Positions 1-46,131 of a DNA stretch of 46,131 bases are shown one piece after another. The first letter of the stretch is position 1. Every line of letters starts with the position of its first letter. The notes beneath the pieces were generated by a model, which was given only the letters and a program-made list of their open reading frames with translations, was not told the origin of the DNA and searched no databases. A program made the translations under genes and the position numbers. This DNA is from a virus: IMG/VR virus record IMGVR_UViG_3300021420_000058, positions 1-46,131 of that record; one strand, 5' to 3'.

Positions 1-100
1 ACGCCGCCGACCGCGCCGACCACGCCGCCGACCGCGCCGACCACGCCGCCGACCGCGCCGACCGCGCCGCCGACCGCGCCGCCGACCGCGCCGCCGACGC
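1..100. repeat. GC-rich in-frame tandem repeat (SAAR/SAAW tract)
   Basis: Degenerate 9-12 bp units built from GCCGAC, CGC and GCC fill the first 100 bases, and the last bases of the window (GCCGCCGCCGCCGACC) look the same. Read on the minus strand in the frame of the gene starting at 535, the units are Ser-Ala-Ala-Arg, Ser-Ala-Ala-Trp and Ser-Ala-Arg. All visible units are multiples of three bases, so copy-number change would not break the frame. Such a tract is a natural point for an assembly to break, so the true number of units may differ from that shown. Confidence 0.9.
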
Positions 101-535
101 CAGATCCGTTTTATCTTGCGAATCGCAATACGCAATTACCAGATTGAGAGCCGCGACACACTCTTTCGCGTAGGGTTCCTGATTCGATAGCAGACGGTCG
201 CGGTCTCGGGTGTGACGCAGTGAGGCTAGTTTCCAACGTACGTTTTCGACATCAGCGCCGACGGGTACGGCTCCCAGAAAGTCAACCGCGAACCGCTGCG
301 CGTTACCGGCTGGCAGACCTTCGAAGATTTTGTCCTCCAGATACGCAAGCCATTGCGGAAGACCAAGCTCATCTTCGTACGCAGAATGGTTGTACCGGTT
401 TATCGTGCAACCAACCGCGCACCCGTGAGTACCATTCCACCCTTGGCCTTGAATGATTTCGTCTGCTGCATGGTGCGCCTTGAGCCGCGTCAGGTACTTC
501 TGTTTTATTGCTTCGTCGCCGTGAAATGCTTTCAT
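1..535 (-). CDS. Ala-rich SAAR-repeat phage protein, N-terminal part (gene continues across the window ends)
   Basis: Starts at the ATG at 533-535 behind AAGGAGAAATC. About 145 residues form a non-repetitive domain (begins MKAFHGDEAIKQKYL, contains GCAVGCTINRYNHS and an LGLPQWL segment), followed by Ser-Ala-Ala-Arg/Trp repeats that run off the left edge. Joining base 1 directly to base 46131 keeps the frame, and the protein finishes at 46043 for about 207 residues in total. The N-terminal domain matches from memory a conserved phage protein of unknown function that is often followed by such repeats. It is the third gene of the leftward early operon (after those at 920 and 754). The tail would form Ala-rich helices; role unknown. 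Confidence 0.88.
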   Translation of the reverse strand, partial: MKAFHGDEAIKQKYLTRLKAHHAADEIIQGQGWNGTHGCAVGCTINRYNHSAYEDELGLPQWLAYLEDKIFEGLPAGNAQRFAVDFLGAVPVGADVENVRWKLASLRHTRDRDRLLSNQEPYAKECVAALNLVIAYCDSQDKTDLASAARSAARSAARSARSAAWSARSAAWSARSAA

Positions 536-559
536 GATTTCTCCTTGGTTGCCAAGCCC

Positions 560-754
560 TCAGGCTTCTCTTTCGATTGATGCAGCTACGCGTTCGCGTA
601 GCGCTTCATACTCTTTTTTCTGTCGTGCGTAGTCTTCAATATCTTCAAAGTACTCGTTCACGTCAGGACAGGTTGCGATCAGGTTGTGGACTTCTGCGAT
701 AGCGCCACCCAATGCGTGCCAGACCAGTATCAGATTCTTGCCTTTTATTTGCAT
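560..754 (-). CDS. small hypothetical early protein (64 aa)
   Basis: Start ATG at 752-754 follows the strong ribosome site GAAGGAGATAGAG. The protein begins MQIKGKNLILVWHALGG and has a charged, probably helical second half rich in Glu, Arg and Tyr. No catalytic motif or membrane segment is visible. It is the second gene in the leftward early operon driven by the promoter at 950-978, between the 42-residue gene and the SAAR-repeat gene, with normal short spacing. Function not recognised. Confidence 0.7.
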   Translation of the reverse strand: MQIKGKNLILVWHALGGAIAEVHNLIATCPDVNEYFEDIEDYARQKKEYEALRERVAASIEREA

Positions 755-794
755 CTCTATCTCCTTCGGAAAGGCCGCCGGAGTGGCCTATAGT

Positions 795-920
795 TCACAG
801 GACGGATACGATCCGTTCACCTTCTTCCAAATCTCTTTCCGCCAGCTGGCGGGCATGTGCTGCGTTGATAGCGTTGACGTAAAAGGTCTTGAGGTTTGTA
901 GTGATGTCAAAGAAGCGCAT
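795..920 (-). CDS. small hypothetical early protein (42 aa), first gene of leftward operon
   Basis: ATG at 918-920 lies directly behind AACGAAGGAGAAACGAA, the same leader-plus-ribosome-site arrangement found at the other early promoters. The product begins MRFFDITTNLKTFYVNA and ends with an acidic helix (LAERDLEEGERIVSVL). It is soluble, without cysteines or membrane segments. It is supported by its position immediately after the promoter at 950-978 and by its ribosome site rather than by recognised homology. Function unknown. Confidence 0.65.
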   Translation of the reverse strand: MRFFDITTNLKTFYVNAINAAHARQLAERDLEEGERIVSVL

Positions 921-949
921 TTCGTTTCTCCTTCGTTGTTGATGAACGG

Positions 950-978
950 ACTATAGCAAATGCCGAAACATTCCGCAA
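950..978 (-). promoter_or_regulatory. leftward early promoter (conserved phage promoter, copy A)
   Basis: On the minus strand: -35 TTGCGG (973-978), 17-base spacer containing TTTCGGCATTTGC (956-968), -10 TATAGT (950-955). The spacer differs by one base from TTTCGGCAATTGC at three other promoters in the genome. It drives the leftward operon that begins at 920 and crosses the window ends. Its -35 box is 14 bases from the -35 box of the rightward promoter at 993, so one factor could control both. Confidence 0.75.
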
Positions 979-992
979 GTGCAAAATTTAGC

Positions 993-1020
993 TTGACAAG
1001 GTGTCGGCGCGGGATATAAA
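993..1020 (+). promoter_or_regulatory. rightward early promoter
   Basis: Perfect -35 TTGACA (993-998), 16-base spacer, -10 TATAAA (1015-1020). The spacer holds TGTCGGC, a partial match to the conserved TTTCGGC core. The leader ends in CTCATCAACGAAGGAG, close to the leaders of the four core-containing promoters. It faces away from the leftward promoter and serves the replication operon from 1060. Confidence 0.72.
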
Positions 1021-1059
1021 TTCTGTCTCGCGTACCTCATCAACGAAGGAGAAAACTGA

Positions 1060-1554
1060 ATGACAATCAGCATTGAAGTAACGCTTTATGCGAATCACGC
1101 GGACAGTGATCGTCTGAACTCGAACATCCGATTCAATGGCGAAGCTGAAACCGTTGAAGACGCCAAGAAGATGGCGCTGGAATTGCATCAGCTGTCGGAA
1201 GCGATTGGAGCGATGCAAGCGCCGCGTCCGGAACCGCGTCCTGCTCTCGAAAAGATGAAGGCGGCGTTAGAGGAAAAAGCTGCACGGGAGCAAGTCCCCA
1301 ACGATCAGCCGAAATCTACGGATACGACATCTGGCGAACCGTCTGCACAGACTGGCGAATCATCTTCGCCCGCGCTGGACTACGCGAAGGATGTGAAGCC
1401 GATTACCATTCAGTTGTCCAAAGAGAAGGGCCGTGAAATCACTATCGGCGTGCTGTCGCGCTTCGGTGTGAAGTCGGCTCAGGATCTGGAACCCGCGCAG
1501 TGGACGGAATACATCGCGCATTGCGGGAAGGTGCTTGCCGGCGGTGAAGTATGA
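1060..1554 (+). CDS. early hypothetical protein (164 aa), first gene of replication operon
   Basis: Begins at an ATG behind AACGAAGGAGAAAACTGA. The N-terminal 50 residues look folded and contain a helical EDAKKMALELHQLSEAI segment; residues about 50-105 are a low-complexity linker rich in Pro, Glu, Ser and Thr; the last 55 residues form a compact domain (REITIGVLSRFGVKSAQDL, EYIAHCGKVL). From memory, similar C-terminal segments occur in phage proteins encoded next to DUF2800 exonucleases, so a recombination accessory role is plausible but inferred. It overlaps the exonuclease gene by four bases (ATGA). Confidence 0.75.
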   Translation: MTISIEVTLYANHADSDRLNSNIRFNGEAETVEDAKKMALELHQLSEAIGAMQAPRPEPRPALEKMKAALEEKAAREQVPNDQPKSTDTTSGEPSAQTGESSSPALDYAKDVKPITIQLSKEKGREITIGVLSRFGVKSAQDLEPAQWTEYIAHCGKVLAGGEV

Positions 1555-2780
1555 GCGACCGCCCCCACGCGTTAGCAAGCCCCAGCAAGGCCGAAATGTG
1601 GCTCGCGTGCGCCAACTCGCTAGCCGCGAACATCGGCCAGCCTGAGGGCGACAGGAAGGCCCCTGACCTTGGTACGGACAAGCATGAACTGATGACCTTG
1701 TGCCTGGAGTTCGGCAAAAATGCCATGTCGTACGAAGGGCATGTCCTGAAGTTCGGGCATACGGTCAATAAGGAGTTGGCACATGACGTACAAACTGTTG
1801 TTGATAATGTGCGCGAGCGCATGTCTGCTTATGTTCTTCGTGGATGTACCGTCGCCCTTGAGCTTGATCAGGCGGTACCCATTGACCACATCACAGGGGA
1901 AGCTGAAGCTACTGGCACCCTGGATGTTGCTCTTATCGTCTCTTGGCCTGACGGCCATGCTTCTATCGACGTTATAGATGCCAAGTTCGGCTACTCGGAA
2001 GTACTCGCCGAAGAGAATCCGCAACTCCTGATGTACGCTTCCGGCGCACTGGAAATGTTCGGGCTGGTTGAGAATTTCACGGAAGTGAATCTGGTGATCG
2101 AGCAGCCGCTTCGCGGTACCACGGAGTGGAGCACGACTCCGGAAGATGTGAAGTTCTGGTCTGAATGGGCAGCACCGCGCGCGGAAAAGGCAATCCTGAT
2201 TCACAACATGGCCGGCGAACGCGCGCTGAAGACGGAGGACTTCGGCGTCAGTGAGAAGGGCTGCATGTGGTGCAAGGCGAAGGCGGTTTGTCCTGCACTG
2301 CTACAGCGCGTAGAGGAAACGATCGAGGCAACTTTCGAAGTTGAAGGCCCTCTCGCAGATGCTGAACTCCTGCCAGTTGATGAACTCGCCAGCAAGTTTG
2401 AAAAGCTGGAGATTATCGAGGACTGGATCAAGGGAATCCGCGCTCGCGCTGAGCTTGAACTACTGGCCGGAAAGCAGATTCCCGGTCTGAAACTGGTAGC
2501 CGGCAAGAAAGGGAACAGGGCTTGGGCCTCAGATGACGAAGCCGAAGCCATGATGAAGAAGTTCAAGATGAAGCAGGACCAGATGTACAGCTTCAAGTTG
2601 CTGGGCCCGAAGCCGATTCTCGAAGCACTGGCCGACCAGCCGCGACGCCTGAAGCAGATCGAGAGCCTGATCGTGCAACCTGCGGGCAAGCCGCATGTCG
2701 CTCTCGATTCGGACAAGCGTCCGGCACTTGAAATTAAACCCGTCGAAGACGGTTTCGATACCGTGGAGGATCTATGCTAG
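1551..2780 (+). CDS. DUF2800 family Cas4/RecB-like exonuclease
   Basis: 409 residues, near the usual length for phage DUF2800 proteins. Near the N-terminus is the family signature SPSKAEMWLAC. A PD-(D/E)XK nuclease core is visible: Asp125 (GTLDVAL), Asp143-x-Lys145 (VIDAKFG) and Gln158/Tyr162 (NPQLLMYA). Cys20 together with Cys238, Cys241 and Cys247 (GCMWCKAKAVC) gives the Cas4/AddB-like iron-sulphur pattern. Expected role: 5'-end resection of phage DNA for recombination-dependent replication, in the cytoplasm. Its neighbours, a single-strand DNA-binding protein and a DNA polymerase, support this. It overlaps the genes on both sides. Confidence 0.88.
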   Translation: MSDRPHALASPSKAEMWLACANSLAANIGQPEGDRKAPDLGTDKHELMTLCLEFGKNAMSYEGHVLKFGHTVNKELAHDVQTVVDNVRERMSAYVLRGCTVALELDQAVPIDHITGEAEATGTLDVALIVSWPDGHASIDVIDAKFGYSEVLAEENPQLLMYASGALEMFGLVENFTEVNLVIEQPLRGTTEWSTTPEDVKFWSEWAAPRAEKAILIHNMAGERALKTEDFGVSEKGCMWCKAKAVCPALLQRVEETIEATFEVEGPLADAELLPVDELASKFEKLEIIEDWIKGIRARAELELLAGKQIPGLKLVAGKKGNRAWASDDEAEAMMKKFKMKQDQMYSFKLLGPKPILEALADQPRRLKQIESLIVQPAGKPHVALDSDKRPALEIKPVEDGFDTVEDLC

Positions 2781-2932
2781 AGAACATTCACACGGAATAC
2801 TGGCTTATTCAGCATAACGGTGAAGGAAAATTTGGGCCCTTCAACAGCGCGAAAGAAGCCTACGAATGCGTACGCTTGGAAGAACTTTCCGACTACGAAT
2901 TGAAAATTGTTTTGTCTTACGTCCCTTTCTGA
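2774..2932 (+). CDS. small hypothetical protein (52 aa)
   Basis: ATG at 2774 overlaps the end of the exonuclease gene and follows GTGGAGGATCT, a good ribosome site. The product begins MLENIHTEYWLIQHNGE and contains FGPFNSAKEAYECVRLEEL, a short beta-then-helix pattern. No known domain was recognised. It fits tightly between the exonuclease and the single-strand-binding protein genes in the same operon, which makes it likely to be real. Confidence 0.65.
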   Translation: MLENIHTEYWLIQHNGEGKFGPFNSAKEAYECVRLEELSDYELKIVLSYVPF

Positions 2933-2947
2933 CTGGAGATTTACAAA

Positions 2948-3535
2948 ATGGGCACCATCGTTCAACTGAAGCACGTTCGCATCGCATTTATCGACAACCT
3001 GTTCGAGCCGGCACAGTACGAAGGCCAGGGCGACTTCCGCCATTCGGCCACGTTCATTGTCGAACCGGGCAGCGCAAACGACAAAGCGATCCAGCACGCT
3101 ATCCAGATGGAAGCGAACGCGCTGTGGGGCAAGAAGGCCGAAGCGTTCCTCGAAGACATGCGCACGAACAAGAACAAGTTTTCGTACATCAAGAACAAGA
3201 AGGATAAGACCGGCGAAGTGTATGAAGGCTTCGAGAACATGTACGCGCTGTCCGCGATTCGCAAACAGAAAGACGGCACGCCGCTGTTCCTCCACAACAT
3301 CAAGGACAACGAGACAGGCAAGGCGAAGCGCCTGACCGGCAAGGAAGGCATCATCTACGCCGGCTGCTACGTGAACGCCAAGGTGGAAATGTGGGCGCAA
3401 GGCGGAACATACAGCGGCATGCGCTGCGGCCTTCTGGGCGTCCAGTTCGACGCACCGGGCGACAGCTTCGGTGGCGCTTCACGTCCGAGCGATGACGGCT
3501 TTGATGCCGTGGATGCGGAAGACGATCTCGCGTAA
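2948..3535 (+). CDS. DUF2815 family single-stranded DNA-binding protein
   Basis: 195 residues, the typical length for DUF2815, a T7 gp2.5-like OB-fold family. The start follows CTGGAGATTTACAAA. Recognisable family features are the N-terminal VQLKHVRIAFIDNLFEP segment, the basic KNKFSYIKNKKDKTGEVYEG region, YAGCYVNAKVEMWAQ near residue 140, and the very acidic C-terminus (DDGFDAVDAEDDLA) through which such proteins contact polymerase and helicase. It should coat single-stranded DNA made by the exonuclease and during replication. It is followed by a hairpin that may reduce downstream transcription. Confidence 0.9.
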   Translation: MGTIVQLKHVRIAFIDNLFEPAQYEGQGDFRHSATFIVEPGSANDKAIQHAIQMEANALWGKKAEAFLEDMRTNKNKFSYIKNKKDKTGEVYEGFENMYALSAIRKQKDGTPLFLHNIKDNETGKAKRLTGKEGIIYAGCYVNAKVEMWAQGGTYSGMRCGLLGVQFDAPGDSFGGASRPSDDGFDAVDAEDDLA

Positions 3536-3541
3536 CACAAC

Positions 3542-3572
3542 GGGCCCTTCGGGGCCTTCGGGGCCTTTCTTC
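3542..3572 (+). terminator. possible weak terminator or attenuator
   Basis: GGCCC (3543-3547), TTCG loop, GGGCC (3552-3556), followed by a second GGGGCC and TTTCTT (3567-3572). The stem is short but capped by a stable UUCG loop. It sits between the single-strand-binding protein and the next gene, in a position to lower rather than stop transcription into the polymerase gene. Weak evidence. Confidence 0.4.
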
Positions 3573-3584
3573 TGAGGAGAGGAA

Positions 3585-3854
3585 ATGAACTATAAAAGCT
3601 GGAATGACGAAGAGTTGCGCCGGGTTCTGATTGCCGATCCGGACGACACAGCCGCGATTTGCGAAGCCGCAGAGCGATTTGCGAAACAAGACGGCTACAC
3701 TGAAGAAGACTTGGTCGAAGCACGGCAGGAGGGCCGTGAGGAGGGCCGTGAGGAGGGCCGTGAGGAGGGCCGTGAGGAGGGCCGTGAGGAGGGCCGTGAG
3801 GAAGGGTATGCTGACGGGTATGCTGAAGGCCAACGTACGGACGACTCGCGATGA
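3585..3854 (+). CDS. small acidic/basic repeat protein (89 aa) with REEG repeats
   Basis: ATG follows GAGGAGAGGAA. Residues 1-45 are an acidic helical segment (SWNDEELRRVLIADPDD, ICEAAERFAKQ), then six perfect copies of Glu-Gly-Arg-Glu (3729-3800), then EEGYADGYAEGQ. EGRE-type tails are known on several unrelated bacterial proteins, such as Rpn-family nucleases, but no nuclease domain is present here. The tail should be a strongly charged helix or coil. The gene overlaps the polymerase start by four bases. Function unknown; possibly a partner or regulator of the polymerase, by position only. Confidence 0.7.
   Translation: MNYKSWNDEELRRVLIADPDDTAAICEAAERFAKQDGYTEEDLVEARQEGREEGREEGREEGREEGREEGREEGYADGYAEGQRTDDSR
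3729..3800 (+). repeat. six perfect 12-bp tandem repeats
   Basis: Unit GAGGGCCGTGAG repeated six times without mismatch, coding for (EGRE)6. Perfect identity at the DNA level implies recent expansion or active slippage. The unit is a multiple of three, so length changes keep the frame. Confidence 0.97.
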
Positions 3855-5905
3855 AACTCTGGTGGGATCTGGAAACCTACAGTGAAACCCCAATCAAGGA
3901 TGGGGCTCATAAATATTCCGAAACTGCGGAGGTACTGCTGTTCGCGTGGGCGCCAGACGAGGAGAAGCCCTCCGTGTGGGACGCGACGGAGAAGCCTAAT
4001 ATGCCATCCGATCTTGAAGAGTGTATCGCGCAATCAGACGAGTATTGGGGGCACAATTCGGGGATGTTTGACCGTGTCGTAACGCGATACGCACGCCCTT
4101 CTCTCGCACGCCTGATGGAAGAAAGGAAACACCGGGATACTCTCGTCCAAGCACTCTGCCACGGGCTGCCAGGTTCGCTTGATGCGCTGTGCGAGATATT
4201 CCGCCTGGATTCCGATGTCGCAAAAAGCAAACGCGGCAAACAGCTTATTCGCATGTTCTGCATGCCGCAGCCAAAGAACAGCAAGATCCGCCGGCGCACG
4301 CGGGACACGAACCCGTTCGAGTGGCTGGAGTTTATCGAATACGCGAAGTCGGATATCACGTCCATGCGGATTCTTCACCAGAAGATGCCGAAATGGAACT
4401 ATCCGAATAACGAATTCGAACTGAAGCTCTGGCAGCTCGATCAGCGAATCAACAACGAGGGTGTTTATGTCGATCTCGATCTCGCAACGGCGGCAATTGA
4501 AGCGGTGGACCGTGAGCAAAGTTCGCTCGCTGAGCGAACTCACGAAGCCACAGACGGCGTGGTATCTTCAGCCACTCAACGAGACGCCCTGCTCGCTCAC
4601 ATACTTGCAGAATATGGTGTCTCGCTGCCTGACATGCGGGCAGACACTCTCGAACGCCGCCTTGCAGATGCAAGCTTGCCAGACGGGGTACGGGAGCTTA
4701 TCGGGCTTAGGCTTATGGCAAGCACAAGCTCAGTCTCAAAATACCGCCGGGTTATCCGCTCAACTAGCACTGATGGGTATCTACGTGGACTCATCCAGTT
4801 TTCAGGCGCTGGCCGGACCGGCCGCGACGCCGGCCGACTGTTTCAGCCGCAGAACTTGATGCGGCCTACCCTTCCCGGCGAAGTGATCGAGGAAGGCATA
4901 GAAGCGATCAAGGCGGGCTGCGCGGACCTGATCACAGACAACGTGATGGAGTTGTGCGCCAACGCCATGCGGGGCGTGATTATCGCGCCACCGGGCAAGA
5001 AGCTGGTGATTGCCGACTTGTCGAACATCGAAGGGCGGGTTCTGGCATGGCTGGCAGGGGAAGAGTGGAAGCTGCAGGCGTTCCGGGATTACGATAAAGG
5101 AATCGGGCCTGATCTTTATCTCGCGTCCTATGCACGGACTTTTGGAGTTTCTATCGATCAGGCGAAACGTCAGGTCGGGAAGGTTTTGGAACTGGCCATG
5201 GGCTTTGGGGGCGGGGTTGGATCATTCATCACGTTCGCTGCGGTCTATAACCTGGATCTTGAGCAGATGACTTCCGGTCTGGATCTTCCGCCGGATGTTG
5301 TAGCGGAGGCGGATAACTTCTGGAACTGGTCGATTGACACGAAGCGTTCCACCTATGGACTTTCGAAAGAAGTGTTCATTGCCTGTGATTCGTTGAAGCG
5401 CTTGTGGCGTCGCGCACATCCGAAGATCGTAGCTCTGTGGAAAGAAACGGAGGATAACGATCGGCAGGCAATCGAGAACGAAGGGCAGGAATACGCCAGC
5501 GGGCGGTGCGTGACTGTCCGCCACGGCAACTGGATGAAAGATAGACTGCCGTCCGGGAGGTACCTTTCCTATCCAGCGCCGCGAAACGGCGATCAGGTTT
5601 CGTTCATGGGTTTGAATCCGTACTCGCACAAGTGGCAGCGCCTGACAACGTATGGCGGTAAACGGGTTGAAAACCGGACACAAGCCGTAGCGCGAGACGT
5701 GTTCAAGAGTTCCTATCCTGCGATTCTCGAAGCCGGGTATGAGATCAAGTTACCGGTGCATGACGAGAACATCACGTACGCACCAGACGGCGCTTTGTAC
5801 GGCCCCAAGCATCTGTCGCAACTCATGGCTACCGTACCAGCATGGGCAAGCGGCCTACCGCTGGCAGCAGCCGGGTTCGAAGCGTATCGATACAGAAAAG
5901 ATTGA
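3851..5905 (+). CDS. family A DNA polymerase with 3'-5' exonuclease domain
   Basis: 684 residues. Exonuclease motifs: WWDLETYSE (Asp-x-Glu, residues 5-9), GHNSGMFD (Exo II) and YAKSD (Exo III). Polymerase motif A is VIADLSNIEGR near residue 385 (Asp-x-Ser-x2-Glu); motif B is RQVGKVLELAMGFGGG, the phage-type variant with Phe in place of the usual Tyr; motif C is VHDE near residue 635. All catalytic acids are therefore present. It is the phage replicative polymerase, acting with the single-strand-binding protein, primase-helicase and exonuclease. Its stop codon overlaps the -35 box of the promoter at 5902. Confidence 0.95.
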   Translation: MKLWWDLETYSETPIKDGAHKYSETAEVLLFAWAPDEEKPSVWDATEKPNMPSDLEECIAQSDEYWGHNSGMFDRVVTRYARPSLARLMEERKHRDTLVQALCHGLPGSLDALCEIFRLDSDVAKSKRGKQLIRMFCMPQPKNSKIRRRTRDTNPFEWLEFIEYAKSDITSMRILHQKMPKWNYPNNEFELKLWQLDQRINNEGVYVDLDLATAAIEAVDREQSSLAERTHEATDGVVSSATQRDALLAHILAEYGVSLPDMRADTLERRLADASLPDGVRELIGLRLMASTSSVSKYRRVIRSTSTDGYLRGLIQFSGAGRTGRDAGRLFQPQNLMRPTLPGEVIEEGIEAIKAGCADLITDNVMELCANAMRGVIIAPPGKKLVIADLSNIEGRVLAWLAGEEWKLQAFRDYDKGIGPDLYLASYARTFGVSIDQAKRQVGKVLELAMGFGGGVGSFITFAAVYNLDLEQMTSGLDLPPDVVAEADNFWNWSIDTKRSTYGLSKEVFIACDSLKRLWRRAHPKIVALWKETEDNDRQAIENEGQEYASGRCVTVRHGNWMKDRLPSGRYLSYPAPRNGDQVSFMGLNPYSHKWQRLTTYGGKRVENRTQAVARDVFKSSYPAILEAGYEIKLPVHDENITYAPDGALYGPKHLSQLMATVPAWASGLPLAAAGFEAYRYRKD

Positions 5906-5929
5906 CAATCTTTCGGCAATTGCTATACT
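5902..5929 (+). promoter_or_regulatory. conserved phage promoter, copy B
   Basis: -35 TTGACA (5902-5907), 16-base spacer containing the core TTTCGGCAATTGC (5911-5923), -10 TATACT (5924-5929), and leader AACTTACTAACAACGAAGGAG. It overlaps the polymerase stop codon and provides a fresh start for the small genes, VRR-NUC and helicase downstream. Confidence 0.82.
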
Positions 5930-5957
5930 GAACTTACTAACAACGAAGGAGAGCGAA

Positions 5958-6149
5958 ATGCGCACCGAAGATTGCGGCCCTCGCAAACACAGCTATGAAT
6001 TCACGGGCAACAAGACGTTCAAAACGATACACATGGGCCCTCGCGGAACGCGTATTCATCTATCGCAAAACGCGACCTATAAATGTACGACCTGCGGAAA
6101 AACGCGCCGGGGCCCTGCTAAAGTCGGCGAACCGAACGATAGTCTATAA
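5958..6149 (+). CDS. small Cys-containing early protein (63 aa)
   Basis: ATG at 5958 follows GAAGGAGAGCGAA and is the first gene after promoter B. The protein has a CTTCGKTRRG knuckle near the C-terminus with Cys6 and His11 near the N-terminus, so it may bind one zinc ion as a small ribbon. The middle is basic (TFKTIHMGPRGTRIHL). It may act on nucleic acid or as a host-directed early factor; no homologue was recognised. Confidence 0.7.
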   Translation: MRTEDCGPRKHSYEFTGNKTFKTIHMGPRGTRIHLSQNATYKCTTCGKTRRGPAKVGEPNDSL

Positions 6150-6159
6150 GGAGTCTGAA

Positions 6160-6336
6160 ATGTTCAGCAGAGACAACAAGCATTACAGGCCAACCCCGCG
6201 CACCGCGTCCGAAGCGTTCGGCCCGTACCACCACTACCAGTCGAAGAAGCAGGCCCGCAACGATATCATTCAGGTCGCTTTAGGCGTGATCGCACTGGGC
6301 GTTGTTTACGGTTTCCTGTTTGGGTGGAGGGGATAG
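6160..6336 (+). CDS. small single-pass membrane protein (58 aa)
   Basis: Starts at 6160 behind AAGGAGTCTGAA. The first 38 residues are polar and basic (HYRPTPRTASEAFGPYHHY); residues about 39-54 are one hydrophobic segment (IIQVALGVIALGVVYGFLF) ending in a short GWRG tail. The predicted topology is N-terminus in the cytoplasm with one inner-membrane anchor. The last base overlaps the next start. Possible host takeover or membrane tethering of replication; inferred only from its place in the early operon. Confidence 0.7.
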   Translation: MFSRDNKHYRPTPRTASEAFGPYHHYQSKKQARNDIIQVALGVIALGVVYGFLFGWRG

Positions 6337-6575
6337 TGAAAACTGAGCGCTTACGTTTTGAAGAGATTATTCGGGACATTCTCCAACCGGATCATGCCGA
6401 GCAAGCGCTAAGGAAAGAAGGTAAGTACTACGCGGAATATGCTACAACGCTTGCATGGGCCGTATTTAGAGCAGCGGAGGCAGAACATGAGAGAACGCGA
6501 AATCGAACAGTACTTCATCCGTCGCGTGCGCGAAGCCGGCGGCCTGCAACGCAAGTTCGTAAGTCCCGGCCATAG
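6336..6575 (+). CDS. hypothetical protein overlapping the VRR-NUC gene (79 aa)
   Basis: The likely start is the GTG at 6336, with TGGAGGGG just upstream and overlap with the preceding stop. Residues 1-50 (LRFEEIIRDILQPDHAEQAL, YAEYATTLAWAVFRAAEAEH) look like a genuine small helical domain. The Arg-rich C-terminal 30 residues lie in an alternate frame over the VRR-NUC start (overlap 89 bases), so codon constraint there comes from the nuclease gene. Conserved small phage proteins of this shape occur beside nucleases. Function unknown. Confidence 0.5.
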   Translation: MKTERLRFEEIIRDILQPDHAEQALRKEGKYYAEYATTLAWAVFRAAEAEHERTRNRTVLHPSRARSRRPATQVRKSRP

Positions 6576-6762
6576 AGGCGTGCCTGACCGTATCTGTGTG
6601 TTTAACGGAAAGATACGTTTCGTTGAACTGAAAGCCCCCGGAGAAATACCGGACAGTCATCAGTGGCGTGAGATAGTGGCGTTGCAGTCTAAAGGCTGCG
6701 TCGTGTGGATTATCGATACGAAAGATATGGTCGATATTTTCGTAAAGGAGATGGTGAAATGA
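6487..6762 (+). CDS. VRR-NUC domain nuclease
   Basis: 91 residues starting at MREREIEQ behind GGAGGCAGAAC; the upstream in-frame ATG at 6439 lacks a ribosome site. Catalytic PD-(D/E)XK motifs are complete: Asp34 (GVPDRICV), Glu47-x-Lys49 (FVELKAPG) and Gln59 (SHQWREI). This single-domain size is typical for phage VRR-NUC proteins, which are thought to cut branched or junction DNA during replication and recombination. It is encoded just before the helicase, a recurrent pairing in phages with DUF2800 and DUF2815 genes. Confidence 0.9.
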   Translation: MREREIEQYFIRRVREAGGLQRKFVSPGHRGVPDRICVFNGKIRFVELKAPGEIPDSHQWREIVALQSKGCVVWIIDTKDMVDIFVKEMVK

Positions 6763-6839
6763 GCGCTTTGACAATTGGACTTCTGGTTTGGGGAATCTTT
6801 AACGCCGCGATTCTCGCATTCTGGCGTGGGCGGAAGTAG
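6759..6839 (+). CDS. very small membrane peptide (26 aa)
   Basis: ATG at 6759 overlaps the VRR-NUC stop (ATGA) and follows GGAGATGGTGAA. The product is essentially one membrane segment (LTIGLLVWGIFNAAILAFW) with a basic RGRK end. The stop is immediately followed by the helicase ATG, so it may also couple helicase translation. Its start, size and position make a real gene plausible; function unknown. Confidence 0.55.
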   Translation: MSALTIGLLVWGIFNAAILAFWRGRK

Positions 6840-8207
6840 ATGCAACTCCGTCCCTACCAGAAGCTAATCATTGATCACATTCTCGATAAGGAGAGATGCA
6901 ATGCCTTTGTCCCGATGGGCCTTGGTAAAACGATTTCGACTCTTAAGTCTCTCGAAACGCTTAGCCTTGTCGATTCATCGCCGACCCTTGTACTTGCGCC
7001 GCTCCGCGTTGCGCAAAGCACCTGGCCGGACGAGGTCAAGAAGTGGGGGATCGATCTGCCTGTCACGCCGATTGTTGGCACAGCGGAGCAACGCGCCCTT
7101 GCGCTCCGTGAAGATTCTGCTATCTGGACCATCAACTACGAAAACATCCCGTGGCTCGTAGACTGGTTCAAGTACAACCCTCGCCCGTGGCCGTTCAAGA
7201 CGATCGTCGCGGACGAGGTAACGAAACTCAAAGGCTTCCGGGTAAAGCAGGGCCGCGCGCGGGCGAAAGCGATTGGCGAAGTGGCGTTCAAGAAAGTCGA
7301 TAGGTGGATTGGGCTTACAGGCACGCCGGCCCCTAACGGCCTTAAGGACCTGTGGGGGATCATGTGGTTTATCGATGGCGGCATGCGGCTGGGCCGATCG
7401 TATTCGGACTTCACGAAGCGTTGGTTTCAACGGGGGTACAACGGGGAGATGGAGCCGACCGCATGGGCGCAGAACGAGATTCAGGAATTACTGAAGGATG
7501 TCTGCCTGTCCCTTGACGCCAAAGACTACTTCAATCTCTCCGAGCCGATCACGAACCGGATAGTTGTGGATCTGCCTCACAAGGCACGGCAACAGTACCG
7601 GGACATGGAGAAGAAAATGTTCCTCGAACTGGAGGGGCATCTGGGGCCAACGGAAGTGGAAGCACTGAACGCGGCCAGCAAGACGCAGAAGTGTCTCCAG
7701 CTGGCAAACGGCGCGATCTATACCGATGAACAGCGAAACTGGACGGAGGTTCACGATGCAAAGATTCAGGCACTTGATGACATCGTTGAGGAGGCAGGAG
7801 GCGCACCAGTTCTTGTCGCATACCATTTTCGTCATGATCTTGCTCGTCTTACTGCCGCTTTCCCTCGCGGCCGCGTGCTTGATTCCGATCCAGAAACTAT
7901 TAGAGCTTGGAACGCGGGGAAAATTCCGGTTCTGTTTGCTCATCCTGCTAGTGCTGGCCACGGTTTGTCTCTACAGGATGGCGGCAACATCATCGTGTTT
8001 TTCTCAGTGAATTGGAACCTGGAAGAAGCGCAGCAGATCGTGGAGCGCATTGGCCCGGTGCGACAAATGCAGTCCGGTCATAATCGACCTGTATTTATTC
8101 ATTACATCCTCGCCGCAGATACCGTAGACTTTGACGTTCTGGAACGGCTAGAGTCGAAGCGGAGTGTTCAGGACATCTTGCTTCAAGCGATGAAAAGGAG
8201 AAAGTGA
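6840..8207 (+). CDS. SNF2/DEAD-like superfamily 2 DNA helicase
   Basis: 455 residues. Motif I is PMGLGKT (residues 25-31), motif II VADEV near residue 123, motif III GLTGTPAPNGLKDLWG, and the second RecA-like lobe ends in HGLSLQDGG, NWNLEEAQQIVERIGPVRQ (motif VI region) and a C-terminal MKRRK. This is the phage SNF2-type helicase usually found beside VRR-NUC and a family A polymerase. It probably remodels forks or recombination intermediates. Start ATG at 6840 directly abuts the preceding peptide gene; the 3' end overlaps the next gene by one base. Confidence 0.92.
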   Translation: MQLRPYQKLIIDHILDKERCNAFVPMGLGKTISTLKSLETLSLVDSSPTLVLAPLRVAQSTWPDEVKKWGIDLPVTPIVGTAEQRALALREDSAIWTINYENIPWLVDWFKYNPRPWPFKTIVADEVTKLKGFRVKQGRARAKAIGEVAFKKVDRWIGLTGTPAPNGLKDLWGIMWFIDGGMRLGRSYSDFTKRWFQRGYNGEMEPTAWAQNEIQELLKDVCLSLDAKDYFNLSEPITNRIVVDLPHKARQQYRDMEKKMFLELEGHLGPTEVEALNAASKTQKCLQLANGAIYTDEQRNWTEVHDAKIQALDDIVEEAGGAPVLVAYHFRHDLARLTAAFPRGRVLDSDPETIRAWNAGKIPVLFAHPASAGHGLSLQDGGNIIVFFSVNWNLEEAQQIVERIGPVRQMQSGHNRPVFIHYILAADTVDFDVLERLESKRSVQDILLQAMKRRK

Positions 8208-8575
8208 TGGCGAAGTTGTGGGTGACTCACGTTGATGAAAAGCTGGCGGAAGCGTTGCGACGAATCGTAAATCTCGAACAGCAAGTCGCGAATCAGGCCA
8301 TCGCGACGCAGAAGGTAACTTGCGGTAATTCGCGCGGCCCCTTGAAGACATACGAGATCAAGGCGCAAGCAGCAGCAGCTACCCAAGCGACAGAGCATCT
8401 GTACGCCCCGCTCCGGGAAGAGACACCTTCAATGCGCGGCGACGTAGCCGCCATCGTCGCGATGAAGGCTTTCATCGAGCGATTTCTTGCGTACGACGAT
8501 CTCGGACAAGTCGTGAATGCTTGCGTGCGCGACGATGCTCGCGAAGCGCTCGGAAGGGCAAGGGCGGAATCGTGA
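8207..8575 (+). CDS. hypothetical early protein (122 aa)
   Basis: The ATG at 8207 overlaps the helicase stop (TGATG) and has AAAGGAG six bases upstream; a GTG three bases earlier is too close to that site. Helical pattern: EKLAEALRRIVNLEQQVANQ could form a short coiled coil, then an Ala/Thr-rich stretch, and a C-terminal helix pair (MKAFIERFLAYDDLGQVVNACV). No recognised domain. Encoded at the distal end of the replication operon. Confidence 0.65.
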   Translation: MAKLWVTHVDEKLAEALRRIVNLEQQVANQAIATQKVTCGNSRGPLKTYEIKAQAAAATQATEHLYAPLREETPSMRGDVAAIVAMKAFIERFLAYDDLGQVVNACVRDDAREALGRARAES

Positions 8576-8772
8576 AGTGGAATGACAGCAGTACGGTGCT
8601 TCCTTTCCCAGGGCGGGAAGTGCTTATCGAACTGAGAATCGTGAACTCTCATCGTTTTGCAGTCGCTACGATCGACTGGGTTGACGGCTTCGCTCGATGG
8701 AGTTACGGGCCTTATCAGTGGCGCGATACTGACGTACTTCGATGGGCCGCTATTGAGCCAAAGCCTGAATAA
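8572..8772 (+). CDS. DUF551-like small protein (66 aa), end of early operon
   Basis: The GTG at 8572 overlaps the previous stop (GTGA). The sequence pattern VKWNDSSTVLPFPGREVLIEL, FARWSYGPYQWRDTDVLRWAAI, EPKPE resembles the small beta-rich DUF551 type: an opening Trp, a mid-protein VLIEL strand and a terminal Trp-Ala-x-Glu-Pro. The assignment is tentative. It ends 23 bases inside the 3' end of the lipase gene on the other strand; no terminator was seen between the two converging operons. Confidence 0.55.
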   Translation: MKWNDSSTVLPFPGREVLIELRIVNSHRFAVATIDWVDGFARWSYGPYQWRDTDVLRWAAIEPKPE

Positions 8773-9334
8773 CCCGCGTCATCATATGGTCCTGCACATT
8801 TGGAATCGGCAACAGCGGTTTGCCGATATCGCGCAGTGCGCCCGCGTGGTAGCACCCCCACGGTACGTCCGGTACCAGGTCGTTACCGTTTTTGCACAGC
8901 CACATCGGCACGCCTGCCAGTAGTGTTTGCACCGAAGTGTCGGAACTTACGCGCGGGGGTTCGAAGCCATAAACCGCGATTGGTGGTTTGCCAGCCGCAG
9001 TCATCATAGCCGCAGCCGTGATCGCGATAGCGGCGCCCAGCGAGTGGCCGACCAGCGTTACCGGCTGATCGCCGATCGTATCAAGCACCTTTGCCGAAAT
9101 CGCAAGCCACGCATTCCAGAAGCCTTCGTGCACGTGGCCGATGCCGTCCACGGGGATCATGACGGCGTCCAGATCCGCGATCCACGACGCCAGATTGTTC
9201 GTGCCGGGAAACGCGATGCACAAACCATCTGGCGTCGTGCGCACGATCGCGCGCGAAGCCGTGTCCTCCTCCCCGATATCCGGATCAGCGGAGTAGGCTT
9301 CGTTCGCAATCAGGGCGTAATCGTACGGCGTCAT
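8750..9334 (-). CDS. class 3 lipase-like alpha/beta hydrolase
   Basis: 194 residues. The oxyanion segment is FPGTNNLASWIADLDA; the nucleophile elbow is VGHSLGAA with Ser98; the probable acid is Asp152 (NGNDLVPDVP) and the probable base His183 (VQDHMM). The triad spacing agrees with lipase_3 enzymes. No signal peptide is present. It is the last gene of the late operon, directly behind holin, endolysin and a lipoprotein gene and overlapping the latter by four bases, so a role in completing lysis by attacking envelope lipids is a reasonable inference, in the manner of LysB esterases of mycobacteriophages, though not related in sequence as far as can be seen. Confidence 0.85.
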   Translation of the reverse strand: MTPYDYALIANEAYSADPDIGEEDTASRAIVRTTPDGLCIAFPGTNNLASWIADLDAVMIPVDGIGHVHEGFWNAWLAISAKVLDTIGDQPVTLVGHSLGAAIAITAAAMMTAAGKPPIAVYGFEPPRVSSDTSVQTLLAGVPMWLCKNGNDLVPDVPWGCYHAGALRDIGKPLLPIPNVQDHMMTRVIQALAQ

Positions 9335-9627
9335 TTTGCTGCGGGAGCGCTTGCGGCCTGCGCAGCTACCGCCGCACTGGCTGCGCTTGTCGCCACATCA
9401 GCGGTGGCGCATACAACGCCGTTCACAGCAGCCGCAGCCGCTACGTCCGGGCTCGCCGCACTGGCAGCGGTGAGCGTCGGCTGAACGATCTTGCAGCCGT
9501 TGCTGATCGTTTGCAGCGCGATCAGGTTCGTCTGGTTCAGGTTCTGCAACGTGGTGTTGAGGTTAGCCTGCTGGGCCGACGAGCATGCGCCAAGTGCGAG
9601 CACGGAGAGAATAAGAATGCGTTTCAT
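9331..9627 (-). CDS. Ala-rich lipoprotein in lysis cassette
   Basis: 98 residues with a clear lipoprotein signal: MKRILILSVLALGAC, where LALGAC is a lipobox with the modified Cys at residue 15. The mature part is Asn/Gln/Thr rich and then Ala rich, with two more cysteines (Cys45 and Cys73) that could pair in the periplasm. It lies between holin and lipase. It could be the outer-membrane half of a spanin pair, but no inner-membrane partner is encoded in the usual overlapping position, so this remains a guess; another possibility is an envelope-modifying accessory protein. Confidence 0.75.
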   Translation of the reverse strand: MKRILILSVLALGACSSAQQANLNTTLQNLNQTNLIALQTISNGCKIVQPTLTAASAASPDVAAAAAVNGVVCATADVATSAASAAVAAQAASAPAAK

Positions 9628-9791
9628 TGTGGTTCCTTTGCGATGAGATGGGCGCCGATCCAGACTAGCGCGTACTTGATGAAAGCGATGAGCTCAGCGG
9701 AATTCTGGACGCTGTTTGCGACCAGCACAACCCAGGTGATAAACAGCCCTACGGCAGCAACGCTCAGGAATTCGGTTGTCTGCTTACTCAT
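9624..9791 (-). CDS. holin
   Basis: 55 residues starting at MSKQTTEFL behind GAAGGGGAATTCA. Two hydrophobic segments (about residues 10-26 and 37-50) are separated by a short polar loop (NSVQNSAELIAF), and the C-terminus is charged (AKEPQ). Size, two-segment topology and overlap with the endolysin stop identify it as the holin that permeabilises the inner membrane so that the leaderless lysozyme can escape. It overlaps the endolysin by eight bases and the lipoprotein gene by four. Confidence 0.8.
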   Translation of the reverse strand: MSKQTTEFLSVAAVGLFITWVVLVANSVQNSAELIAFIKYALVWIGAHLIAKEPQ

Positions 9792-10215
9792 TGAATTCCC
9801 CTTCTTCAGCGATGCGTCGGCGCAACAAGCCGGCAACCACCTGGCCGCCTGCCAGGTCCCAGCGCGCGAACTGATCTGCGGCTCCTGCGAAGTTGCCTGC
9901 GTTGAGCATCCGCAGCATCGTGGAACTCGCAAAATTGCCGCTGCCGACATTGAATACGAAATCGACAAGCGCGTCAAACTCGCCCTGAGTCAGCGGAACC
10001 AGTACCTGATTCTGAACCACGCTTGCGGCCCACTGGATATCTTCCAGCAGCCATGTTTCGGCCTGCGCTTGCGTGCAGGTCATGCCTTGCGTGACGCCGG
10101 CGGTATGACCATAGCCGATCGTCCAGACGCCGGCAGAGTCCTGGTAGGAAGTCAGTTCAAGCCCTTCAAACTGTTCCGTCAACGCCTGACCGGTGTATTG
10201 CAAATTCTGGTTCAT
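9784..10215 (-). CDS. T4-type lysozyme endolysin (GH24)
   Basis: 143 residues. The catalytic Glu-x8-Asp-x5-Thr triad is visible as Glu17, Asp26 and Thr32 in FEGLELTSYQDSAGVWTIGYG. The C-terminal half contains the conserved DALVDFVFNVG helix and the Arg-rich RWDLAGG...GLLRRR end. No signal peptide or SAR domain, so export depends on the holin. It cleaves the N-acetylmuramic acid to N-acetylglucosamine bond of peptidoglycan. The ATG overlaps the upstream stop (TAATG) and has AAGGGG as ribosome site. Confidence 0.95.
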   Translation of the reverse strand: MNQNLQYTGQALTEQFEGLELTSYQDSAGVWTIGYGHTAGVTQGMTCTQAQAETWLLEDIQWAASVVQNQVLVPLTQGEFDALVDFVFNVGSGNFASSTMLRMLNAGNFAGAADQFARWDLAGGQVVAGLLRRRIAEEGEFNE

Positions 10216-10469
10216 TAGTGCCCCTTCGCAAATAACTCCACGAAGATGGTAGCGACGCCGCCGACGAGGCTCCCGAACGACACTGCCATCCACAGGCCCC
10301 CACGACCCTTATTCGCGATTGCCAGCAAATCGCGAATGTCGTTTTTGATTTCCCTCATGTCCGCGCGCATGTCTTTGATCTCCCGATCCTGAGCATTGAG
10401 TTGCGCTTTCATTTCGTAAAGCTGTTCCGGGGATGGTCCGCCCCCAGTTGTAACGTGATTGCTCATCAT
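10215..10469 (-). CDS. coiled-coil membrane protein, possible second holin/antiholin (84 aa)
   Basis: Polar N-terminus, then a strongly charged heptad-like helix (EIKDMRADMREIKNDIRDLL), then one membrane segment (WMAVSFGSLVGGVATIFV) near the C-terminus. This shape recalls XhlA-type haemolysin/holin accessory proteins. It lies directly upstream of the endolysin and overlaps it by one base. Start is uncertain: ATGs at 10469 and 10466 follow only a weak site, and the frame extends to a GTG at 10478. Confidence 0.65.
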   Translation of the reverse strand: MMSNHVTTGGGPSPEQLYEMKAQLNAQDREIKDMRADMREIKNDIRDLLAIANKGRGGLWMAVSFGSLVGGVATIFVELFAKGH

Positions 10470-10491
10470 GTCCACCACACGCCCCCGCGCG

Positions 10492-10788
10492 TTAGGCGCT
10501 TACTGGCGCGTCTGTACTGAAGACACGCCATGCACCGTTAGAATAGTACACCGGGACCCCTGTCCCGGACCCCGCACCTTCGCCCACCTTCCGGCCATTG
10601 CTCGCGTAGGCAATAACACCTGGCGGAGGTCCGTTTGGTGCCGTTGGTGACACACCCGGTAACGTGGCTACCGTGTAACTGCCCTTCAGTGCGAATCGTG
10701 AAAACAGGCTAAAGAACCACCCTTGCCATGCAGGAGACTCGAATCCCGTTTTAGGATCGGGCGGCGTGGAAAAGGTGTTGTTAGCCAT
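10492..10788 (-). CDS. small virion-type protein (98 aa)
   Basis: Begins MANNTFSTPPDPKTGF and ends with GTGVPVYYSNGAWRVFSTDAPV, a short motif common at the ends of phage tail and head-fibre proteins, preceded by a Gly/Pro-rich linker. Overlaps the ATP-grasp stop (TGATG type junction at 10788). Probably a minor structural component; no catalytic residues are visible. Confidence 0.65.
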   Translation of the reverse strand: MANNTFSTPPDPKTGFESPAWQGWFFSLFSRFALKGSYTVATLPGVSPTAPNGPPPGVIAYASNGRKVGEGAGSGTGVPVYYSNGAWRVFSTDAPVSA

Positions 10789-12122
10789 CAGTATTTCCAG
10801 CCTTCTGCGTAGCCAAGATCCTGAAGCTTGGGCAGTTGCTTCTCAAGCCGCTCACCGATGTCGTCACGCCACTCAGGGCTGTTCGGGATCTCGATCTTCT
10901 TGATTGCTCGCATGGCCCGGTTCTTTGAACCTGTGACGCTATAGTCCGTGCCTGTAGCCACGGCTACATAGTCGCCAGCGGTGACGTACATCTTGCGGCG
11001 TTCGTCGCCTTTCTCGCCGTCCGGCGCTTCGCCCATCTTCGCCATGACAAGATGCAGATCTTCCGTGAGCAACGGCTCACAGCCGTAAATCGGAAACCCC
11101 TGGCAGTCTCGCCCTGTGTACTCTGTGTAAGGGAAATCGGGGATCGCAATCACAACGCCGGTTGCGATCTCGTCCAGTACTTCGAGCGTGTCTTCGCCGT
11201 TCAGCAGGTCCAGCATCCATTGCGCCGGGTCGCCGACATGCAACGCACAGGAGATCGTAAAACACGGCCACCCTGGGCGCGCGGTAGCCTCCAGCGGCCA
11301 GCATTCGCCCTTGTCATCCACGATGGCTGACACGTCGAAGAATCCACGGTAGTTGATTGAGTGCAGGTAACTGGTGAGCGGCTTGAGCAGCTTGTCGGCG
11401 AGCTTGCAATTCTCGTCGTAGCGCATGCAAGTTCCCATCTCGCCAGTGTTCACACCAGAATCGCCCGCCATGTGCTTCTTGTGTTCGAAGTTAGTTAGTG
11501 CGTACTTACTCCAACCGTTTTTGCCGAACCAGCCACCGATCGCCATTTCGATACCGGGCTGGAATTTCTGAAGGATGAACTTGGGCGGTGCTTTGGATTT
11601 CTGCTTTTCGGGCGGCTTGTCACGCCAGCGTTCAAGCATGTAGACCATATCCTTGGCCGAACCCGAAAGGTAGGACAGGGCCTTGTCCACGTCATCGCCG
11701 TCAGGCTTTGAGACATAGCGCTCGCCGGTCTTCTGCACGAACTTGATTGCCGAGTTGTAGTCCGAGAATTCCTGACCGGGAATGATGTTCAGGCCTGCTT
11801 TCTTGAACACTTCCTGCCCGGTATTGCGCTCCACTTCCAGTGCGGCGCCGGCGAGGTTAGAGCCGAAGATCGGATATTTTTTCTTGTGATAGGGCTCGAG
11901 CGCGGTCAATAGCTTCTCGCCGTTGTAAGTGACGAAAATCAGATCCGCCCACTGCATGTGCGCTTTCCACTCAACGACCTTAGGCACGATACCGTCACCG
12001 ATAGGCGAACGCTTGCCGGTCTTGTCTTTTTCGACCCACAGGCGTACTTCGTGGCCTGATTGCATGCACATCATGCACCAGTCCACGCTTGAGCCCAGTT
12101 CGTCCAGAACGAGAATTTTCAT
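10788..12122 (-). CDS. ATP-grasp enzyme related to PurD (phosphoribosylglycinamide synthetase type)
   Basis: 444 residues from MKILVLDELGS. Resembles PurD in layout: an N-terminal Rossmann-like part, then an ATP-grasp core containing GVNTGEMGT and YRGFFDVSAIVDDKGECWPLEATARPGW, which match the PurD signatures GPNTGGMG and the Glu-x-Asn-x-Arg region (here Glu-Ala-Thr-Ala-Arg). ATP-grasp enzymes join a carboxylate to an amine or thiol via an acyl phosphate. Substrate unknown; PurD's exact active-site Asn is replaced by Thr. It lies between virion ejection genes and lysis genes, so it may modify a protein, nucleotide or envelope component late in infection. Confidence 0.8.
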   Translation of the reverse strand: MKILVLDELGSSVDWCMMCMQSGHEVRLWVEKDKTGKRSPIGDGIVPKVVEWKAHMQWADLIFVTYNGEKLLTALEPYHKKKYPIFGSNLAGAALEVERNTGQEVFKKAGLNIIPGQEFSDYNSAIKFVQKTGERYVSKPDGDDVDKALSYLSGSAKDMVYMLERWRDKPPEKQKSKAPPKFILQKFQPGIEMAIGGWFGKNGWSKYALTNFEHKKHMAGDSGVNTGEMGTCMRYDENCKLADKLLKPLTSYLHSINYRGFFDVSAIVDDKGECWPLEATARPGWPCFTISCALHVGDPAQWMLDLLNGEDTLEVLDEIATGVVIAIPDFPYTEYTGRDCQGFPIYGCEPLLTEDLHLVMAKMGEAPDGEKGDERRKMYVTAGDYVAVATGTDYSVTGSKNRAMRAIKKIEIPNSPEWRDDIGERLEKQLPKLQDLGYAEGWKY

Positions 12123-12131
12123 CGTTAAGCC

Positions 12132-12159
12132 TTGATATCCTTTCGGCAATTGCTATAAT
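12132..12159 (+). promoter_or_regulatory. conserved phage promoter, copy C (inside late region, opposite strand)
   Basis: -35 TTGATA (12132-12137), 16-base spacer with the perfect core TTTCGGCAATTGC (12141-12153), perfect -10 TATAAT (12154-12159), leader AGTTCACTAACGCAAGGAG. It serves only the membrane-protein gene 12186-12416, which is antisense to the late operon. Confidence 0.85.
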
Positions 12160-12185
12160 CAGTTCACTAACGCAAGGAGCAAGTC

Positions 12186-12416
12186 ATGACTCGTCTAATC
12201 GCCTTCGCCAGCGCCCTTCTTTTGCTGCCGCTAGTTTACTGGGATTACGGAAATATGGCATATCCCGAAACCACCAGTATTTTCCAGCAAATCGCGGAAA
12301 GCCCCCGTGAACTCATCTTCTGGTTCCTCTTCGGCTATCCGCTCATGCTCGCAGCAGGCCACTTCCTTTGGCTGGCATGCCGCGCTTTTAACTTCGTAAT
12401 GCGCAAGCTGGCTTAA
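12186..12416 (+). CDS. early inner-membrane protein, moron-like (76 aa)
   Basis: ATG behind GCAAGGAGCAAGTC. Two hydrophobic regions: an N-terminal segment (LIAFASALLLLPLVYW) and a long C-terminal one (LIFWFLFGYPLMLAAGHFLWLACRAF), separated by a polar loop that probably faces the periplasm (YPETTSIFQQIAESPREL). It is the only plus-strand gene between 8.77 and 37.4 kb and has its own early-type promoter, so it is expected to be made when the surrounding late genes are silent. Superinfection exclusion or another envelope-protecting role is an inference. It ends four bases into the convergent ejection-protein gene. Confidence 0.78.
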   Translation: MTRLIAFASALLLLPLVYWDYGNMAYPETTSIFQQIAESPRELIFWFLFGYPLMLAAGHFLWLACRAFNFVMRKLA

Positions 12417-14269
12417 CGCTGTCCTTTGATGTCCGTCGATTCCGCCGCCGCACCCGCGATCTGTCCGCGATGCTTGAACAGGATATCGATGACTTTTTGC
12501 GAAGCGCCAGCCGCCTTCAACTTGGCGAGACCGCCCGGTTGTGCCGCCATCTGAATCACGTTCATGGCCTGCTTCTCGGACATGCCCGTACCGGTCAGGA
12601 GGCGCGCAGTTGTGCCTACAATGTGGCCCAAACCGCCGACCACATTCGCGGCGTGTGACGCCATTCGTGATTCGTTTTCCTCGTGGAAGGCGGCTTGCCT
12701 ATTACCGCCTTGCGCCATCAAGGCGTTGACGCGTTGCCGCGCAGCTTCCTTCTCAAACACTTGGCGAACTGAGTTCGCGTCTTTCTTGCCGAGAATTTCA
12801 ATGACCTTCGGGTCTCGCATGCCGTCCGCAATCCCCGTCAACGCGCCGTCCGACATGCGGCTGGCATTATGCAAGTACTGATCCAGCCCGTTCGCCATGC
12901 CAAGGCGCGCGTATTGAACAAGCTCCGGATTGTTCTTAATCTTGTTCCACGCTTCGAGGTCAGCTTTGCCGAGTCCGAACGCGAACGAGTGGCCGAATTC
13001 CTGCGCACCTAAAATACCGGTGCCGGTCTCTTCGCCGCCTATACGGGCGGACAACGCCTGGCCTTCCTTGACAGTTCCAGTTTGCTGTTCCTTGATGGCA
13101 CGTTGGAGAGTGTCCAAGGTGCCACGTCGAATAGACCCGCCAGGATTAGCCTTGGCCTCCTCCTTGGAAGCAACGCCTACGGCCTTTTGAAGTTCATCGA
13201 GAAGTGCGGAGGGAAGCGACGACACCTGTCCGTCGCGCACTTTGATCTTCGGCGCATTCGCGAGATCTCCTAGGCCGGCTGACTTGCCCGCGTTGAAATC
13301 GTCAACCGCTTTTCTGAATAGCGATTCGACTTCAGGATGCGCGAGCAGCGTTTGCAGTTCAGGGCTAACCGGATTCGATTCGCCCTTGGACTTCGTATAC
13401 GCAGACTGGCGCTTCGTCTGGAGATTTTCCAGATCGTCAATCATGTTCTGCTTTACCTTGTCCAGCGGCGCCCCTTGCTGAACCCCGGCCAAGGGGGCGG
13501 CCTGCTGTACTTCCGAACTGATGCGCCCCACCTGGCCTGCCGCATCTTCACGTGTCGCAGACCGTAGAGTTTCACTCGCCCGGTTAGTCGTGCCGCCAGC
13601 TTTACCAACCGCTTCGGCCACGCGGTTTGAGAAATCTGCCGCTCGCGCGCCGGGGTTCGCTTTCAGGAAGGCCTGAAGATCGGCCATCGATTTTCCATCT
13701 TTCTTCAGCGCCGCCTGTACGCGTTCGAACGCCCCTTTGGCGGCGTCCAGTACACCGGCTTTCTCCAGTGCAGGCTTGGCGAGCGTGCCAAGGTAATTCG
13801 CAGCGCCACCAACCACACCGCCCACGGCGGCACCTTTCGCAGCCGCACCAACACGTTCGCCCGCGCTTGCATCCGTTCCCGCTAGGGAGCCCGCGCCTTG
13901 CAATGCGCCCATGCCCGCACCGCTAGTTGCGAGACGACCTACGGCGCCGGCAACACCCTTGGCGGCAACACCCGGCATAGCGGCGCTCTGGATTGTCGCA
14001 GCAGCGAGGTCCACACCAAAGGAAGCGAGCGGGTTATCGTGGTCATAATCTTTGACAAGCTGGCGCGTCGTATCGGCGGCTTGCTTGCCGAATAGCGCTC
14101 TGTCGATACTAGCCCCGAAACCGAAAGTCAAAGCCTGATAGGCCTTCGCACCCAAAGCATCAAAATCAAGCGCGCCGCGCGTCGGCTGCGGCTTCGTGCC
14201 GGTTGTCGGTCGTCCCGTAGGATCAACGGTGGGGTTCGTGATCGGCGCAGTGCTGTCAACGTCCGGCAT
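12413..14269 (-). CDS. internal virion / DNA ejection protein (618 aa)
   Basis: N-terminus rich in Pro and Thr; residues about 85-160 contain Gly/Ala-rich hydrophobic stretches (GVAAKGVAGAVGRLATSGAG, AAKGAAVGGVVGGAANYL) that could insert in membranes; the rest is long charged helices (LQTKRQSAYTKSKGE, EKEAARQRVNALMAQGGNRQ). This composition is usual for podovirus proteins that leave the virion with the DNA and form a channel across the envelope. It is encoded directly after the transglycosylase ejection protein and overlaps it by one base. Confidence 0.75.
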   Translation of the reverse strand: MPDVDSTAPITNPTVDPTGRPTTGTKPQPTRGALDFDALGAKAYQALTFGFGASIDRALFGKQAADTTRQLVKDYDHDNPLASFGVDLAAATIQSAAMPGVAAKGVAGAVGRLATSGAGMGALQGAGSLAGTDASAGERVGAAAKGAAVGGVVGGAANYLGTLAKPALEKAGVLDAAKGAFERVQAALKKDGKSMADLQAFLKANPGARAADFSNRVAEAVGKAGGTTNRASETLRSATREDAAGQVGRISSEVQQAAPLAGVQQGAPLDKVKQNMIDDLENLQTKRQSAYTKSKGESNPVSPELQTLLAHPEVESLFRKAVDDFNAGKSAGLGDLANAPKIKVRDGQVSSLPSALLDELQKAVGVASKEEAKANPGGSIRRGTLDTLQRAIKEQQTGTVKEGQALSARIGGEETGTGILGAQEFGHSFAFGLGKADLEAWNKIKNNPELVQYARLGMANGLDQYLHNASRMSDGALTGIADGMRDPKVIEILGKKDANSVRQVFEKEAARQRVNALMAQGGNRQAAFHEENESRMASHAANVVGGLGHIVGTTARLLTGTGMSEKQAMNVIQMAAQPGGLAKLKAAGASQKVIDILFKHRGQIAGAAAESTDIKGQR

Positions 14270-16287
14270 CAGAAATGCCCCTCTGAAAAGAATTTATTCG
14301 GGTCTTTGAAAGCCGGGTTCGGCGTGCCGTCTTCAAGCGTAGGGATGGTCGCGGTGTTGGGGACCAGCGTCTTGCTGGCCGGATCGTAGATCATCGTCGG
14401 GCCTGCCGCCTGTTCGTATCGGTGCCATTGCGCCACGCCAGACTGAACCGTAGCATCCGGATTGGCTTGGCGATACCGATCGAGGAAATCATTCATCTGG
14501 CGTTGTGAAGCCGCACCCACGTAAAGGCCGTGTGCAACCGCCATGTTCGCTTCAGAGCTCAGATTAACGTTCGGCTTGGCTCGGGCGAAGTTGTTGTACA
14601 TCGCCGCCGTGGACGCAGAGCGCGCGCCGCCGTTCGCGCCGGCCAGTAGCTGCATCTGCTGCACCATATTCGCGGTCAGCTTGTTGAATTCCTGCTGTTC
14701 CGACGACAGCAGATAGGAACCACCGCCGAAGCCTTTACGATCGGCCACGGCTTCTGCTGTCGCGTTCCACATCCCGCCGGTGCTGACCGTCTTGTTCGCC
14801 ACAGCTACGTAGGCCTGCGCCGCGAGATCGGACAGGTTTTTAGCTCCTGCCACTGCCGGCGCGTTCGCCTTGTCATAAGCCGCGTTTTGAGTAGCAATCT
14901 GCTTTTGCGCCTGCTGGATTTGCGCCTGCGTCGTCCCTACCGGTGCTGTCGCAGCCAGCGAGGGAGTGAACGGCACGCCACTACTTGCGACCGTCTTCTG
15001 GCGCACAGTATCGGCCTGTTGCGCCTGAGCCTGCTGGATCTTCGGAAGATCAGCCTGCGCCTGCTCCCGCTGCTCCTTCTGCTGTTTGAGTTGCAATTCG
15101 GCCTGCTTGATCCGCAGTTCGGACTGATCTTTCAGCGTTACCGAACGGTCGGCCAACGTCTGCAACTTGTTGCGGTCGAGATCGTAATTTCCGGTCAGCC
15201 CCAGTCCGGCCACGGCTCCTTGCATGGCGGGATTGCTCTGGATCTGCGCGCGCAGATTGTTGTAGCTCGATTGGTCGTTCACGCCGGCGGCCAGCTTCGA
15301 CGTTTCTTCGTTCGCGTCTTTCTGAATCGCGAGACCCTTCGTCTGAAGATCAAGCTGCTTGCCCTGCGCTTCCTGAATCTGACCCATGACCATCTGCGCG
15401 ACGGCGGGATGCCCCTGCTGCATAGCCTGCTGATAGACTTTCTGGAGCATACCGATATGCTGCTGCTGATCTTTGATAGCCTGCTGGTAGACCGGAATAG
15501 GCGTGTCTACGCCTGCTGCATCACGCGCCGCGATCTGGTCAGCGGGAGACGGTTGCTGCGTTGCCTGAGTCGCGGTTTGTGAAAGCTGATAGGCCTGCGC
15601 GTTCTTCGCTACGTTCTTCGTGAAGCCCTGCGTTTCCGGGTTGTTCGGATTACCGCCCGGACCCGCATTCCACATGGCCGCGAACTTGGCCGGGTCGCCG
15701 CCGGCCTTCTTCCACATAGCGCCCATGTACGACATCGCGCCTTGCGGGCTCTTCGGATCAAACGGTGCGACGCCATACCCCGGCTGCGCAGCGGTAGCCG
15801 GCATCACCTGGAACGAACCCTGCGCATCCTTCGGAGATACCGCGTTTGGGTTGCCTTGCGATTCGCTCGCAATCACGCCGTAAGCGATCTCCGGCGGTAC
15901 GCCATTCTGTTGCGCGAGAGTATCAAGCTGGGCGAGCGTAATCCCGGCACGCTGAAGCGGCGCCAGATTGCCGTACGCGTCGCCCGAACCCTGAGGCGCA
16001 CCGCCGGCTGCCGGCTGCCCCGCCGCTACAGGTGGTGAAGCGGTTTGCGAAGATGCGTCTTGCGCACCCTGCCACGCAGATACCATAGCTTGCTGGTAGT
16101 CCTGCTGATTCTGCTGCGCGGTTTGCGCCTGCTGAAGTTGCAAAGCGGCCATCTGGTTCTGGATTGAACCGGATTGCAATTGCTGCTGGCGTTGCTGCTG
16201 CTGGTACGCGAGGTCGTTCAACTGCTGCGGAACGTTCGAAAGACCGTTCGCGAGACCCGTCAGTACTGCGCCCATGTTTCCGGCCAT
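14269..16287 (-). CDS. ejection protein with lytic transglycosylase (SLT) domain (672 aa)
   Basis: Residues about 1-110 are Gln-rich helices. At about 115-225 there is a soluble lytic transglycosylase domain: GVPPEIAYGVIASESQGNPNAVSP with the catalytic Glu in ASESQG, AQGSFQVMPATA, and AAMWNAGPGG. The remainder is a long Gln/Ala-rich coiled-coil region. It should be injected with the genome and open peptidoglycan locally. Its place among three ejection genes matches the internal-protein cluster of P22- and T7-like phages. Confidence 0.88.
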   Translation of the reverse strand: MAGNMGAVLTGLANGLSNVPQQLNDLAYQQQQRQQQLQSGSIQNQMAALQLQQAQTAQQNQQDYQQAMVSAWQGAQDASSQTASPPVAAGQPAAGGAPQGSGDAYGNLAPLQRAGITLAQLDTLAQQNGVPPEIAYGVIASESQGNPNAVSPKDAQGSFQVMPATAAQPGYGVAPFDPKSPQGAMSYMGAMWKKAGGDPAKFAAMWNAGPGGNPNNPETQGFTKNVAKNAQAYQLSQTATQATQQPSPADQIAARDAAGVDTPIPVYQQAIKDQQQHIGMLQKVYQQAMQQGHPAVAQMVMGQIQEAQGKQLDLQTKGLAIQKDANEETSKLAAGVNDQSSYNNLRAQIQSNPAMQGAVAGLGLTGNYDLDRNKLQTLADRSVTLKDQSELRIKQAELQLKQQKEQREQAQADLPKIQQAQAQQADTVRQKTVASSGVPFTPSLAATAPVGTTQAQIQQAQKQIATQNAAYDKANAPAVAGAKNLSDLAAQAYVAVANKTVSTGGMWNATAEAVADRKGFGGGSYLLSSEQQEFNKLTANMVQQMQLLAGANGGARSASTAAMYNNFARAKPNVNLSSEANMAVAHGLYVGAASQRQMNDFLDRYRQANPDATVQSGVAQWHRYEQAAGPTMIYDPASKTLVPNTATIPTLEDGTPNPAFKDPNKFFSEGHF

Positions 16288-16288
16288 G

Positions 16289-17155
16289 TCAGTACCCCGT
16301 ATATCCAGTCGAACTCAGACCGTAAGTTGGATCGCTCGTCACGTTGCTGCTAAAGCCATATGGATTGGACGAACTGGTAGAGCCAAATCCGTAGTCATCA
16401 ACGCCTGAGGTCGTGTTGGGAGTGCTGTTGAACGCACCGCTGTTGTACAGATTCTGTCCGGCAGTCGCCAAACCGCTGATCCCGTTCGAAATCGAACTGG
16501 CAGTATTCGCATTGCCGGCGGCGAGAAGCTGGCCTGCGGCCACAGGGGAGCCCGTCAGGAGCCCCGACAACTGGCCCATCTGCGTAAAGGCTTGCTGTTG
16601 CGCGCTGAGGTTCGTGCCAACTGCGTTCTGCATCTGGCCGTAGCCCTGCTGGTTGCCCGCAAGCGACTGACCGTACAGGCCGGACAGTTGCGACAACTGC
16701 TGAGCGTAAGCGCTCTGCCCGAAAGACTGGCCGTAATTCTGAAGCGCGGCAAGCTGGTTGCCGGACGCGTTCAAGCCTTGCGCGGCCAACGTGGCGTTGA
16801 CGGCGTTCTGCCCCTGGCCGAAAGCGGCCTGGTATTGCGGAGTCTGGTAGACGCTGCTGGGGTTTGCGACAAGGTTGTTGATCTGACTCGCGAATCCCTG
16901 ACCGTTGAGCGCGTTTCCAAGGCCTACGCCTTGTCCAGCCAGTCCGCCAAGCGACGGCGCGCCCCCGTACTGGACGTTGCCGTAGGTGCCGCCCGGTTGC
17001 GCCTGCTGGTTAAGCGTGTTCGCAAATCCCGGCTGGTAAGGCGTGAATGGACTTGCAGTGCCTGCCGCACCCTGATTGCCGGACGAACCAGAATTCGCGA
17101 CGGATTCACCCGCCCCGACTACCGCTGCGCCCGCGCTGATCCATGCTGCCGGCAT
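16289..17155 (-). CDS. ejection-type internal virion protein (288 aa)
   Basis: The N-terminus is hydrophobic and small-residue rich (WISAGAAVVGAGESVANSGS); the rest is dominated by Gln, Gly, Ala, Asn and Tyr (QSFGQSAYAQQLSQLSGLYG), ending in a Ser/Gly/Tyr-rich tail. Similar composition is seen in T7 gp14-type and P22 ejection proteins. Its ATG at 17155 lies inside the cupin gene (overlap 37 bases). It stands directly before the transglycosylase gene, so a joint role in DNA ejection is likely. Confidence 0.72.
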   Translation of the reverse strand: MPAAWISAGAAVVGAGESVANSGSSGNQGAAGTASPFTPYQPGFANTLNQQAQPGGTYGNVQYGGAPSLGGLAGQGVGLGNALNGQGFASQINNLVANPSSVYQTPQYQAAFGQGQNAVNATLAAQGLNASGNQLAALQNYGQSFGQSAYAQQLSQLSGLYGQSLAGNQQGYGQMQNAVGTNLSAQQQAFTQMGQLSGLLTGSPVAAGQLLAAGNANTASSISNGISGLATAGQNLYNSGAFNSTPNTTSGVDDYGFGSTSSSNPYGFSSNVTSDPTYGLSSTGYTGY

Positions 17156-17502
17156 GTCATACCCCTTTTTTCGATCAGCACTTCGTCAATGCCTTCGGTT
17201 TCCGCCGTGCCATGCACGCAGAACCAGACGATATCGGTAAGCGCCGTAATCCTGTGTTCGACTCCGGCGGGAACGATAATCACGTCGCCGCCTGAATATT
17301 CTTCGGTGTCTTCACCGATTTCCGCACGCACACGTCCGCTGCACAGGATGCTGTAGTGCTCGAATTTGTGTTTGTGGGAGCCGATCAGGTAGCCGGCGGG
17401 GGCTTTCATCCGGCGCATATAGACCGGATTGCCTTCTGTAGGGAAATAGTGTACCACGCCTAGCGCGGCGTCTATCACGTCCTGCGGAAGCTGTACAGTC
17501 AC
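17119..17502 (-). CDS. cupin-fold metal-binding protein (127 aa)
   Basis: Cupin motif 1 is GSHKHKFEHYSILCSGRVRAEIG (His43, His45, Glu48/His49), motif 2 is GGDVIIVPAGVEHRI (His83). These residues would hold one metal ion. A short N-terminal segment (GVVHYFPTEGNPVYMRRM) precedes the barrel. It is overlapped by the hydroxylase gene (four bases, ATGA) and overlaps the ejection-protein start. No enzymatic specificity can be deduced; in this context it may act together with the neighbouring oxygenase or be a small structural barrel. Confidence 0.78.
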   Translation of the reverse strand: MTVQLPQDVIDAALGVVHYFPTEGNPVYMRRMKAPAGYLIGSHKHKFEHYSILCSGRVRAEIGEDTEEYSGGDVIIVPAGVEHRITALTDIVWFCVHGTAETEGIDEVLIEKRGMTCRQHGSARAQR

Positions 17503-18077
17503 CGTTTGTACCTCCGCTCGTAGTCATGCACGCGAAGGCACACGCACATAACTATATACGAAATATCACTATTGTTCACAACAGAATGGTTTTCCGTATT
17601 CACGAAGCGATGCACGTCGCCCGGTCGATCTTCCATCCGCTCGTCTTCGTAGACGAAAGACGCGCCAGGGGCTGACTGGATGCAGATGTTGAACTTGTCG
17701 TAGTAGTTGACGTGCCAGCCAAAATCTTTGTGCGGATAGATCTGATGGCCGGGCTTCACGCGCCAGATGAATATCCCGCCAATCCTCTCCGCCTCCACGC
17801 GTCGCGCAAGGTCGAACACCAGGGGGCGAATCGCGGGCAGCGCGTACGCAGCCGGATACCAGATCGAATCGTGCTCGTCGTTGAACGTCTTCCAGTCACC
17901 TGACTTCAGCCATTCCGTCTTGTCGTTATACCGCACCCATATGTCGTCACTGTCGTGGTGGGGGCCGGCAGGCCCGAGCCGTTCCGTATCCACGTTCCAC
18001 AACTCCGGATGCTGATGCAACTGGAGCGCGAGCGGCGTCACGTCCACGCCCTGCGCAATTTTCATGAAGTTCTTCAA
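17499..18077 (-). CDS. aspartyl/asparaginyl beta-hydroxylase-like 2-oxoglutarate oxygenase (192 aa)
   Basis: The iron ligands appear as His116-x-Asp118 in VKPGHQIYPHKDFGWH and His164 in TENHSVVN; Arg182 (VCLRVHD) is well placed to bind 2-oxoglutarate. The PGxxIxPHxD arrangement is that of the Asp/Asn beta-hydroxylase fold. The expected reaction is Fe(II)- and 2-oxoglutarate-dependent hydroxylation of a protein or peptide side chain. It is encoded between the gp10-like tail gene and a cupin, overlapping both by four bases, so a virion protein is a plausible substrate. Substrate is inferred, not visible. Confidence 0.82.
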   Translation of the reverse strand: MKNFMKIAQGVDVTPLALQLHQHPELWNVDTERLGPAGPHHDSDDIWVRYNDKTEWLKSGDWKTFNDEHDSIWYPAAYALPAIRPLVFDLARRVEAERIGGIFIWRVKPGHQIYPHKDFGWHVNYYDKFNICIQSAPGASFVYEDERMEDRPGDVHRFVNTENHSVVNNSDISYIVMCVCLRVHDYERRYKR

Positions 18078-19744
18078 AGCGTACCCTCTTGCATATCCGG
18101 AAGTTCGATCTGGTAGAAGCGCACCTGGAACCCGCCGATGTACAGGACGGAGAATGCACGCCGCCGCGCCGCCGCTCCACGCCGTAGAAGCGATCGGTCC
18201 GAACCGAGATTGACCGGACGGAAAGCACCGAAGCTGGCGAAATCGCTGTCAGAATACCCTACATATGCCGTGTCCTGCACCTTGTCCGCAATCACCTCGA
18301 TCGTCGGGTAGAACTTTTCCTTGTTCGAACCGAAGTCTCCGGCATTCGTGCGCAACAGGCCGTAAATGAACTGCCCGTTGTCGTTCGACACGCCTTGCTG
18401 CATCTGGTAGGTGATGCCATTGGTCGAATCCAGCAGGTAATCTGTGTTGTTGCCGAAAGCGTAAAACGAAGGCGAAAACGCATTCTGCACGTAAGGCGTG
18501 ATGGCCAGATTGCCCAACCCCGTCTGGTTGCTCGCGCTCGCCGTCTCCGCATCGATCGAGAAGGTATTGATCGTATTGCTGTTGATGCCCCCTACGTCGC
18601 CTCCGGGTACCGTCGTGTAGCTTAGCTGGTTTGGTCCAAGGATGGTCGCGACAAACGTACCGACAAACACGGCGCTGGAATTCATACTCGTAACCCGGAT
18701 TACGGTCGGGTTGCTCAAAGCGTTGGTCGGCATGTTGACCGTCACAACGGTCCCGCTATACGTCGCGCTGATTGCGTTTATCGGCGTGCCGAGCGCGGTA
18801 CTTGACCAGCGGTGCCACGATTGCGTCACGACGTTGTAGACCAGCGTGCAGTTGCTTGCGCCCAGTGTCAGGACGTAGAGCGCGGCGCCGTTGATCTCGA
18901 TATAGTAGGCGTAGACGCTGGTCAGCGGATCACTGTTCAGCACCTTTTCAATGAACTCATCCGAAATCGGCTGAGGCGTCAGGCCGTTCATGATGTAGAC
19001 TTTCCGGCCCTTCTGATGGGTCTGCCCGACCCAGAATATCGTATTCTCAGTCGCAACCAGTGAGGTGCCTGCTGCACAGCCAATGTTCACGGTGGCTGAG
19101 ATGTTTGGCAGCAAAGGCGATCCCGGCGGCGTGTTGCCGGCGTCCAGGAAGAACGTTGTTGAGAACTGGCCGAAGCTCGCCACGTAGTTGAACAGCCGGC
19201 AAACCTGCGCGCCCGGATCGGGAGACAGGCTCCCGTTGATCGCGTTCAAAGCGTTCCACGTGGCCGGCGTGTTCAGGTTGCTATTCGTGAGAATGCCGCC
19301 GGGAGTCAGAACGAAGACGTACCCATCCAGCCACGCTACGCCCGGAACCGTGGTTGCGGGATAGTTAGGATCATTCACAGCCGTGAGAACCGTTCCGTTC
19401 CACGTGTATGCCTTGGCGTTATTCTTCAGGAATACAGCCGTACCCCCCTGACCCGTGAGCGTGAACTGGTACTGACTTGTTCCGTCCACTGCGCCAGTCG
19501 CGACACCGTTTACATAGAATTCCGTGCCGATGATCGACAGGACCTGCGTGCCGAACGTGAACAGCCCAAGACCTGCCGCAGCGGTCGTCGTGTAGACCGG
19601 CTGCACGCCGAAGCGCCGTTCGCAGAACGTGCGGCCATCCGAGTTTTTCGACGCGTAATAGTTGTACATGATGGCGTCGTACACCATCGTGGGGTCTCGC
19701 GTCGAGATCGTCTGCGCAAGCTGGATGCGGGGAGCTTCAGCCAT
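18074..19744 (-). CDS. P22 gp10-like packaged DNA stabilisation / tail hub protein (556 aa)
   Basis: Repeated four-stranded beta motifs typical of a propeller: FGTQVLSIIGTEFYVNG, NNAKAYTWNGT, GVAWLDGYVFVLTPGG, TENTIFWVGQ, and NVVTQSWHRWSSTA. Length and position, directly after the gp4-like gene, match P22 gp10, which plugs the portal-tail junction after packaging. An insertion-like region (residues about 320-400, rich in Thr, Val and Asn) is not obvious in P22 gp10. Overlaps both neighbours. Confidence 0.75.
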   Translation of the reverse strand: MAEAPRIQLAQTISTRDPTMVYDAIMYNYYASKNSDGRTFCERRFGVQPVYTTTAAAGLGLFTFGTQVLSIIGTEFYVNGVATGAVDGTSQYQFTLTGQGGTAVFLKNNAKAYTWNGTVLTAVNDPNYPATTVPGVAWLDGYVFVLTPGGILTNSNLNTPATWNALNAINGSLSPDPGAQVCRLFNYVASFGQFSTTFFLDAGNTPPGSPLLPNISATVNIGCAAGTSLVATENTIFWVGQTHQKGRKVYIMNGLTPQPISDEFIEKVLNSDPLTSVYAYYIEINGAALYVLTLGASNCTLVYNVVTQSWHRWSSTALGTPINAISATYSGTVVTVNMPTNALSNPTVIRVTSMNSSAVFVGTFVATILGPNQLSYTTVPGGDVGGINSNTINTFSIDAETASASNQTGLGNLAITPYVQNAFSPSFYAFGNNTDYLLDSTNGITYQMQQGVSNDNGQFIYGLLRTNAGDFGSNKEKFYPTIEVIADKVQDTAYVGYSDSDFASFGAFRPVNLGSDRSLLRRGAAARRRAFSVLYIGGFQVRFYQIELPDMQEGTL

Positions 19745-20484
19745 CAGTAGCTACTCCGGCCCTGTCCCCGACGATCAGGCGTAAAGAAGGTCGAGGCCTC
19801 CTCCTGATCCCAGTTCAGCATGTCTTCCAGGTACCGGTTCGCGTTCCGCTCCACGCGAGCCGCGACTGATTCCGGCACGAAGTACTCCGGTAGCAACTGT
19901 TCGGCCAAACCCCACTTGAGTGCGTTCAGCCACTCGATCGGGAAGTCGAAACTCGCGGTCGAGTTGATCACGTCCGCGATGGGCCGTTGGCAGGTCAGAA
20001 TCACGATGTTCGGATTCGCATCCGGAGCCAGATACAGGCTCAGAACGCCGTTGTTCAGCTGCGGATCGTAGTAGTAGCTGTTCGGCGTACCCTGATCGGT
20101 CTTCTGGCCCATCATGTCGTATTCCTGACGCGACAACTGGATCAGCGGAACCTGAAGCGGGAAGTTACTGGCCGGCGTCGCGTACTGAAGTCGCGCCATC
20201 GGGATGCGCAAGACGCGATATGCCTGCAACCCCGGCGTCGGCGAGCCGGGGCCGATCAGGTACTGTACCTGCCCCTGGACGACCGTGAACGACAGATCCG
20301 TCACGCACCAGAGCGGATAATTCTTGCTCATCCAGTACTTGATCATCAGGTTCAACGCCTGCGCCGCATTCGCCAGATCCGTCGGCGGAGGCGGCGTGTC
20401 GTCGTTGAACTGGCCGATCAGGCGAAATGCTGCCTGAATCAGGGTTTGCTGATTGATCGAGAAGGTATAAGTCTGTGCTGGCAT
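19744..20484 (-). CDS. P22 gp4-like tail accessory / head-tail connector (246 aa)
   Basis: Begins with an N-terminal helical region (QTLIQAAFRLIGQF, LANAAQALNLMIKYW) followed by a beta-rich part (VTDLSFTVVQGQVQYLIG) and a C-terminal helical segment (EWLNALKWGLAEQLLPEYFV), the pattern of phage gp4/stopper-type connector proteins that bind beneath the portal. It precedes the gp10-like gene by a one-base overlap, as in P22-type genomes. No catalytic residues. Confidence 0.75.
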   Translation of the reverse strand: MPAQTYTFSINQQTLIQAAFRLIGQFNDDTPPPPTDLANAAQALNLMIKYWMSKNYPLWCVTDLSFTVVQGQVQYLIGPGSPTPGLQAYRVLRIPMARLQYATPASNFPLQVPLIQLSRQEYDMMGQKTDQGTPNSYYYDPQLNNGVLSLYLAPDANPNIVILTCQRPIADVINSTASFDFPIEWLNALKWGLAEQLLPEYFVPESVAARVERNANRYLEDMLNWDQEEASTFFTPDRRGQGRSSY

Positions 20485-21278
20485 TAACGGGCCCTCCGGG
20501 CCTGGAGTATGGCCGCTACGGCGCAGCCCCCGCCGCCAGTAAATGATGCTTCTGCGCTAAGGTAGATCGTCGTAGTCGCGGAGACGTTTATTCTCTGCGC
20601 AGGGGCAACAAGATTTGCTGCCCCGTTCAGACCGTAAGCCCCGTTCAGATTTTGCTGGGCGAGTAGGCCGGTCGTATACACAGGAATGTTGTTATTGACT
20701 GTGCTTACCCCCGCGAGGACTGCAGTGAGGGTCTGACTGCCATTCGGGGCGAAATAGACGTTTCCGGTTACGTTCCAGTCGCCAGCGGTGAGCGAAAGCG
20801 AAATAACAGAAGACGCAACACCGTTGGCAAGCGCGCCGGCGGGTTGCAGGCTGGACAGGTACTCGCCGATACTTCCGGCATTGGCGTTATCACCGAGCGT
20901 TGTACCGATAATACCGAGCGTGGTTGAGGGGGTGATAGCCGAAGTTGGAAATAGCCCTTCTGCGGCATTCTCCCAGCCCTGCATCTCCAGACGGATGGCG
21001 CGTTGCGACACAATGTCACCTGCCGCCCACGAGCGAGCGGTAGTCCCGTCCTGTCCCCGAACGATCGAGAAGATATTCCCTGAAACCGCCGTAACCTGAA
21101 CAATCTCGATCAGGGTCTGCGTGGCGGCGTCCGTGAGGGTCACGTAGAACGATTGCGGCGGCGTCGGGGCCGGAAACAGCGCGGCCTGACCCGCGTTCAG
21201 GGTCAAGGAGGTCTGGCTGTTAGTGATCCCTACAGCCAGGGTGCCTGCAGCGTTGTTTGCGTACAGAAGGTTCGCCAT
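20484..21278 (-). CDS. tail protein with shared C-terminal GDW domain, no signal peptide (264 aa)
   Basis: Residues 1-95 form a beta-rich N-terminal domain (NSQTSLTLNAGQAALFP, QSFYVTLTDAATQTLIEIVQVTAV, FSIVRGQDGTTARSWAAGD) seen in many phage tail and fibre proteins. Residues about 120-264 are the domain shared with the proteins at 21287 and 22798: LGIIGTTLGDNANAGSIGEYL, SLSLTAGDWNVTGNVYF, and VSATTTIYLSAEASFTGGGG. Probably a fibre or fibre-tip component attached next to the gp4-like connector. It overlaps the gp4-like gene by one base. Confidence 0.75.
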   Translation of the reverse strand: MANLLYANNAAGTLAVGITNSQTSLTLNAGQAALFPAPTPPQSFYVTLTDAATQTLIEIVQVTAVSGNIFSIVRGQDGTTARSWAAGDIVSQRAIRLEMQGWENAAEGLFPTSAITPSTTLGIIGTTLGDNANAGSIGEYLSSLQPAGALANGVASSVISLSLTAGDWNVTGNVYFAPNGSQTLTAVLAGVSTVNNNIPVYTTGLLAQQNLNGAYGLNGAANLVAPAQRINVSATTTIYLSAEASFTGGGGCAVAAILQARRAR

Positions 21279-21286
21279 TTACGTTC

Positions 21287-22525
21287 TCAGTGGTATCTCA
21301 ACGCTGTAATGTAGCCGTTGCACGTCATTGTACTGGTTCCGAAAGTTGAGTTACCTACCACATAGATAGTCGTCGTGCTAGCCAGATTCTCAACGACGGG
21401 AACCGTGGAGATCGCCTGCGCCTGGCCGGTCGTCAAGGTCGCTACGATGTTAGTCTGGTTAGGCGCCCCCGGAAGCGTGGCCGAAGTCGTAGAAACACCC
21501 GCGTAAATAGACGAAACAGTCGTAGAACCCGCTGGATTGAACTGAACAGTTCCCCACACCAGCCAGTCGCCAGCCCCCAGCGACAAACTGGTGCAATTAG
21601 CGGTCGCGCCTGTAGTCATTGCGGTGCCGGCAGTACTTGTGCCGGTGGTCTGTCCCTGAATGCCTGCCGGCGCCGCAGCGCCTGGGGTAACCCCCGCCGT
21701 TCCGACAGCGCTGAAAATCTCGCCGTTCGCAGATACCGTGAAAACCGGTGTAGACTCGCTACCGTTCGCATTCACGTTGATGGCATTCGTCCAGCCGGCC
21801 CCGGCGGCGGATTGAATAAGAAGACCAGTCCCCAATGTGCCGGTGGCCGCAGTGGCCGTGAAGCCCTGCGAACCCGCTGTTCCAGTTAGCCCGGTCTCAA
21901 TTGACCCGAGTTGAATATCCATACTGTTTAACACGGTCCCGGTCGTCGCCTGAAACTGGTTTGTGACGCCTTCCAGAAGGCCCATGAAACCTGCCACACC
22001 GCCAACGTTAACTAGAATGCCGTCAGTATCGTCCTGCCCTTGCCGGGTGACGATGGAAAGACCGTCCATTTCCCCGAGCGTTGCACTGGTCAGGAAATTG
22101 CTCTTGATCGCCGACAGATACATCCCGTAATCGGCATTCAGCGGACCGTTGGCCCCGCTACCGGTCACGGTCGATGCGATCGAGAAAGCCGAGTTCGAAG
22201 TTCCGCTATGGCTACCGTTGTTCGTATGCGTGACCGTGTGATCAGAATAATCAGTCGCCTGCCCCGGGAACATGATGATGTTCTGGTTCGCCGCGAGAAC
22301 ATCCGACTCCACCGCGATTGTCCCGGAAAGCGTAGTGAAAGCGCCTGCGTTCGGCGTCGTTCCGCCGATTGCCCCCGGCGTCGCCAGATACGCAGTCACG
22401 AAATTGGTGAATCCGATACCGCTAACCGTGCCGAGCGCGGTCAGATTCTGGTACGTCGGACTCGGATAGCTCTGCGCGAAAGCGGTCGAGCTAACCAGTA
22501 GAAGCAGAGCGATTATTTTTTTCAT
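21287..22525 (-). CDS. fibre-like protein with Sec signal peptide and GDW domain (412 aa)
   Basis: The N-terminus MKKIIALLLLVSSTAFA is a textbook Sec signal with an Ala-Phe-Ala cleavage site before QSYPSP. The mature part contains one fibre repeat (GAIGGTTPNAGAFTTLSGT), a central region reminiscent of phage stalk proteins (NADYGMYLSAIKSNFLTS, TRQGQDDTDGILVNVGG), and the C-terminal shared domain (TSLSLGAGDWLVWGTVQF, LASTTTIYVVGNSTFG). It lies in the tail-gene cluster yet should be exported from the cytoplasm, which is unusual for a virion part. The ATG overlaps the stop of the preceding gene by four bases. Confidence 0.8.
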   Translation of the reverse strand: MKKIIALLLLVSSTAFAQSYPSPTYQNLTALGTVSGIGFTNFVTAYLATPGAIGGTTPNAGAFTTLSGTIAVESDVLAANQNIIMFPGQATDYSDHTVTHTNNGSHSGTSNSAFSIASTVTGSGANGPLNADYGMYLSAIKSNFLTSATLGEMDGLSIVTRQGQDDTDGILVNVGGVAGFMGLLEGVTNQFQATTGTVLNSMDIQLGSIETGLTGTAGSQGFTATAATGTLGTGLLIQSAAGAGWTNAINVNANGSESTPVFTVSANGEIFSAVGTAGVTPGAAAPAGIQGQTTGTSTAGTAMTTGATANCTSLSLGAGDWLVWGTVQFNPAGSTTVSSIYAGVSTTSATLPGAPNQTNIVATLTTGQAQAISTVPVVENLASTTTIYVVGNSTFGTSTMTCNGYITALRYH

Positions 22526-22788
22526 GATTGTGCGAGTGTGCCGCCGTTATTCCACAAAATCCCGGACGTACCCGGACGTACCGTAGGCAGCGAATTGAAC
22601 CACGCTAGCATCAGGGCGCCGAACGTGGCGGCAGGGATATTGGAGCCGATCGCTACGCCCAGTTGCGCGACGGTGTACTGCGCCAGCGTGGGCAGCAAGG
22701 AAGGACCGACAAGCTGGTAGCCGACAATCTTGTCCGTAGCCGCGATTGGCAGCGTAGGAACAGGGAACTGGCCAAAATTGAGAGACAT
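22522..22788 (-). CDS. small fibre-associated protein (88 aa)
   Basis: Begins MSLNFGQFPVPTLPIAATDKIVGYQLVG and ends GTSGILWNNGGTLAQS. Pattern of small tail-fibre-type proteins: a short DKIVGYQ segment and a terminal GILWNNGGTL strand. Encoded between the two signal-peptide fibre proteins and overlapping the second by four bases. It may be a linker or base of a fibre. No known catalytic motif. Confidence 0.65.
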   Translation of the reverse strand: MSLNFGQFPVPTLPIAATDKIVGYQLVGPSLLPTLAQYTVAQLGVAIGSNIPAATFGALMLAWFNSLPTVRPGTSGILWNNGGTLAQS

Positions 22789-22797
22789 TATTTCCTC

Positions 22798-24642
22798 TTA
22801 TCGGACGCGACGTGCACGGATACGCCCATCAGCGGTTGCCGTACTTACTGTGAAGTTGCAATCTCCGACCAGAAATACCGTGGTCGTAGACGAGATGCTG
22901 ATACGTTGTACCGGCGCGATAAGAGAAACAGGGTTCGAAGTTGCCTGCGTCGATTCTATTACCGCCCTGTCCGGACTTGCGTTTAAGGTGGCCGAAGTTA
23001 CACCCGCCGACGCCAGTGCCGACTGAATCACCGTACTGGCTGCGGCGTTGAACTGCACGTTTCCGGTTACGTCCCAGTCGCCCGCCGTCAGGCTGATACT
23101 GGTGATATTCGCGGGGGTATTCGATGTCAGGGATACTGCTGAAGCCGTAGCCGTGACGAATTCGCCGATGCTTCCTGCATTCGCGCTATCGTTCGTCGTC
23201 GTTCCGACAATACCGTTCGTACTGGACGGTGTGATAGCGCCAGTCGCAGATACAGTCGTGAAGTGCCCCGCCGCCGGTGTTGTGCCGCCAACCACCGCGC
23301 CGTCAATTGTGCCGCCGGTAATCGTCGGGTTATTCCCGAACAGCGGATTCGCGCCCGTAGAGCCGAGCAACATCTGGCCGCTTGTGCCTGCCGCCGTAGC
23401 GGATACTGCCGAGGTCCCTTCGCCGAGCAACACACCGTGGACTGTCAGACTCGCCACGCCAATACCGCCGCTTGACACAGGCAGGGGGGTTGTTGCGGAA
23501 AGCGTCGTGAACGCGCCAGTGCTAGGTGTCGTCGCACCAATCGTCGTGTTGTTGATCGTGCCGCCGGTAATTACCGGGTTAGTGGACGAAATCGCGCCGA
23601 TACCCGCTGGCGTATCAATCGGCCATACATTCGTTTCGCCGTCCGTCTGCAACAGAACAGACGTGGAATTGCTCGTGCCCTGAGGCAGCAGATAGCCACT
23701 CCCGGTCGTACCGTCCGCACCGTTACTGAGAAAGACCGTAACGGTAAATGCGCCGGTTGTGTTGTTGGCGAAAGACGGTCGGCGCGAAGCCGTGTCATAC
23801 GTCCCGTTTGCAATGATGAAGGTGACATTGCTGGTTAGCGCGCCAGTCAGAATGACGTTTCGATCTCCCGGAGGGATCACGGACGCCATTACCTGTGCGC
23901 CATTGCTGTAGCCCGTACCGCCGTAAAGAACAGTTGCGGATGTCACCCCGCCGCCCGATACCGACGCAACGCGCAACGTCGCGTCCACGTTGCCGCCGGC
24001 CAGGGTGACGAGATCTCCGACCGCGTATCCGGAACCGGCACTTGCGATCGTCAGGATCGAGCCGATAACGCCGCCCGAAGCGAACACAACCGGCGAGAAG
24101 CCGCTGCCCAGCGTCGCCTGATTGTACGTGCCGCCGGCAAGCGTCAGCGGAACCGTCGTGGTCGAGCGGATAATCTGCTGATTCGTGAACGCGTCCGTCG
24201 CGATTAACGTCGAATTATCGTTCGTAGACTGCGTGGTCGCACTCGCTGCGCCACTGAACGAGGTTGTGCCCGTTGAGGTAAGGGTTGTGAAGGCGCCAGT
24301 ACTGGGCGTCGTCGCACCAATAGCAGAACTGTTGATCGTTGACCCTGTGATCGTCGCGCCGGTGATTACGGGACCGATAATTGAGGTAGGACCGTTGAGG
24401 GTGGCCGAACCATTAAAAACGGCACTGCCGTTCACGGTCAGGGTGTTTAGAGTCGTGCTTCCCGTCACCGTCAGGCCGGTGAACGTGACCGGAGACGTAC
24501 CGCCGCTGATGGGGATGAACTGGTTGAACGCGCCGTTCAGCGCCTGCGCGGTCAGGATTTGATTCGGAACGAAAGGAACGAACTGCGCCTGCGCTCCGAT
24601 CGAGAGCGCGAGCATGAGCAGCGCGAGAAGAATTTTTTTCAA
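22798..24642 (-). CDS. long fibre-like protein with Sec signal peptide, fibre repeats and GDW domain (614 aa)
   Basis: Signal peptide MKKILLALLMLALSIGAQA, cleavage after Ala-Gln-Ala. Three fibre repeats of the type IGATTPSTGAFTTL occur near residues 110, 370 and 460; between them is a beta-rich region with GSGYAVGDLVTLAGGNVDATL and VILTGALTSNVTFIIANGTYD. Residues about 475-614 are the shared C-terminal domain (NGIVGTTTNDSANAGSIGEF, SISLTAGDWDVTGNVQF, SSTTTVFLVGDCNFTV). The architecture is that of a trimeric tail fibre, but the signal peptide predicts export. It overlaps the zinc-finger protein gene upstream by four bases. Confidence 0.82.
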   Translation of the reverse strand: MKKILLALLMLALSIGAQAQFVPFVPNQILTAQALNGAFNQFIPISGGTSPVTFTGLTVTGSTTLNTLTVNGSAVFNGSATLNGPTSIIGPVITGATITGSTINSSAIGATTPSTGAFTTLTSTGTTSFSGAASATTQSTNDNSTLIATDAFTNQQIIRSTTTVPLTLAGGTYNQATLGSGFSPVVFASGGVIGSILTIASAGSGYAVGDLVTLAGGNVDATLRVASVSGGGVTSATVLYGGTGYSNGAQVMASVIPPGDRNVILTGALTSNVTFIIANGTYDTASRRPSFANNTTGAFTVTVFLSNGADGTTGSGYLLPQGTSNSTSVLLQTDGETNVWPIDTPAGIGAISSTNPVITGGTINNTTIGATTPSTGAFTTLSATTPLPVSSGGIGVASLTVHGVLLGEGTSAVSATAAGTSGQMLLGSTGANPLFGNNPTITGGTIDGAVVGGTTPAAGHFTTVSATGAITPSSTNGIVGTTTNDSANAGSIGEFVTATASAVSLTSNTPANITSISLTAGDWDVTGNVQFNAAASTVIQSALASAGVTSATLNASPDRAVIESTQATSNPVSLIAPVQRISISSTTTVFLVGDCNFTVSTATADGRIRARRVR

Positions 24643-25118
24643 GCCAACTCCGATTCGTTCAGTACAAACCCTTCCACGTCCGTATTGTTGAGCCGCGATC
24701 CGGGCGTGGCGTAGAAGTACGGCTCTACGATCTGCATGTCTTGCAGTTGCAACTCGCCACCAATCTGCTGATTGTCGATCGACGCCAGTTCGCCGCCCGC
24801 AGGCATCACCGTGGTCGTGAAGGCGACCATGATATTGTTGTTGAAGTCTATCATGTAGTTACCGAAGAAATCGGTAACCGCAAGGAACAGCGGATTGGTC
24901 GGGATGAAGGGTGGCGCGACATCGGGGCGCGACCACGGGATGGCTTGCGGGTCTGGAATACCGCGCACGAAGTCTTGCGGTTGGCGGACATTCCAGTCCT
25001 GCCGGCAGCACATCAGTCCGTCCCAGCGTTCTTTCAGGTCGCCGGAATGGTACTTCATTCCGCAGATGTCGCAGATTACGTCAAACTGGCCTTTCTTGTA
25101 GAAATCTGCGCGGCCCAT
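24639..25118 (-). CDS. conserved phage protein with N-terminal zinc ribbon (159 aa)
   Basis: Residues 16-42 hold CDICGMKYHSGDLKERWDGLMCC followed by RQDWNVRQPQDFVRG, a conserved phage signature in which CxxC and CC probably bind zinc. The C-terminal 90 residues are beta-rich (MIDFNNNIMVAFTTTVMPAG, GGELQLQDMQIVEPYFY). Proteins with this header are frequent in head/tail clusters of tailed phages and are probably minor virion or assembly proteins. The start follows AAGGAGGCGCC. Confidence 0.75.
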   Translation of the reverse strand: MGRADFYKKGQFDVICDICGMKYHSGDLKERWDGLMCCRQDWNVRQPQDFVRGIPDPQAIPWSRPDVAPPFIPTNPLFLAVTDFFGNYMIDFNNNIMVAFTTTVMPAGGELASIDNQQIGGELQLQDMQIVEPYFYATPGSRLNNTDVEGFVLNESELA

Positions 25119-25127
25119 GGCGCCTCC

Positions 25128-25580
25128 TTAGGCCGGGTTCAGACCAAGCTTCACCAGATAGAGGGTGATCGTCCAGCTTTCCAGCACAGAAGCGCTAGCG
25201 CCTTGGGTAGCAATGCCGATCCCGCCGGTTGAGCCTGCGAGACCTGATTGCTGGTACAGGCCGCCGAAGTTCTTGAAAAACTTGTTGGCGCGACCGATAC
25301 AGTTGTAGAAATCGACAGGGGTCGTCGCGTCCCAGTACAAATCAACCTGATAACCGGCTTCCGCCTGCACGTCCCACTCGATCGTATCGACACGCAAAGC
25401 CGCGCAACGCTGCTTGCGCGTGATGTCCACGTAGCCAAGTTGCGACGGCAGGATCAGCTGCTGATACGCCAGATCCGTGCCGCCCGCGCCGCCAGATACC
25501 CCGTTGGTACCGTTGATCAGGAGGACCGCATTACGCGGCCCGTCCTCCATGATCCGGATTGTGATCGCTGCGCCGGCCAT
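25128..25580 (-). CDS. minor structural protein (150 aa)
   Basis: Beta-rich protein with no charge clusters: ITIRIMEDGPRNAVLLINGT near the N-terminus, AALRVDTIEWDVQAEAGYQV, and a C-terminal ESWTITLYLVKLGLNP strand. This looks like a jelly-roll-like head decoration or tail-completion protein. It stands in the head-to-tail transition part of the late operon, four bases after the preceding gene. Specific function not recognised. Confidence 0.65.
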   Translation of the reverse strand: MAGAAITIRIMEDGPRNAVLLINGTNGVSGGAGGTDLAYQQLILPSQLGYVDITRKQRCAALRVDTIEWDVQAEAGYQVDLYWDATTPVDFYNCIGRANKFFKNFGGLYQQSGLAGSTGGIGIATQGASASVLESWTITLYLVKLGLNPA

Positions 25581-25583
25581 GGT

Positions 25584-26363
25584 TTAACGCTCCTTCGAGT
25601 AGCACTGAAAGTCAACCGTCATGGTCGTGATCGCTGCTGTCGCACCATTCGAAAGTGCGAGGGTCGGGTTCAAATTGACTGTCGGGAGGGTCGGCGCGAA
25701 AGCGCGGGCGCACGGGCCGAGGCCGGTAACAGGAGGCGATACGCTGCCGGTACCTGACTGCGGAATCCAGCCCACCAGCTGGTTGTTCGCGAAGATCCGA
25801 ATATCGCCGTGACGGTCTAGATACCACGCCAGATCGAAGTTCGTGTTGATTGCGTAGTTTGCAATCGCGCCGACAGGAACCGGAACCGTGACCGAGACAA
25901 CTGAAGCCTTGACAACGATCAGATTGATAGTCGTGACGCCAGCGGCTTTGCTGAAATAGATGCCGTCAGTAATAGCGGTCGGCGTGCTGGCGTTATTCGT
26001 CAACCCCGCGATCCAGGCGTTTGTGGTGAGCGTCGCCACCTGCATGCGGCATTCGAAGAACTGTTTCTGCGGAGGTGTAGCCGTGAAGCTGGCCGCCGGC
26101 AACTGAATCTGCGCGTAGCTGCCCGCCGTGCCTGTGGTTGAGAACAGAGCCAAACCGCCGTCGCCTGCGGTGTGCGCGACCGTGCCAGTGCCGCTATAAG
26201 CGTAAAGACCGTTGGTTGACGAACCTAGAGCGTTATCGAAGTCATCAAAAAACTGGTGATAGAACGCCGGGTTGCCGTTGCCGCAGTCCGCGAACGGGCC
26301 AAAAGGCTGATCGGTGGCGGCACCGCTGGGGTTACGGACAGGCGGTTGCGAATTAGAGGCCAT
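25584..26363 (-). CDS. jelly-roll structural protein, possible head decoration or fibre (259 aa)
   Basis: The N-terminal 30 residues are an extended Pro/Gly/Asn-rich arm; the rest reads as alternating beta strands (SYAQIQLPAASFTATPPQ, QFFECRMQVATL, DLAWYLDRHGDIRIFANN), the pattern of concanavalin-like folds in head fibres and decoration proteins. It has no membrane segment. Encoded between the basic peptides that follow the capsid gene and the next structural gene, which supports a capsid-surface role. Confidence 0.65.
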   Translation of the reverse strand: MASNSQPPVRNPSGAATDQPFGPFADCGNGNPAFYHQFFDDFDNALGSSTNGLYAYSGTGTVAHTAGDGGLALFSTTGTAGSYAQIQLPAASFTATPPQKQFFECRMQVATLTTNAWIAGLTNNASTPTAITDGIYFSKAAGVTTINLIVVKASVVSVTVPVPVGAIANYAINTNFDLAWYLDRHGDIRIFANNQLVGWIPQSGTGSVSPPVTGLGPCARAFAPTLPTVNLNPTLALSNGATAAITTMTVDFQCYSKER

Positions 26364-26381
26364 TCTTTAACTCCAGAGTAT

Positions 26382-26585
26382 TTACCAGCCGCTCTTGCCT
26401 TTGAGCGGGAATCGTTTCTTGCCGGGGCCGGCCAGGTGTGAGTGCGTCGCGGCATCGTGACCGGGAATCTCACGGCCAGCCTGATGCTCCATGTGCGGAG
26501 GGCTCTCGGTGACCTTGCGCGCGTCAGATCCGCCCACAATTCGCGCACCGTCCTTCAAGACTTGCGGATCGTTCTTTTTGTTCAT
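26382..26585 (-). CDS. small basic polar protein (67 aa)
   Basis: The ATG at 26585 overlaps the previous stop (TGATG). The product begins MNKKNDPQVLKDGARIVGG and is rich in His, Lys, Gly and Pro (HMEHQAGREIPGHDAATHSH, GKKRFPLKGKSGW). It looks disordered with a basic end. It forms a pair with the even more basic peptide encoded just before it, beside the capsid gene. A role in packing DNA or filling the capsid interior is a guess. Confidence 0.6.
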   Translation of the reverse strand: MNKKNDPQVLKDGARIVGGSDARKVTESPPHMEHQAGREIPGHDAATHSHLAGPGKKRFPLKGKSGW

Positions 26586-26758
26586 CAATACACCTGTTTC
26601 TTGTGCTTGACGCGTTTGGAGGGAGTCGCCTTTGCGGCGCCTCGCCCGCCCTTGCCGGCGGCCAGGAGCTTTTCCGGGCCGCTCATGCTGATGCTCCCTT
26701 TCGGATGCATGTTCTTTTTCGGCTTGTGGTCAGTCGTCATTCGCTTCTTCGACACCAT
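26585..26758 (-). CDS. very basic Lys-rich peptide (57 aa)
   Basis: ATG at 26756-26758 follows AAGGAGCACAGCG within the end of the homing-endonuclease gene. Sequence: MVSKKRMTTDHKPKKNMHPK, then GGRGAAKATPSKRVKHKKQVY. Lysine and arginine make up about a third of residues, with almost no acids. Such peptides near the capsid gene are candidates for DNA-binding internal head proteins. It overlaps the endonuclease stop region by 29 bases and the next gene by three. Confidence 0.62.
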   Translation of the reverse strand: MVSKKRMTTDHKPKKNMHPKGSISMSGPEKLLAAGKGGRGAAKATPSKRVKHKKQVY

Positions 26759-27431
26759 CGCTGTGCTCCTTCAAGTATTCTATCGCGGCTTGCAGGTAAG
26801 CGGGGTTGTCGCGGAAGTTACCTAGCGCCGTGTTACATCCTGCGCAAAGCAGCCCTCTGATTTTACCGCTAGCGTGACAGTGGTCTACTGCTAAAAGCCT
26901 CGTAGCGTCGCTGCCTCTACTTTTGCCGGTTTCGGGTTCTTTACATATTGCACACGTGCCGCCCTGCGCTGTGTACATCGCGTCATACTCATGGATGGTC
27001 ATGCCAAACTTATGGCTTACCCTCCAGTTGCGCATCCGGTCAGGGTACAACCTGCGTACCTCTTTCTGATATCGCGCGGAGTACTCTTTGTTCGTCTCGC
27101 CTTCTCGCTTAACCGCTACCTTCTCGCGCCAAAAAAAGTTGGAGGGAGCGAACGGTGCTGTTTCATCCGGTCGGCTGATGTAGTGGTTTTCAGTAGGGCG
27201 CTCGCCGACATCTTTCACGAAAACCCAAAAGTCATCCCACTCTTCCGCCCGACTTCTTCCCCTTCGGTCCATGGACTTCCAAGGTTCGTACAGCGGATGG
27301 GATAGTCTTTGCCCTCTGTCAGGACGAGACAACCCCAGCGTTCCGTTCTTCCTCACGCGGCTGTAATGCATGTTGCACAGGCCGTGTCCGAAAACTCTCT
27401 TGCCGCAGCCTTCAACTGAGCAGATGTTCAT
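26730..27431 (-). CDS. free-standing homing-type endonuclease (EndoVII/HNH) after the capsid gene
   Basis: 233 residues. The N-terminus carries a zinc finger (CSVEGCGKRVFGHGLCNMHY); the C-terminal 70 residues are a recombination endonuclease VII domain: CAICKEPE, LAVDHCHASGKIRGLLCAGC and NTALGNFRDNP, with the His-Cys metal cluster complete. Two-part proteins like this are mobile endonucleases in phages. It sits immediately after the major capsid gene, has its own sigma70-like promoter (27460-27488) and a strong AAGGAG site, and interrupts the otherwise gap-free late operon. Confidence 0.85.
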   Translation of the reverse strand: MNICSVEGCGKRVFGHGLCNMHYSRVRKNGTLGLSRPDRGQRLSHPLYEPWKSMDRRGRSRAEEWDDFWVFVKDVGERPTENHYISRPDETAPFAPSNFFWREKVAVKREGETNKEYSARYQKEVRRLYPDRMRNWRVSHKFGMTIHEYDAMYTAQGGTCAICKEPETGKSRGSDATRLLAVDHCHASGKIRGLLCAGCNTALGNFRDNPAYLQAAIEYLKEHSDGVEEANDD

Positions 27432-27459
27432 TTATAGGATCTCCTTGGTAGAAGACCCT

Positions 27460-27488
27460 ATCATGGAACATCAGGGTTGCGTTGTCAA
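27460..27488 (-). promoter_or_regulatory. sigma70-like promoter of the endonuclease gene
   Basis: On the minus strand TTGACA (27483-27488), 17-base spacer, CATGAT (27460-27465). The -35 box overlaps the stop codon of the major capsid gene. It lacks the TTTCGGCAATTGC core of the phage promoters, which suggests it came with the endonuclease. Confidence 0.5.
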
Positions 27489-28402
27489 GGTCCGATGCTG
27501 ACGAAGACCCCCCGCCAGTCGGCCATGCCGACGCTGTAACGCTCGTAGGCCTTATACTTCATGTTGTTGGTGTCAAAATCACCATCATCACTGAAGCGGA
27601 TTGCATTTCTCTGGAACAGGATCGGACCTTGCTTGGCCATGATGTTCGTGCGAATGAAGAACGTGTGCGGCGCGGTCAAATAGCGATTAATTTTAATTCC
27701 CTCAGGAAATAACTGAAGGTATTTAAGCGCGTTAATGTCGTTGTTCGCGGTTCCCGATTGGAACGTTGACTTCAGAATGCGCTGGGCATTGAACATTTCC
27801 GAGTGCTGAATGATCAGCGAACGAGGCATCAACGCAATCCGGTTGCCGCGATCATCCGTCGTGTACATCATCTGGATGACTAGGTCTTCCAGTGCGGCTT
27901 CCGACAAGTCCGCTGGTACGGTCAACGTGTTCGAGCCCGTACCACCGCCTTGCAACGGGTGAGCCGCCGAGACGAACGGAACACCATCCGAACCGTTGAC
28001 GGTCGGCATGTTGTTGTAGAAGTTCGCGACGATCGTTTCCTTGGTCTGGCGGAACGAGAAGCCCAAAGCCTCCGTGCGTTCTGCCGCGACTTGCGGATAC
28101 AGATTGTCGTCAATTTCTTCCTGCGTCACGATGTAGCCGAGGCCGTACGCGATGTGGATGAAACGGGTGATGAAACCCTGCCATTCCGAATCGTACTGGG
28201 TCGGCGTGCCTTCGGGCTTCGCCGGCGCCGGCGCGTAGCCGACAACCTGAACGATTTCTTCGTATTGCTTCTTGGACGAGAAAACGTCCACGAGCGGTTT
28301 CCATTCCTGAGCCGTTTCGTTGTAGCTGCGGCCAAAGGTTGCGAACAACCCAGGCCACAGCAGTTTCGGTTCGGAACCAGTTGTGATTACGCCGCCTGCC
28401 AT
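27485..28402 (-). CDS. major capsid protein (HK97 fold, separate scaffold)
   Basis: 305 residues, ATG behind GGGAGAAATAAT. Features typical of HK97-fold capsid proteins without a delta domain: N-terminal region (LFATFGRSYNETAQEW), YAPAPAKPEGTPTQYDSEWQGF loop, a long spine-helix region (EERTEALGFSFRQTKETIVANF type, here QVAAERTEALGFSFRQTKET), ALMPRSLIIQHSEMFNAQRIL in the P-domain, and a C-terminal SVGMADWRGVFVSIG strand. Encoded after the scaffold-like gene and a decoration-like gene, as expected. It should be the most abundant virion protein. Confidence 0.88.
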   Translation of the reverse strand: MAGGVITTGSEPKLLWPGLFATFGRSYNETAQEWKPLVDVFSSKKQYEEIVQVVGYAPAPAKPEGTPTQYDSEWQGFITRFIHIAYGLGYIVTQEEIDDNLYPQVAAERTEALGFSFRQTKETIVANFYNNMPTVNGSDGVPFVSAAHPLQGGGTGSNTLTVPADLSEAALEDLVIQMMYTTDDRGNRIALMPRSLIIQHSEMFNAQRILKSTFQSGTANNDINALKYLQLFPEGIKINRYLTAPHTFFIRTNIMAKQGPILFQRNAIRFSDDGDFDTNNMKYKAYERYSVGMADWRGVFVSIGP

Positions 28403-28430
28403 ATTATTTCTCCCTGATAGCCTGGGCTAA

Positions 28431-29060
28431 TTAGTAACCAGCGACGCCGGACGCGCTGAGTTCGTGCAAGTTGAACGAGACAACCCACTTGGCATTCACG
28501 CCAAACTGGTTGCCGCCGCCCGGAGCGACTGCCTGATACAGACCGCGAATCTTGAGCGGGAACGTCGCCGTGGTAGCCACGGTGCCGGTCGTCAAGGTCG
28601 TAGCCGAGATCTGGATCAGCGCATTCGCGTTGTTCGCCACGGTGAACGTCGCATTCTTGTTGCAGGACGTTGCCGTCAGCGCGTTCAGGCCGTCATCCTG
28701 GATGATGAAGATCGCGTTCGGATCGTCCAGCACCCAGGCGTAGTACGCACGCGACTTGGTAGCCGGCGCGTTGATCACTTCCAGCGTCAGCGGCGAGCCC
28801 TGAATCGAGCCGTTCTGGCCGACGGCCGGGACAGCTTCGAAGCCGACGATAACGCCACGTTGATACTCGCTGTTCGCGCCCGTCGATTTCTGGATCTGCG
28901 GGATACCGTTCGCATCGCCACCGGCAACCGTCTTCACAGCATCACCGATGCTGTACTCACTGCCATCCGACGACGGGATGTAATACATGTTCACTTGCCC
29001 GGTATACATTCCGTTGTTACGGATCGGCTGAAAGCCGAACGGGCCGATGGGATTTGCCAT
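28431..29060 (-). CDS. head decoration-type structural protein (209 aa)
   Basis: Begins MANPIGPFGFQPIRNNGMYTG, a recurrent opening in phage head proteins encoded just before the capsid gene; followed by IPSSDGSEYSIGDAVKTVAGG, YQRGVIVGFEAV, RAYYAWVLDDPNAIFIIQ and a C-terminal FGVNAKWVVSFNLHEL strand. It is all beta, soluble and without catalytic residues. Its position suggests that it coats or cements the capsid. Upstream is AGGAGCAGAGAG. Confidence 0.7.
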   Translation of the reverse strand: MANPIGPFGFQPIRNNGMYTGQVNMYYIPSSDGSEYSIGDAVKTVAGGDANGIPQIQKSTGANSEYQRGVIVGFEAVPAVGQNGSIQGSPLTLEVINAPATKSRAYYAWVLDDPNAIFIIQDDGLNALTATSCNKNATFTVANNANALIQISATTLTTGTVATTATFPLKIRGLYQAVAPGGGNQFGVNAKWVVSFNLHELSASGVAGY

Positions 29061-29075
29061 GCTCTCTGCTCCTGT

Positions 29076-29645
29076 TTAACCTGCCTGCCGGAATTCGCCA
29101 ACCTTCATATCCAGAGCCCGTTTCCGCTCATCCGGAATGTACTTTTCTGCGATACGATCGGTGTTGAGACCGCCGTTTTTCATCATTTCACGCTCGCTTT
29201 CGCGAATCTGCTTCGCTCCAGTCTGCTGGTCCTCTTCGAACCATTCCTTCCTGATCTTCAGCAGGTACGCGTACAGCGGTTCGCCGTTATCGAGCGTACC
29301 TACGATGGCGCGGACTCGCGAACCGACATCCGAATTGCGTTCCAGAACCTTGTTGCCGTCCTGGAGCGCTACTTCGTCCTGCGTCACGAAATCCCACCAC
29401 GCGCGACCGACTGCCGCCTCTACGCGACCGTCCTGGTCGTTGAACCATCGAAGCTGGTAACCCGGAATTTCCGTGTTGACCGACAGCTTCTTGGTGGTTC
29501 CGTTGAACACTCCGCGTTCGCGCACTGCGGTACGCGGAATGTCCCGTTCGTTCTGGTTGCGCATGACGCGATCCCCCACGAGATCGCTGTTATCGCCAAC
29601 ACCTGCGGCCAGTTGTTCAAGTCGTTCCCTGCTGCGGCTAGTCAT
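29076..29645 (-). CDS. conserved phage head-region protein (189 aa)
   Basis: Polar, charged protein: MTSRSRERLEQLAAGVGDNS, GYQLRWFNDQDGRVEAAVGR, VTQDEVALQDG and a C-terminal ERKRALDMKVGEFRQAG helix. Similar proteins occur in the head gene clusters of several podoviruses between scaffold and capsid, as far as can be recalled. It may be a minor capsid or assembly protein. No enzymatic motif. ATG overlaps the preceding stop. Confidence 0.65.
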   Translation of the reverse strand: MTSRSRERLEQLAAGVGDNSDLVGDRVMRNQNERDIPRTAVRERGVFNGTTKKLSVNTEIPGYQLRWFNDQDGRVEAAVGRAWWDFVTQDEVALQDGNKVLERNSDVGSRVRAIVGTLDNGEPLYAYLLKIRKEWFEEDQQTGAKQIRESEREMMKNGGLNTDRIAEKYIPDERKRALDMKVGEFRQAG

Positions 29646-30070
29646 CAGACGGCTCCTTCAGACAGACGTTGTTTCAAAAGATAGCCTTCCAAAGCCCAAA
29701 TCTTCGCCGTGGCATTCTGTTTCGCAATCTTGCATCCGATTTCCGGGTCGAAATTCTCAGGGCTAGCGCATGCACTTTCGCCGGTCACGGTGAAGCCGTT
29801 TTTCAGCACTAGTACACAAAATGTCAACAACGCAAGAGATACTGGCAAGTCCAGCATCTCAACGGGTACCTGCTCACCTTCCTGCTTGCCGCTATGCCGG
29901 TAGGCCATGTACCCGCCGCAGACGCCATTCGCTGCCGTAAAGTAATGCTCGCTTGCGATTGACGCCTCGATATCCGCCGGCGTCACCCGGGGAGCCGTTT
30001 TACCCTTACGAACGATTTCGTCTTCGATGCTCTGATCTTCCGTGCGCGGTGTTTGCGTAGCCATGTTCAT
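29645..30070 (-). CDS. N4 gp49 / Sf6 gp66 family protein (141 aa)
   Basis: The C-terminal half carries the family signature: LTFCVLVLKNGFTVTGESAC, ASPENFDPEIGCKIAKQNA, KIWALEGYLLKQRL. The middle has SEHYFTAANGVCGG, also typical of this Pfam family (Phage_gp49_66). Function is unknown in the family; members are small proteins often encoded in early or head regions. Here it lies between the scaffold-like gene and a head protein and overlaps both by one base. Confidence 0.85.
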   Translation of the reverse strand: MNMATQTPRTEDQSIEDEIVRKGKTAPRVTPADIEASIASEHYFTAANGVCGGYMAYRHSGKQEGEQVPVEMLDLPVSLALLTFCVLVLKNGFTVTGESACASPENFDPEIGCKIAKQNATAKIWALEGYLLKQRLSEGAV

Positions 30071-30951
30071 TAGCGTTTTCTCCGATCGTCATACCCGTAA
30101 TAAAGCTCCACCCATTGTTTCTGCGTCAGTCCACCTTCTGCGACCGCTTCGTCGCACACTGCCCGCGCATCCTTGGGCAAACTCGCGTACGTCTTGGCGC
30201 CGGTGGCGGCGCGCGTGGCGCCCGGCGTGGCTTCCTCGACTCCTGCTGCGCGGCGCGTCTCGAATTTCTCCGGGAACGCCTTGCGAACGAGTCGCGTGGT
30301 TTCTTCCAGCAGCTTGGCGAAGTCCATGGTCGGATTCTTCGCGCGCAATGCTGTGCCGATTCCACCTGCGGTAGCCGTCATCTCGTCGTCCGTGGTGAAC
30401 CACGGGTTGCGGGATGCCCACTCCACCATAACTGGGTTCTTTTTCCAGTCGTTCGGATCAGGTGCTGTGCTTTGGGGGTTTTCGGGCGCTTCAGGGAGTT
30501 CCGGGCCACGTTCGCGCAGAACATCGAGTTGTTCATCGATATCTGCTGCCGTTTCGTGTTCGCCGGACCGCAATGCTTCCCGTTTCTGTGCTTTCAGGAA
30601 CGCGACCTGCTGGTCGAATTCTTCCTTCTGCTTTTTGATCTGCATATCGAAGATCTTCTTATGGGCAGCGTCCATGCCGGACATCTGCTTCTTAAGGTCT
30701 TCAAGCTGCTTCTGCTGCGCGGCGACTGCCTTGCGCAAGGCGCCGTTATTCTTGCTGTGGAGTTCGAGAAACGCTTCGGCGTCGGTCCACTTGCCCGGAT
30801 TCCCTTCGAATTCCTCTTCGGGTTTCCAGCCTAGTGCGCGCGCCTGTTCCTCAACGTCGTCACCGCCCGCATTGGTCGGTTCGGTAACTTCACTGTTGGG
30901 ACGGTACTCGGGGATTTCCCCTTTGTCAACTACATCTTGAATGTCAGACAT
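30070..30951 (-). CDS. capsid scaffolding protein (293 aa)
   Basis: The acidic N-terminus (EVTEPTNAGGDDVEEQARALG) is followed by long coiled-coil helices at about residues 70-150 (LRKAVAAQQKQLEDLKKQMS, KKQKEEFDQQVAFLKAQKRE), then a Pro-rich linker and a helical C-terminal half with basic end (YGYDDRRKR), the usual capsid-binding feature of scaffold proteins. Length and position between portal and capsid genes match P22-type scaffolds. Overlaps the neighbours by eight and one bases. Confidence 0.78.
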   Translation of the reverse strand: MSDIQDVVDKGEIPEYRPNSEVTEPTNAGGDDVEEQARALGWKPEEEFEGNPGKWTDAEAFLELHSKNNGALRKAVAAQQKQLEDLKKQMSGMDAAHKKIFDMQIKKQKEEFDQQVAFLKAQKREALRSGEHETAADIDEQLDVLRERGPELPEAPENPQSTAPDPNDWKKNPVMVEWASRNPWFTTDDEMTATAGGIGTALRAKNPTMDFAKLLEETTRLVRKAFPEKFETRRAAGVEEATPGATRAATGAKTYASLPKDARAVCDEAVAEGGLTQKQWVELYYGYDDRRKR

Positions 30952-31204
30952 TGTTTTCCTCGATCGGCGAATACTTGCGTTCGAAAACGTCCTTCGGGTT
31001 GACGTACTTGTAGCCGTCTTCCTGAATCACGATGTAGTCATCGATCACCGGCGCGTAACGGGAAAGCATGCTCGCGTCCAGTTCGTGCCAGTTGTTATCT
31101 TCCGTAAGGACCAGCATTACGCCTTTCTCGTTGATCTCACTGGCGTTGCAAATTCGGCTAGCGTTGACGCGGACCGGCTTTGCGATATGGGTAAAGTCAG
31201 TCAT
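30944..31204 (-). CDS. conserved small phage protein (86 aa)
   Basis: MTDFTHIAKPVRVNASRICN, then VMLVLTEDNNWHELDASMLS and YIVIQEDGYKYVNPKDVFER. Compact alpha/beta pattern, soluble. It lies between the GroES-like and scaffold genes and overlaps both by eight bases. Its tight coupling to the co-chaperonin gene suggests a part in capsid assembly. Not assigned to a named family. Confidence 0.65.
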   Translation of the reverse strand: MTDFTHIAKPVRVNASRICNASEINEKGVMLVLTEDNNWHELDASMLSRYAPVIDDYIVIQEDGYKYVNPKDVFERKYSPIEENNV

Positions 31205-31514
31205 GGTTCACCTCCAGCCCGACCACGTCCAGGTCGTTCAGGATGCGGTACTTCTTGCCGTCAATGCCGTCCCACAACAGGCCCGCGTACTTGCCGTAGA
31301 CGATCTTGTCGCCCGGTTTGGCCCAGTCGCCGGTGGGCGTATCCTTCCAGCAGCCGTCACCCACGGCGATCAGCGTGCCTTTAACCTGCGCCATCTCTTC
31401 GCGGCCTGTCGTCTCCATCGCCAGTACGATACCGCTGGCCGTTTTCTTCTCGACTGCCTCCGGCAAGATCAGCAGCCGGTGGCCGAGTGGCAAAAATCCA
31501 GACGTGTTTTGCAT
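31197..31514 (-). CDS. GroES-like co-chaperonin
   Basis: 105 residues, near the length of bacterial GroES. PLGHRLLILPE matches the GroES N-terminal strand; KTASGIVL is the mobile loop ending in Ile-Val-Leu that docks on GroEL; VKGTLIAVGDGC, WAKPGDKIVYGKYAG, IDGKKYRILNDLDVVGL complete the family pattern. It should cap the host GroEL to fold a phage protein, most likely the capsid protein, as T4 gp31 does. ATG follows GGAGAAAGAGTAA, directly after the previous gene, and the gene lies just upstream of scaffold and capsid genes. Confidence 0.9.
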   Translation of the reverse strand: MQNTSGFLPLGHRLLILPEAVEKKTASGIVLAMETTGREEMAQVKGTLIAVGDGCWKDTPTGDWAKPGDKIVYGKYAGLLWDGIDGKKYRILNDLDVVGLEVNHD

Positions 31515-31775
31515 TTACTCTTTCTCCATTGCGGTCAGATAATCCTCATATGTCATGTGTATGAGGTACGTTGCGAACTGCGCGGTTTCGACTGCGGCCA
31601 TGTTGGCCACAGCGATCTCGTTTGCGGACATCGTGGGCGATGTGAGCTCGCCGGCTAGCCAGCTAGCCTTGAGCTTGTCCACCTGCGCTTGCAGGGGAAC
31701 CACCAGTGCCCGGTGGGTTAGATCCTCCCGGCGCCACGCCTCCCATTCCTCCTTGCGGAGAATTTCCCTGTCCAT
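31515..31775 (-). CDS. small protein overlapping the portal 3' end (86 aa)
   Basis: ATG at 31775 follows GGAGCAGGCA. The first 37 codons overlap the Gly/Pro-rich portal tail in another frame (113 bases). The protein is helical: EILRKEEWEAWRREDLTHRA, VPLQAQVDKLKASWL, VETAQFATYLIHMTYEDYL. It is probably a small head-assembly or host-interaction protein. The clear ribosome site, the abutting GroES-like gene and helical content support it as real. Confidence 0.62.
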   Translation of the reverse strand: MDREILRKEEWEAWRREDLTHRALVVPLQAQVDKLKASWLAGELTSPTMSANEIAVANMAAVETAQFATYLIHMTYEDYLTAMEKE

Positions 31776-33825
31776 TGCCTGCTCCTTGCGGTTGGTTTGT
31801 TGCTTCGAAAGCCTTGGTGTAGCTGTCGATTGCCCCGGTCAGTTGGTCCTGAAACTGCTTTGCTGCCTTCAGTTCCTGATCCATCAACTGGATCAGTTGA
31901 TCGTTCTGCATGACGCCGGCTTCCGTGCGAAGCTTCAGCGACTGCGCTTCCAGATTCAGGATCTTGGCCTGATTCAGGCGCGCTTCTTCCATCATTTCCA
32001 GCTGGTGCCGGCGGTCAGCGGATTGCAGCTTGGCCTGCTCGATCTGCGCCTTGATCTGCGCAACCTGCACCGGCGGGGGCGGGGAAGGCTGCTGCGCGCC
32101 GGGGGTGCCCGGTTTCGGGAAAATCTCATCGATGTTCGGCACTTCCATGTCGTCAAGCACGCGGCGTGTCACGGCGTACCGGTTGAAGCCCGGGACTGAG
32201 CCAGAAAGCTGAAACACCTGCATATCGCGCGCAAGGAGTTTTTCCTTTGACGCGATTGTAGGGTCCGCAGCAGGTACGATTGCCTTGTTTGACTCGAAGT
32301 AGTCGGTCCACAGCGCGAACCCGCCTTGCCCTGATTCGTCCGCATAGTCGAATTTCCCTGAAGCCGGTTTGGCGAGGTAATTCAGGCGATAGATCAGCCG
32401 GAATTCCTTCTTCATAGCCCGATAGGTGCGCTTGTAGATGCCGTTGAAAACCTTCTCGCCCTGCTCGATTACCGCTTGCGTAGTCCCAACTTTCTGATTC
32501 TGGCCCGGATTTTGTCCGGTAGCGGCGTCGGTAGCCATGCCGATGCGAGAGCCCCAATCAATAAGAAGAGTAAGACACTGGAAAAGGACATTCGAAGGCT
32601 CCTTGGTCGGCAACGGATAAATGCCGTTTTTCAGGTCCGCAGCAGTGGAGTCGGTGCGCTTCCATTCGTTCGGACGGAAGGTGTAATCACCGCCGCGCAC
32701 CCGGATGCCGCGCGCGAGGAAGCCACTCTGAAGGTTATTCATGTGGCCGGCGTCGATCAGCATGTTGATCAGCGTGTCGATCGCGTGGTTGGTCGCGCCC
32801 AGTAGCATGCCGAAGCCCATGCCGTAGATCGAGCCGTCCGGCGCCGGGATGAATTCGTACTTCGTGAAGTAGTGCTCTGGCTCGATCCGGACGATTTCAC
32901 CGGATTCGTTGCGCTCGATCTTGTCCCGCTCGAAGCGGCCAACCAGGCGGTACAGGACCGAGTCATCGTGACGCACAAAGCCGATATACGGCTCGCGCAG
33001 CCCGTCGCCGTCCAGGTCAAGCCACAGATGCTGCTCAAGGAATAGCATCGGTGTGTCTTCATCGGTCGCCGCCGGCTGAATGCCGTTGATATCGTTCTCG
33101 GCAGCTTCGACTACGCCGATCGGCAACTGCTCGCGAGGCATCGGAAGGCCCGAATCGCCCGGTGCGTCTTCGTTCTTCGGTCTTGTGAACAGACCCCGGC
33201 GAATCCGCTCCTCAATCTCGTCCTGTGATAGGCCGATCGTGTGCGTCAAGCGCGGCGCCAGTTCGAGCGACTTGGCATGGTAGGGGATCACCAGATCCTT
33301 CGGCATCACCAGTTCGCTGCGCACGTGATGCAGGCTGGAGCTATCGAACGTCTTCTTGAACGCGCAACCCATGATCGCCTGAACGATCAGGGCCTTGTCG
33401 GTCGCGTCTTCCCACTGGCTGTCCTCTTCCATGATCTCGAAAGACATGTGCTGGGAGACGCGTTTCGCACGCGCGGCTTTAGTACCCTCTGGATCATCAC
33501 CTATGACACGGCAGCTAACAGGTTGAGTACCGCGTACAAGAGCAGGATAGGCCCGAGCGTGGTACTGCAAAGCAGCAATAGTAAGAAGAGGAAAGCGTAC
33601 GTTGGACGCACCAGGCCACGGAAAAGTTTTTTCCTCCGCAAGCTGCATGACAAGCTTTTCAGCGTCTGCATAGCGATCCTCCCACTCGGCGCGGCTCTGC
33701 TTGTCGTTCTCATAGTTCTGGCGGATCTGCTCGCCCACTTTCTTAACATCATCCTCGTCCATGTGCTCGACGAGGTTGCTAGACGTCAGAAGGGTGTGAA
33801 GGTCCAGATGCTTTTGAAACTGCAT
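31663..33825 (-). CDS. portal protein (P22 type, 720 aa)
   Basis: Length fits P22 gp1 (725 residues). N-terminal KSRAEWEDRYADAEKLVMQ-like segment (here QSRAEWEDRYADAEKLVMQL), FPWPGASNVRFPLL, then the wing/stem/crown regions with LEQHLWLDLDGDGLREPYIG, EPEHYFTKYEFIPAPDGSIY, GMLLGATNHAIDTLINMLID, and a long C-terminal helix (QVAQIKAQIEQAKLQSADRR) that would form the barrel. The last 40 residues are Gly/Pro/Gln rich. It is the ring through which DNA is packaged and ejected. Start directly follows the endonuclease gene with only a weak site (GGGAT). Confidence 0.9.
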   Translation of the reverse strand: MQFQKHLDLHTLLTSSNLVEHMDEDDVKKVGEQIRQNYENDKQSRAEWEDRYADAEKLVMQLAEEKTFPWPGASNVRFPLLTIAALQYHARAYPALVRGTQPVSCRVIGDDPEGTKAARAKRVSQHMSFEIMEEDSQWEDATDKALIVQAIMGCAFKKTFDSSSLHHVRSELVMPKDLVIPYHAKSLELAPRLTHTIGLSQDEIEERIRRGLFTRPKNEDAPGDSGLPMPREQLPIGVVEAAENDINGIQPAATDEDTPMLFLEQHLWLDLDGDGLREPYIGFVRHDDSVLYRLVGRFERDKIERNESGEIVRIEPEHYFTKYEFIPAPDGSIYGMGFGMLLGATNHAIDTLINMLIDAGHMNNLQSGFLARGIRVRGGDYTFRPNEWKRTDSTAADLKNGIYPLPTKEPSNVLFQCLTLLIDWGSRIGMATDAATGQNPGQNQKVGTTQAVIEQGEKVFNGIYKRTYRAMKKEFRLIYRLNYLAKPASGKFDYADESGQGGFALWTDYFESNKAIVPAADPTIASKEKLLARDMQVFQLSGSVPGFNRYAVTRRVLDDMEVPNIDEIFPKPGTPGAQQPSPPPPVQVAQIKAQIEQAKLQSADRRHQLEMMEEARLNQAKILNLEAQSLKLRTEAGVMQNDQLIQLMDQELKAAKQFQDQLTGAIDSYTKAFEATNQPQGAGNGQGNSPQGGMGGVAPGGSNPPGTGGSPASAGGQAQG

Positions 33826-33827
33826 GA

Positions 33828-34301
33828 TCAGATCCCGTGGTTAGAAAATTCGCCGTGGATCATATCGGCCGCCAAGCAATAAAACTCATGCGCGAGTTCG
33901 GGGGTCTCGAAAGTACCGAGATATCTGTTTTTTCCTTGGTAGCGGATTGTGGAAGTCCAAGTGCTTCGTTTCGCATCCCAGTGCGCACCCTTCAGCGGGC
34001 CCGCGCCGTGTGACTTTTTACCGGTATTCTGACTGTTTTGCTGATGCGAACAGATACGAAGTTTGGAGCGTCGGTTATCTAGCCGATTTCCTTTTTCATG
34101 GTCGCCTTCCCGCTGATCGCCCCGTTCCAGGCCGAGAATCCGACGGTGCATGAGTTCCGAGGTTCGACGCCCGTCTGCAAGCTTAACGGTGCGGTACGCA
34201 TAGCCGTAGTTGTTGACCGACCAGGTGTATTTAGAAAGCTCCGCGTAATCTTCGTCATCGACGAGAATTTCGTGACCTTTGCCAGAATAGATAATCGCCA
34301 T
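33828..34301 (-). CDS. HNH-AP2 homing endonuclease (157 aa)
   Basis: The N-terminal HNH nuclease part begins VDDEDYAELSKYTWSVNNYG with the catalytic ELMHRRILG and GDHEKGNRLDNRRSKLRIC (His in GDH, Asn in RLDNR), then a C-terminal AP2-like DNA-binding segment (GAHWDAKRSTWTSTIRYQGK, YLGTFETPELAHEFYCLAAD). This is the classic phage HNH homing endonuclease. It is wedged between the HAD-like and portal genes with TGATG overlap upstream. Expected to mobilise its own gene into related phages. Confidence 0.9.
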   Translation of the reverse strand: MAIIYSGKGHEILVDDEDYAELSKYTWSVNNYGYAYRTVKLADGRRTSELMHRRILGLERGDQREGDHEKGNRLDNRRSKLRICSHQQNSQNTGKKSHGAGPLKGAHWDAKRSTWTSTIRYQGKNRYLGTFETPELAHEFYCLAADMIHGEFSNHGI

Positions 34302-34639
34302 CAAAGCTCTCCGTCCACACGTTCGCCGGTGTTTTTGATCACTTGAATGGCGCGATCATCCCATAATTCTGTCATATATTTGTCTTTCTCACAGGTAAGC
34401 GGGAGGTGATACCCGATATTATCGAGGCACCACAGGTCAATCGCGACCGCTTCCTTGATTCCGATGCCGTTGGCGCGGGCGGTGAACAGGCGCACGTCCT
34501 TGCCTTCAGATCTCCATACGCGCACGCGATCGACCATTGCCGGGATCGGTTCACCAATCTCACCGTCGTACAGACCCCCGCTGTGCGCGAGCGTGCCGTC
34601 AAGGTCAACGCCGATCCAGCCTTTAGTATCCTGTGACAC
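34301..34639 (-). CDS. small HAD-like phosphatase (112 aa)
   Basis: Catalytic motif I is GVDLDGTLAH (Asp12-x-Asp14-Gly-Thr); VRLFTARAN is motif II-like with Thr; ELWDDRAIQVIKNTG carries the acidic motif at the C-terminus. Tiny HAD proteins like this are frequent in phages and are thought to remove phosphate from nucleotides or nucleic acid ends. It overlaps the large terminase 3' end by 17 bases; the reason for that place in the operon is not clear. Confidence 0.82.
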   Translation of the reverse strand: MSQDTKGWIGVDLDGTLAHSGGLYDGEIGEPIPAMVDRVRVWRSEGKDVRLFTARANGIGIKEAVAIDLWCLDNIGYHLPLTCEKDKYMTELWDDRAIQVIKNTGERVDGEL

Positions 34640-36113
34640 GATTTCGCCCCTGTTGATCGCTCTGCGCCTTCTCGCGCTGCCATTCCTCTTCCGCTTCCTC
34701 TTCTTCGGTCGGCGGCGTGATTATCTCATCAAGTGCCAGACCAAACTGGCTCATCGTGTCCACGAAGTCGTCATGTGGCGCGCGCGGGAAGTGGGTCATC
34801 TCCTGCTTGACCGCCGGCCACCAGTCGGCGCTGTGGTCGTAACGCACGCGCCGCGCCTTGTGCCGCGCCTGGATCGACTTCGAGCGCACCACCTTGCTTT
34901 TGCTCGGCGTGACGAAATACAAAGTGAGATAGACGCCCCGCCGCGCCATTTCTTCATTCAGAAACGGCAGGATAGACTTCTGGATCGCTCCCTTCTCTAC
35001 GATAAACCCTTCGGGCTCGTACTCTTCGTGAACCTCGAAAAACTTGTCGACCGTATCCCTGGAATTCCATCTGTCTTTCTTTACGTCCACTACATCGAGG
35101 TTTCGATCGTTGTCCGTTGCGCCCGTGGTAAAGCACGTAAAGTCAGCCGACGACTCTTCCGAGACCGCCAGGTCAACTGACGTATAGAATACCACTGGAC
35201 GCACGCCGGGATTCGTTTCCCAGTCGCGGTAGTGCGCGAATGGGATCTCGATCATGTCATCTTCAAGGAAAAGCTGTTTGCCATCCGCGAGCGGCCTGTT
35301 AAGCATTTCCTGAGAATAGGCGTCATCCTTGCCGGCGGTGATCGCCAGTTCGCGCTCCGCGCGCAACTTGTCTTCCGGCCAGCGGTCGGGCCACAGAACC
35401 TCGCTGAAGTCATCGAACGCCCGGTGCGCGGACCACAGATGCGCGGTCCACGATTTGTCCTTCATCAACCGGGATAACAGCGAGTTGTCCGCGAGGATGG
35501 TTCCGACCACGCGAAACAGACAGTTCATGGAGCCAACGTGCAGGACGGCCTTGTAGAACCAATCCACGAATTTCTTCAGCCGTTCCGGATTCAGAACGAT
35601 TTCATCGAATTCCAGGTCGTCGCACAGGACCAGATTCGGACGCTTGCCCCGCCACTTCATCCCTCGTAGGCGCTGTTCGCTGCCGCGCGCCAGCAGGCGC
35701 ACCTGGTAGCCGTCCGTGAATTCGAGAATAATTTCTGTATCGGTTTCCTTCAGGAAGGCGCGAAACCCGAAGTCCTGCCTGAGTTCGTCGTTTTCCTCGA
35801 ACTCATTCTTGATTTCCTTAAGCTGCGCAACGGCTTGCCCTTCCGAGTCCGACAGGATCAGAATGTGATCCCGGAACCGGAAGCAGATCGCCGCCATCGC
35901 GAAGGTCAGCGTCACCGCGCTGGACTTGGCGTGGTGGCGAGGCGCCGCCCACGCGCAATGCTTCTTGTTTTCGTCGCAAGCTTCCGCCCACATCGTGCGG
36001 TGAAACGGCGCGACGGAAGCGGCTTCATCGAAGCCCGCCATCAGGTAGTGCCGCTGGAATCCTTCAACCAGTGCGGCGTCCAGCTTGCGAGTCTGCTTCG
36101 CGGTAGCCGCCAT
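34623..36113 (-). CDS. terL: terminase large subunit
   Basis: 496 residues from the ATG at 36113 ([12 protein letters not shown]), which overlaps a small upstream stop (TAATG). ATPase: Walker A variant APRHHAKSS (residues 57-65), Walker B LVLCDDLEFDE, coupling motif VVGTILADNS. Nuclease: VFYTSVDLAVSEESSADFT (first acidic residue), VDVVKKDR-like strand (here LDVVDVKKDRW) and a late acidic PHDDFVDTMSQF. The enzyme drives DNA into the prohead through the portal and cuts it. It is the standard landmark beside terS and portal. Confidence 0.95.
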   Translation of the reverse strand: MAATAKQTRKLDAALVEGFQRHYLMAGFDEAASVAPFHRTMWAEACDENKKHCAWAAPRHHAKSSAVTLTFAMAAICFRFRDHILILSDSEGQAVAQLKEIKNEFEENDELRQDFGFRAFLKETDTEIILEFTDGYQVRLLARGSEQRLRGMKWRGKRPNLVLCDDLEFDEIVLNPERLKKFVDWFYKAVLHVGSMNCLFRVVGTILADNSLLSRLMKDKSWTAHLWSAHRAFDDFSEVLWPDRWPEDKLRAERELAITAGKDDAYSQEMLNRPLADGKQLFLEDDMIEIPFAHYRDWETNPGVRPVVFYTSVDLAVSEESSADFTCFTTGATDNDRNLDVVDVKKDRWNSRDTVDKFFEVHEEYEPEGFIVEKGAIQKSILPFLNEEMARRGVYLTLYFVTPSKSKVVRSKSIQARHKARRVRYDHSADWWPAVKQEMTHFPRAPHDDFVDTMSQFGLALDEIITPPTEEEEAEEEWQREKAQSDQQGRNRVTGY

Positions 36114-36202
36114 TACTGAATGGTTTCCCAAGCCGCAAGCCTGACATACGTCAGATGCGGCCGGAAGTTACTGCTCACTACGGCGATCGGGAGGTAGGTC
36201 AT
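36113..36202 (-). CDS. very small peptide upstream of terL (29 aa)
   Basis: ATG at 36200-36202, product [20 protein letters not shown] plus RLAAWETIQ, stop overlapping the terL ATG (TAATG) and start overlapping the preceding stop (ATGA). The GGAGCGGAAGAAACCGAA leader provides a ribosome site. The chief argument is the unbroken chain of stop-start overlaps; it may serve only to couple terL translation. Confidence 0.45.
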
Positions 36203-36354
36203 TTCGGTTTCTTCCGCTCCGGAAGTCCCTTTTCAGACTTGCCGTGCTGTTCCTTGACGAACTTCTTCGCCACCTTCTTGGGGATGCCGAGCGTGGACTT
36301 GCCCGAGGCAGCGGCATGCATGGCGCGGTTCTGCGCTTTCGATTTCATTGGCAT
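36199..36354 (-). CDS. small basic conserved phage protein (51 aa)
   Basis: [20 protein letters not shown], then [20 protein letters not shown] and [11 protein letters not shown]. The [25 protein letters not shown] signature is common in small phage proteins encoded near terminase or portal genes. It is very basic and probably helical; it may bind DNA. GGGGTGATCAG is the ribosome site. It was too short for routine ORF calling but is well supported by this signature. Confidence 0.78.
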
Positions 36355-36421
36355 TTCTGATCACCCCAAAGTCGCAACTGCAGGTAGATACATCCCGGCC
36401 ACAGGCTCCGCAATCCGGCAT
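36233..36421 (-). CDS. possible Cys-rich mini-protein overlapping the 51-aa gene (62 aa)
   Basis: ATG at 36421 overlaps the preceding stop (TGATG). The first 20 residues, [20 protein letters not shown], hold four to five cysteines spaced like a zinc knuckle; the remaining 40 residues are read over the 51-aa gene in another frame and look unconstrained. Either a real small zinc protein with a long overlapping tail or a chance reading frame. Confidence 0.35.
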
Positions 36422-36573
36422 CACTTACCCCCGTGTCCGGAACCCTTACCGCCTTTCGATTTGCCAACAAACTCGCCCTTGGCTGTCGTGTGAACGCACT
36501 TCTTCGATCCGCGCGTCGGCTTGCACTTCTTGCCGGATAGCGCTTTGGGACTGCTGCCTGTCGTCGTCACCAT
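36421..36573 (-). CDS. very basic Lys/Gly-rich peptide (50 aa)
   Basis: ATG at 36571-36573 follows GGGGATCTGAC. Product MVTTTGSSPKALSGKKCKPT, RGSKKCVHTTAKGEFVGKSK, ends GGKGSGHGGK. It contains about 14 Lys/Arg, one acidic residue, and two cysteines in KKC contexts. It looks disordered and nucleic-acid binding. Encoded in the terminase cluster, so it may assist packaging or be packaged with DNA. No homologue recognised. Confidence 0.65.
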   Translation of the reverse strand: MVTTTGSSPKALSGKKCKPTRGSKKCVHTTAKGEFVGKSKGGKGSGHGGK

Positions 36574-36574
36574 G

Positions 36575-36790
36575 TCAGATCCCCGCCCGTACACGTAGTT
36601 TCTCAACCTGAAGCGCGATGTCCTCCAGGATGCCCGCGAAGTCCACGCAGAGTTTCGCTGACGTGTTGATCTGAATCTGCTGCACGTCGTTTGCGAGACG
36701 CATCAGTTCCCCGATCGCCAGCACGATGGCGCCGCGCTCCGAGTAAAAGCCCTTGTAGTCGATTAGCGGCTCATTTGTATAACCCGTCAT
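36575..36790 (-). CDS. small helical protein next to terS (71 aa)
   Basis: The ATG at 36790 overlaps the terS stop (ATGA). Product MTGYTNEPLIDYKGFYSERG, then a long helix (AIVLAIGELMRLANDVQQIQ ... DFAGILEDIALQVEKLRVR) with heptad-like leucines and isoleucines that could dimerise. No known domain. It may be an accessory to the terminase, judging by its place between the terminase subunits. Confidence 0.65.
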   Translation of the reverse strand: MTGYTNEPLIDYKGFYSERGAIVLAIGELMRLANDVQQIQINTSAKLCVDFAGILEDIALQVEKLRVRAGI

Positions 36791-37335
36791 ACCAGATCAC
36801 TCCCGTCAGCCGGCAACGCTTCCACGTCAACCACTTCGTTTTTCTGCAACTTCTCGGTCACCGCATACTGCCGCAGCCGGTCTGCGATCCGGTCAAGCGC
36901 TGAACTCGCGCTGTCGTCCGGCTCCGGTTCCTTCCTCAACTGTGTTCGCTTGTCGAACAGCACACCGGTGACGACAGCCAGGTCACGTGCGCTTACCGGC
37001 ACATGCTTCATGGTCACGCCATCCTTGTTCGCAAAGGCCCGCTCATCCCCGTTCAGGATCCGGTCCTCGATACAGTCCAGCGTCTTGGCCAGAATCTTCG
37101 TGATCCGGCCATCGAGCTTCTTGTCCAGCGAAGTCTGCAACGCCCTGATCGCAACCGGAAACCATTTGCTGCGCTTCCACTCCATCGCGGTGTTGTAGTG
37201 AATGCCAGCAAGGATCGCTGCCTCCTTGGCGTTTCCGCTTTCGAAGTAGGCGAGCGTGAACGCCTCGCGCCGCGCTTCGTCAGGCGCAAGATCAATCTGC
37301 TTGCCGGGGGTCACGTTGGAAGGAAGTCTGGCCAC
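36787..37335 (-). CDS. terS: terminase small subunit
   Basis: 182 residues from a GTG start at 37335, preceded by AAAAGGCAAACA; the open frame extends upstream to 37701 but that part is antisense to the divergent gene at 37399. The N-terminal LTPEEARREAF-like region (here LAPDEARREAFTLAYFESGN) and EAAILAGIHYNTAMEWKRSKWF form a helix-turn-helix that should bind the packaging site, followed by helices and an acidic C-terminus. This is the TerS layout of phages with a separate large subunit. First gene of the late operon. Confidence 0.82.
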   Translation of the reverse strand: MARLPSNVTPGKQIDLAPDEARREAFTLAYFESGNAKEAAILAGIHYNTAMEWKRSKWFPVAIRALQTSLDKKLDGRITKILAKTLDCIEDRILNGDERAFANKDGVTMKHVPVSARDLAVVTGVLFDKRTQLRKEPEPDDSASSALDRIADRLRQYAVTEKLQKNEVVDVEALPADGSDLV

Positions 37336-37350
37336 TGTTTGCCTTTTGCG

Positions 37351-37378
37351 TTTATCATTCGCGATAGTACACCGTGAA
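37351..37378 (-). promoter_or_regulatory. candidate late promoter
   Basis: On the minus strand TTCACG (37373-37378), 16-base spacer, GATAAA (37351-37356), about 15 bases before the terS start. Each box has two mismatches to sigma70 consensus and it lacks the TTTCGGCAATTGC core, consistent with a different timing. The 63-base gap between terS and 37399 must hold promoters for both directions. Confidence 0.35.
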
Positions 37379-37398
37379 CACCTACAAAGGAAACAGAC

Positions 37399-37770
37399 AT
37401 GTCCGAAGAAAATGCAATTCCCGAAGTCGCTCCCGTTGAGGTTCCAGCCACTCCGGTTGTCGAAGATGCAGCCGGGCCTAACATTCACGGCCTCGGTCCT
37501 GACGTCGGCGGTGGTCCGAATCCGGACTACGTTCCGCCGGTAGCTGAAGTCCCAAACGTCGATCCGGCTGCGCCGGCCTCTGTTGCGGAATCTGCACCTG
37601 CGCCGCTCACGCCGGTGGAAACTGTCGCCACGCTGGCCCCTGAGATCTCGCGCACCCTGCACGATCTCTTCCAGTACATCCACGAGGGTTTCGATCAGCA
37701 TTCGCTGATGATCGGCATGAGCCGGTTCTACGATATCGCCCGGGCTGTTAAGGCGCAGGCCGAATCGTGA
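37399..37770 (+). CDS. acidic Pro/Ala/Val-rich protein (123 aa)
   Basis: ATG behind AAAGGAAACAGAC. Residues 1-80 are low complexity and acidic (AIPEVAPVEVPATPVVEDAA, GPDVGGGPNPDYVPPVAEVP); residues 85-123 are a short folded helix pair (SRTLHDLFQYIHEGFDQHSL, MSRFYDIARAVKAQ). It is divergent from the late operon and shares a four-base overlap with the next gene. Function not recognised; an extended linker with a C-terminal interaction domain would fit an adaptor. Confidence 0.7.
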   Translation: MSEENAIPEVAPVEVPATPVVEDAAGPNIHGLGPDVGGGPNPDYVPPVAEVPNVDPAAPASVAESAPAPLTPVETVATLAPEISRTLHDLFQYIHEGFDQHSLMIGMSRFYDIARAVKAQAES

Positions 37771-38081
37771 AACTCTTCCACCGAACCCCGGAGGGTTGCG
37801 CCTACCGGAAGGGCGTCAACTGGCACAAGGCGCCGGGCTGGTTCCGTACCGTGTTCTTCTGCGGTGACTGCCGATTGTACTTCCGGGTTCGGTGGAAGGT
37901 TCTGAACCGGTGGGCGCCGCGCGTGTTTCTCCGCTGGGATCTCAGGAAGAACGAGGAAGGGCCGGCGGATTACGTGCTAGGCCCTGATGGCGTGGATATG
38001 GTTCCGGCCACGCCTGAGACGGAACAGGCAGCAATCGAGAGGCTGATCGCGGCGACAAAAGGCCCTTACCGCAGAGACTAA
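37767..38081 (+). CDS. basic aromatic hypothetical protein (104 aa)
   Basis: GTG at 37767 overlaps the preceding stop. The product begins MKLFHRTPEGCAYRKGVNWH and has WFRTVFFCGDCRLYFRVRWK, with CxxC at residues 32-35 that could form half of a zinc site with Cys11 and His5. The C-terminal 40 residues are acidic (RKNEEGPADYVLGPDGVDM). It ends just before a strong terminator, so genes 37399-38081 form a two-gene unit. Confidence 0.68.
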   Translation: MKLFHRTPEGCAYRKGVNWHKAPGWFRTVFFCGDCRLYFRVRWKVLNRWAPRVFLRWDLRKNEEGPADYVLGPDGVDMVPATPETEQAAIERLIAATKGPYRRD

Positions 38082-38096
38082 ACCCCGATTGACAGA

Positions 38097-38122
38097 CCCC
38101 GCTTCGGCGGGGTTTTTCTTTT
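38097..38122 (+). terminator. rho-independent terminator
   Basis: CCCCGC (38097-38102), TTCG loop, GCGGGG (38107-38112), then TTTTTCTTTT. A classic stem, UUCG tetraloop and U-tract. It ends the two-gene unit 37399-38081, and protects the oppositely oriented HNH gene beyond it from read-through. Confidence 0.92.
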
Positions 38123-38180
38123 GCGGACAGCGCTAAGTTAGTGAGTGCTCACTTTGTGTTTTGTGATTCGGTGTTTACGG

Positions 38181-38690
38181 TCAGGGCATGTCGGGCCAGT
38201 GGCGATTTCCTTTAGACCTGTTTTCTTCCGCAGTGACAACCCTAAGGTTGAACTGGTTATGCAGACCGCAGACCAGTTTCGAACGCAACGGAACGATGTG
38301 ATCCACGTCCCATATTCCGCCCACTACTTCCGTCAGGAAAAGGGCTTCGGCGTAGAACTCCCGGATAGCTGCCAAGTCCGCCCACACTGGGGTTGCGCAT
38401 ATCAGTGCTGCTTTCCGCCTAGCCCTGTTTGCCTGAACTACTCCGGGATTCTCCTTCCTGTACTCGCGCCGTTTGGCCGCTATTTTTTCTTTGCTGGCCT
38501 CGTACCTGGCTTTGCACCGCGCGGCTATCTTTTCCTTATTTTCCTGCTCGTAACGCCGCTGTCGCTCCCTCAGACGCTCCTTGTTCTCGGCCTGCCATTC
38601 CTTGGAATAGCTTATGAGCTTATCTTTGTTTTTCGCGTAGTACGCTTTCTGGTAAGCCCGCTGGTAGGCCTTTTCCGCGTCAGAAATCAT
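38181..38690 (-). CDS. HNH endonuclease with charged helical N-terminus (169 aa)
   Basis: Residues 1-95 are strongly charged helix with repeats of the kind YxxxxKEKIAAR (AYQKAYYAKNKDKLISYSKE, KEKIAARCKARYEASKEKIA). The C-terminal part is an HNH domain: IWDVDHIVPLRSKLVCGLHN, QFNLRVVTAEENRSKGNR, with the catalytic His in DHI and Asn in FNL. This is a familiar free-standing phage HNH protein. A GTG at 38699 is also in frame. An inverted repeat covers that region (see 38699-38736). Probably a mobile gene. Confidence 0.88.
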   Translation of the reverse strand: MISDAEKAYQRAYQKAYYAKNKDKLISYSKEWQAENKERLRERQRRYEQENKEKIAARCKARYEASKEKIAAKRREYRKENPGVVQANRARRKAALICATPVWADLAAIREFYAEALFLTEVVGGIWDVDHIVPLRSKLVCGLHNQFNLRVVTAEENRSKGNRHWPDMP

Positions 38691-38698
38691 AATTTGCA

Positions 38699-38736
38699 CT
38701 TTAGAAGAGGATACGTAATTTTACCCTCTTCTAAAG
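38699..38736. repeat. 12-bp perfect inverted repeat just upstream of the HNH gene
   Basis: CTTTAGAAGAGG (38699-38710) and CCTCTTCTAAAG (38725-38736) with a 14-base loop. In the HNH mRNA this would form a hairpin ending nine bases before the ATG, and the alternative GTG at 38699 is at its base. It may limit translation from read-through transcripts, as hairpins do before some phage endonucleases, or act as a protein site. Confidence 0.8.
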
Positions 38737-38975
38737 ATTTAGGCCCTTTATTTTTGCGGCGTTTTTTCAAACAGGGTAGTAACCATTACGGTCAAGACGA
38801 ATTTTCCTGGCCGCCCCGGCCAAAAACGGGAGCAAACGGCCTGGAACCGGTCCCAAGCGCCTGAAATGTGGATAAACTATATTATGTCCAATACCCGGCT
38901 AACGCTCAAAGCCTTGCTGGGCGGGCCTCAAAGCCTAGTAGTGAACCGTGAACAGCGATTATGAGAGCCCAAAGC
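38737..38975. other. intergenic region with one DnaA-box-like site
   Basis: About 240 bases without a supported gene. It contains TGTGGATAA at 38867-38875, which on the minus strand is TTATCCACA, a perfect match to the DnaA-box consensus, next to an AT-rich stretch (AACTATATTATG), and a short GC palindrome TGGCCG/CGGCCA at 38808-38822. One box alone does not make an origin. No promoter with the conserved core is seen here. Confidence 0.45.
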
Positions 38976-39389
38976 TTACAACTTGCGAGTCGCTGTCCGT
39001 GGTTTAGACTTCGATTTAGGAGGAAGCGCAGCCTCACGTGCGGAACGTTCTGAACGACGCCTTAAAAGAGGCAGGGTGGATGTCCGTGTATCAGGCGGTT
39101 GGATCTCTCGATCACAATGAGGGCATCTGCGGGCCGCTATTGTCCTCGCATCGACACCGGGACACATTTCCTGAAACGTAAGCGGGAAGCCGCTGATACG
39201 GCTCAGAGATAGCGCAGCAAGCGGCGGAATAGCGCCCCGCTGTGTCCACTTCTGGCCTGTATGGCGTGAGAGCCCAGCCATGCGTGCGAGGGCATCAGCT
39301 GAGCCCGCCCAGGTGATCGCGATGAGCAAAGCACGAGCGCGGATAGACGCATGGAATTTCTCGATTTCTTCGGAAAGTCCTTGCATCAT
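38976..39389 (-). CDS. helix-turn-helix repressor-like protein with zinc knuckle (137 aa)
   Basis: Residues about 31-70 form a Cro/YdaS-type helix-turn-helix: ADALARMAGLSRHTGQKWTQ followed by RGAIPPLAALSLSRISGFPL, with the YdaS-like W..RG.IP pattern. Near residue 90 is CPHCDREI, a possible half zinc site, then a very basic Ser/Arg/Lys tail. The ATG at 39389 overlaps the -35 box of the promoter at 39381 and has no ribosome site; a short or leaderless mRNA like that of lambda cI is possible. Placement suggests it represses the divergent unit at 39435 and perhaps all promoters with the shared core. Confidence 0.72.
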   Translation of the reverse strand: MMQGLSEEIEKFHASIRARALLIAITWAGSADALARMAGLSRHTGQKWTQRGAIPPLAALSLSRISGFPLTFQEMCPGVDARTIAARRCPHCDREIQPPDTRTSTLPLLRRRSERSAREAALPPKSKSKPRTATRKL

Positions 39390-39409
39390 GTTTCGGCAAT
39401 TGCTATATT
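39381..39409 (+). promoter_or_regulatory. conserved phage promoter, copy D (overlaps repressor-like gene start)
   Basis: -35 TTGCAT (39381-39386), 17-base spacer with core TTTCGGCAATTGC (39391-39403), -10 TATATT (39404-39409), leader AAGTCACTAACCGAGGAG. The core contains the perfect palindrome GCAATTGC, a reasonable half of an operator. The promoter serves the five-gene unit 39435-40274. Confidence 0.82.
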
Positions 39410-39434
39410 GAAGTCACTAACCGAGGAGAACAAC

Positions 39435-39701
39435 ATGAACATCGCCAAACTCTCATCCGCCAAGCTGCTGGCTGAAATCGACGCGCAGGATAAAGTCACG
39501 CGTGAATACAATGACGCTTTCATCAACGCTGGACGCGGACACGAACGCATGTCGGAGATCCGCGAATCAGCAGCGAAGGGCTTTGACCATCTGGCTTTCA
39601 TGTACGTCCGCGAGATGGACAAGGAATCGGCTCTGAATGCTGAAAAGCAACGTCGCCTTCGTTACCACGGGTCCACGAAGCCCATCAAGGCGGCAGCATG
39701 A
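39435..39701 (+). CDS. small helical early protein (88 aa)
   Basis: ATG behind CGAGGAGAACAAC, the first gene after promoter D; the open frame extends further upstream but that is promoter sequence. Charged helical protein: NIAKLSSAKLLAEIDAQDKV, RGHERMSEIRESAAKGFDHL, EMDKESALNAEKQRRL. It overlaps the next gene by four bases. Likely an early host-interaction factor; no homologue recognised. Confidence 0.7.
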   Translation: MNIAKLSSAKLLAEIDAQDKVTREYNDAFINAGRGHERMSEIRESAAKGFDHLAFMYVREMDKESALNAEKQRRLRYHGSTKPIKAAA

Positions 39702-39886
39702 ACCTGATCCGCAAACTGCTACTTCAATTGGCTCCAATCACAGTCATCGTTGACTGGGAGCGTGACGTAATCGTGCACAAGAGCTGGAACTGCAAGGACG
39801 CGCTCGCATGGGCTTCCTGCTATCCGGCGGATGCAATGATCACCTTCCTGAACCGTCGCAGCGCAGTCATTGCGTGGCGTGCGTGA
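39698..39886 (+). CDS. small hypothetical protein (62 aa)
   Basis: The ATG overlaps the preceding stop. Product MNLIRKLLLQLAPITVIVDW, then RDVIVHKSWNCKDALAWASC and ITFLNRRSAVIAWRA. The first 20 residues could be a short amphipathic membrane anchor; the rest is an alpha/beta pattern. It is coupled at both ends by four-base overlaps. Function unknown. Confidence 0.65.
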   Translation: MNLIRKLLLQLAPITVIVDWERDVIVHKSWNCKDALAWASCYPADAMITFLNRRSAVIAWRA

Positions 39887-40065
39887 GAACACCTAACCCA
39901 CAATTCGCAAAGTCCTTCTGGCTGGCCCGCTTCCTGCGGGTCGTGCTTACGAAGTCACCTAACCTGCGTTTCAGGCTCGATCATACCCGAATTGATAGCC
40001 TGTACGCAACGCAGCCCGATCCGGTAGTCGCGGCTCGGGTGTATCTGGAGAACTGCCGTGCCTGA
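39883..40065 (+). CDS. small basic hypothetical protein (60 aa)
   Basis: GTG at 39883 overlaps the preceding stop (GTGA). Product starts MRTPNPQFAKSFWLARFLRV and continues KSPNLRFRLDHTRIDSLYAT. Basic and soluble, with an RFLRVVLTK amphipathic helix. The 3' end overlaps the next start by eight bases. No recognised domain; included for its place in an overlapping chain of genes. Confidence 0.6.
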   Translation: MRTPNPQFAKSFWLARFLRVVLTKSPNLRFRLDHTRIDSLYATQPDPVVAARVYLENCRA

Positions 40066-40129
40066 CGTTCCCGACCTGATCGCCCTGTTCGTGCTTGCGG
40101 GCTGTATCCTGCTGTTCACCCATCCATGA
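40058..40129 (+). CDS. tiny membrane peptide (23 aa)
   Basis: GTG at 40058, product MPDVPDLIALFVLAGCILLF ending THP: one hydrophobic segment. It overlaps the preceding gene by eight bases and ends seven bases before the next start. It is too short for homology; the start-stop chain is the only support. Confidence 0.45.
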   Translation: MPDVPDLIALFVLAGCILLFTHP

Positions 40130-40136
40130 GGTTATC

Positions 40137-40274
40137 GTGAAACTCCATACCGTAATCGTCCTGCTCGCAAGCGCGTACATGGAACTGTGCTGCATCGATC
40201 CGTGGCTCCCTGAGGCGAAGCGTCATTGGGTCATCCGGCGTACGGTTGACTATTCGCGGGTGTGTATGCAGTAA
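40137..40274 (+). CDS. small Cys-containing protein (45 aa)
   Basis: GTG at 40137 behind TGAGGTTATC, product MKLHTVIVLLASAYMELCCI then DPWLPEAKRHWVIRRTVDYS. The N-terminus resembles a short signal or membrane anchor followed by a CC pair; the C-terminal half is basic. Last gene of the unit from promoter D; its stop is one base from the stop of the convergent nuclease gene. Confidence 0.5.
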   Translation: MKLHTVIVLLASAYMELCCIDPWLPEAKRHWVIRRTVDYSRVCMQ

Positions 40275-40275
40275 G

Positions 40276-40704
40276 TTAAGGAAGCGGGAGATCTGACTTG
40301 TAGATCAGACTCCCATCCTGCATAACGACGATCAGAATATCGAAGCGGCTGTAATCCTTCTGAGGATGCACCAAGCCACCCGCGCCTGTGTGGGATCCCG
40401 TGGTCACTTCTACCCGAAACAGTTTCCCTTCGTAAAAAGCAGCTAGGTCGAACTTGCTTGCGGGCGATACTGCGCGGAACACTTCGAACCCCTTGCGCAT
40501 CAAATCCACGCAGGCCAAAAGTTCGTGCATAGCTCCTGTAGTGCCTGTGTTGAACTTGAGTCCTTCCTTTACGGCGGTGGATACAGGGTTGTTTTCGCGG
40601 TACCTTCGCTTTTCCCTCGCTTTTCCGCACAGTCTGCTGCACAGCATTTGATCTTTGCGCGACTGCTCAAAGGGCTTCTTACACTCAACACAGTTCCTGA
40701 TCAC
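40276..40704 (-). CDS. zinc-finger PD-(D/E)XK endonuclease (142 aa)
   Basis: GTG start at 40704 behind AAGGAATTATC. Residues 5-26 are a four-Cys finger (CVECKKPFEQSRKDQMLCSRLC). The C-terminal 90 residues are a PD-(D/E)XK nuclease core: HELLACVDLMRKGFEVFRAV (helix with Glu), SKFDLAAFYEGKLFRVEVTTG (Asp and Glu-x-Thr in place of Glu-x-Lys), then YSRFDILIVVM. Similar proteins are homing-type or Holliday-junction-like nucleases. The replacement of the usual Lys by Thr is noted. It is the last gene of the leftward early operon. Confidence 0.72.
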   Translation of the reverse strand: MIRNCVECKKPFEQSRKDQMLCSRLCGKAREKRRYRENNPVSTAVKEGLKFNTGTTGAMHELLACVDLMRKGFEVFRAVSPASKFDLAAFYEGKLFRVEVTTGSHTGAGGLVHPQKDYSRFDILIVVMQDGSLIYKSDLPLP

Positions 40705-40732
40705 GATAATTCCTTGTTAGCTCTGAATACCC

Positions 40733-40921
40733 TTATTCTACGCTTCTATTGTACATCTCGGAAGTAGTTTGTAGCGCCCGGATAACCGCCTCGCTGAGCC
40801 TCTGATCCGCAATCCCGATACACGAATCGCACCACCGATGTTTCCGGCGCACCATTTCGACCAGAGGCATCGTGAATTCCCGACCACAGCAGGCGCAGAG
40901 TACCGAATCGTTTTTGATCAT
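40733..40921 (-). CDS. small zinc-ribbon protein (62 aa)
   Basis: Two CxxC pairs, CACCGREF near residue 9 and WCDSC near residue 31, form a standard zinc ribbon; the rest is helix (RLSEAVIRALQTTSEMYN). Located between the repeat cluster and the endonuclease gene, in the leftward operon. Could bind DNA at the neighbouring repeats or assist the primase; inferred only from proximity. Start ATG at 40919-40921 with AAAAGGATTTTGTAA upstream. Confidence 0.65.
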   Translation of the reverse strand: MIKNDSVLCACCGREFTMPLVEMVRRKHRWCDSCIGIADQRLSEAVIRALQTTSEMYNRSVE

Positions 40922-40957
40922 TTACAAAATCCTTTTACATGAAATCCATCCGCGCTC

Positions 40958-41165
40958 CGCTCCGACTACTCCGGCTACTAGGAAGTAGCCGGAGTCGGAG
41001 CGTTGGAGCAACTAGTCGGAGCAGTCGGAGCGTAAGGTCGGAGCAGTCGGAGCGAATCAGGCTAGAAGCCTTATCCAGCGGCTTTCTACGCTCACCTTAC
41101 CTCTAGCGGCTAGTCGGAGCACTGAACGTCGGATGTTTGAGGGTTTCGGATAGTCCGGCTCCGAC
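40958..41165. repeat. GTCGGAGC iteron-like cluster with large inverted repeat; candidate origin
   Basis: GTCGGAGC occurs at 40994, 41015, 41024, 41037, 41046 and 41113; the inverse GCTCCGAC at 40959 and 41158. Two 18-base blocks (41015-41032 and 41037-41054) are identical and form a 22-base period. The left half, 40958-40979 against 40984-41002, is an inverted repeat of about 19 base pairs with a three-base bulge and a four-base loop. The cluster overlaps the last codons of the primase-helicase gene. Iterons and hairpins next to a replication gene are classic origin features. Confidence 0.8.
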
Positions 41166-43072
41166 TCCGGATTGACCGTTTCATCGTTCTGAACCGCATG
41201 GACGAAGACAGCTTCTTCTACAGCTGCGTTACCCAAACCGGCCAGATCTGCCAGGATATCAAGGTAGTGTCGCGCCTGGCCGTATTGAGGATTGTTTTCG
41301 AAATCGCTGCCCCCCGATTTCTTGCCTGTCTTCTTTACGGGCTTGCCGTCCGTTTGTTCGATCGTGCACGAGGTAATCGGCTTGCCGTTAGGCTTCTTAC
41401 CCAGCGTGCCTGATTTGACAAGCCTGAATCCGAATTTCTGTCCCGCTTCGTCGTCCCGTTGCTTCACGACATGCGCGCAGTGGGTGCGGGCATCGCCTTC
41501 ACCGTCAGCGGAGATCTCCACCACCACGTCGTTATCGTTGTAAAGCACGCCAGAACCGCGCCAGCTGGCACCGTCTTTCTTCGAGTGGTGGACGAACAGA
41601 ACGAGGCACTCCAGGCTTTTGGCGAGGTTTGAGCAGTTCTGCACCATCACTGCCGTTTCCTGCTGGCTGCTGTCGTCGCCAGTGAAGCTGGCAGACATCG
41701 TGTCAATGACAACCAGACTGGCGCCACCGCGAAGCACGATAGAGTCGCGGATACGCTTGACCCAGGTCAGGTCCAGAAGATCCGGGGCCGTGTCGGCAAA
41801 GAACGGCGCGACGGAATCAGAGTTGACGGCCTTGTAAGCCGCGATACGTTTGCGGATACCGCGCCCCGCTTCGGCAGCTATGTAGAACACCGGACCCTGC
41901 TTCACGTCCTTACCGCGCCATTTCTCGCCGTTGTGCACATGGAAAGCGATATCCATAGCCCAAAAGGTCTTTCCGCTTTGTGAAGCGCCATACACCATTC
42001 CCGTGCCCTGATCTGGCAACAGGTCTTCCACCATCTCGCTGACGTTCTCGAACCCTTGTGCGTACTCATCACCAGCGTAGAACGGGAACGGGTCAGATTC
42101 GGTGGCACCGGTGGGTAAATCGGGTTCAGGCTTCGGCGGCTGTCCTGCTTCCGGCAGGAAGCTGCGCAGCGTGGTCATAGGCCCGCTGTACGCACCCAGC
42201 GAAGCGTACTTGGCTTCGAAAACTTCGGTCACGTGCTTGGAAGACTTCTCCGAATAGACGCGCGCAACCTCAATGCCGTCATCCCCTAACTGGTGATGCA
42301 CGGCGCAAAGCACGCTAAGCCAGCGATCGTAATCGTCTTCGTTGTTCGCAATTCGCGAAACAACCCATTCAACCTGCGCCGGCGTCAGATCTTTAACCGG
42401 TTCCGCGTGTTGAGCAAACGGGTCATCGATTTTACGGTCTGGAGTATTTCTATCCGGCGCAACGCTCTTTGCTGTCCATCGCCCAGTGCTAACCAGTCCT
42501 GCCGCAAGTACTTCGAATGCGTCAATAACGCGCTGAGCCATTCCTGCGTCGAGTGTCGGCAGGTCAGCGGCGGGTACGTCGGCAATCCCCGCGTCGGAGA
42601 GTCCATCAAACCATTGATAAGGTCGTTCAGTCTCCGGGTGGACATGGTAGGCAACCCATTGCTGGCCAGATCCGAGAATTTCAACTTTGTGGTCATTTGT
42701 ACCGTCCGTATAGACGACGGAAGTGAGTTTGCGGAACGGTTCATCGCTCCGGAAGGGGATCAGGAACTTCGGCGCCTTGCCGGTTCGCATCAGCAGGTTA
42801 TGCCCTTCGAAGATGCCCTCAATCGCTTCCAGCATCTGCCCCGCGACTTCCTTGTCGAGAATGTCCACATCGATAGCCGGCGTAGTCGCAGCGAGAACCC
42901 CTACCCCCGCTTGTGCCGAGCCATTAGCGGCCATTCTGCGCACGTCAGAACCGCTCAGGTTGGCTTGCGGCCATCCCTTCATGCGCGGGCCTTTCTCACC
43001 CGGCGGCAGGGGCACAATGCGATAGCCAAGATCGATCAGGGCTTCGCCGTGCGTTTTGAAATATTGCGGCAT
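41057..43072 (-). CDS. bifunctional primase-polymerase / RecA-like helicase (671 aa)
   Basis: N-terminal primase-polymerase domain (residues 1-180): GYRIVPLPPGEKGPRMKGWP, Asp68-x-Asp70 in AIDVDILD, then VEILGSGQQWVAYHVHPETE typical of AEP-type enzymes. C-terminal RecA-like ATPase (about 340-560): Walker A YGASQSGKTFW, GPVFYIAAEAGRGIRKRI, Walker B SLVVIDTMSAS, LFVHHSKKDGASWRGSG. It supplies primers and unwinds DNA for the phage polymerase. TGATG overlap with the AlpA-like gene upstream; the C-terminus carries part of the repeat cluster. Confidence 0.93.
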   Translation of the reverse strand: MPQYFKTHGEALIDLGYRIVPLPPGEKGPRMKGWPQANLSGSDVRRMAANGSAQAGVGVLAATTPAIDVDILDKEVAGQMLEAIEGIFEGHNLLMRTGKAPKFLIPFRSDEPFRKLTSVVYTDGTNDHKVEILGSGQQWVAYHVHPETERPYQWFDGLSDAGIADVPAADLPTLDAGMAQRVIDAFEVLAAGLVSTGRWTAKSVAPDRNTPDRKIDDPFAQHAEPVKDLTPAQVEWVVSRIANNEDDYDRWLSVLCAVHHQLGDDGIEVARVYSEKSSKHVTEVFEAKYASLGAYSGPMTTLRSFLPEAGQPPKPEPDLPTGATESDPFPFYAGDEYAQGFENVSEMVEDLLPDQGTGMVYGASQSGKTFWAMDIAFHVHNGEKWRGKDVKQGPVFYIAAEAGRGIRKRIAAYKAVNSDSVAPFFADTAPDLLDLTWVKRIRDSIVLRGGASLVVIDTMSASFTGDDSSQQETAVMVQNCSNLAKSLECLVLFVHHSKKDGASWRGSGVLYNDNDVVVEISADGEGDARTHCAHVVKQRDDEAGQKFGFRLVKSGTLGKKPNGKPITSCTIEQTDGKPVKKTGKKSGGSDFENNPQYGQARHYLDILADLAGLGNAAVEEAVFVHAVQNDETVNPESEPDYPKPSNIRRSVLRLAARGKVSVESRWIRLLA

Positions 43073-43254
43073 CAGGCCTCCTGCGCGCGCTTGGCCTTCT
43101 GCTCATCGATCCACGTCTGTACCTCAGCAGAGTCCCAGCGGACGCCTGTACCTATGCGGATAGGCTTCGGAAAGCCATGTTCGTTCATCAGCTTGTAGAC
43201 CCAGGGTCGGCTACCCCCTAGAAGCTCCGCGATATCGTTGGCGGTGATCAACAT
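43072..43254 (-). CDS. AlpA/excisionase-type helix-turn-helix protein (60 aa)
   Basis: MLITANDIAELLGGSRPWVY is the winged helix-turn-helix of the AlpA/HTH_17 family; GFPKPIRIGTGVRWDSAEVQ is the wing, and TWIDEQKAKR the last helix. Such proteins act as transcription factors, excisionases or replication initiator helpers. No integrase is encoded, so a role in control or loading of the primase-helicase, which follows with TGATG overlap, is more likely than excision. Ribosome site CTAGGAGTATTTGA. Confidence 0.85.
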   Translation of the reverse strand: MLITANDIAELLGGSRPWVYKLMNEHGFPKPIRIGTGVRWDSAEVQTWIDEQKAKRAQEA

Positions 43255-43323
43255 TCAAATACTCCTAGGACGTTTGTGACAAAGGGAAGGTCATACTACT
43301 CCGCAAATCGCAAACCCACAATA

Positions 43324-43350
43324 GAAAAAGGCCCGCTGAGGTGGCGGGCC
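43324..43350 (-). terminator. rho-independent terminator inside the leftward early operon
   Basis: Minus strand: GGCCCGCC (43343-43350), ACCTCA loop, GCGGGCC (43330-43336), then TTTTTC (43324-43329). Strong stem and U-tract. It separates the upstream small genes from the AlpA-like and primase genes, which therefore depend on read-through, antitermination or a promoter in 43255-43323 that I could not identify. Confidence 0.9.
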
Positions 43351-43387
43351 TGAAGAACAACATCCGAGGAGATTCGCGGATAGTGTA

Positions 43388-43873
43388 TCAGGGTTTCTCC
43401 GATTGCGCTGACGGGGCGGATAGCGCTTGCTGTTGCCATTGCTGTTGCCATTGCTGTTGCCATTGCTGGCGGCACTCACGCTCGGCAAGATAAAGTCGTC
43501 GCCAATGCTCCTTATCACCATCAGGCGGCATGATGTCCGGCTCCCCCGTTTGCGCTGGCACGGCAGGGGATGCGGCGAGCAAATCTCGCAATTCGCGAGA
43601 AACATAGGGGCCGTTCACCGATGCGATGGCTTCATAGACTCGGGCCATATCGGTGACAGCGCGGCTTAGTGCGGCGGTTTCGGACCGCGCCTTAGCCAGC
43701 AACGTCGCCATTGCGGACAAGTAATCGGAATCCTTTCGCAGCGCAGCGATCTCATCCTCGGTCACGGCAGGGTTGCTTGCAGATAGCAGGGCTCGGGCCT
43801 CTTCGATAAACCATGCGAGCGGGTTGGTTGTGTGCGCCAAGCGGTAGAGCTTTTCAATCTGTTCGTCTGTCAT
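43388..43873 (-). CDS. hypothetical protein with QWQQ repeats (161 aa)
   Basis: ATG at 43871-43873 behind CTAGAGATTCTG. Helical throughout: MTDEQIEKLYRLAHTTNPLA, ARSETAALSRAVTDMARVYE, YVSRELRDLLAAS, then GDKEHWRRLYLAERECRQQW followed by QWQQ repeats and a short polar tail. The repeats come from three perfect 12-bp units (43427-43462). Similar helical early proteins occur in other phages, but no function is known. It ends 38 bases before the terminator. Confidence 0.68.
   Translation of the reverse strand: MTDEQIEKLYRLAHTTNPLAWFIEEARALLSASNPAVTEDEIAALRKDSDYLSAMATLLAKARSETAALSRAVTDMARVYEAIASVNGPYVSRELRDLLAASPAVPAQTGEPDIMPPDGDKEHWRRLYLAERECRQQWQQQWQQQWQQQALSAPSAQSEKP
43427..43462. repeat. three perfect 12-bp tandem repeats
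   Basis: TTGCTGTTGCCA repeated three times on the plus strand, coding on the minus strand for (WQQQ)3 in the gene 43388-43873. The frame is kept on gain or loss of units. Confidence 0.97.
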
Positions 43874-43881
43874 CAGAATCT

Positions 43882-44513
43882 CTAGTTCAAAGTCACAAGT
43901 TGCAAATTGCGAACCAGACCCGGGTATTGGTCGGTGCTGTTCAGGATGTGCGTGTAGTAGCGATAGGACAGGCTCAGGTTGCCGCGCTCGATACGCGCGC
44001 CCATGATGTAGCCGACCCGCATGCCCGAAGGCGTGCATACGTGCATACGTGCTGCGTCGGCTCCAGATACGCCGCTTCCTTCCACGTGGTCCAGAACAGG
44101 AAAGGACCACCTTCGACCGCGAACCGTGTGCCGCGCCACGTGTAGCCGGGTTCCAGCGTCAGTGCGATGCCTTGCACGTGGCCGGAGCCGACGAAGCTAT
44201 AGGATCGGCCAGCATAGTTGCGACTGTCGTAATCAGGATCACTAACGCAAACGCAACTAGCGCGTTGCGAACCCATATAAGCGTAGTCTGCATGGTAATT
44301 CAAACTCCAGTTGTGAGCCGCGTAGACCTCGCCAGTAAGGCCCGCGATATACGCGGGGGTCTTCAGACGCTCATGGTTGTCGGCGACGTTGTGCTGAGTC
44401 CATACGCCGTCCACGTCCGACGCGAGCGAGGCCCCTGCCCCTGCCTCGAACTGGAAGAACGAGCCGGCGTAAGCAATGGACGGAACCAGCAGGAGAAGGG
44501 GCAGGAGTTTCAT
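43882..44513 (-). CDS. secreted outer-membrane beta-barrel-type protein, frame broken by an 8-bp duplication
   Basis: Start ATG at 44513 behind GGAGACAAACA, overlapping the previous stop (ATGA). MKLLPLLLLVPSIAYA is a Sec signal peptide with an Ala-Tyr-Ala cleavage site. The following GSFFQFEAGAGASLAS, WSLNYHADYAYMG, GIALTLEPGYTWRGTRFAVE strands alternate as in beta-barrels. As written, translation shifts frame at 44033-44052 and stops at 43974. Removing one copy of GTGCATAC joins it exactly to GMRVGYIMGARIERGNLSLS and YRYYTHILNSTDQYPG, a natural barrel end, stopping at 43882 (207 residues). Candidate phase-variable surface protein in the early operon. Confidence 0.78.
44033..44052. repeat. 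8-bp tandem duplication (2.5 copies) at the frameshift
   Basis: GTGCATAC at 44033-44040 and 44041-44048, then GTGC at 44049-44052. Eight is not a multiple of three, so each gain or loss switches the frame of the overlapping secreted-protein gene. Confidence 0.95.
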
Positions 44514-44782
44514 TGTTTGTCTCCAAGAGCGGCAAGCCGCCCGTCCAGAGTCGCAGGTTCGAACAGTCGGCCAGATTGTCCGCACTTCAGTTCACTAAGA
44601 CGAACTAGTGAGCAGTCGTTCGGAATACCGCTGCGGGTTTCGCCCGTTACCAGATCAACACTTACGGGCGTCTTGTCAGCGTGGCACTTTGCCGGAATAT
44701 AAAAAGCAAACCCAGGCAGCAGGGATCCGCCGTGGCTGCTTACCCCCGCCTCGTAATGTTTGCAGTCCTTACAGAATTTCAT
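44510..44782 (-). CDS. conserved small Cys-rich phage protein (90 aa)
   Basis: MKFCKDCKHYEAG opens with a CxxC and a CKHY motif; further Cys/His at AKCHADKT, NDCSLVRL and LKCGQSGRLFEP. The order CKxCxHY ... AKC ... VDLVTGET ... C..R ... CG..GRLFE is a common phage protein of unknown function, and the regular spacing suggests zinc binding. It overlaps both neighbours by four bases in the leftward operon. Confidence 0.75.
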   Translation of the reverse strand: MKFCKDCKHYEAGVSSHGGSLLPGFAFYIPAKCHADKTPVSVDLVTGETRSGIPNDCSLVRLSELKCGQSGRLFEPATLDGRLAALGDKQ

Positions 44783-45129
44783 TTACGCACCATCATGCAA
44801 AGCGCCGCGAAATCGCGATTTGTCTTTCCCCAGTCGGTAAGCGTCTCCGAGAGCCGCAAATTGCGATAGGCGGGCGGCGTGGCCGGAGTCTTGTTCGGAT
44901 CTGGAATTTCGTCCTGCTTCAGACAGTACGTGAATTCCAGACTGCCGCCATGCTTGTTGCCGTTTCCGGTTCGGATACGGGAAAGCGTGCCTTCCACGTG
45001 CATGTAGCCTAGCAGGCGCGTGGCATAAGATAGCGAGATGCCGGCACGCATCGCCACCTGGGCGGACAACAGGCGTTCGCCGGGTTTGAAGGCGGCAAGG
45101 ATCTTTTCCTTCTTTTCTTCTGCGCTCAT
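44779..45129 (-). CDS. winged-helix DNA-binding-type protein (116 aa)
   Basis: MSAEEKKEKILAAFKPGERL followed by SAQVAMRAGISLSYATRLLG and YMHVEGTLSRIRTG, the helix-turn-helix plus wing pattern of small winged-helix proteins such as MarR- or ArsR-type domains. The C-terminal half is polar. It overlaps neighbours by four bases. Probably an early transcription regulator; target unknown. Confidence 0.68.
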   Translation of the reverse strand: MSAEEKKEKILAAFKPGERLLSAQVAMRAGISLSYATRLLGYMHVEGTLSRIRTGNGNKHGGSLEFTYCLKQDEIPDPNKTPATPPAYRNLRLSETLTDWGKTNRDFAALCMMVRK

Positions 45130-45335
45130 TCTGGTTTCTCCGCAAGGCCGCGCCAGCGTTTGTCTTGCGCGCCCTGTCTAATGCACATTCCACGGGCGCG
45201 ATCTGCTGTGCAATATTGGCTACTCCAGTACAAGCCGTTCCATTCGCTAAAGCCTTCTAAACCGACAAACTTAGTTTCATAAACTCCCGGATGCACGGGC
45301 GTCACATCCTCCGGAAACCAATCAGTGAGTTTCAT
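45126..45335 (-). CDS. WFP-family small protein, copy 1 (69 aa)
   Basis: MKLTDWFPEDVTPVHPGVYE shares its opening (WFPxxVxPxxxGxYxT) and its end (RWRGLAEKP) with the protein at 45490-45786, so the two are paralogues. The middle (FSEWNGLYWSSQY) is aromatic; CTADRARGMC has two cysteines. Members of this type are common in early regions of Burkholderiales phages as far as can be recalled; function unknown. Overlaps both neighbours. Confidence 0.68.
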   Translation of the reverse strand: MKLTDWFPEDVTPVHPGVYETKFVGLEGFSEWNGLYWSSQYCTADRARGMCIRQGAQDKRWRGLAEKPE

Positions 45336-45493
45336 TCTGCTCTCCTTTCCGGATCAAGCGCATCCTGAACCACGGCCTGCGCTTTCTCCAGTTCGTTAAT
45401 GGCTTCGGTCAGCAGTTCGGCCATGTTGAAGTCCTTTCGCTGATCGGCAGCGATAGCCGCGTTTCGCAATCTGTGAATCAGGAATGTGCTCAT
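45332..45493 (-). CDS. small helical protein between the WFP paralogues (53 aa)
   Basis: ATG at 45491-45493 overlaps the stop of the copy-2 gene; the stop overlaps the copy-1 start. Product MSTFLIHRLRNAAIAADQRK, then DFNMAELLTEAINELEKAQA and VVQDALDPERRAE: one or two amphipathic helices. Supported by the overlap chain and by the GGAAAGGAGAGCAGA site it carries for the next gene. Confidence 0.6.
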   Translation of the reverse strand: MSTFLIHRLRNAAIAADQRKDFNMAELLTEAINELEKAQAVVQDALDPERRAE

Positions 45494-45786
45494 TCGTCTT
45501 CCCCCGGGCGGTCTGGATCTTCGCTGAACTCAACAAGGTACATGCTCGAACCGATCTGAAGTGAGTGCTCGTCACCTTGCAAACCGCGCCATTCGCGGAC
45601 CTGCCAAAAACTACGGCACCCATGTCGAGCTTTGCGAACACTTTCGGCAGCGCTTGTGCTAGCGTAATGCCAAGATCCGTCTTTCCAGACCGACCAGGTC
45701 ATCGAGGGCACGTAAGGTAAACGCGTCTGATAAAGGCCTTCGCGAGCCGGCTTGACGTGGTCCGGGAACCAACTGGTCTTTTTCAT
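45490..45786 (-). CDS. WFP-family small protein, copy 2 (98 aa)
   Basis: ATG at 45786 behind AAGGGGTGCGGAAA. MKKTSWFPDHVKPAREGLYQ and, after an aromatic middle (TWSVWKDGSWHYAS), VREWRGLQGDEH. It resembles the 69-aa protein at 45126-45335 over the first 20 and the WRGL residues, with an extra acidic tail (VEFSEDPDRPGEDE). Paralogue of that gene; tandem duplication with divergence is likely. Function unknown. Confidence 0.68.
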   Translation of the reverse strand: MKKTSWFPDHVKPAREGLYQTRLPYVPSMTWSVWKDGSWHYASTSAAESVRKARHGCRSFWQVREWRGLQGDEHSLQIGSSMYLVEFSEDPDRPGEDE

Positions 45787-46046
45787 TTTCCGCACCCCTT
45801 ATAGAAAGAACAATTCGCGCACGCACTGGAGATATCTCCCCTACCGACAACCGGAAGCGGCTGTTCGCGCTTCCTCCTGTTGACCGCACGGATTGCAGTT
45901 TCGATTCGCCCCGCCAGATCGGAACTCGCTTCACGCCGGTCCGCCGCCAGGTCGTAAAGATGCTGCCACGAACACTGGGCGAGGGTCGCCACGTCAAGCT
46001 TCTCCGCGCGGCTTGAGTCTGCCATCCACTGTTTGAATTTGTTCAT
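45783..46046 (-). CDS. Cro/YdaS-like helix-turn-helix protein with Cys cluster (87 aa)
   Basis: VATLAQCSWQHLYDLAADRR followed by EASSDLAGRIETAIRAVNRR is a compact helix-turn-helix of the YdaS/Cro type. The C-terminus has CANCSFYKGC, which with Cys25 could bind a metal. It stands just after the SAAR-repeat gene and overlaps it (ATGA). It may be the regulator of this operon or of the divergent promoters at 950 and 993. Confidence 0.65.
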   Translation of the reverse strand: MNKFKQWMADSSRAEKLDVATLAQCSWQHLYDLAADRREASSDLAGRIETAIRAVNRRKREQPLPVVGRGDISSACANCSFYKGCGK

Positions 46047-46131
46047 TCGGTAGCCTGAGGAGCATTACGCAAAAGTTCAAGCAGCGTTTCGGCTTCCCAT
46101 TTGAAATGGTCCGCCGCCGCCGCCGCCGACC
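46043..46131 (-). CDS. Ala-rich SAAR-repeat phage protein, C-terminal part (continues from position 1-535)
   Basis: Reading from the right edge: SAAAAADHFKWEAETLLELL then RNAPQATE and stop at 46043-46045. The frame is continuous with the minus-strand frame at position 1 if the two window ends are joined without added bases, giving one 207-residue protein. The last 25 residues form a non-repetitive amphipathic helix. Confidence 0.85.
   Translation of the reverse strand, partial: SAAAAADHFKWEAETLLELLRNAPQATE

Follow-up and report, generated by a model that had tools for sequence, protein, structure and literature searches.

A widespread class of Sec-exported, disulfide-stabilised fibre and spike proteins probably exists among phages and works outside the virion, with a signal peptide in the place of the virion anchor and with rapidly exchanged tips. 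The class is large and apparently undescribed, as no published description of a Sec-exported fibre class was found in the open-licence literature. We encountered it through two proteins of 412 and 614 residues encoded in the window, i.e. the whole stretch of 46,131 nucleotides analysed here (IMG/VR record IMGVR_UViG_3300021420_000058). We lean towards the reading that these two are late-made, Sec-exported and disulfide-stabilised members of such a class, which would be released at lysis and act on surface glycans apart from the virion.

The minus strand of the window carries a P22-like podovirus structural operon, with genes for terminase, portal, scaffold, coat, gp10-like head closure and a transglycosylase-type internal protein. 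The interval between the coat gene and the gp4-like gene holds, among others, a 159-residue ORF (97% identical in the relative L001) and the 614-, 88-, 412- and 264-residue proteins (Table 1). From the 159-residue ORF to the 264-residue protein these genes overlap or are separated by about 10 bases at most, and neither a promoter-like site nor a convincing terminator was detected on the coding strand of this block. At 24642 the TTG start of the 614-residue protein follows a GGAG and overlaps the stop of the gene before it; at 22525 the start of the 412-residue protein and the stop of the 88-residue ORF overlap as ATGA, both starts being translationally coupled. Megablast recovered no close DNA relatives among isolates, and the window had no plasmid match.

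Table 1. Features of the fibre interval and of the neighbouring head-closure gene, in positions of the window
Feature	Position	Strand	Evidence or context
P22 gp10-like head-closure protein	18074..19744	-	PHROG 578 head closure Hc3, E 9e-40; structural-operon context
264-aa virion-type fibre: N-terminal anchor and C1q/TNF-like tip, without signal peptide	20484..21278	-	PHROG 6427/8469/11393
Shared C-terminal domain, 264-aa fibre residues 117-264	20487..20930	-	profile match, BLASTP
Virion-anchor domain, 264-aa fibre residues 1-110	20949..21278	-	8jov 1-108 match, 18 chains
412-aa putative exported fibre-like protein: signal peptide, YPSPTYQNLT module, shaft, C1q/TNF-like tip	21287..22525	-	
Shared C-terminal domain, 412-aa residues 272-412	21290..21712	-	pLDDT mostly above 94 (AlphaFold2)
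Predicted signal peptide MKKIIALLLLVSSTAFA of 412-aa protein, cut before Q	22475..22525	-	signal-peptide rule; module conservation 34/34
88-aa ORF	22522..22788	-	free-standing N-terminal module MSLNFGQFPxPxLP; relatives fuse the module in frame to a 614-type shaft and tip
614-aa putative exported fibre-like protein: TTG start, signal peptide, FVPNQILTAQALN module, shaft, C1q/TNF-like tip	22798..24642	-	
Shared C-terminal domain, 614-aa residues 472-614	22801..23229	-	BLASTP, profile
Predicted signal peptide MKKILLALLMLALSIGAQA of 614-aa protein, cut before Q	24586..24642	-	conserved in L001, L034
159-aa ORF	24639..25118	-	directly upstream of, and overlapping, the 614-aa start; co-translated context

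An earlier note on this DNA, made by eye, had proposed that three proteins of this interval share a C-terminal domain, and pairwise BLASTP confirmed that the C-terminal ~145 residues of the 264-, 412- and 614-residue proteins are homologous, with E from 1e-11 to 3e-25 (264 against 412, E=1e-11, 34% over 157; 264 against 614, E=3e-25, 41% over 155; 412 against 614, E=2e-19, 40% over 154). A search of the whole contig with the 614-residue protein matched exactly the other two. These E-values, together with the profiles, rule out a chance resemblance of the three C-termini. The shared region corresponds to PHROG 11393 'tail fiber protein', a homologous fibre tip domain thus being present in all three proteins, and it matches 8vbx gp47, a tail fibre of solved structure, at its C-terminus (profile E 1e-26; also by phmmer). 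Of the motifs listed in the earlier note, NAGSIGE is found in two of the three proteins, the corresponding stretch of the 412-residue protein being AGIQGQ. Structure prediction of the shared domain, which the earlier note had suggested as a check, gave a confident model of nine strands (AlphaFold2, 57-sequence alignment, pLDDT mostly above 94), and in structural comparison its neighbours were C1q/TNF-like jelly rolls, bacterial lectins and phage tail proteins among them, at Z 8-10 over 100-121 residues. The matches include a cyanophage A4 tail protein (Z 9.9), the short fibre domain of cyanophage A-1(L) (9.1) and the BC2L-C lectin (8.7). With the C1q/TNF-like lectins as a group (the BC2L-C N-terminal domain and PLTL, Z 8.5-8.7) the likeness seen is that of the predicted fold, and sugar binding by the tips is putative. 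Pfam C1q did not match the window's own tips.

The three proteins differ at their N-termini. That of the 264-residue protein matches residues 1-108 of a solved 'putative tail fiber protein', 8jov (E 1.7e-6), and its anchor is kept as MANxLYANNAAGTL in 8 relatives, while its C-terminus matches the 8vbx tail fibre gp47. An AlphaFold2 model of the full protein was poor at the N-terminus (pLDDT 27-44), so the anchor assignment rests on the 8jov sequence match. Judged by sequence, this protein is an ordinary virion tail fibre. It has the only known virion anchor of the three, none being recognised in the 412- and 614-residue proteins. The same domain stands behind a non-exported N-terminus in the fibres of Klebsiella phage KpV74, Bcep176 and Mulvp2. 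At the C-terminus 8vbx gp47 and the KpV74 tail fibre (PHROG 11393) resemble the window proteins, but their N-termini are non-secretory, whereas the 412- and 614-residue proteins start with a signal peptide and lack any recognised anchor.

The earlier note had also read Sec signal peptides in these two proteins. To predict them we used a simple home-made rule, scoring n-, h- and c-regions plus an AxA-type site, and both proteins were positive, with the highest scores among 33 genes of the window that were scored (14.7 for the 412- and 14.5 for the 614-residue protein); they were followed by one lipoprotein-like ORF (12.8) and a weak fourth (5.4). The n-, h- and c-regions end in predicted signal peptidase I sites, with cuts between TAFA and Q in the 412-residue protein and between AQA and Q in the 614-residue protein. 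As the rule flags 9% of unselected ORFs, a call on a single sequence is weak alone, and it is conservation across relatives that carries the prediction. This conservation, along with the translational coupling at both starts, rules out a wrong start or a spurious signal peptide. The cleavage regions have no cysteine and hence no lipobox, and Pfam searches of both proteins, including for an outer-membrane anchor or translocator, returned nothing above cut-off.

Across viral relatives we found three recurrent N-terminal modules with a signal peptide ahead of them in 68 of 72, 34 of 34 and 45 of 45 distinct viral proteins. The second of these is the YPSPTYQNLT module of the 412-residue type; the last figure, for the FTPGQ module, is biased upward because the scan pattern included the residue after the cleavage site. 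A scan with an internal shaft peptide, which is blind to the N-terminus and free of this bias, recovered 79 distinct proteins whose N-terminal region is intact; by the rule, 75 of them have a signal peptide. The other four were judged signal-bearing by eye: L313 with a GTG start, L377 with a plain signal that the rule missed, L356 with one further downstream and L354, which is less certain. AxA-type cleavage sites lie at the module border, or a few residues from it, in more than 100 proteins. The two fibre-like proteins of the window therefore belong to a recurrent class that extends beyond one contig, and predicted export of the class is well supported. Profile searches of the fetched loci showed exported and non-exported carriers of the shared domain to be roughly comparable in number. 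The bodies of the class include pectate-lyase-like, glycine-rich and C1q forms. Upstream neighbours of the exported-fibre genes are tail spikes and fibres, and downstream ones are fibres, holins and endolysins. These neighbours fit both a protein acting apart from the virion and one joining it after release, and the upstream ones would be predicted by a virion role as well.

Folding in the periplasm allows disulfides to form, so paired cysteines are expected in an exported protein, while a fibre that assembles in the cytoplasm can do without them. The even counts and the two-cysteine module seen in the exported versions are what would be expected of periplasmic disulfides. Exported clusters have 82 even to 24 odd cysteine counts (p=1e-8) against 11:21 in non-exported clusters, these counts being inflated by shared ancestry, with the well-supported branches giving 3 contrasts, too few for testing. 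The module CSxxxSALxYTxGTGFxC occurs in 56 of 111 exported clusters versus 0 of 49 non-exported ones, and within the shared tip alone at least 2 cysteines are present in 55 of 93 exported against 9 of 64 non-exported versions. Among the 31 nearest pairs of exported and non-exported tips in the tree, a cysteine pair was confined to the exported tip in 10 and to the other in 1 (p=0.012). Certain position pairs recur in exported tips, namely (70,134), (56,147) and (68,153), while those of non-exported tips are singletons. The 412-residue protein has exactly two cysteines, C311 (21593-21595) and C402 (21320-21322), both in the shared domain, and its pair recurs in 15 exported domains. The 614-residue protein has a single cysteine, and the disulfide argument thus rests on the relatives and the 412-residue protein. 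The class as a whole displays the cysteine pattern of an oxidising compartment, which points to real passage through one, with periplasmic disulfides predicted. It has a bearing on the proposal that the proteins are not secreted and that the hydrophobic N-terminus is an uncleaved element for virion assembly. Although compatible with the sequence taken alone, this is very improbable, given the AxA-type sites at or near the module border and a cysteine parity that differs from that of non-exported fibres, even though these, too, finally leave the cell.

Bodies, addresses and tips recombine. In L036, L040 and L041 a 614-type shaft (53-64%) and tip (50-59%) stand behind an N-terminus like that of the 88-residue ORF, without a signal peptide, and in L120, L131 and L219 the first module directly follows the start codon; one body thus occurs with either address. 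A sister phage, L034, with a 99.6% identical gp4-like and a 91% identical gp10-like protein, has kept the two signal peptides and the greater part of the 614-type shaft, but all three of its tips are exchanged. Its replacement tips on the exported proteins are a C1q-like one with the two-cysteine module and a right-handed beta-helix (Pfam PF13229), and its anchored fibre has a collar-like end (below the Pfam cut-off). Such exchange of tips is typical of receptor-binding and glycan-cutting proteins. Among 194 relatives, the three tips of the window place one another only 30th to 170th; as they are not each other's closest relatives, a recent gene duplication within the phage is ruled out. Given these ranks and the independent exchange in L034, the tips look like independent specificities of one fold. 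On the tip tree the exported and non-exported labels change 34 times, versus 45-59 for shuffled labels; tips are partly sorted by address on this tree, yet change address often.

These observations bear on the interpretation in the earlier note, by which the exported proteins would be decoys carrying the tip of the same phage's virion fibre and blocking its receptor. Export and the common domain family survive from it, and T5 Llp offers a precedent, being an exported receptor blocker thought to prevent adsorption to lysed fragments (PMC9586334), but the idea of one and the same tip is weakened by the ranks of the tips and by their independent exchange in L034. We regard a decoy with the same tip as unlikely. 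Llp itself is a small, early lipoprotein, while the 412- and 614-residue proteins are large and fibre-like, lie in a late-type structural operon and have neither the lipobox nor the small size of that type. The likeness to it is in being phage-coded, exported and perhaps directed against unproductive adsorption; superinfection-exclusion proteins are said to prevent non-productive adsorption onto lysed cell fragments (PMC9586334). The surface coat that the earlier note had offered as an alternative found no support: the C-terminus is a free tip and the sequences show no lipobox, barrel or other path to the outer membrane, which makes release at lysis the simpler assumption.

Two cultured phages have the same architecture, namely BcepC6B (gp19) and Xanthomonas phage PBR31 (orf35). 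Their proteins are like the 412- and 614-residue proteins in having a signal peptide and the same C-terminal domain, but differ in having another first module (PIQLLNPAGSTSGQ) and in being present as a single copy. Both genes sit between a spike or fibre gene and the holin, and their products bear the annotation tail fibre or structural protein; the PBR31 paper (PMC10975493) does not discuss the signal peptide that orf35 carries. These annotations agree with the main rival to a role apart from the virion, in which the protein is exported, becomes oxidised in the periplasm and attaches to the virion only once the cell has lysed, perhaps by way of the 88-residue module or an upstream spike. Such late attachment is also favoured by the fusion of the module of the 88-residue ORF to the same body in relatives, and by the position of exported-fibre genes after spike or fibre genes. 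However, the exported proteins lack the anchor seen on the 264-residue fibre and virion assembly is cytoplasmic; we know of no precedent for a fibre that is exported and then attached, and give this alternative a modest chance.

Exported-type loci also occur in bacterial genomes, the named hosts being mainly Paraburkholderia and Cupriavidus, as prophages would give. A prophage-made adhesin that alters the surface or attachment of the lysogen is nevertheless quite unlikely, since both genes form part of the structural operon, where starts and stops overlap, and have no promoter of their own; nor is a route across the outer membrane visible.

Our preferred explanation is that of a fibre or spike body carrying a Sec signal peptide in place of a virion anchor. 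We infer actual export, cleavage, trimerisation, timing and, above all, function; homology, signal peptides and their conservation, cysteine patterns, tip exchange and operon context form the observed basis. The 412- and 614-residue proteins would be translated late, as their place in the structural operon implies, and would then be exported to the periplasm and cleaved by signal peptidase. Disulfides would close in most members of the class, and trimers may form through the C1q/TNF-like tip or, in other members, through a beta-helix, glycine-rich or C1q tip. The combination of no anchor, late expression and periplasmic export suggests a soluble pool, which would be freed together with the progeny at lysis. 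Its most likely targets would be surface glycans on host debris and neighbouring cells; receptors might be occupied or cut, sparing the progeny from loss on debris, and surface polysaccharide might be loosened. Some members, with a beta-helix or pectate-lyase-like body behind the signal peptide, are similar to free tail-spike depolymerases, but the free spikes known to us are unassembled virion spikes set free and are not Sec-exported.

Genes for exported fibres are routinely annotated as tail fibres and would count as receptor-binding proteins in host-range prediction. The cysteine test offers a means of recognising them from sequence. If they are exported, a sizeable set of such annotations, with well over a hundred distinct proteins encountered in this analysis, would stand for proteins that are not part of the virion or come into play after its assembly, and phages would be using soluble receptor-binding proteins and glycan-active enzymes when the host lyses.

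Two kinds of exported fibre gene, YPSPTF and FTPGQ, each named for the N-terminal module behind the signal peptide of its predicted product, were repeatedly found together in a single contig, as they are in the window.

Adjoining the head-closure gene within the structural operon are a beta-hydroxylase-like gene and then a cupin gene, both of which are kept at 94-97% in the sister phage L034 (window versus L034). An endonuclease gene is positioned between the fibre region and the coat gene. The GroES-like co-chaperonin gene is flanked by the portal gene on one side and the scaffold gene on the other; a similar gene is placed before the coat gene in ct2os315. The start of the lipase-like gene is overlapped by the putative lipoprotein gene, and the ATP-grasp gene represents unusual content for a phage of this size.

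Features of the window and relative loci carrying both exported fibre types
Feature	Location	Strand	Detail
Class 3 lipase-like protein	window 8750-9334	-	PF01764
Small putative lipoprotein	window 9331-9627	-	MKRILILSVLALGAC
ATP-grasp protein, phosphoribosylglycinamide synthetase-like	window 10788-12149	-	PF01071
Cupin protein	window 17119-17502	-	
Aspartyl/asparaginyl beta-hydroxylase-like protein	window 17499-18077	-	PF05118
Endonuclease VII/HNH-type gene	window 26730-27431	-	PF02945
Phage-coded GroES-like co-chaperonin	window 31197-31514	-	PF00166, E 9e-12
Contig with both types	L108 3446-6398		YPSPTF, FTPGQ
Single contigs with both types, by locus pair	L240/L303; L241/L305; L242/L304
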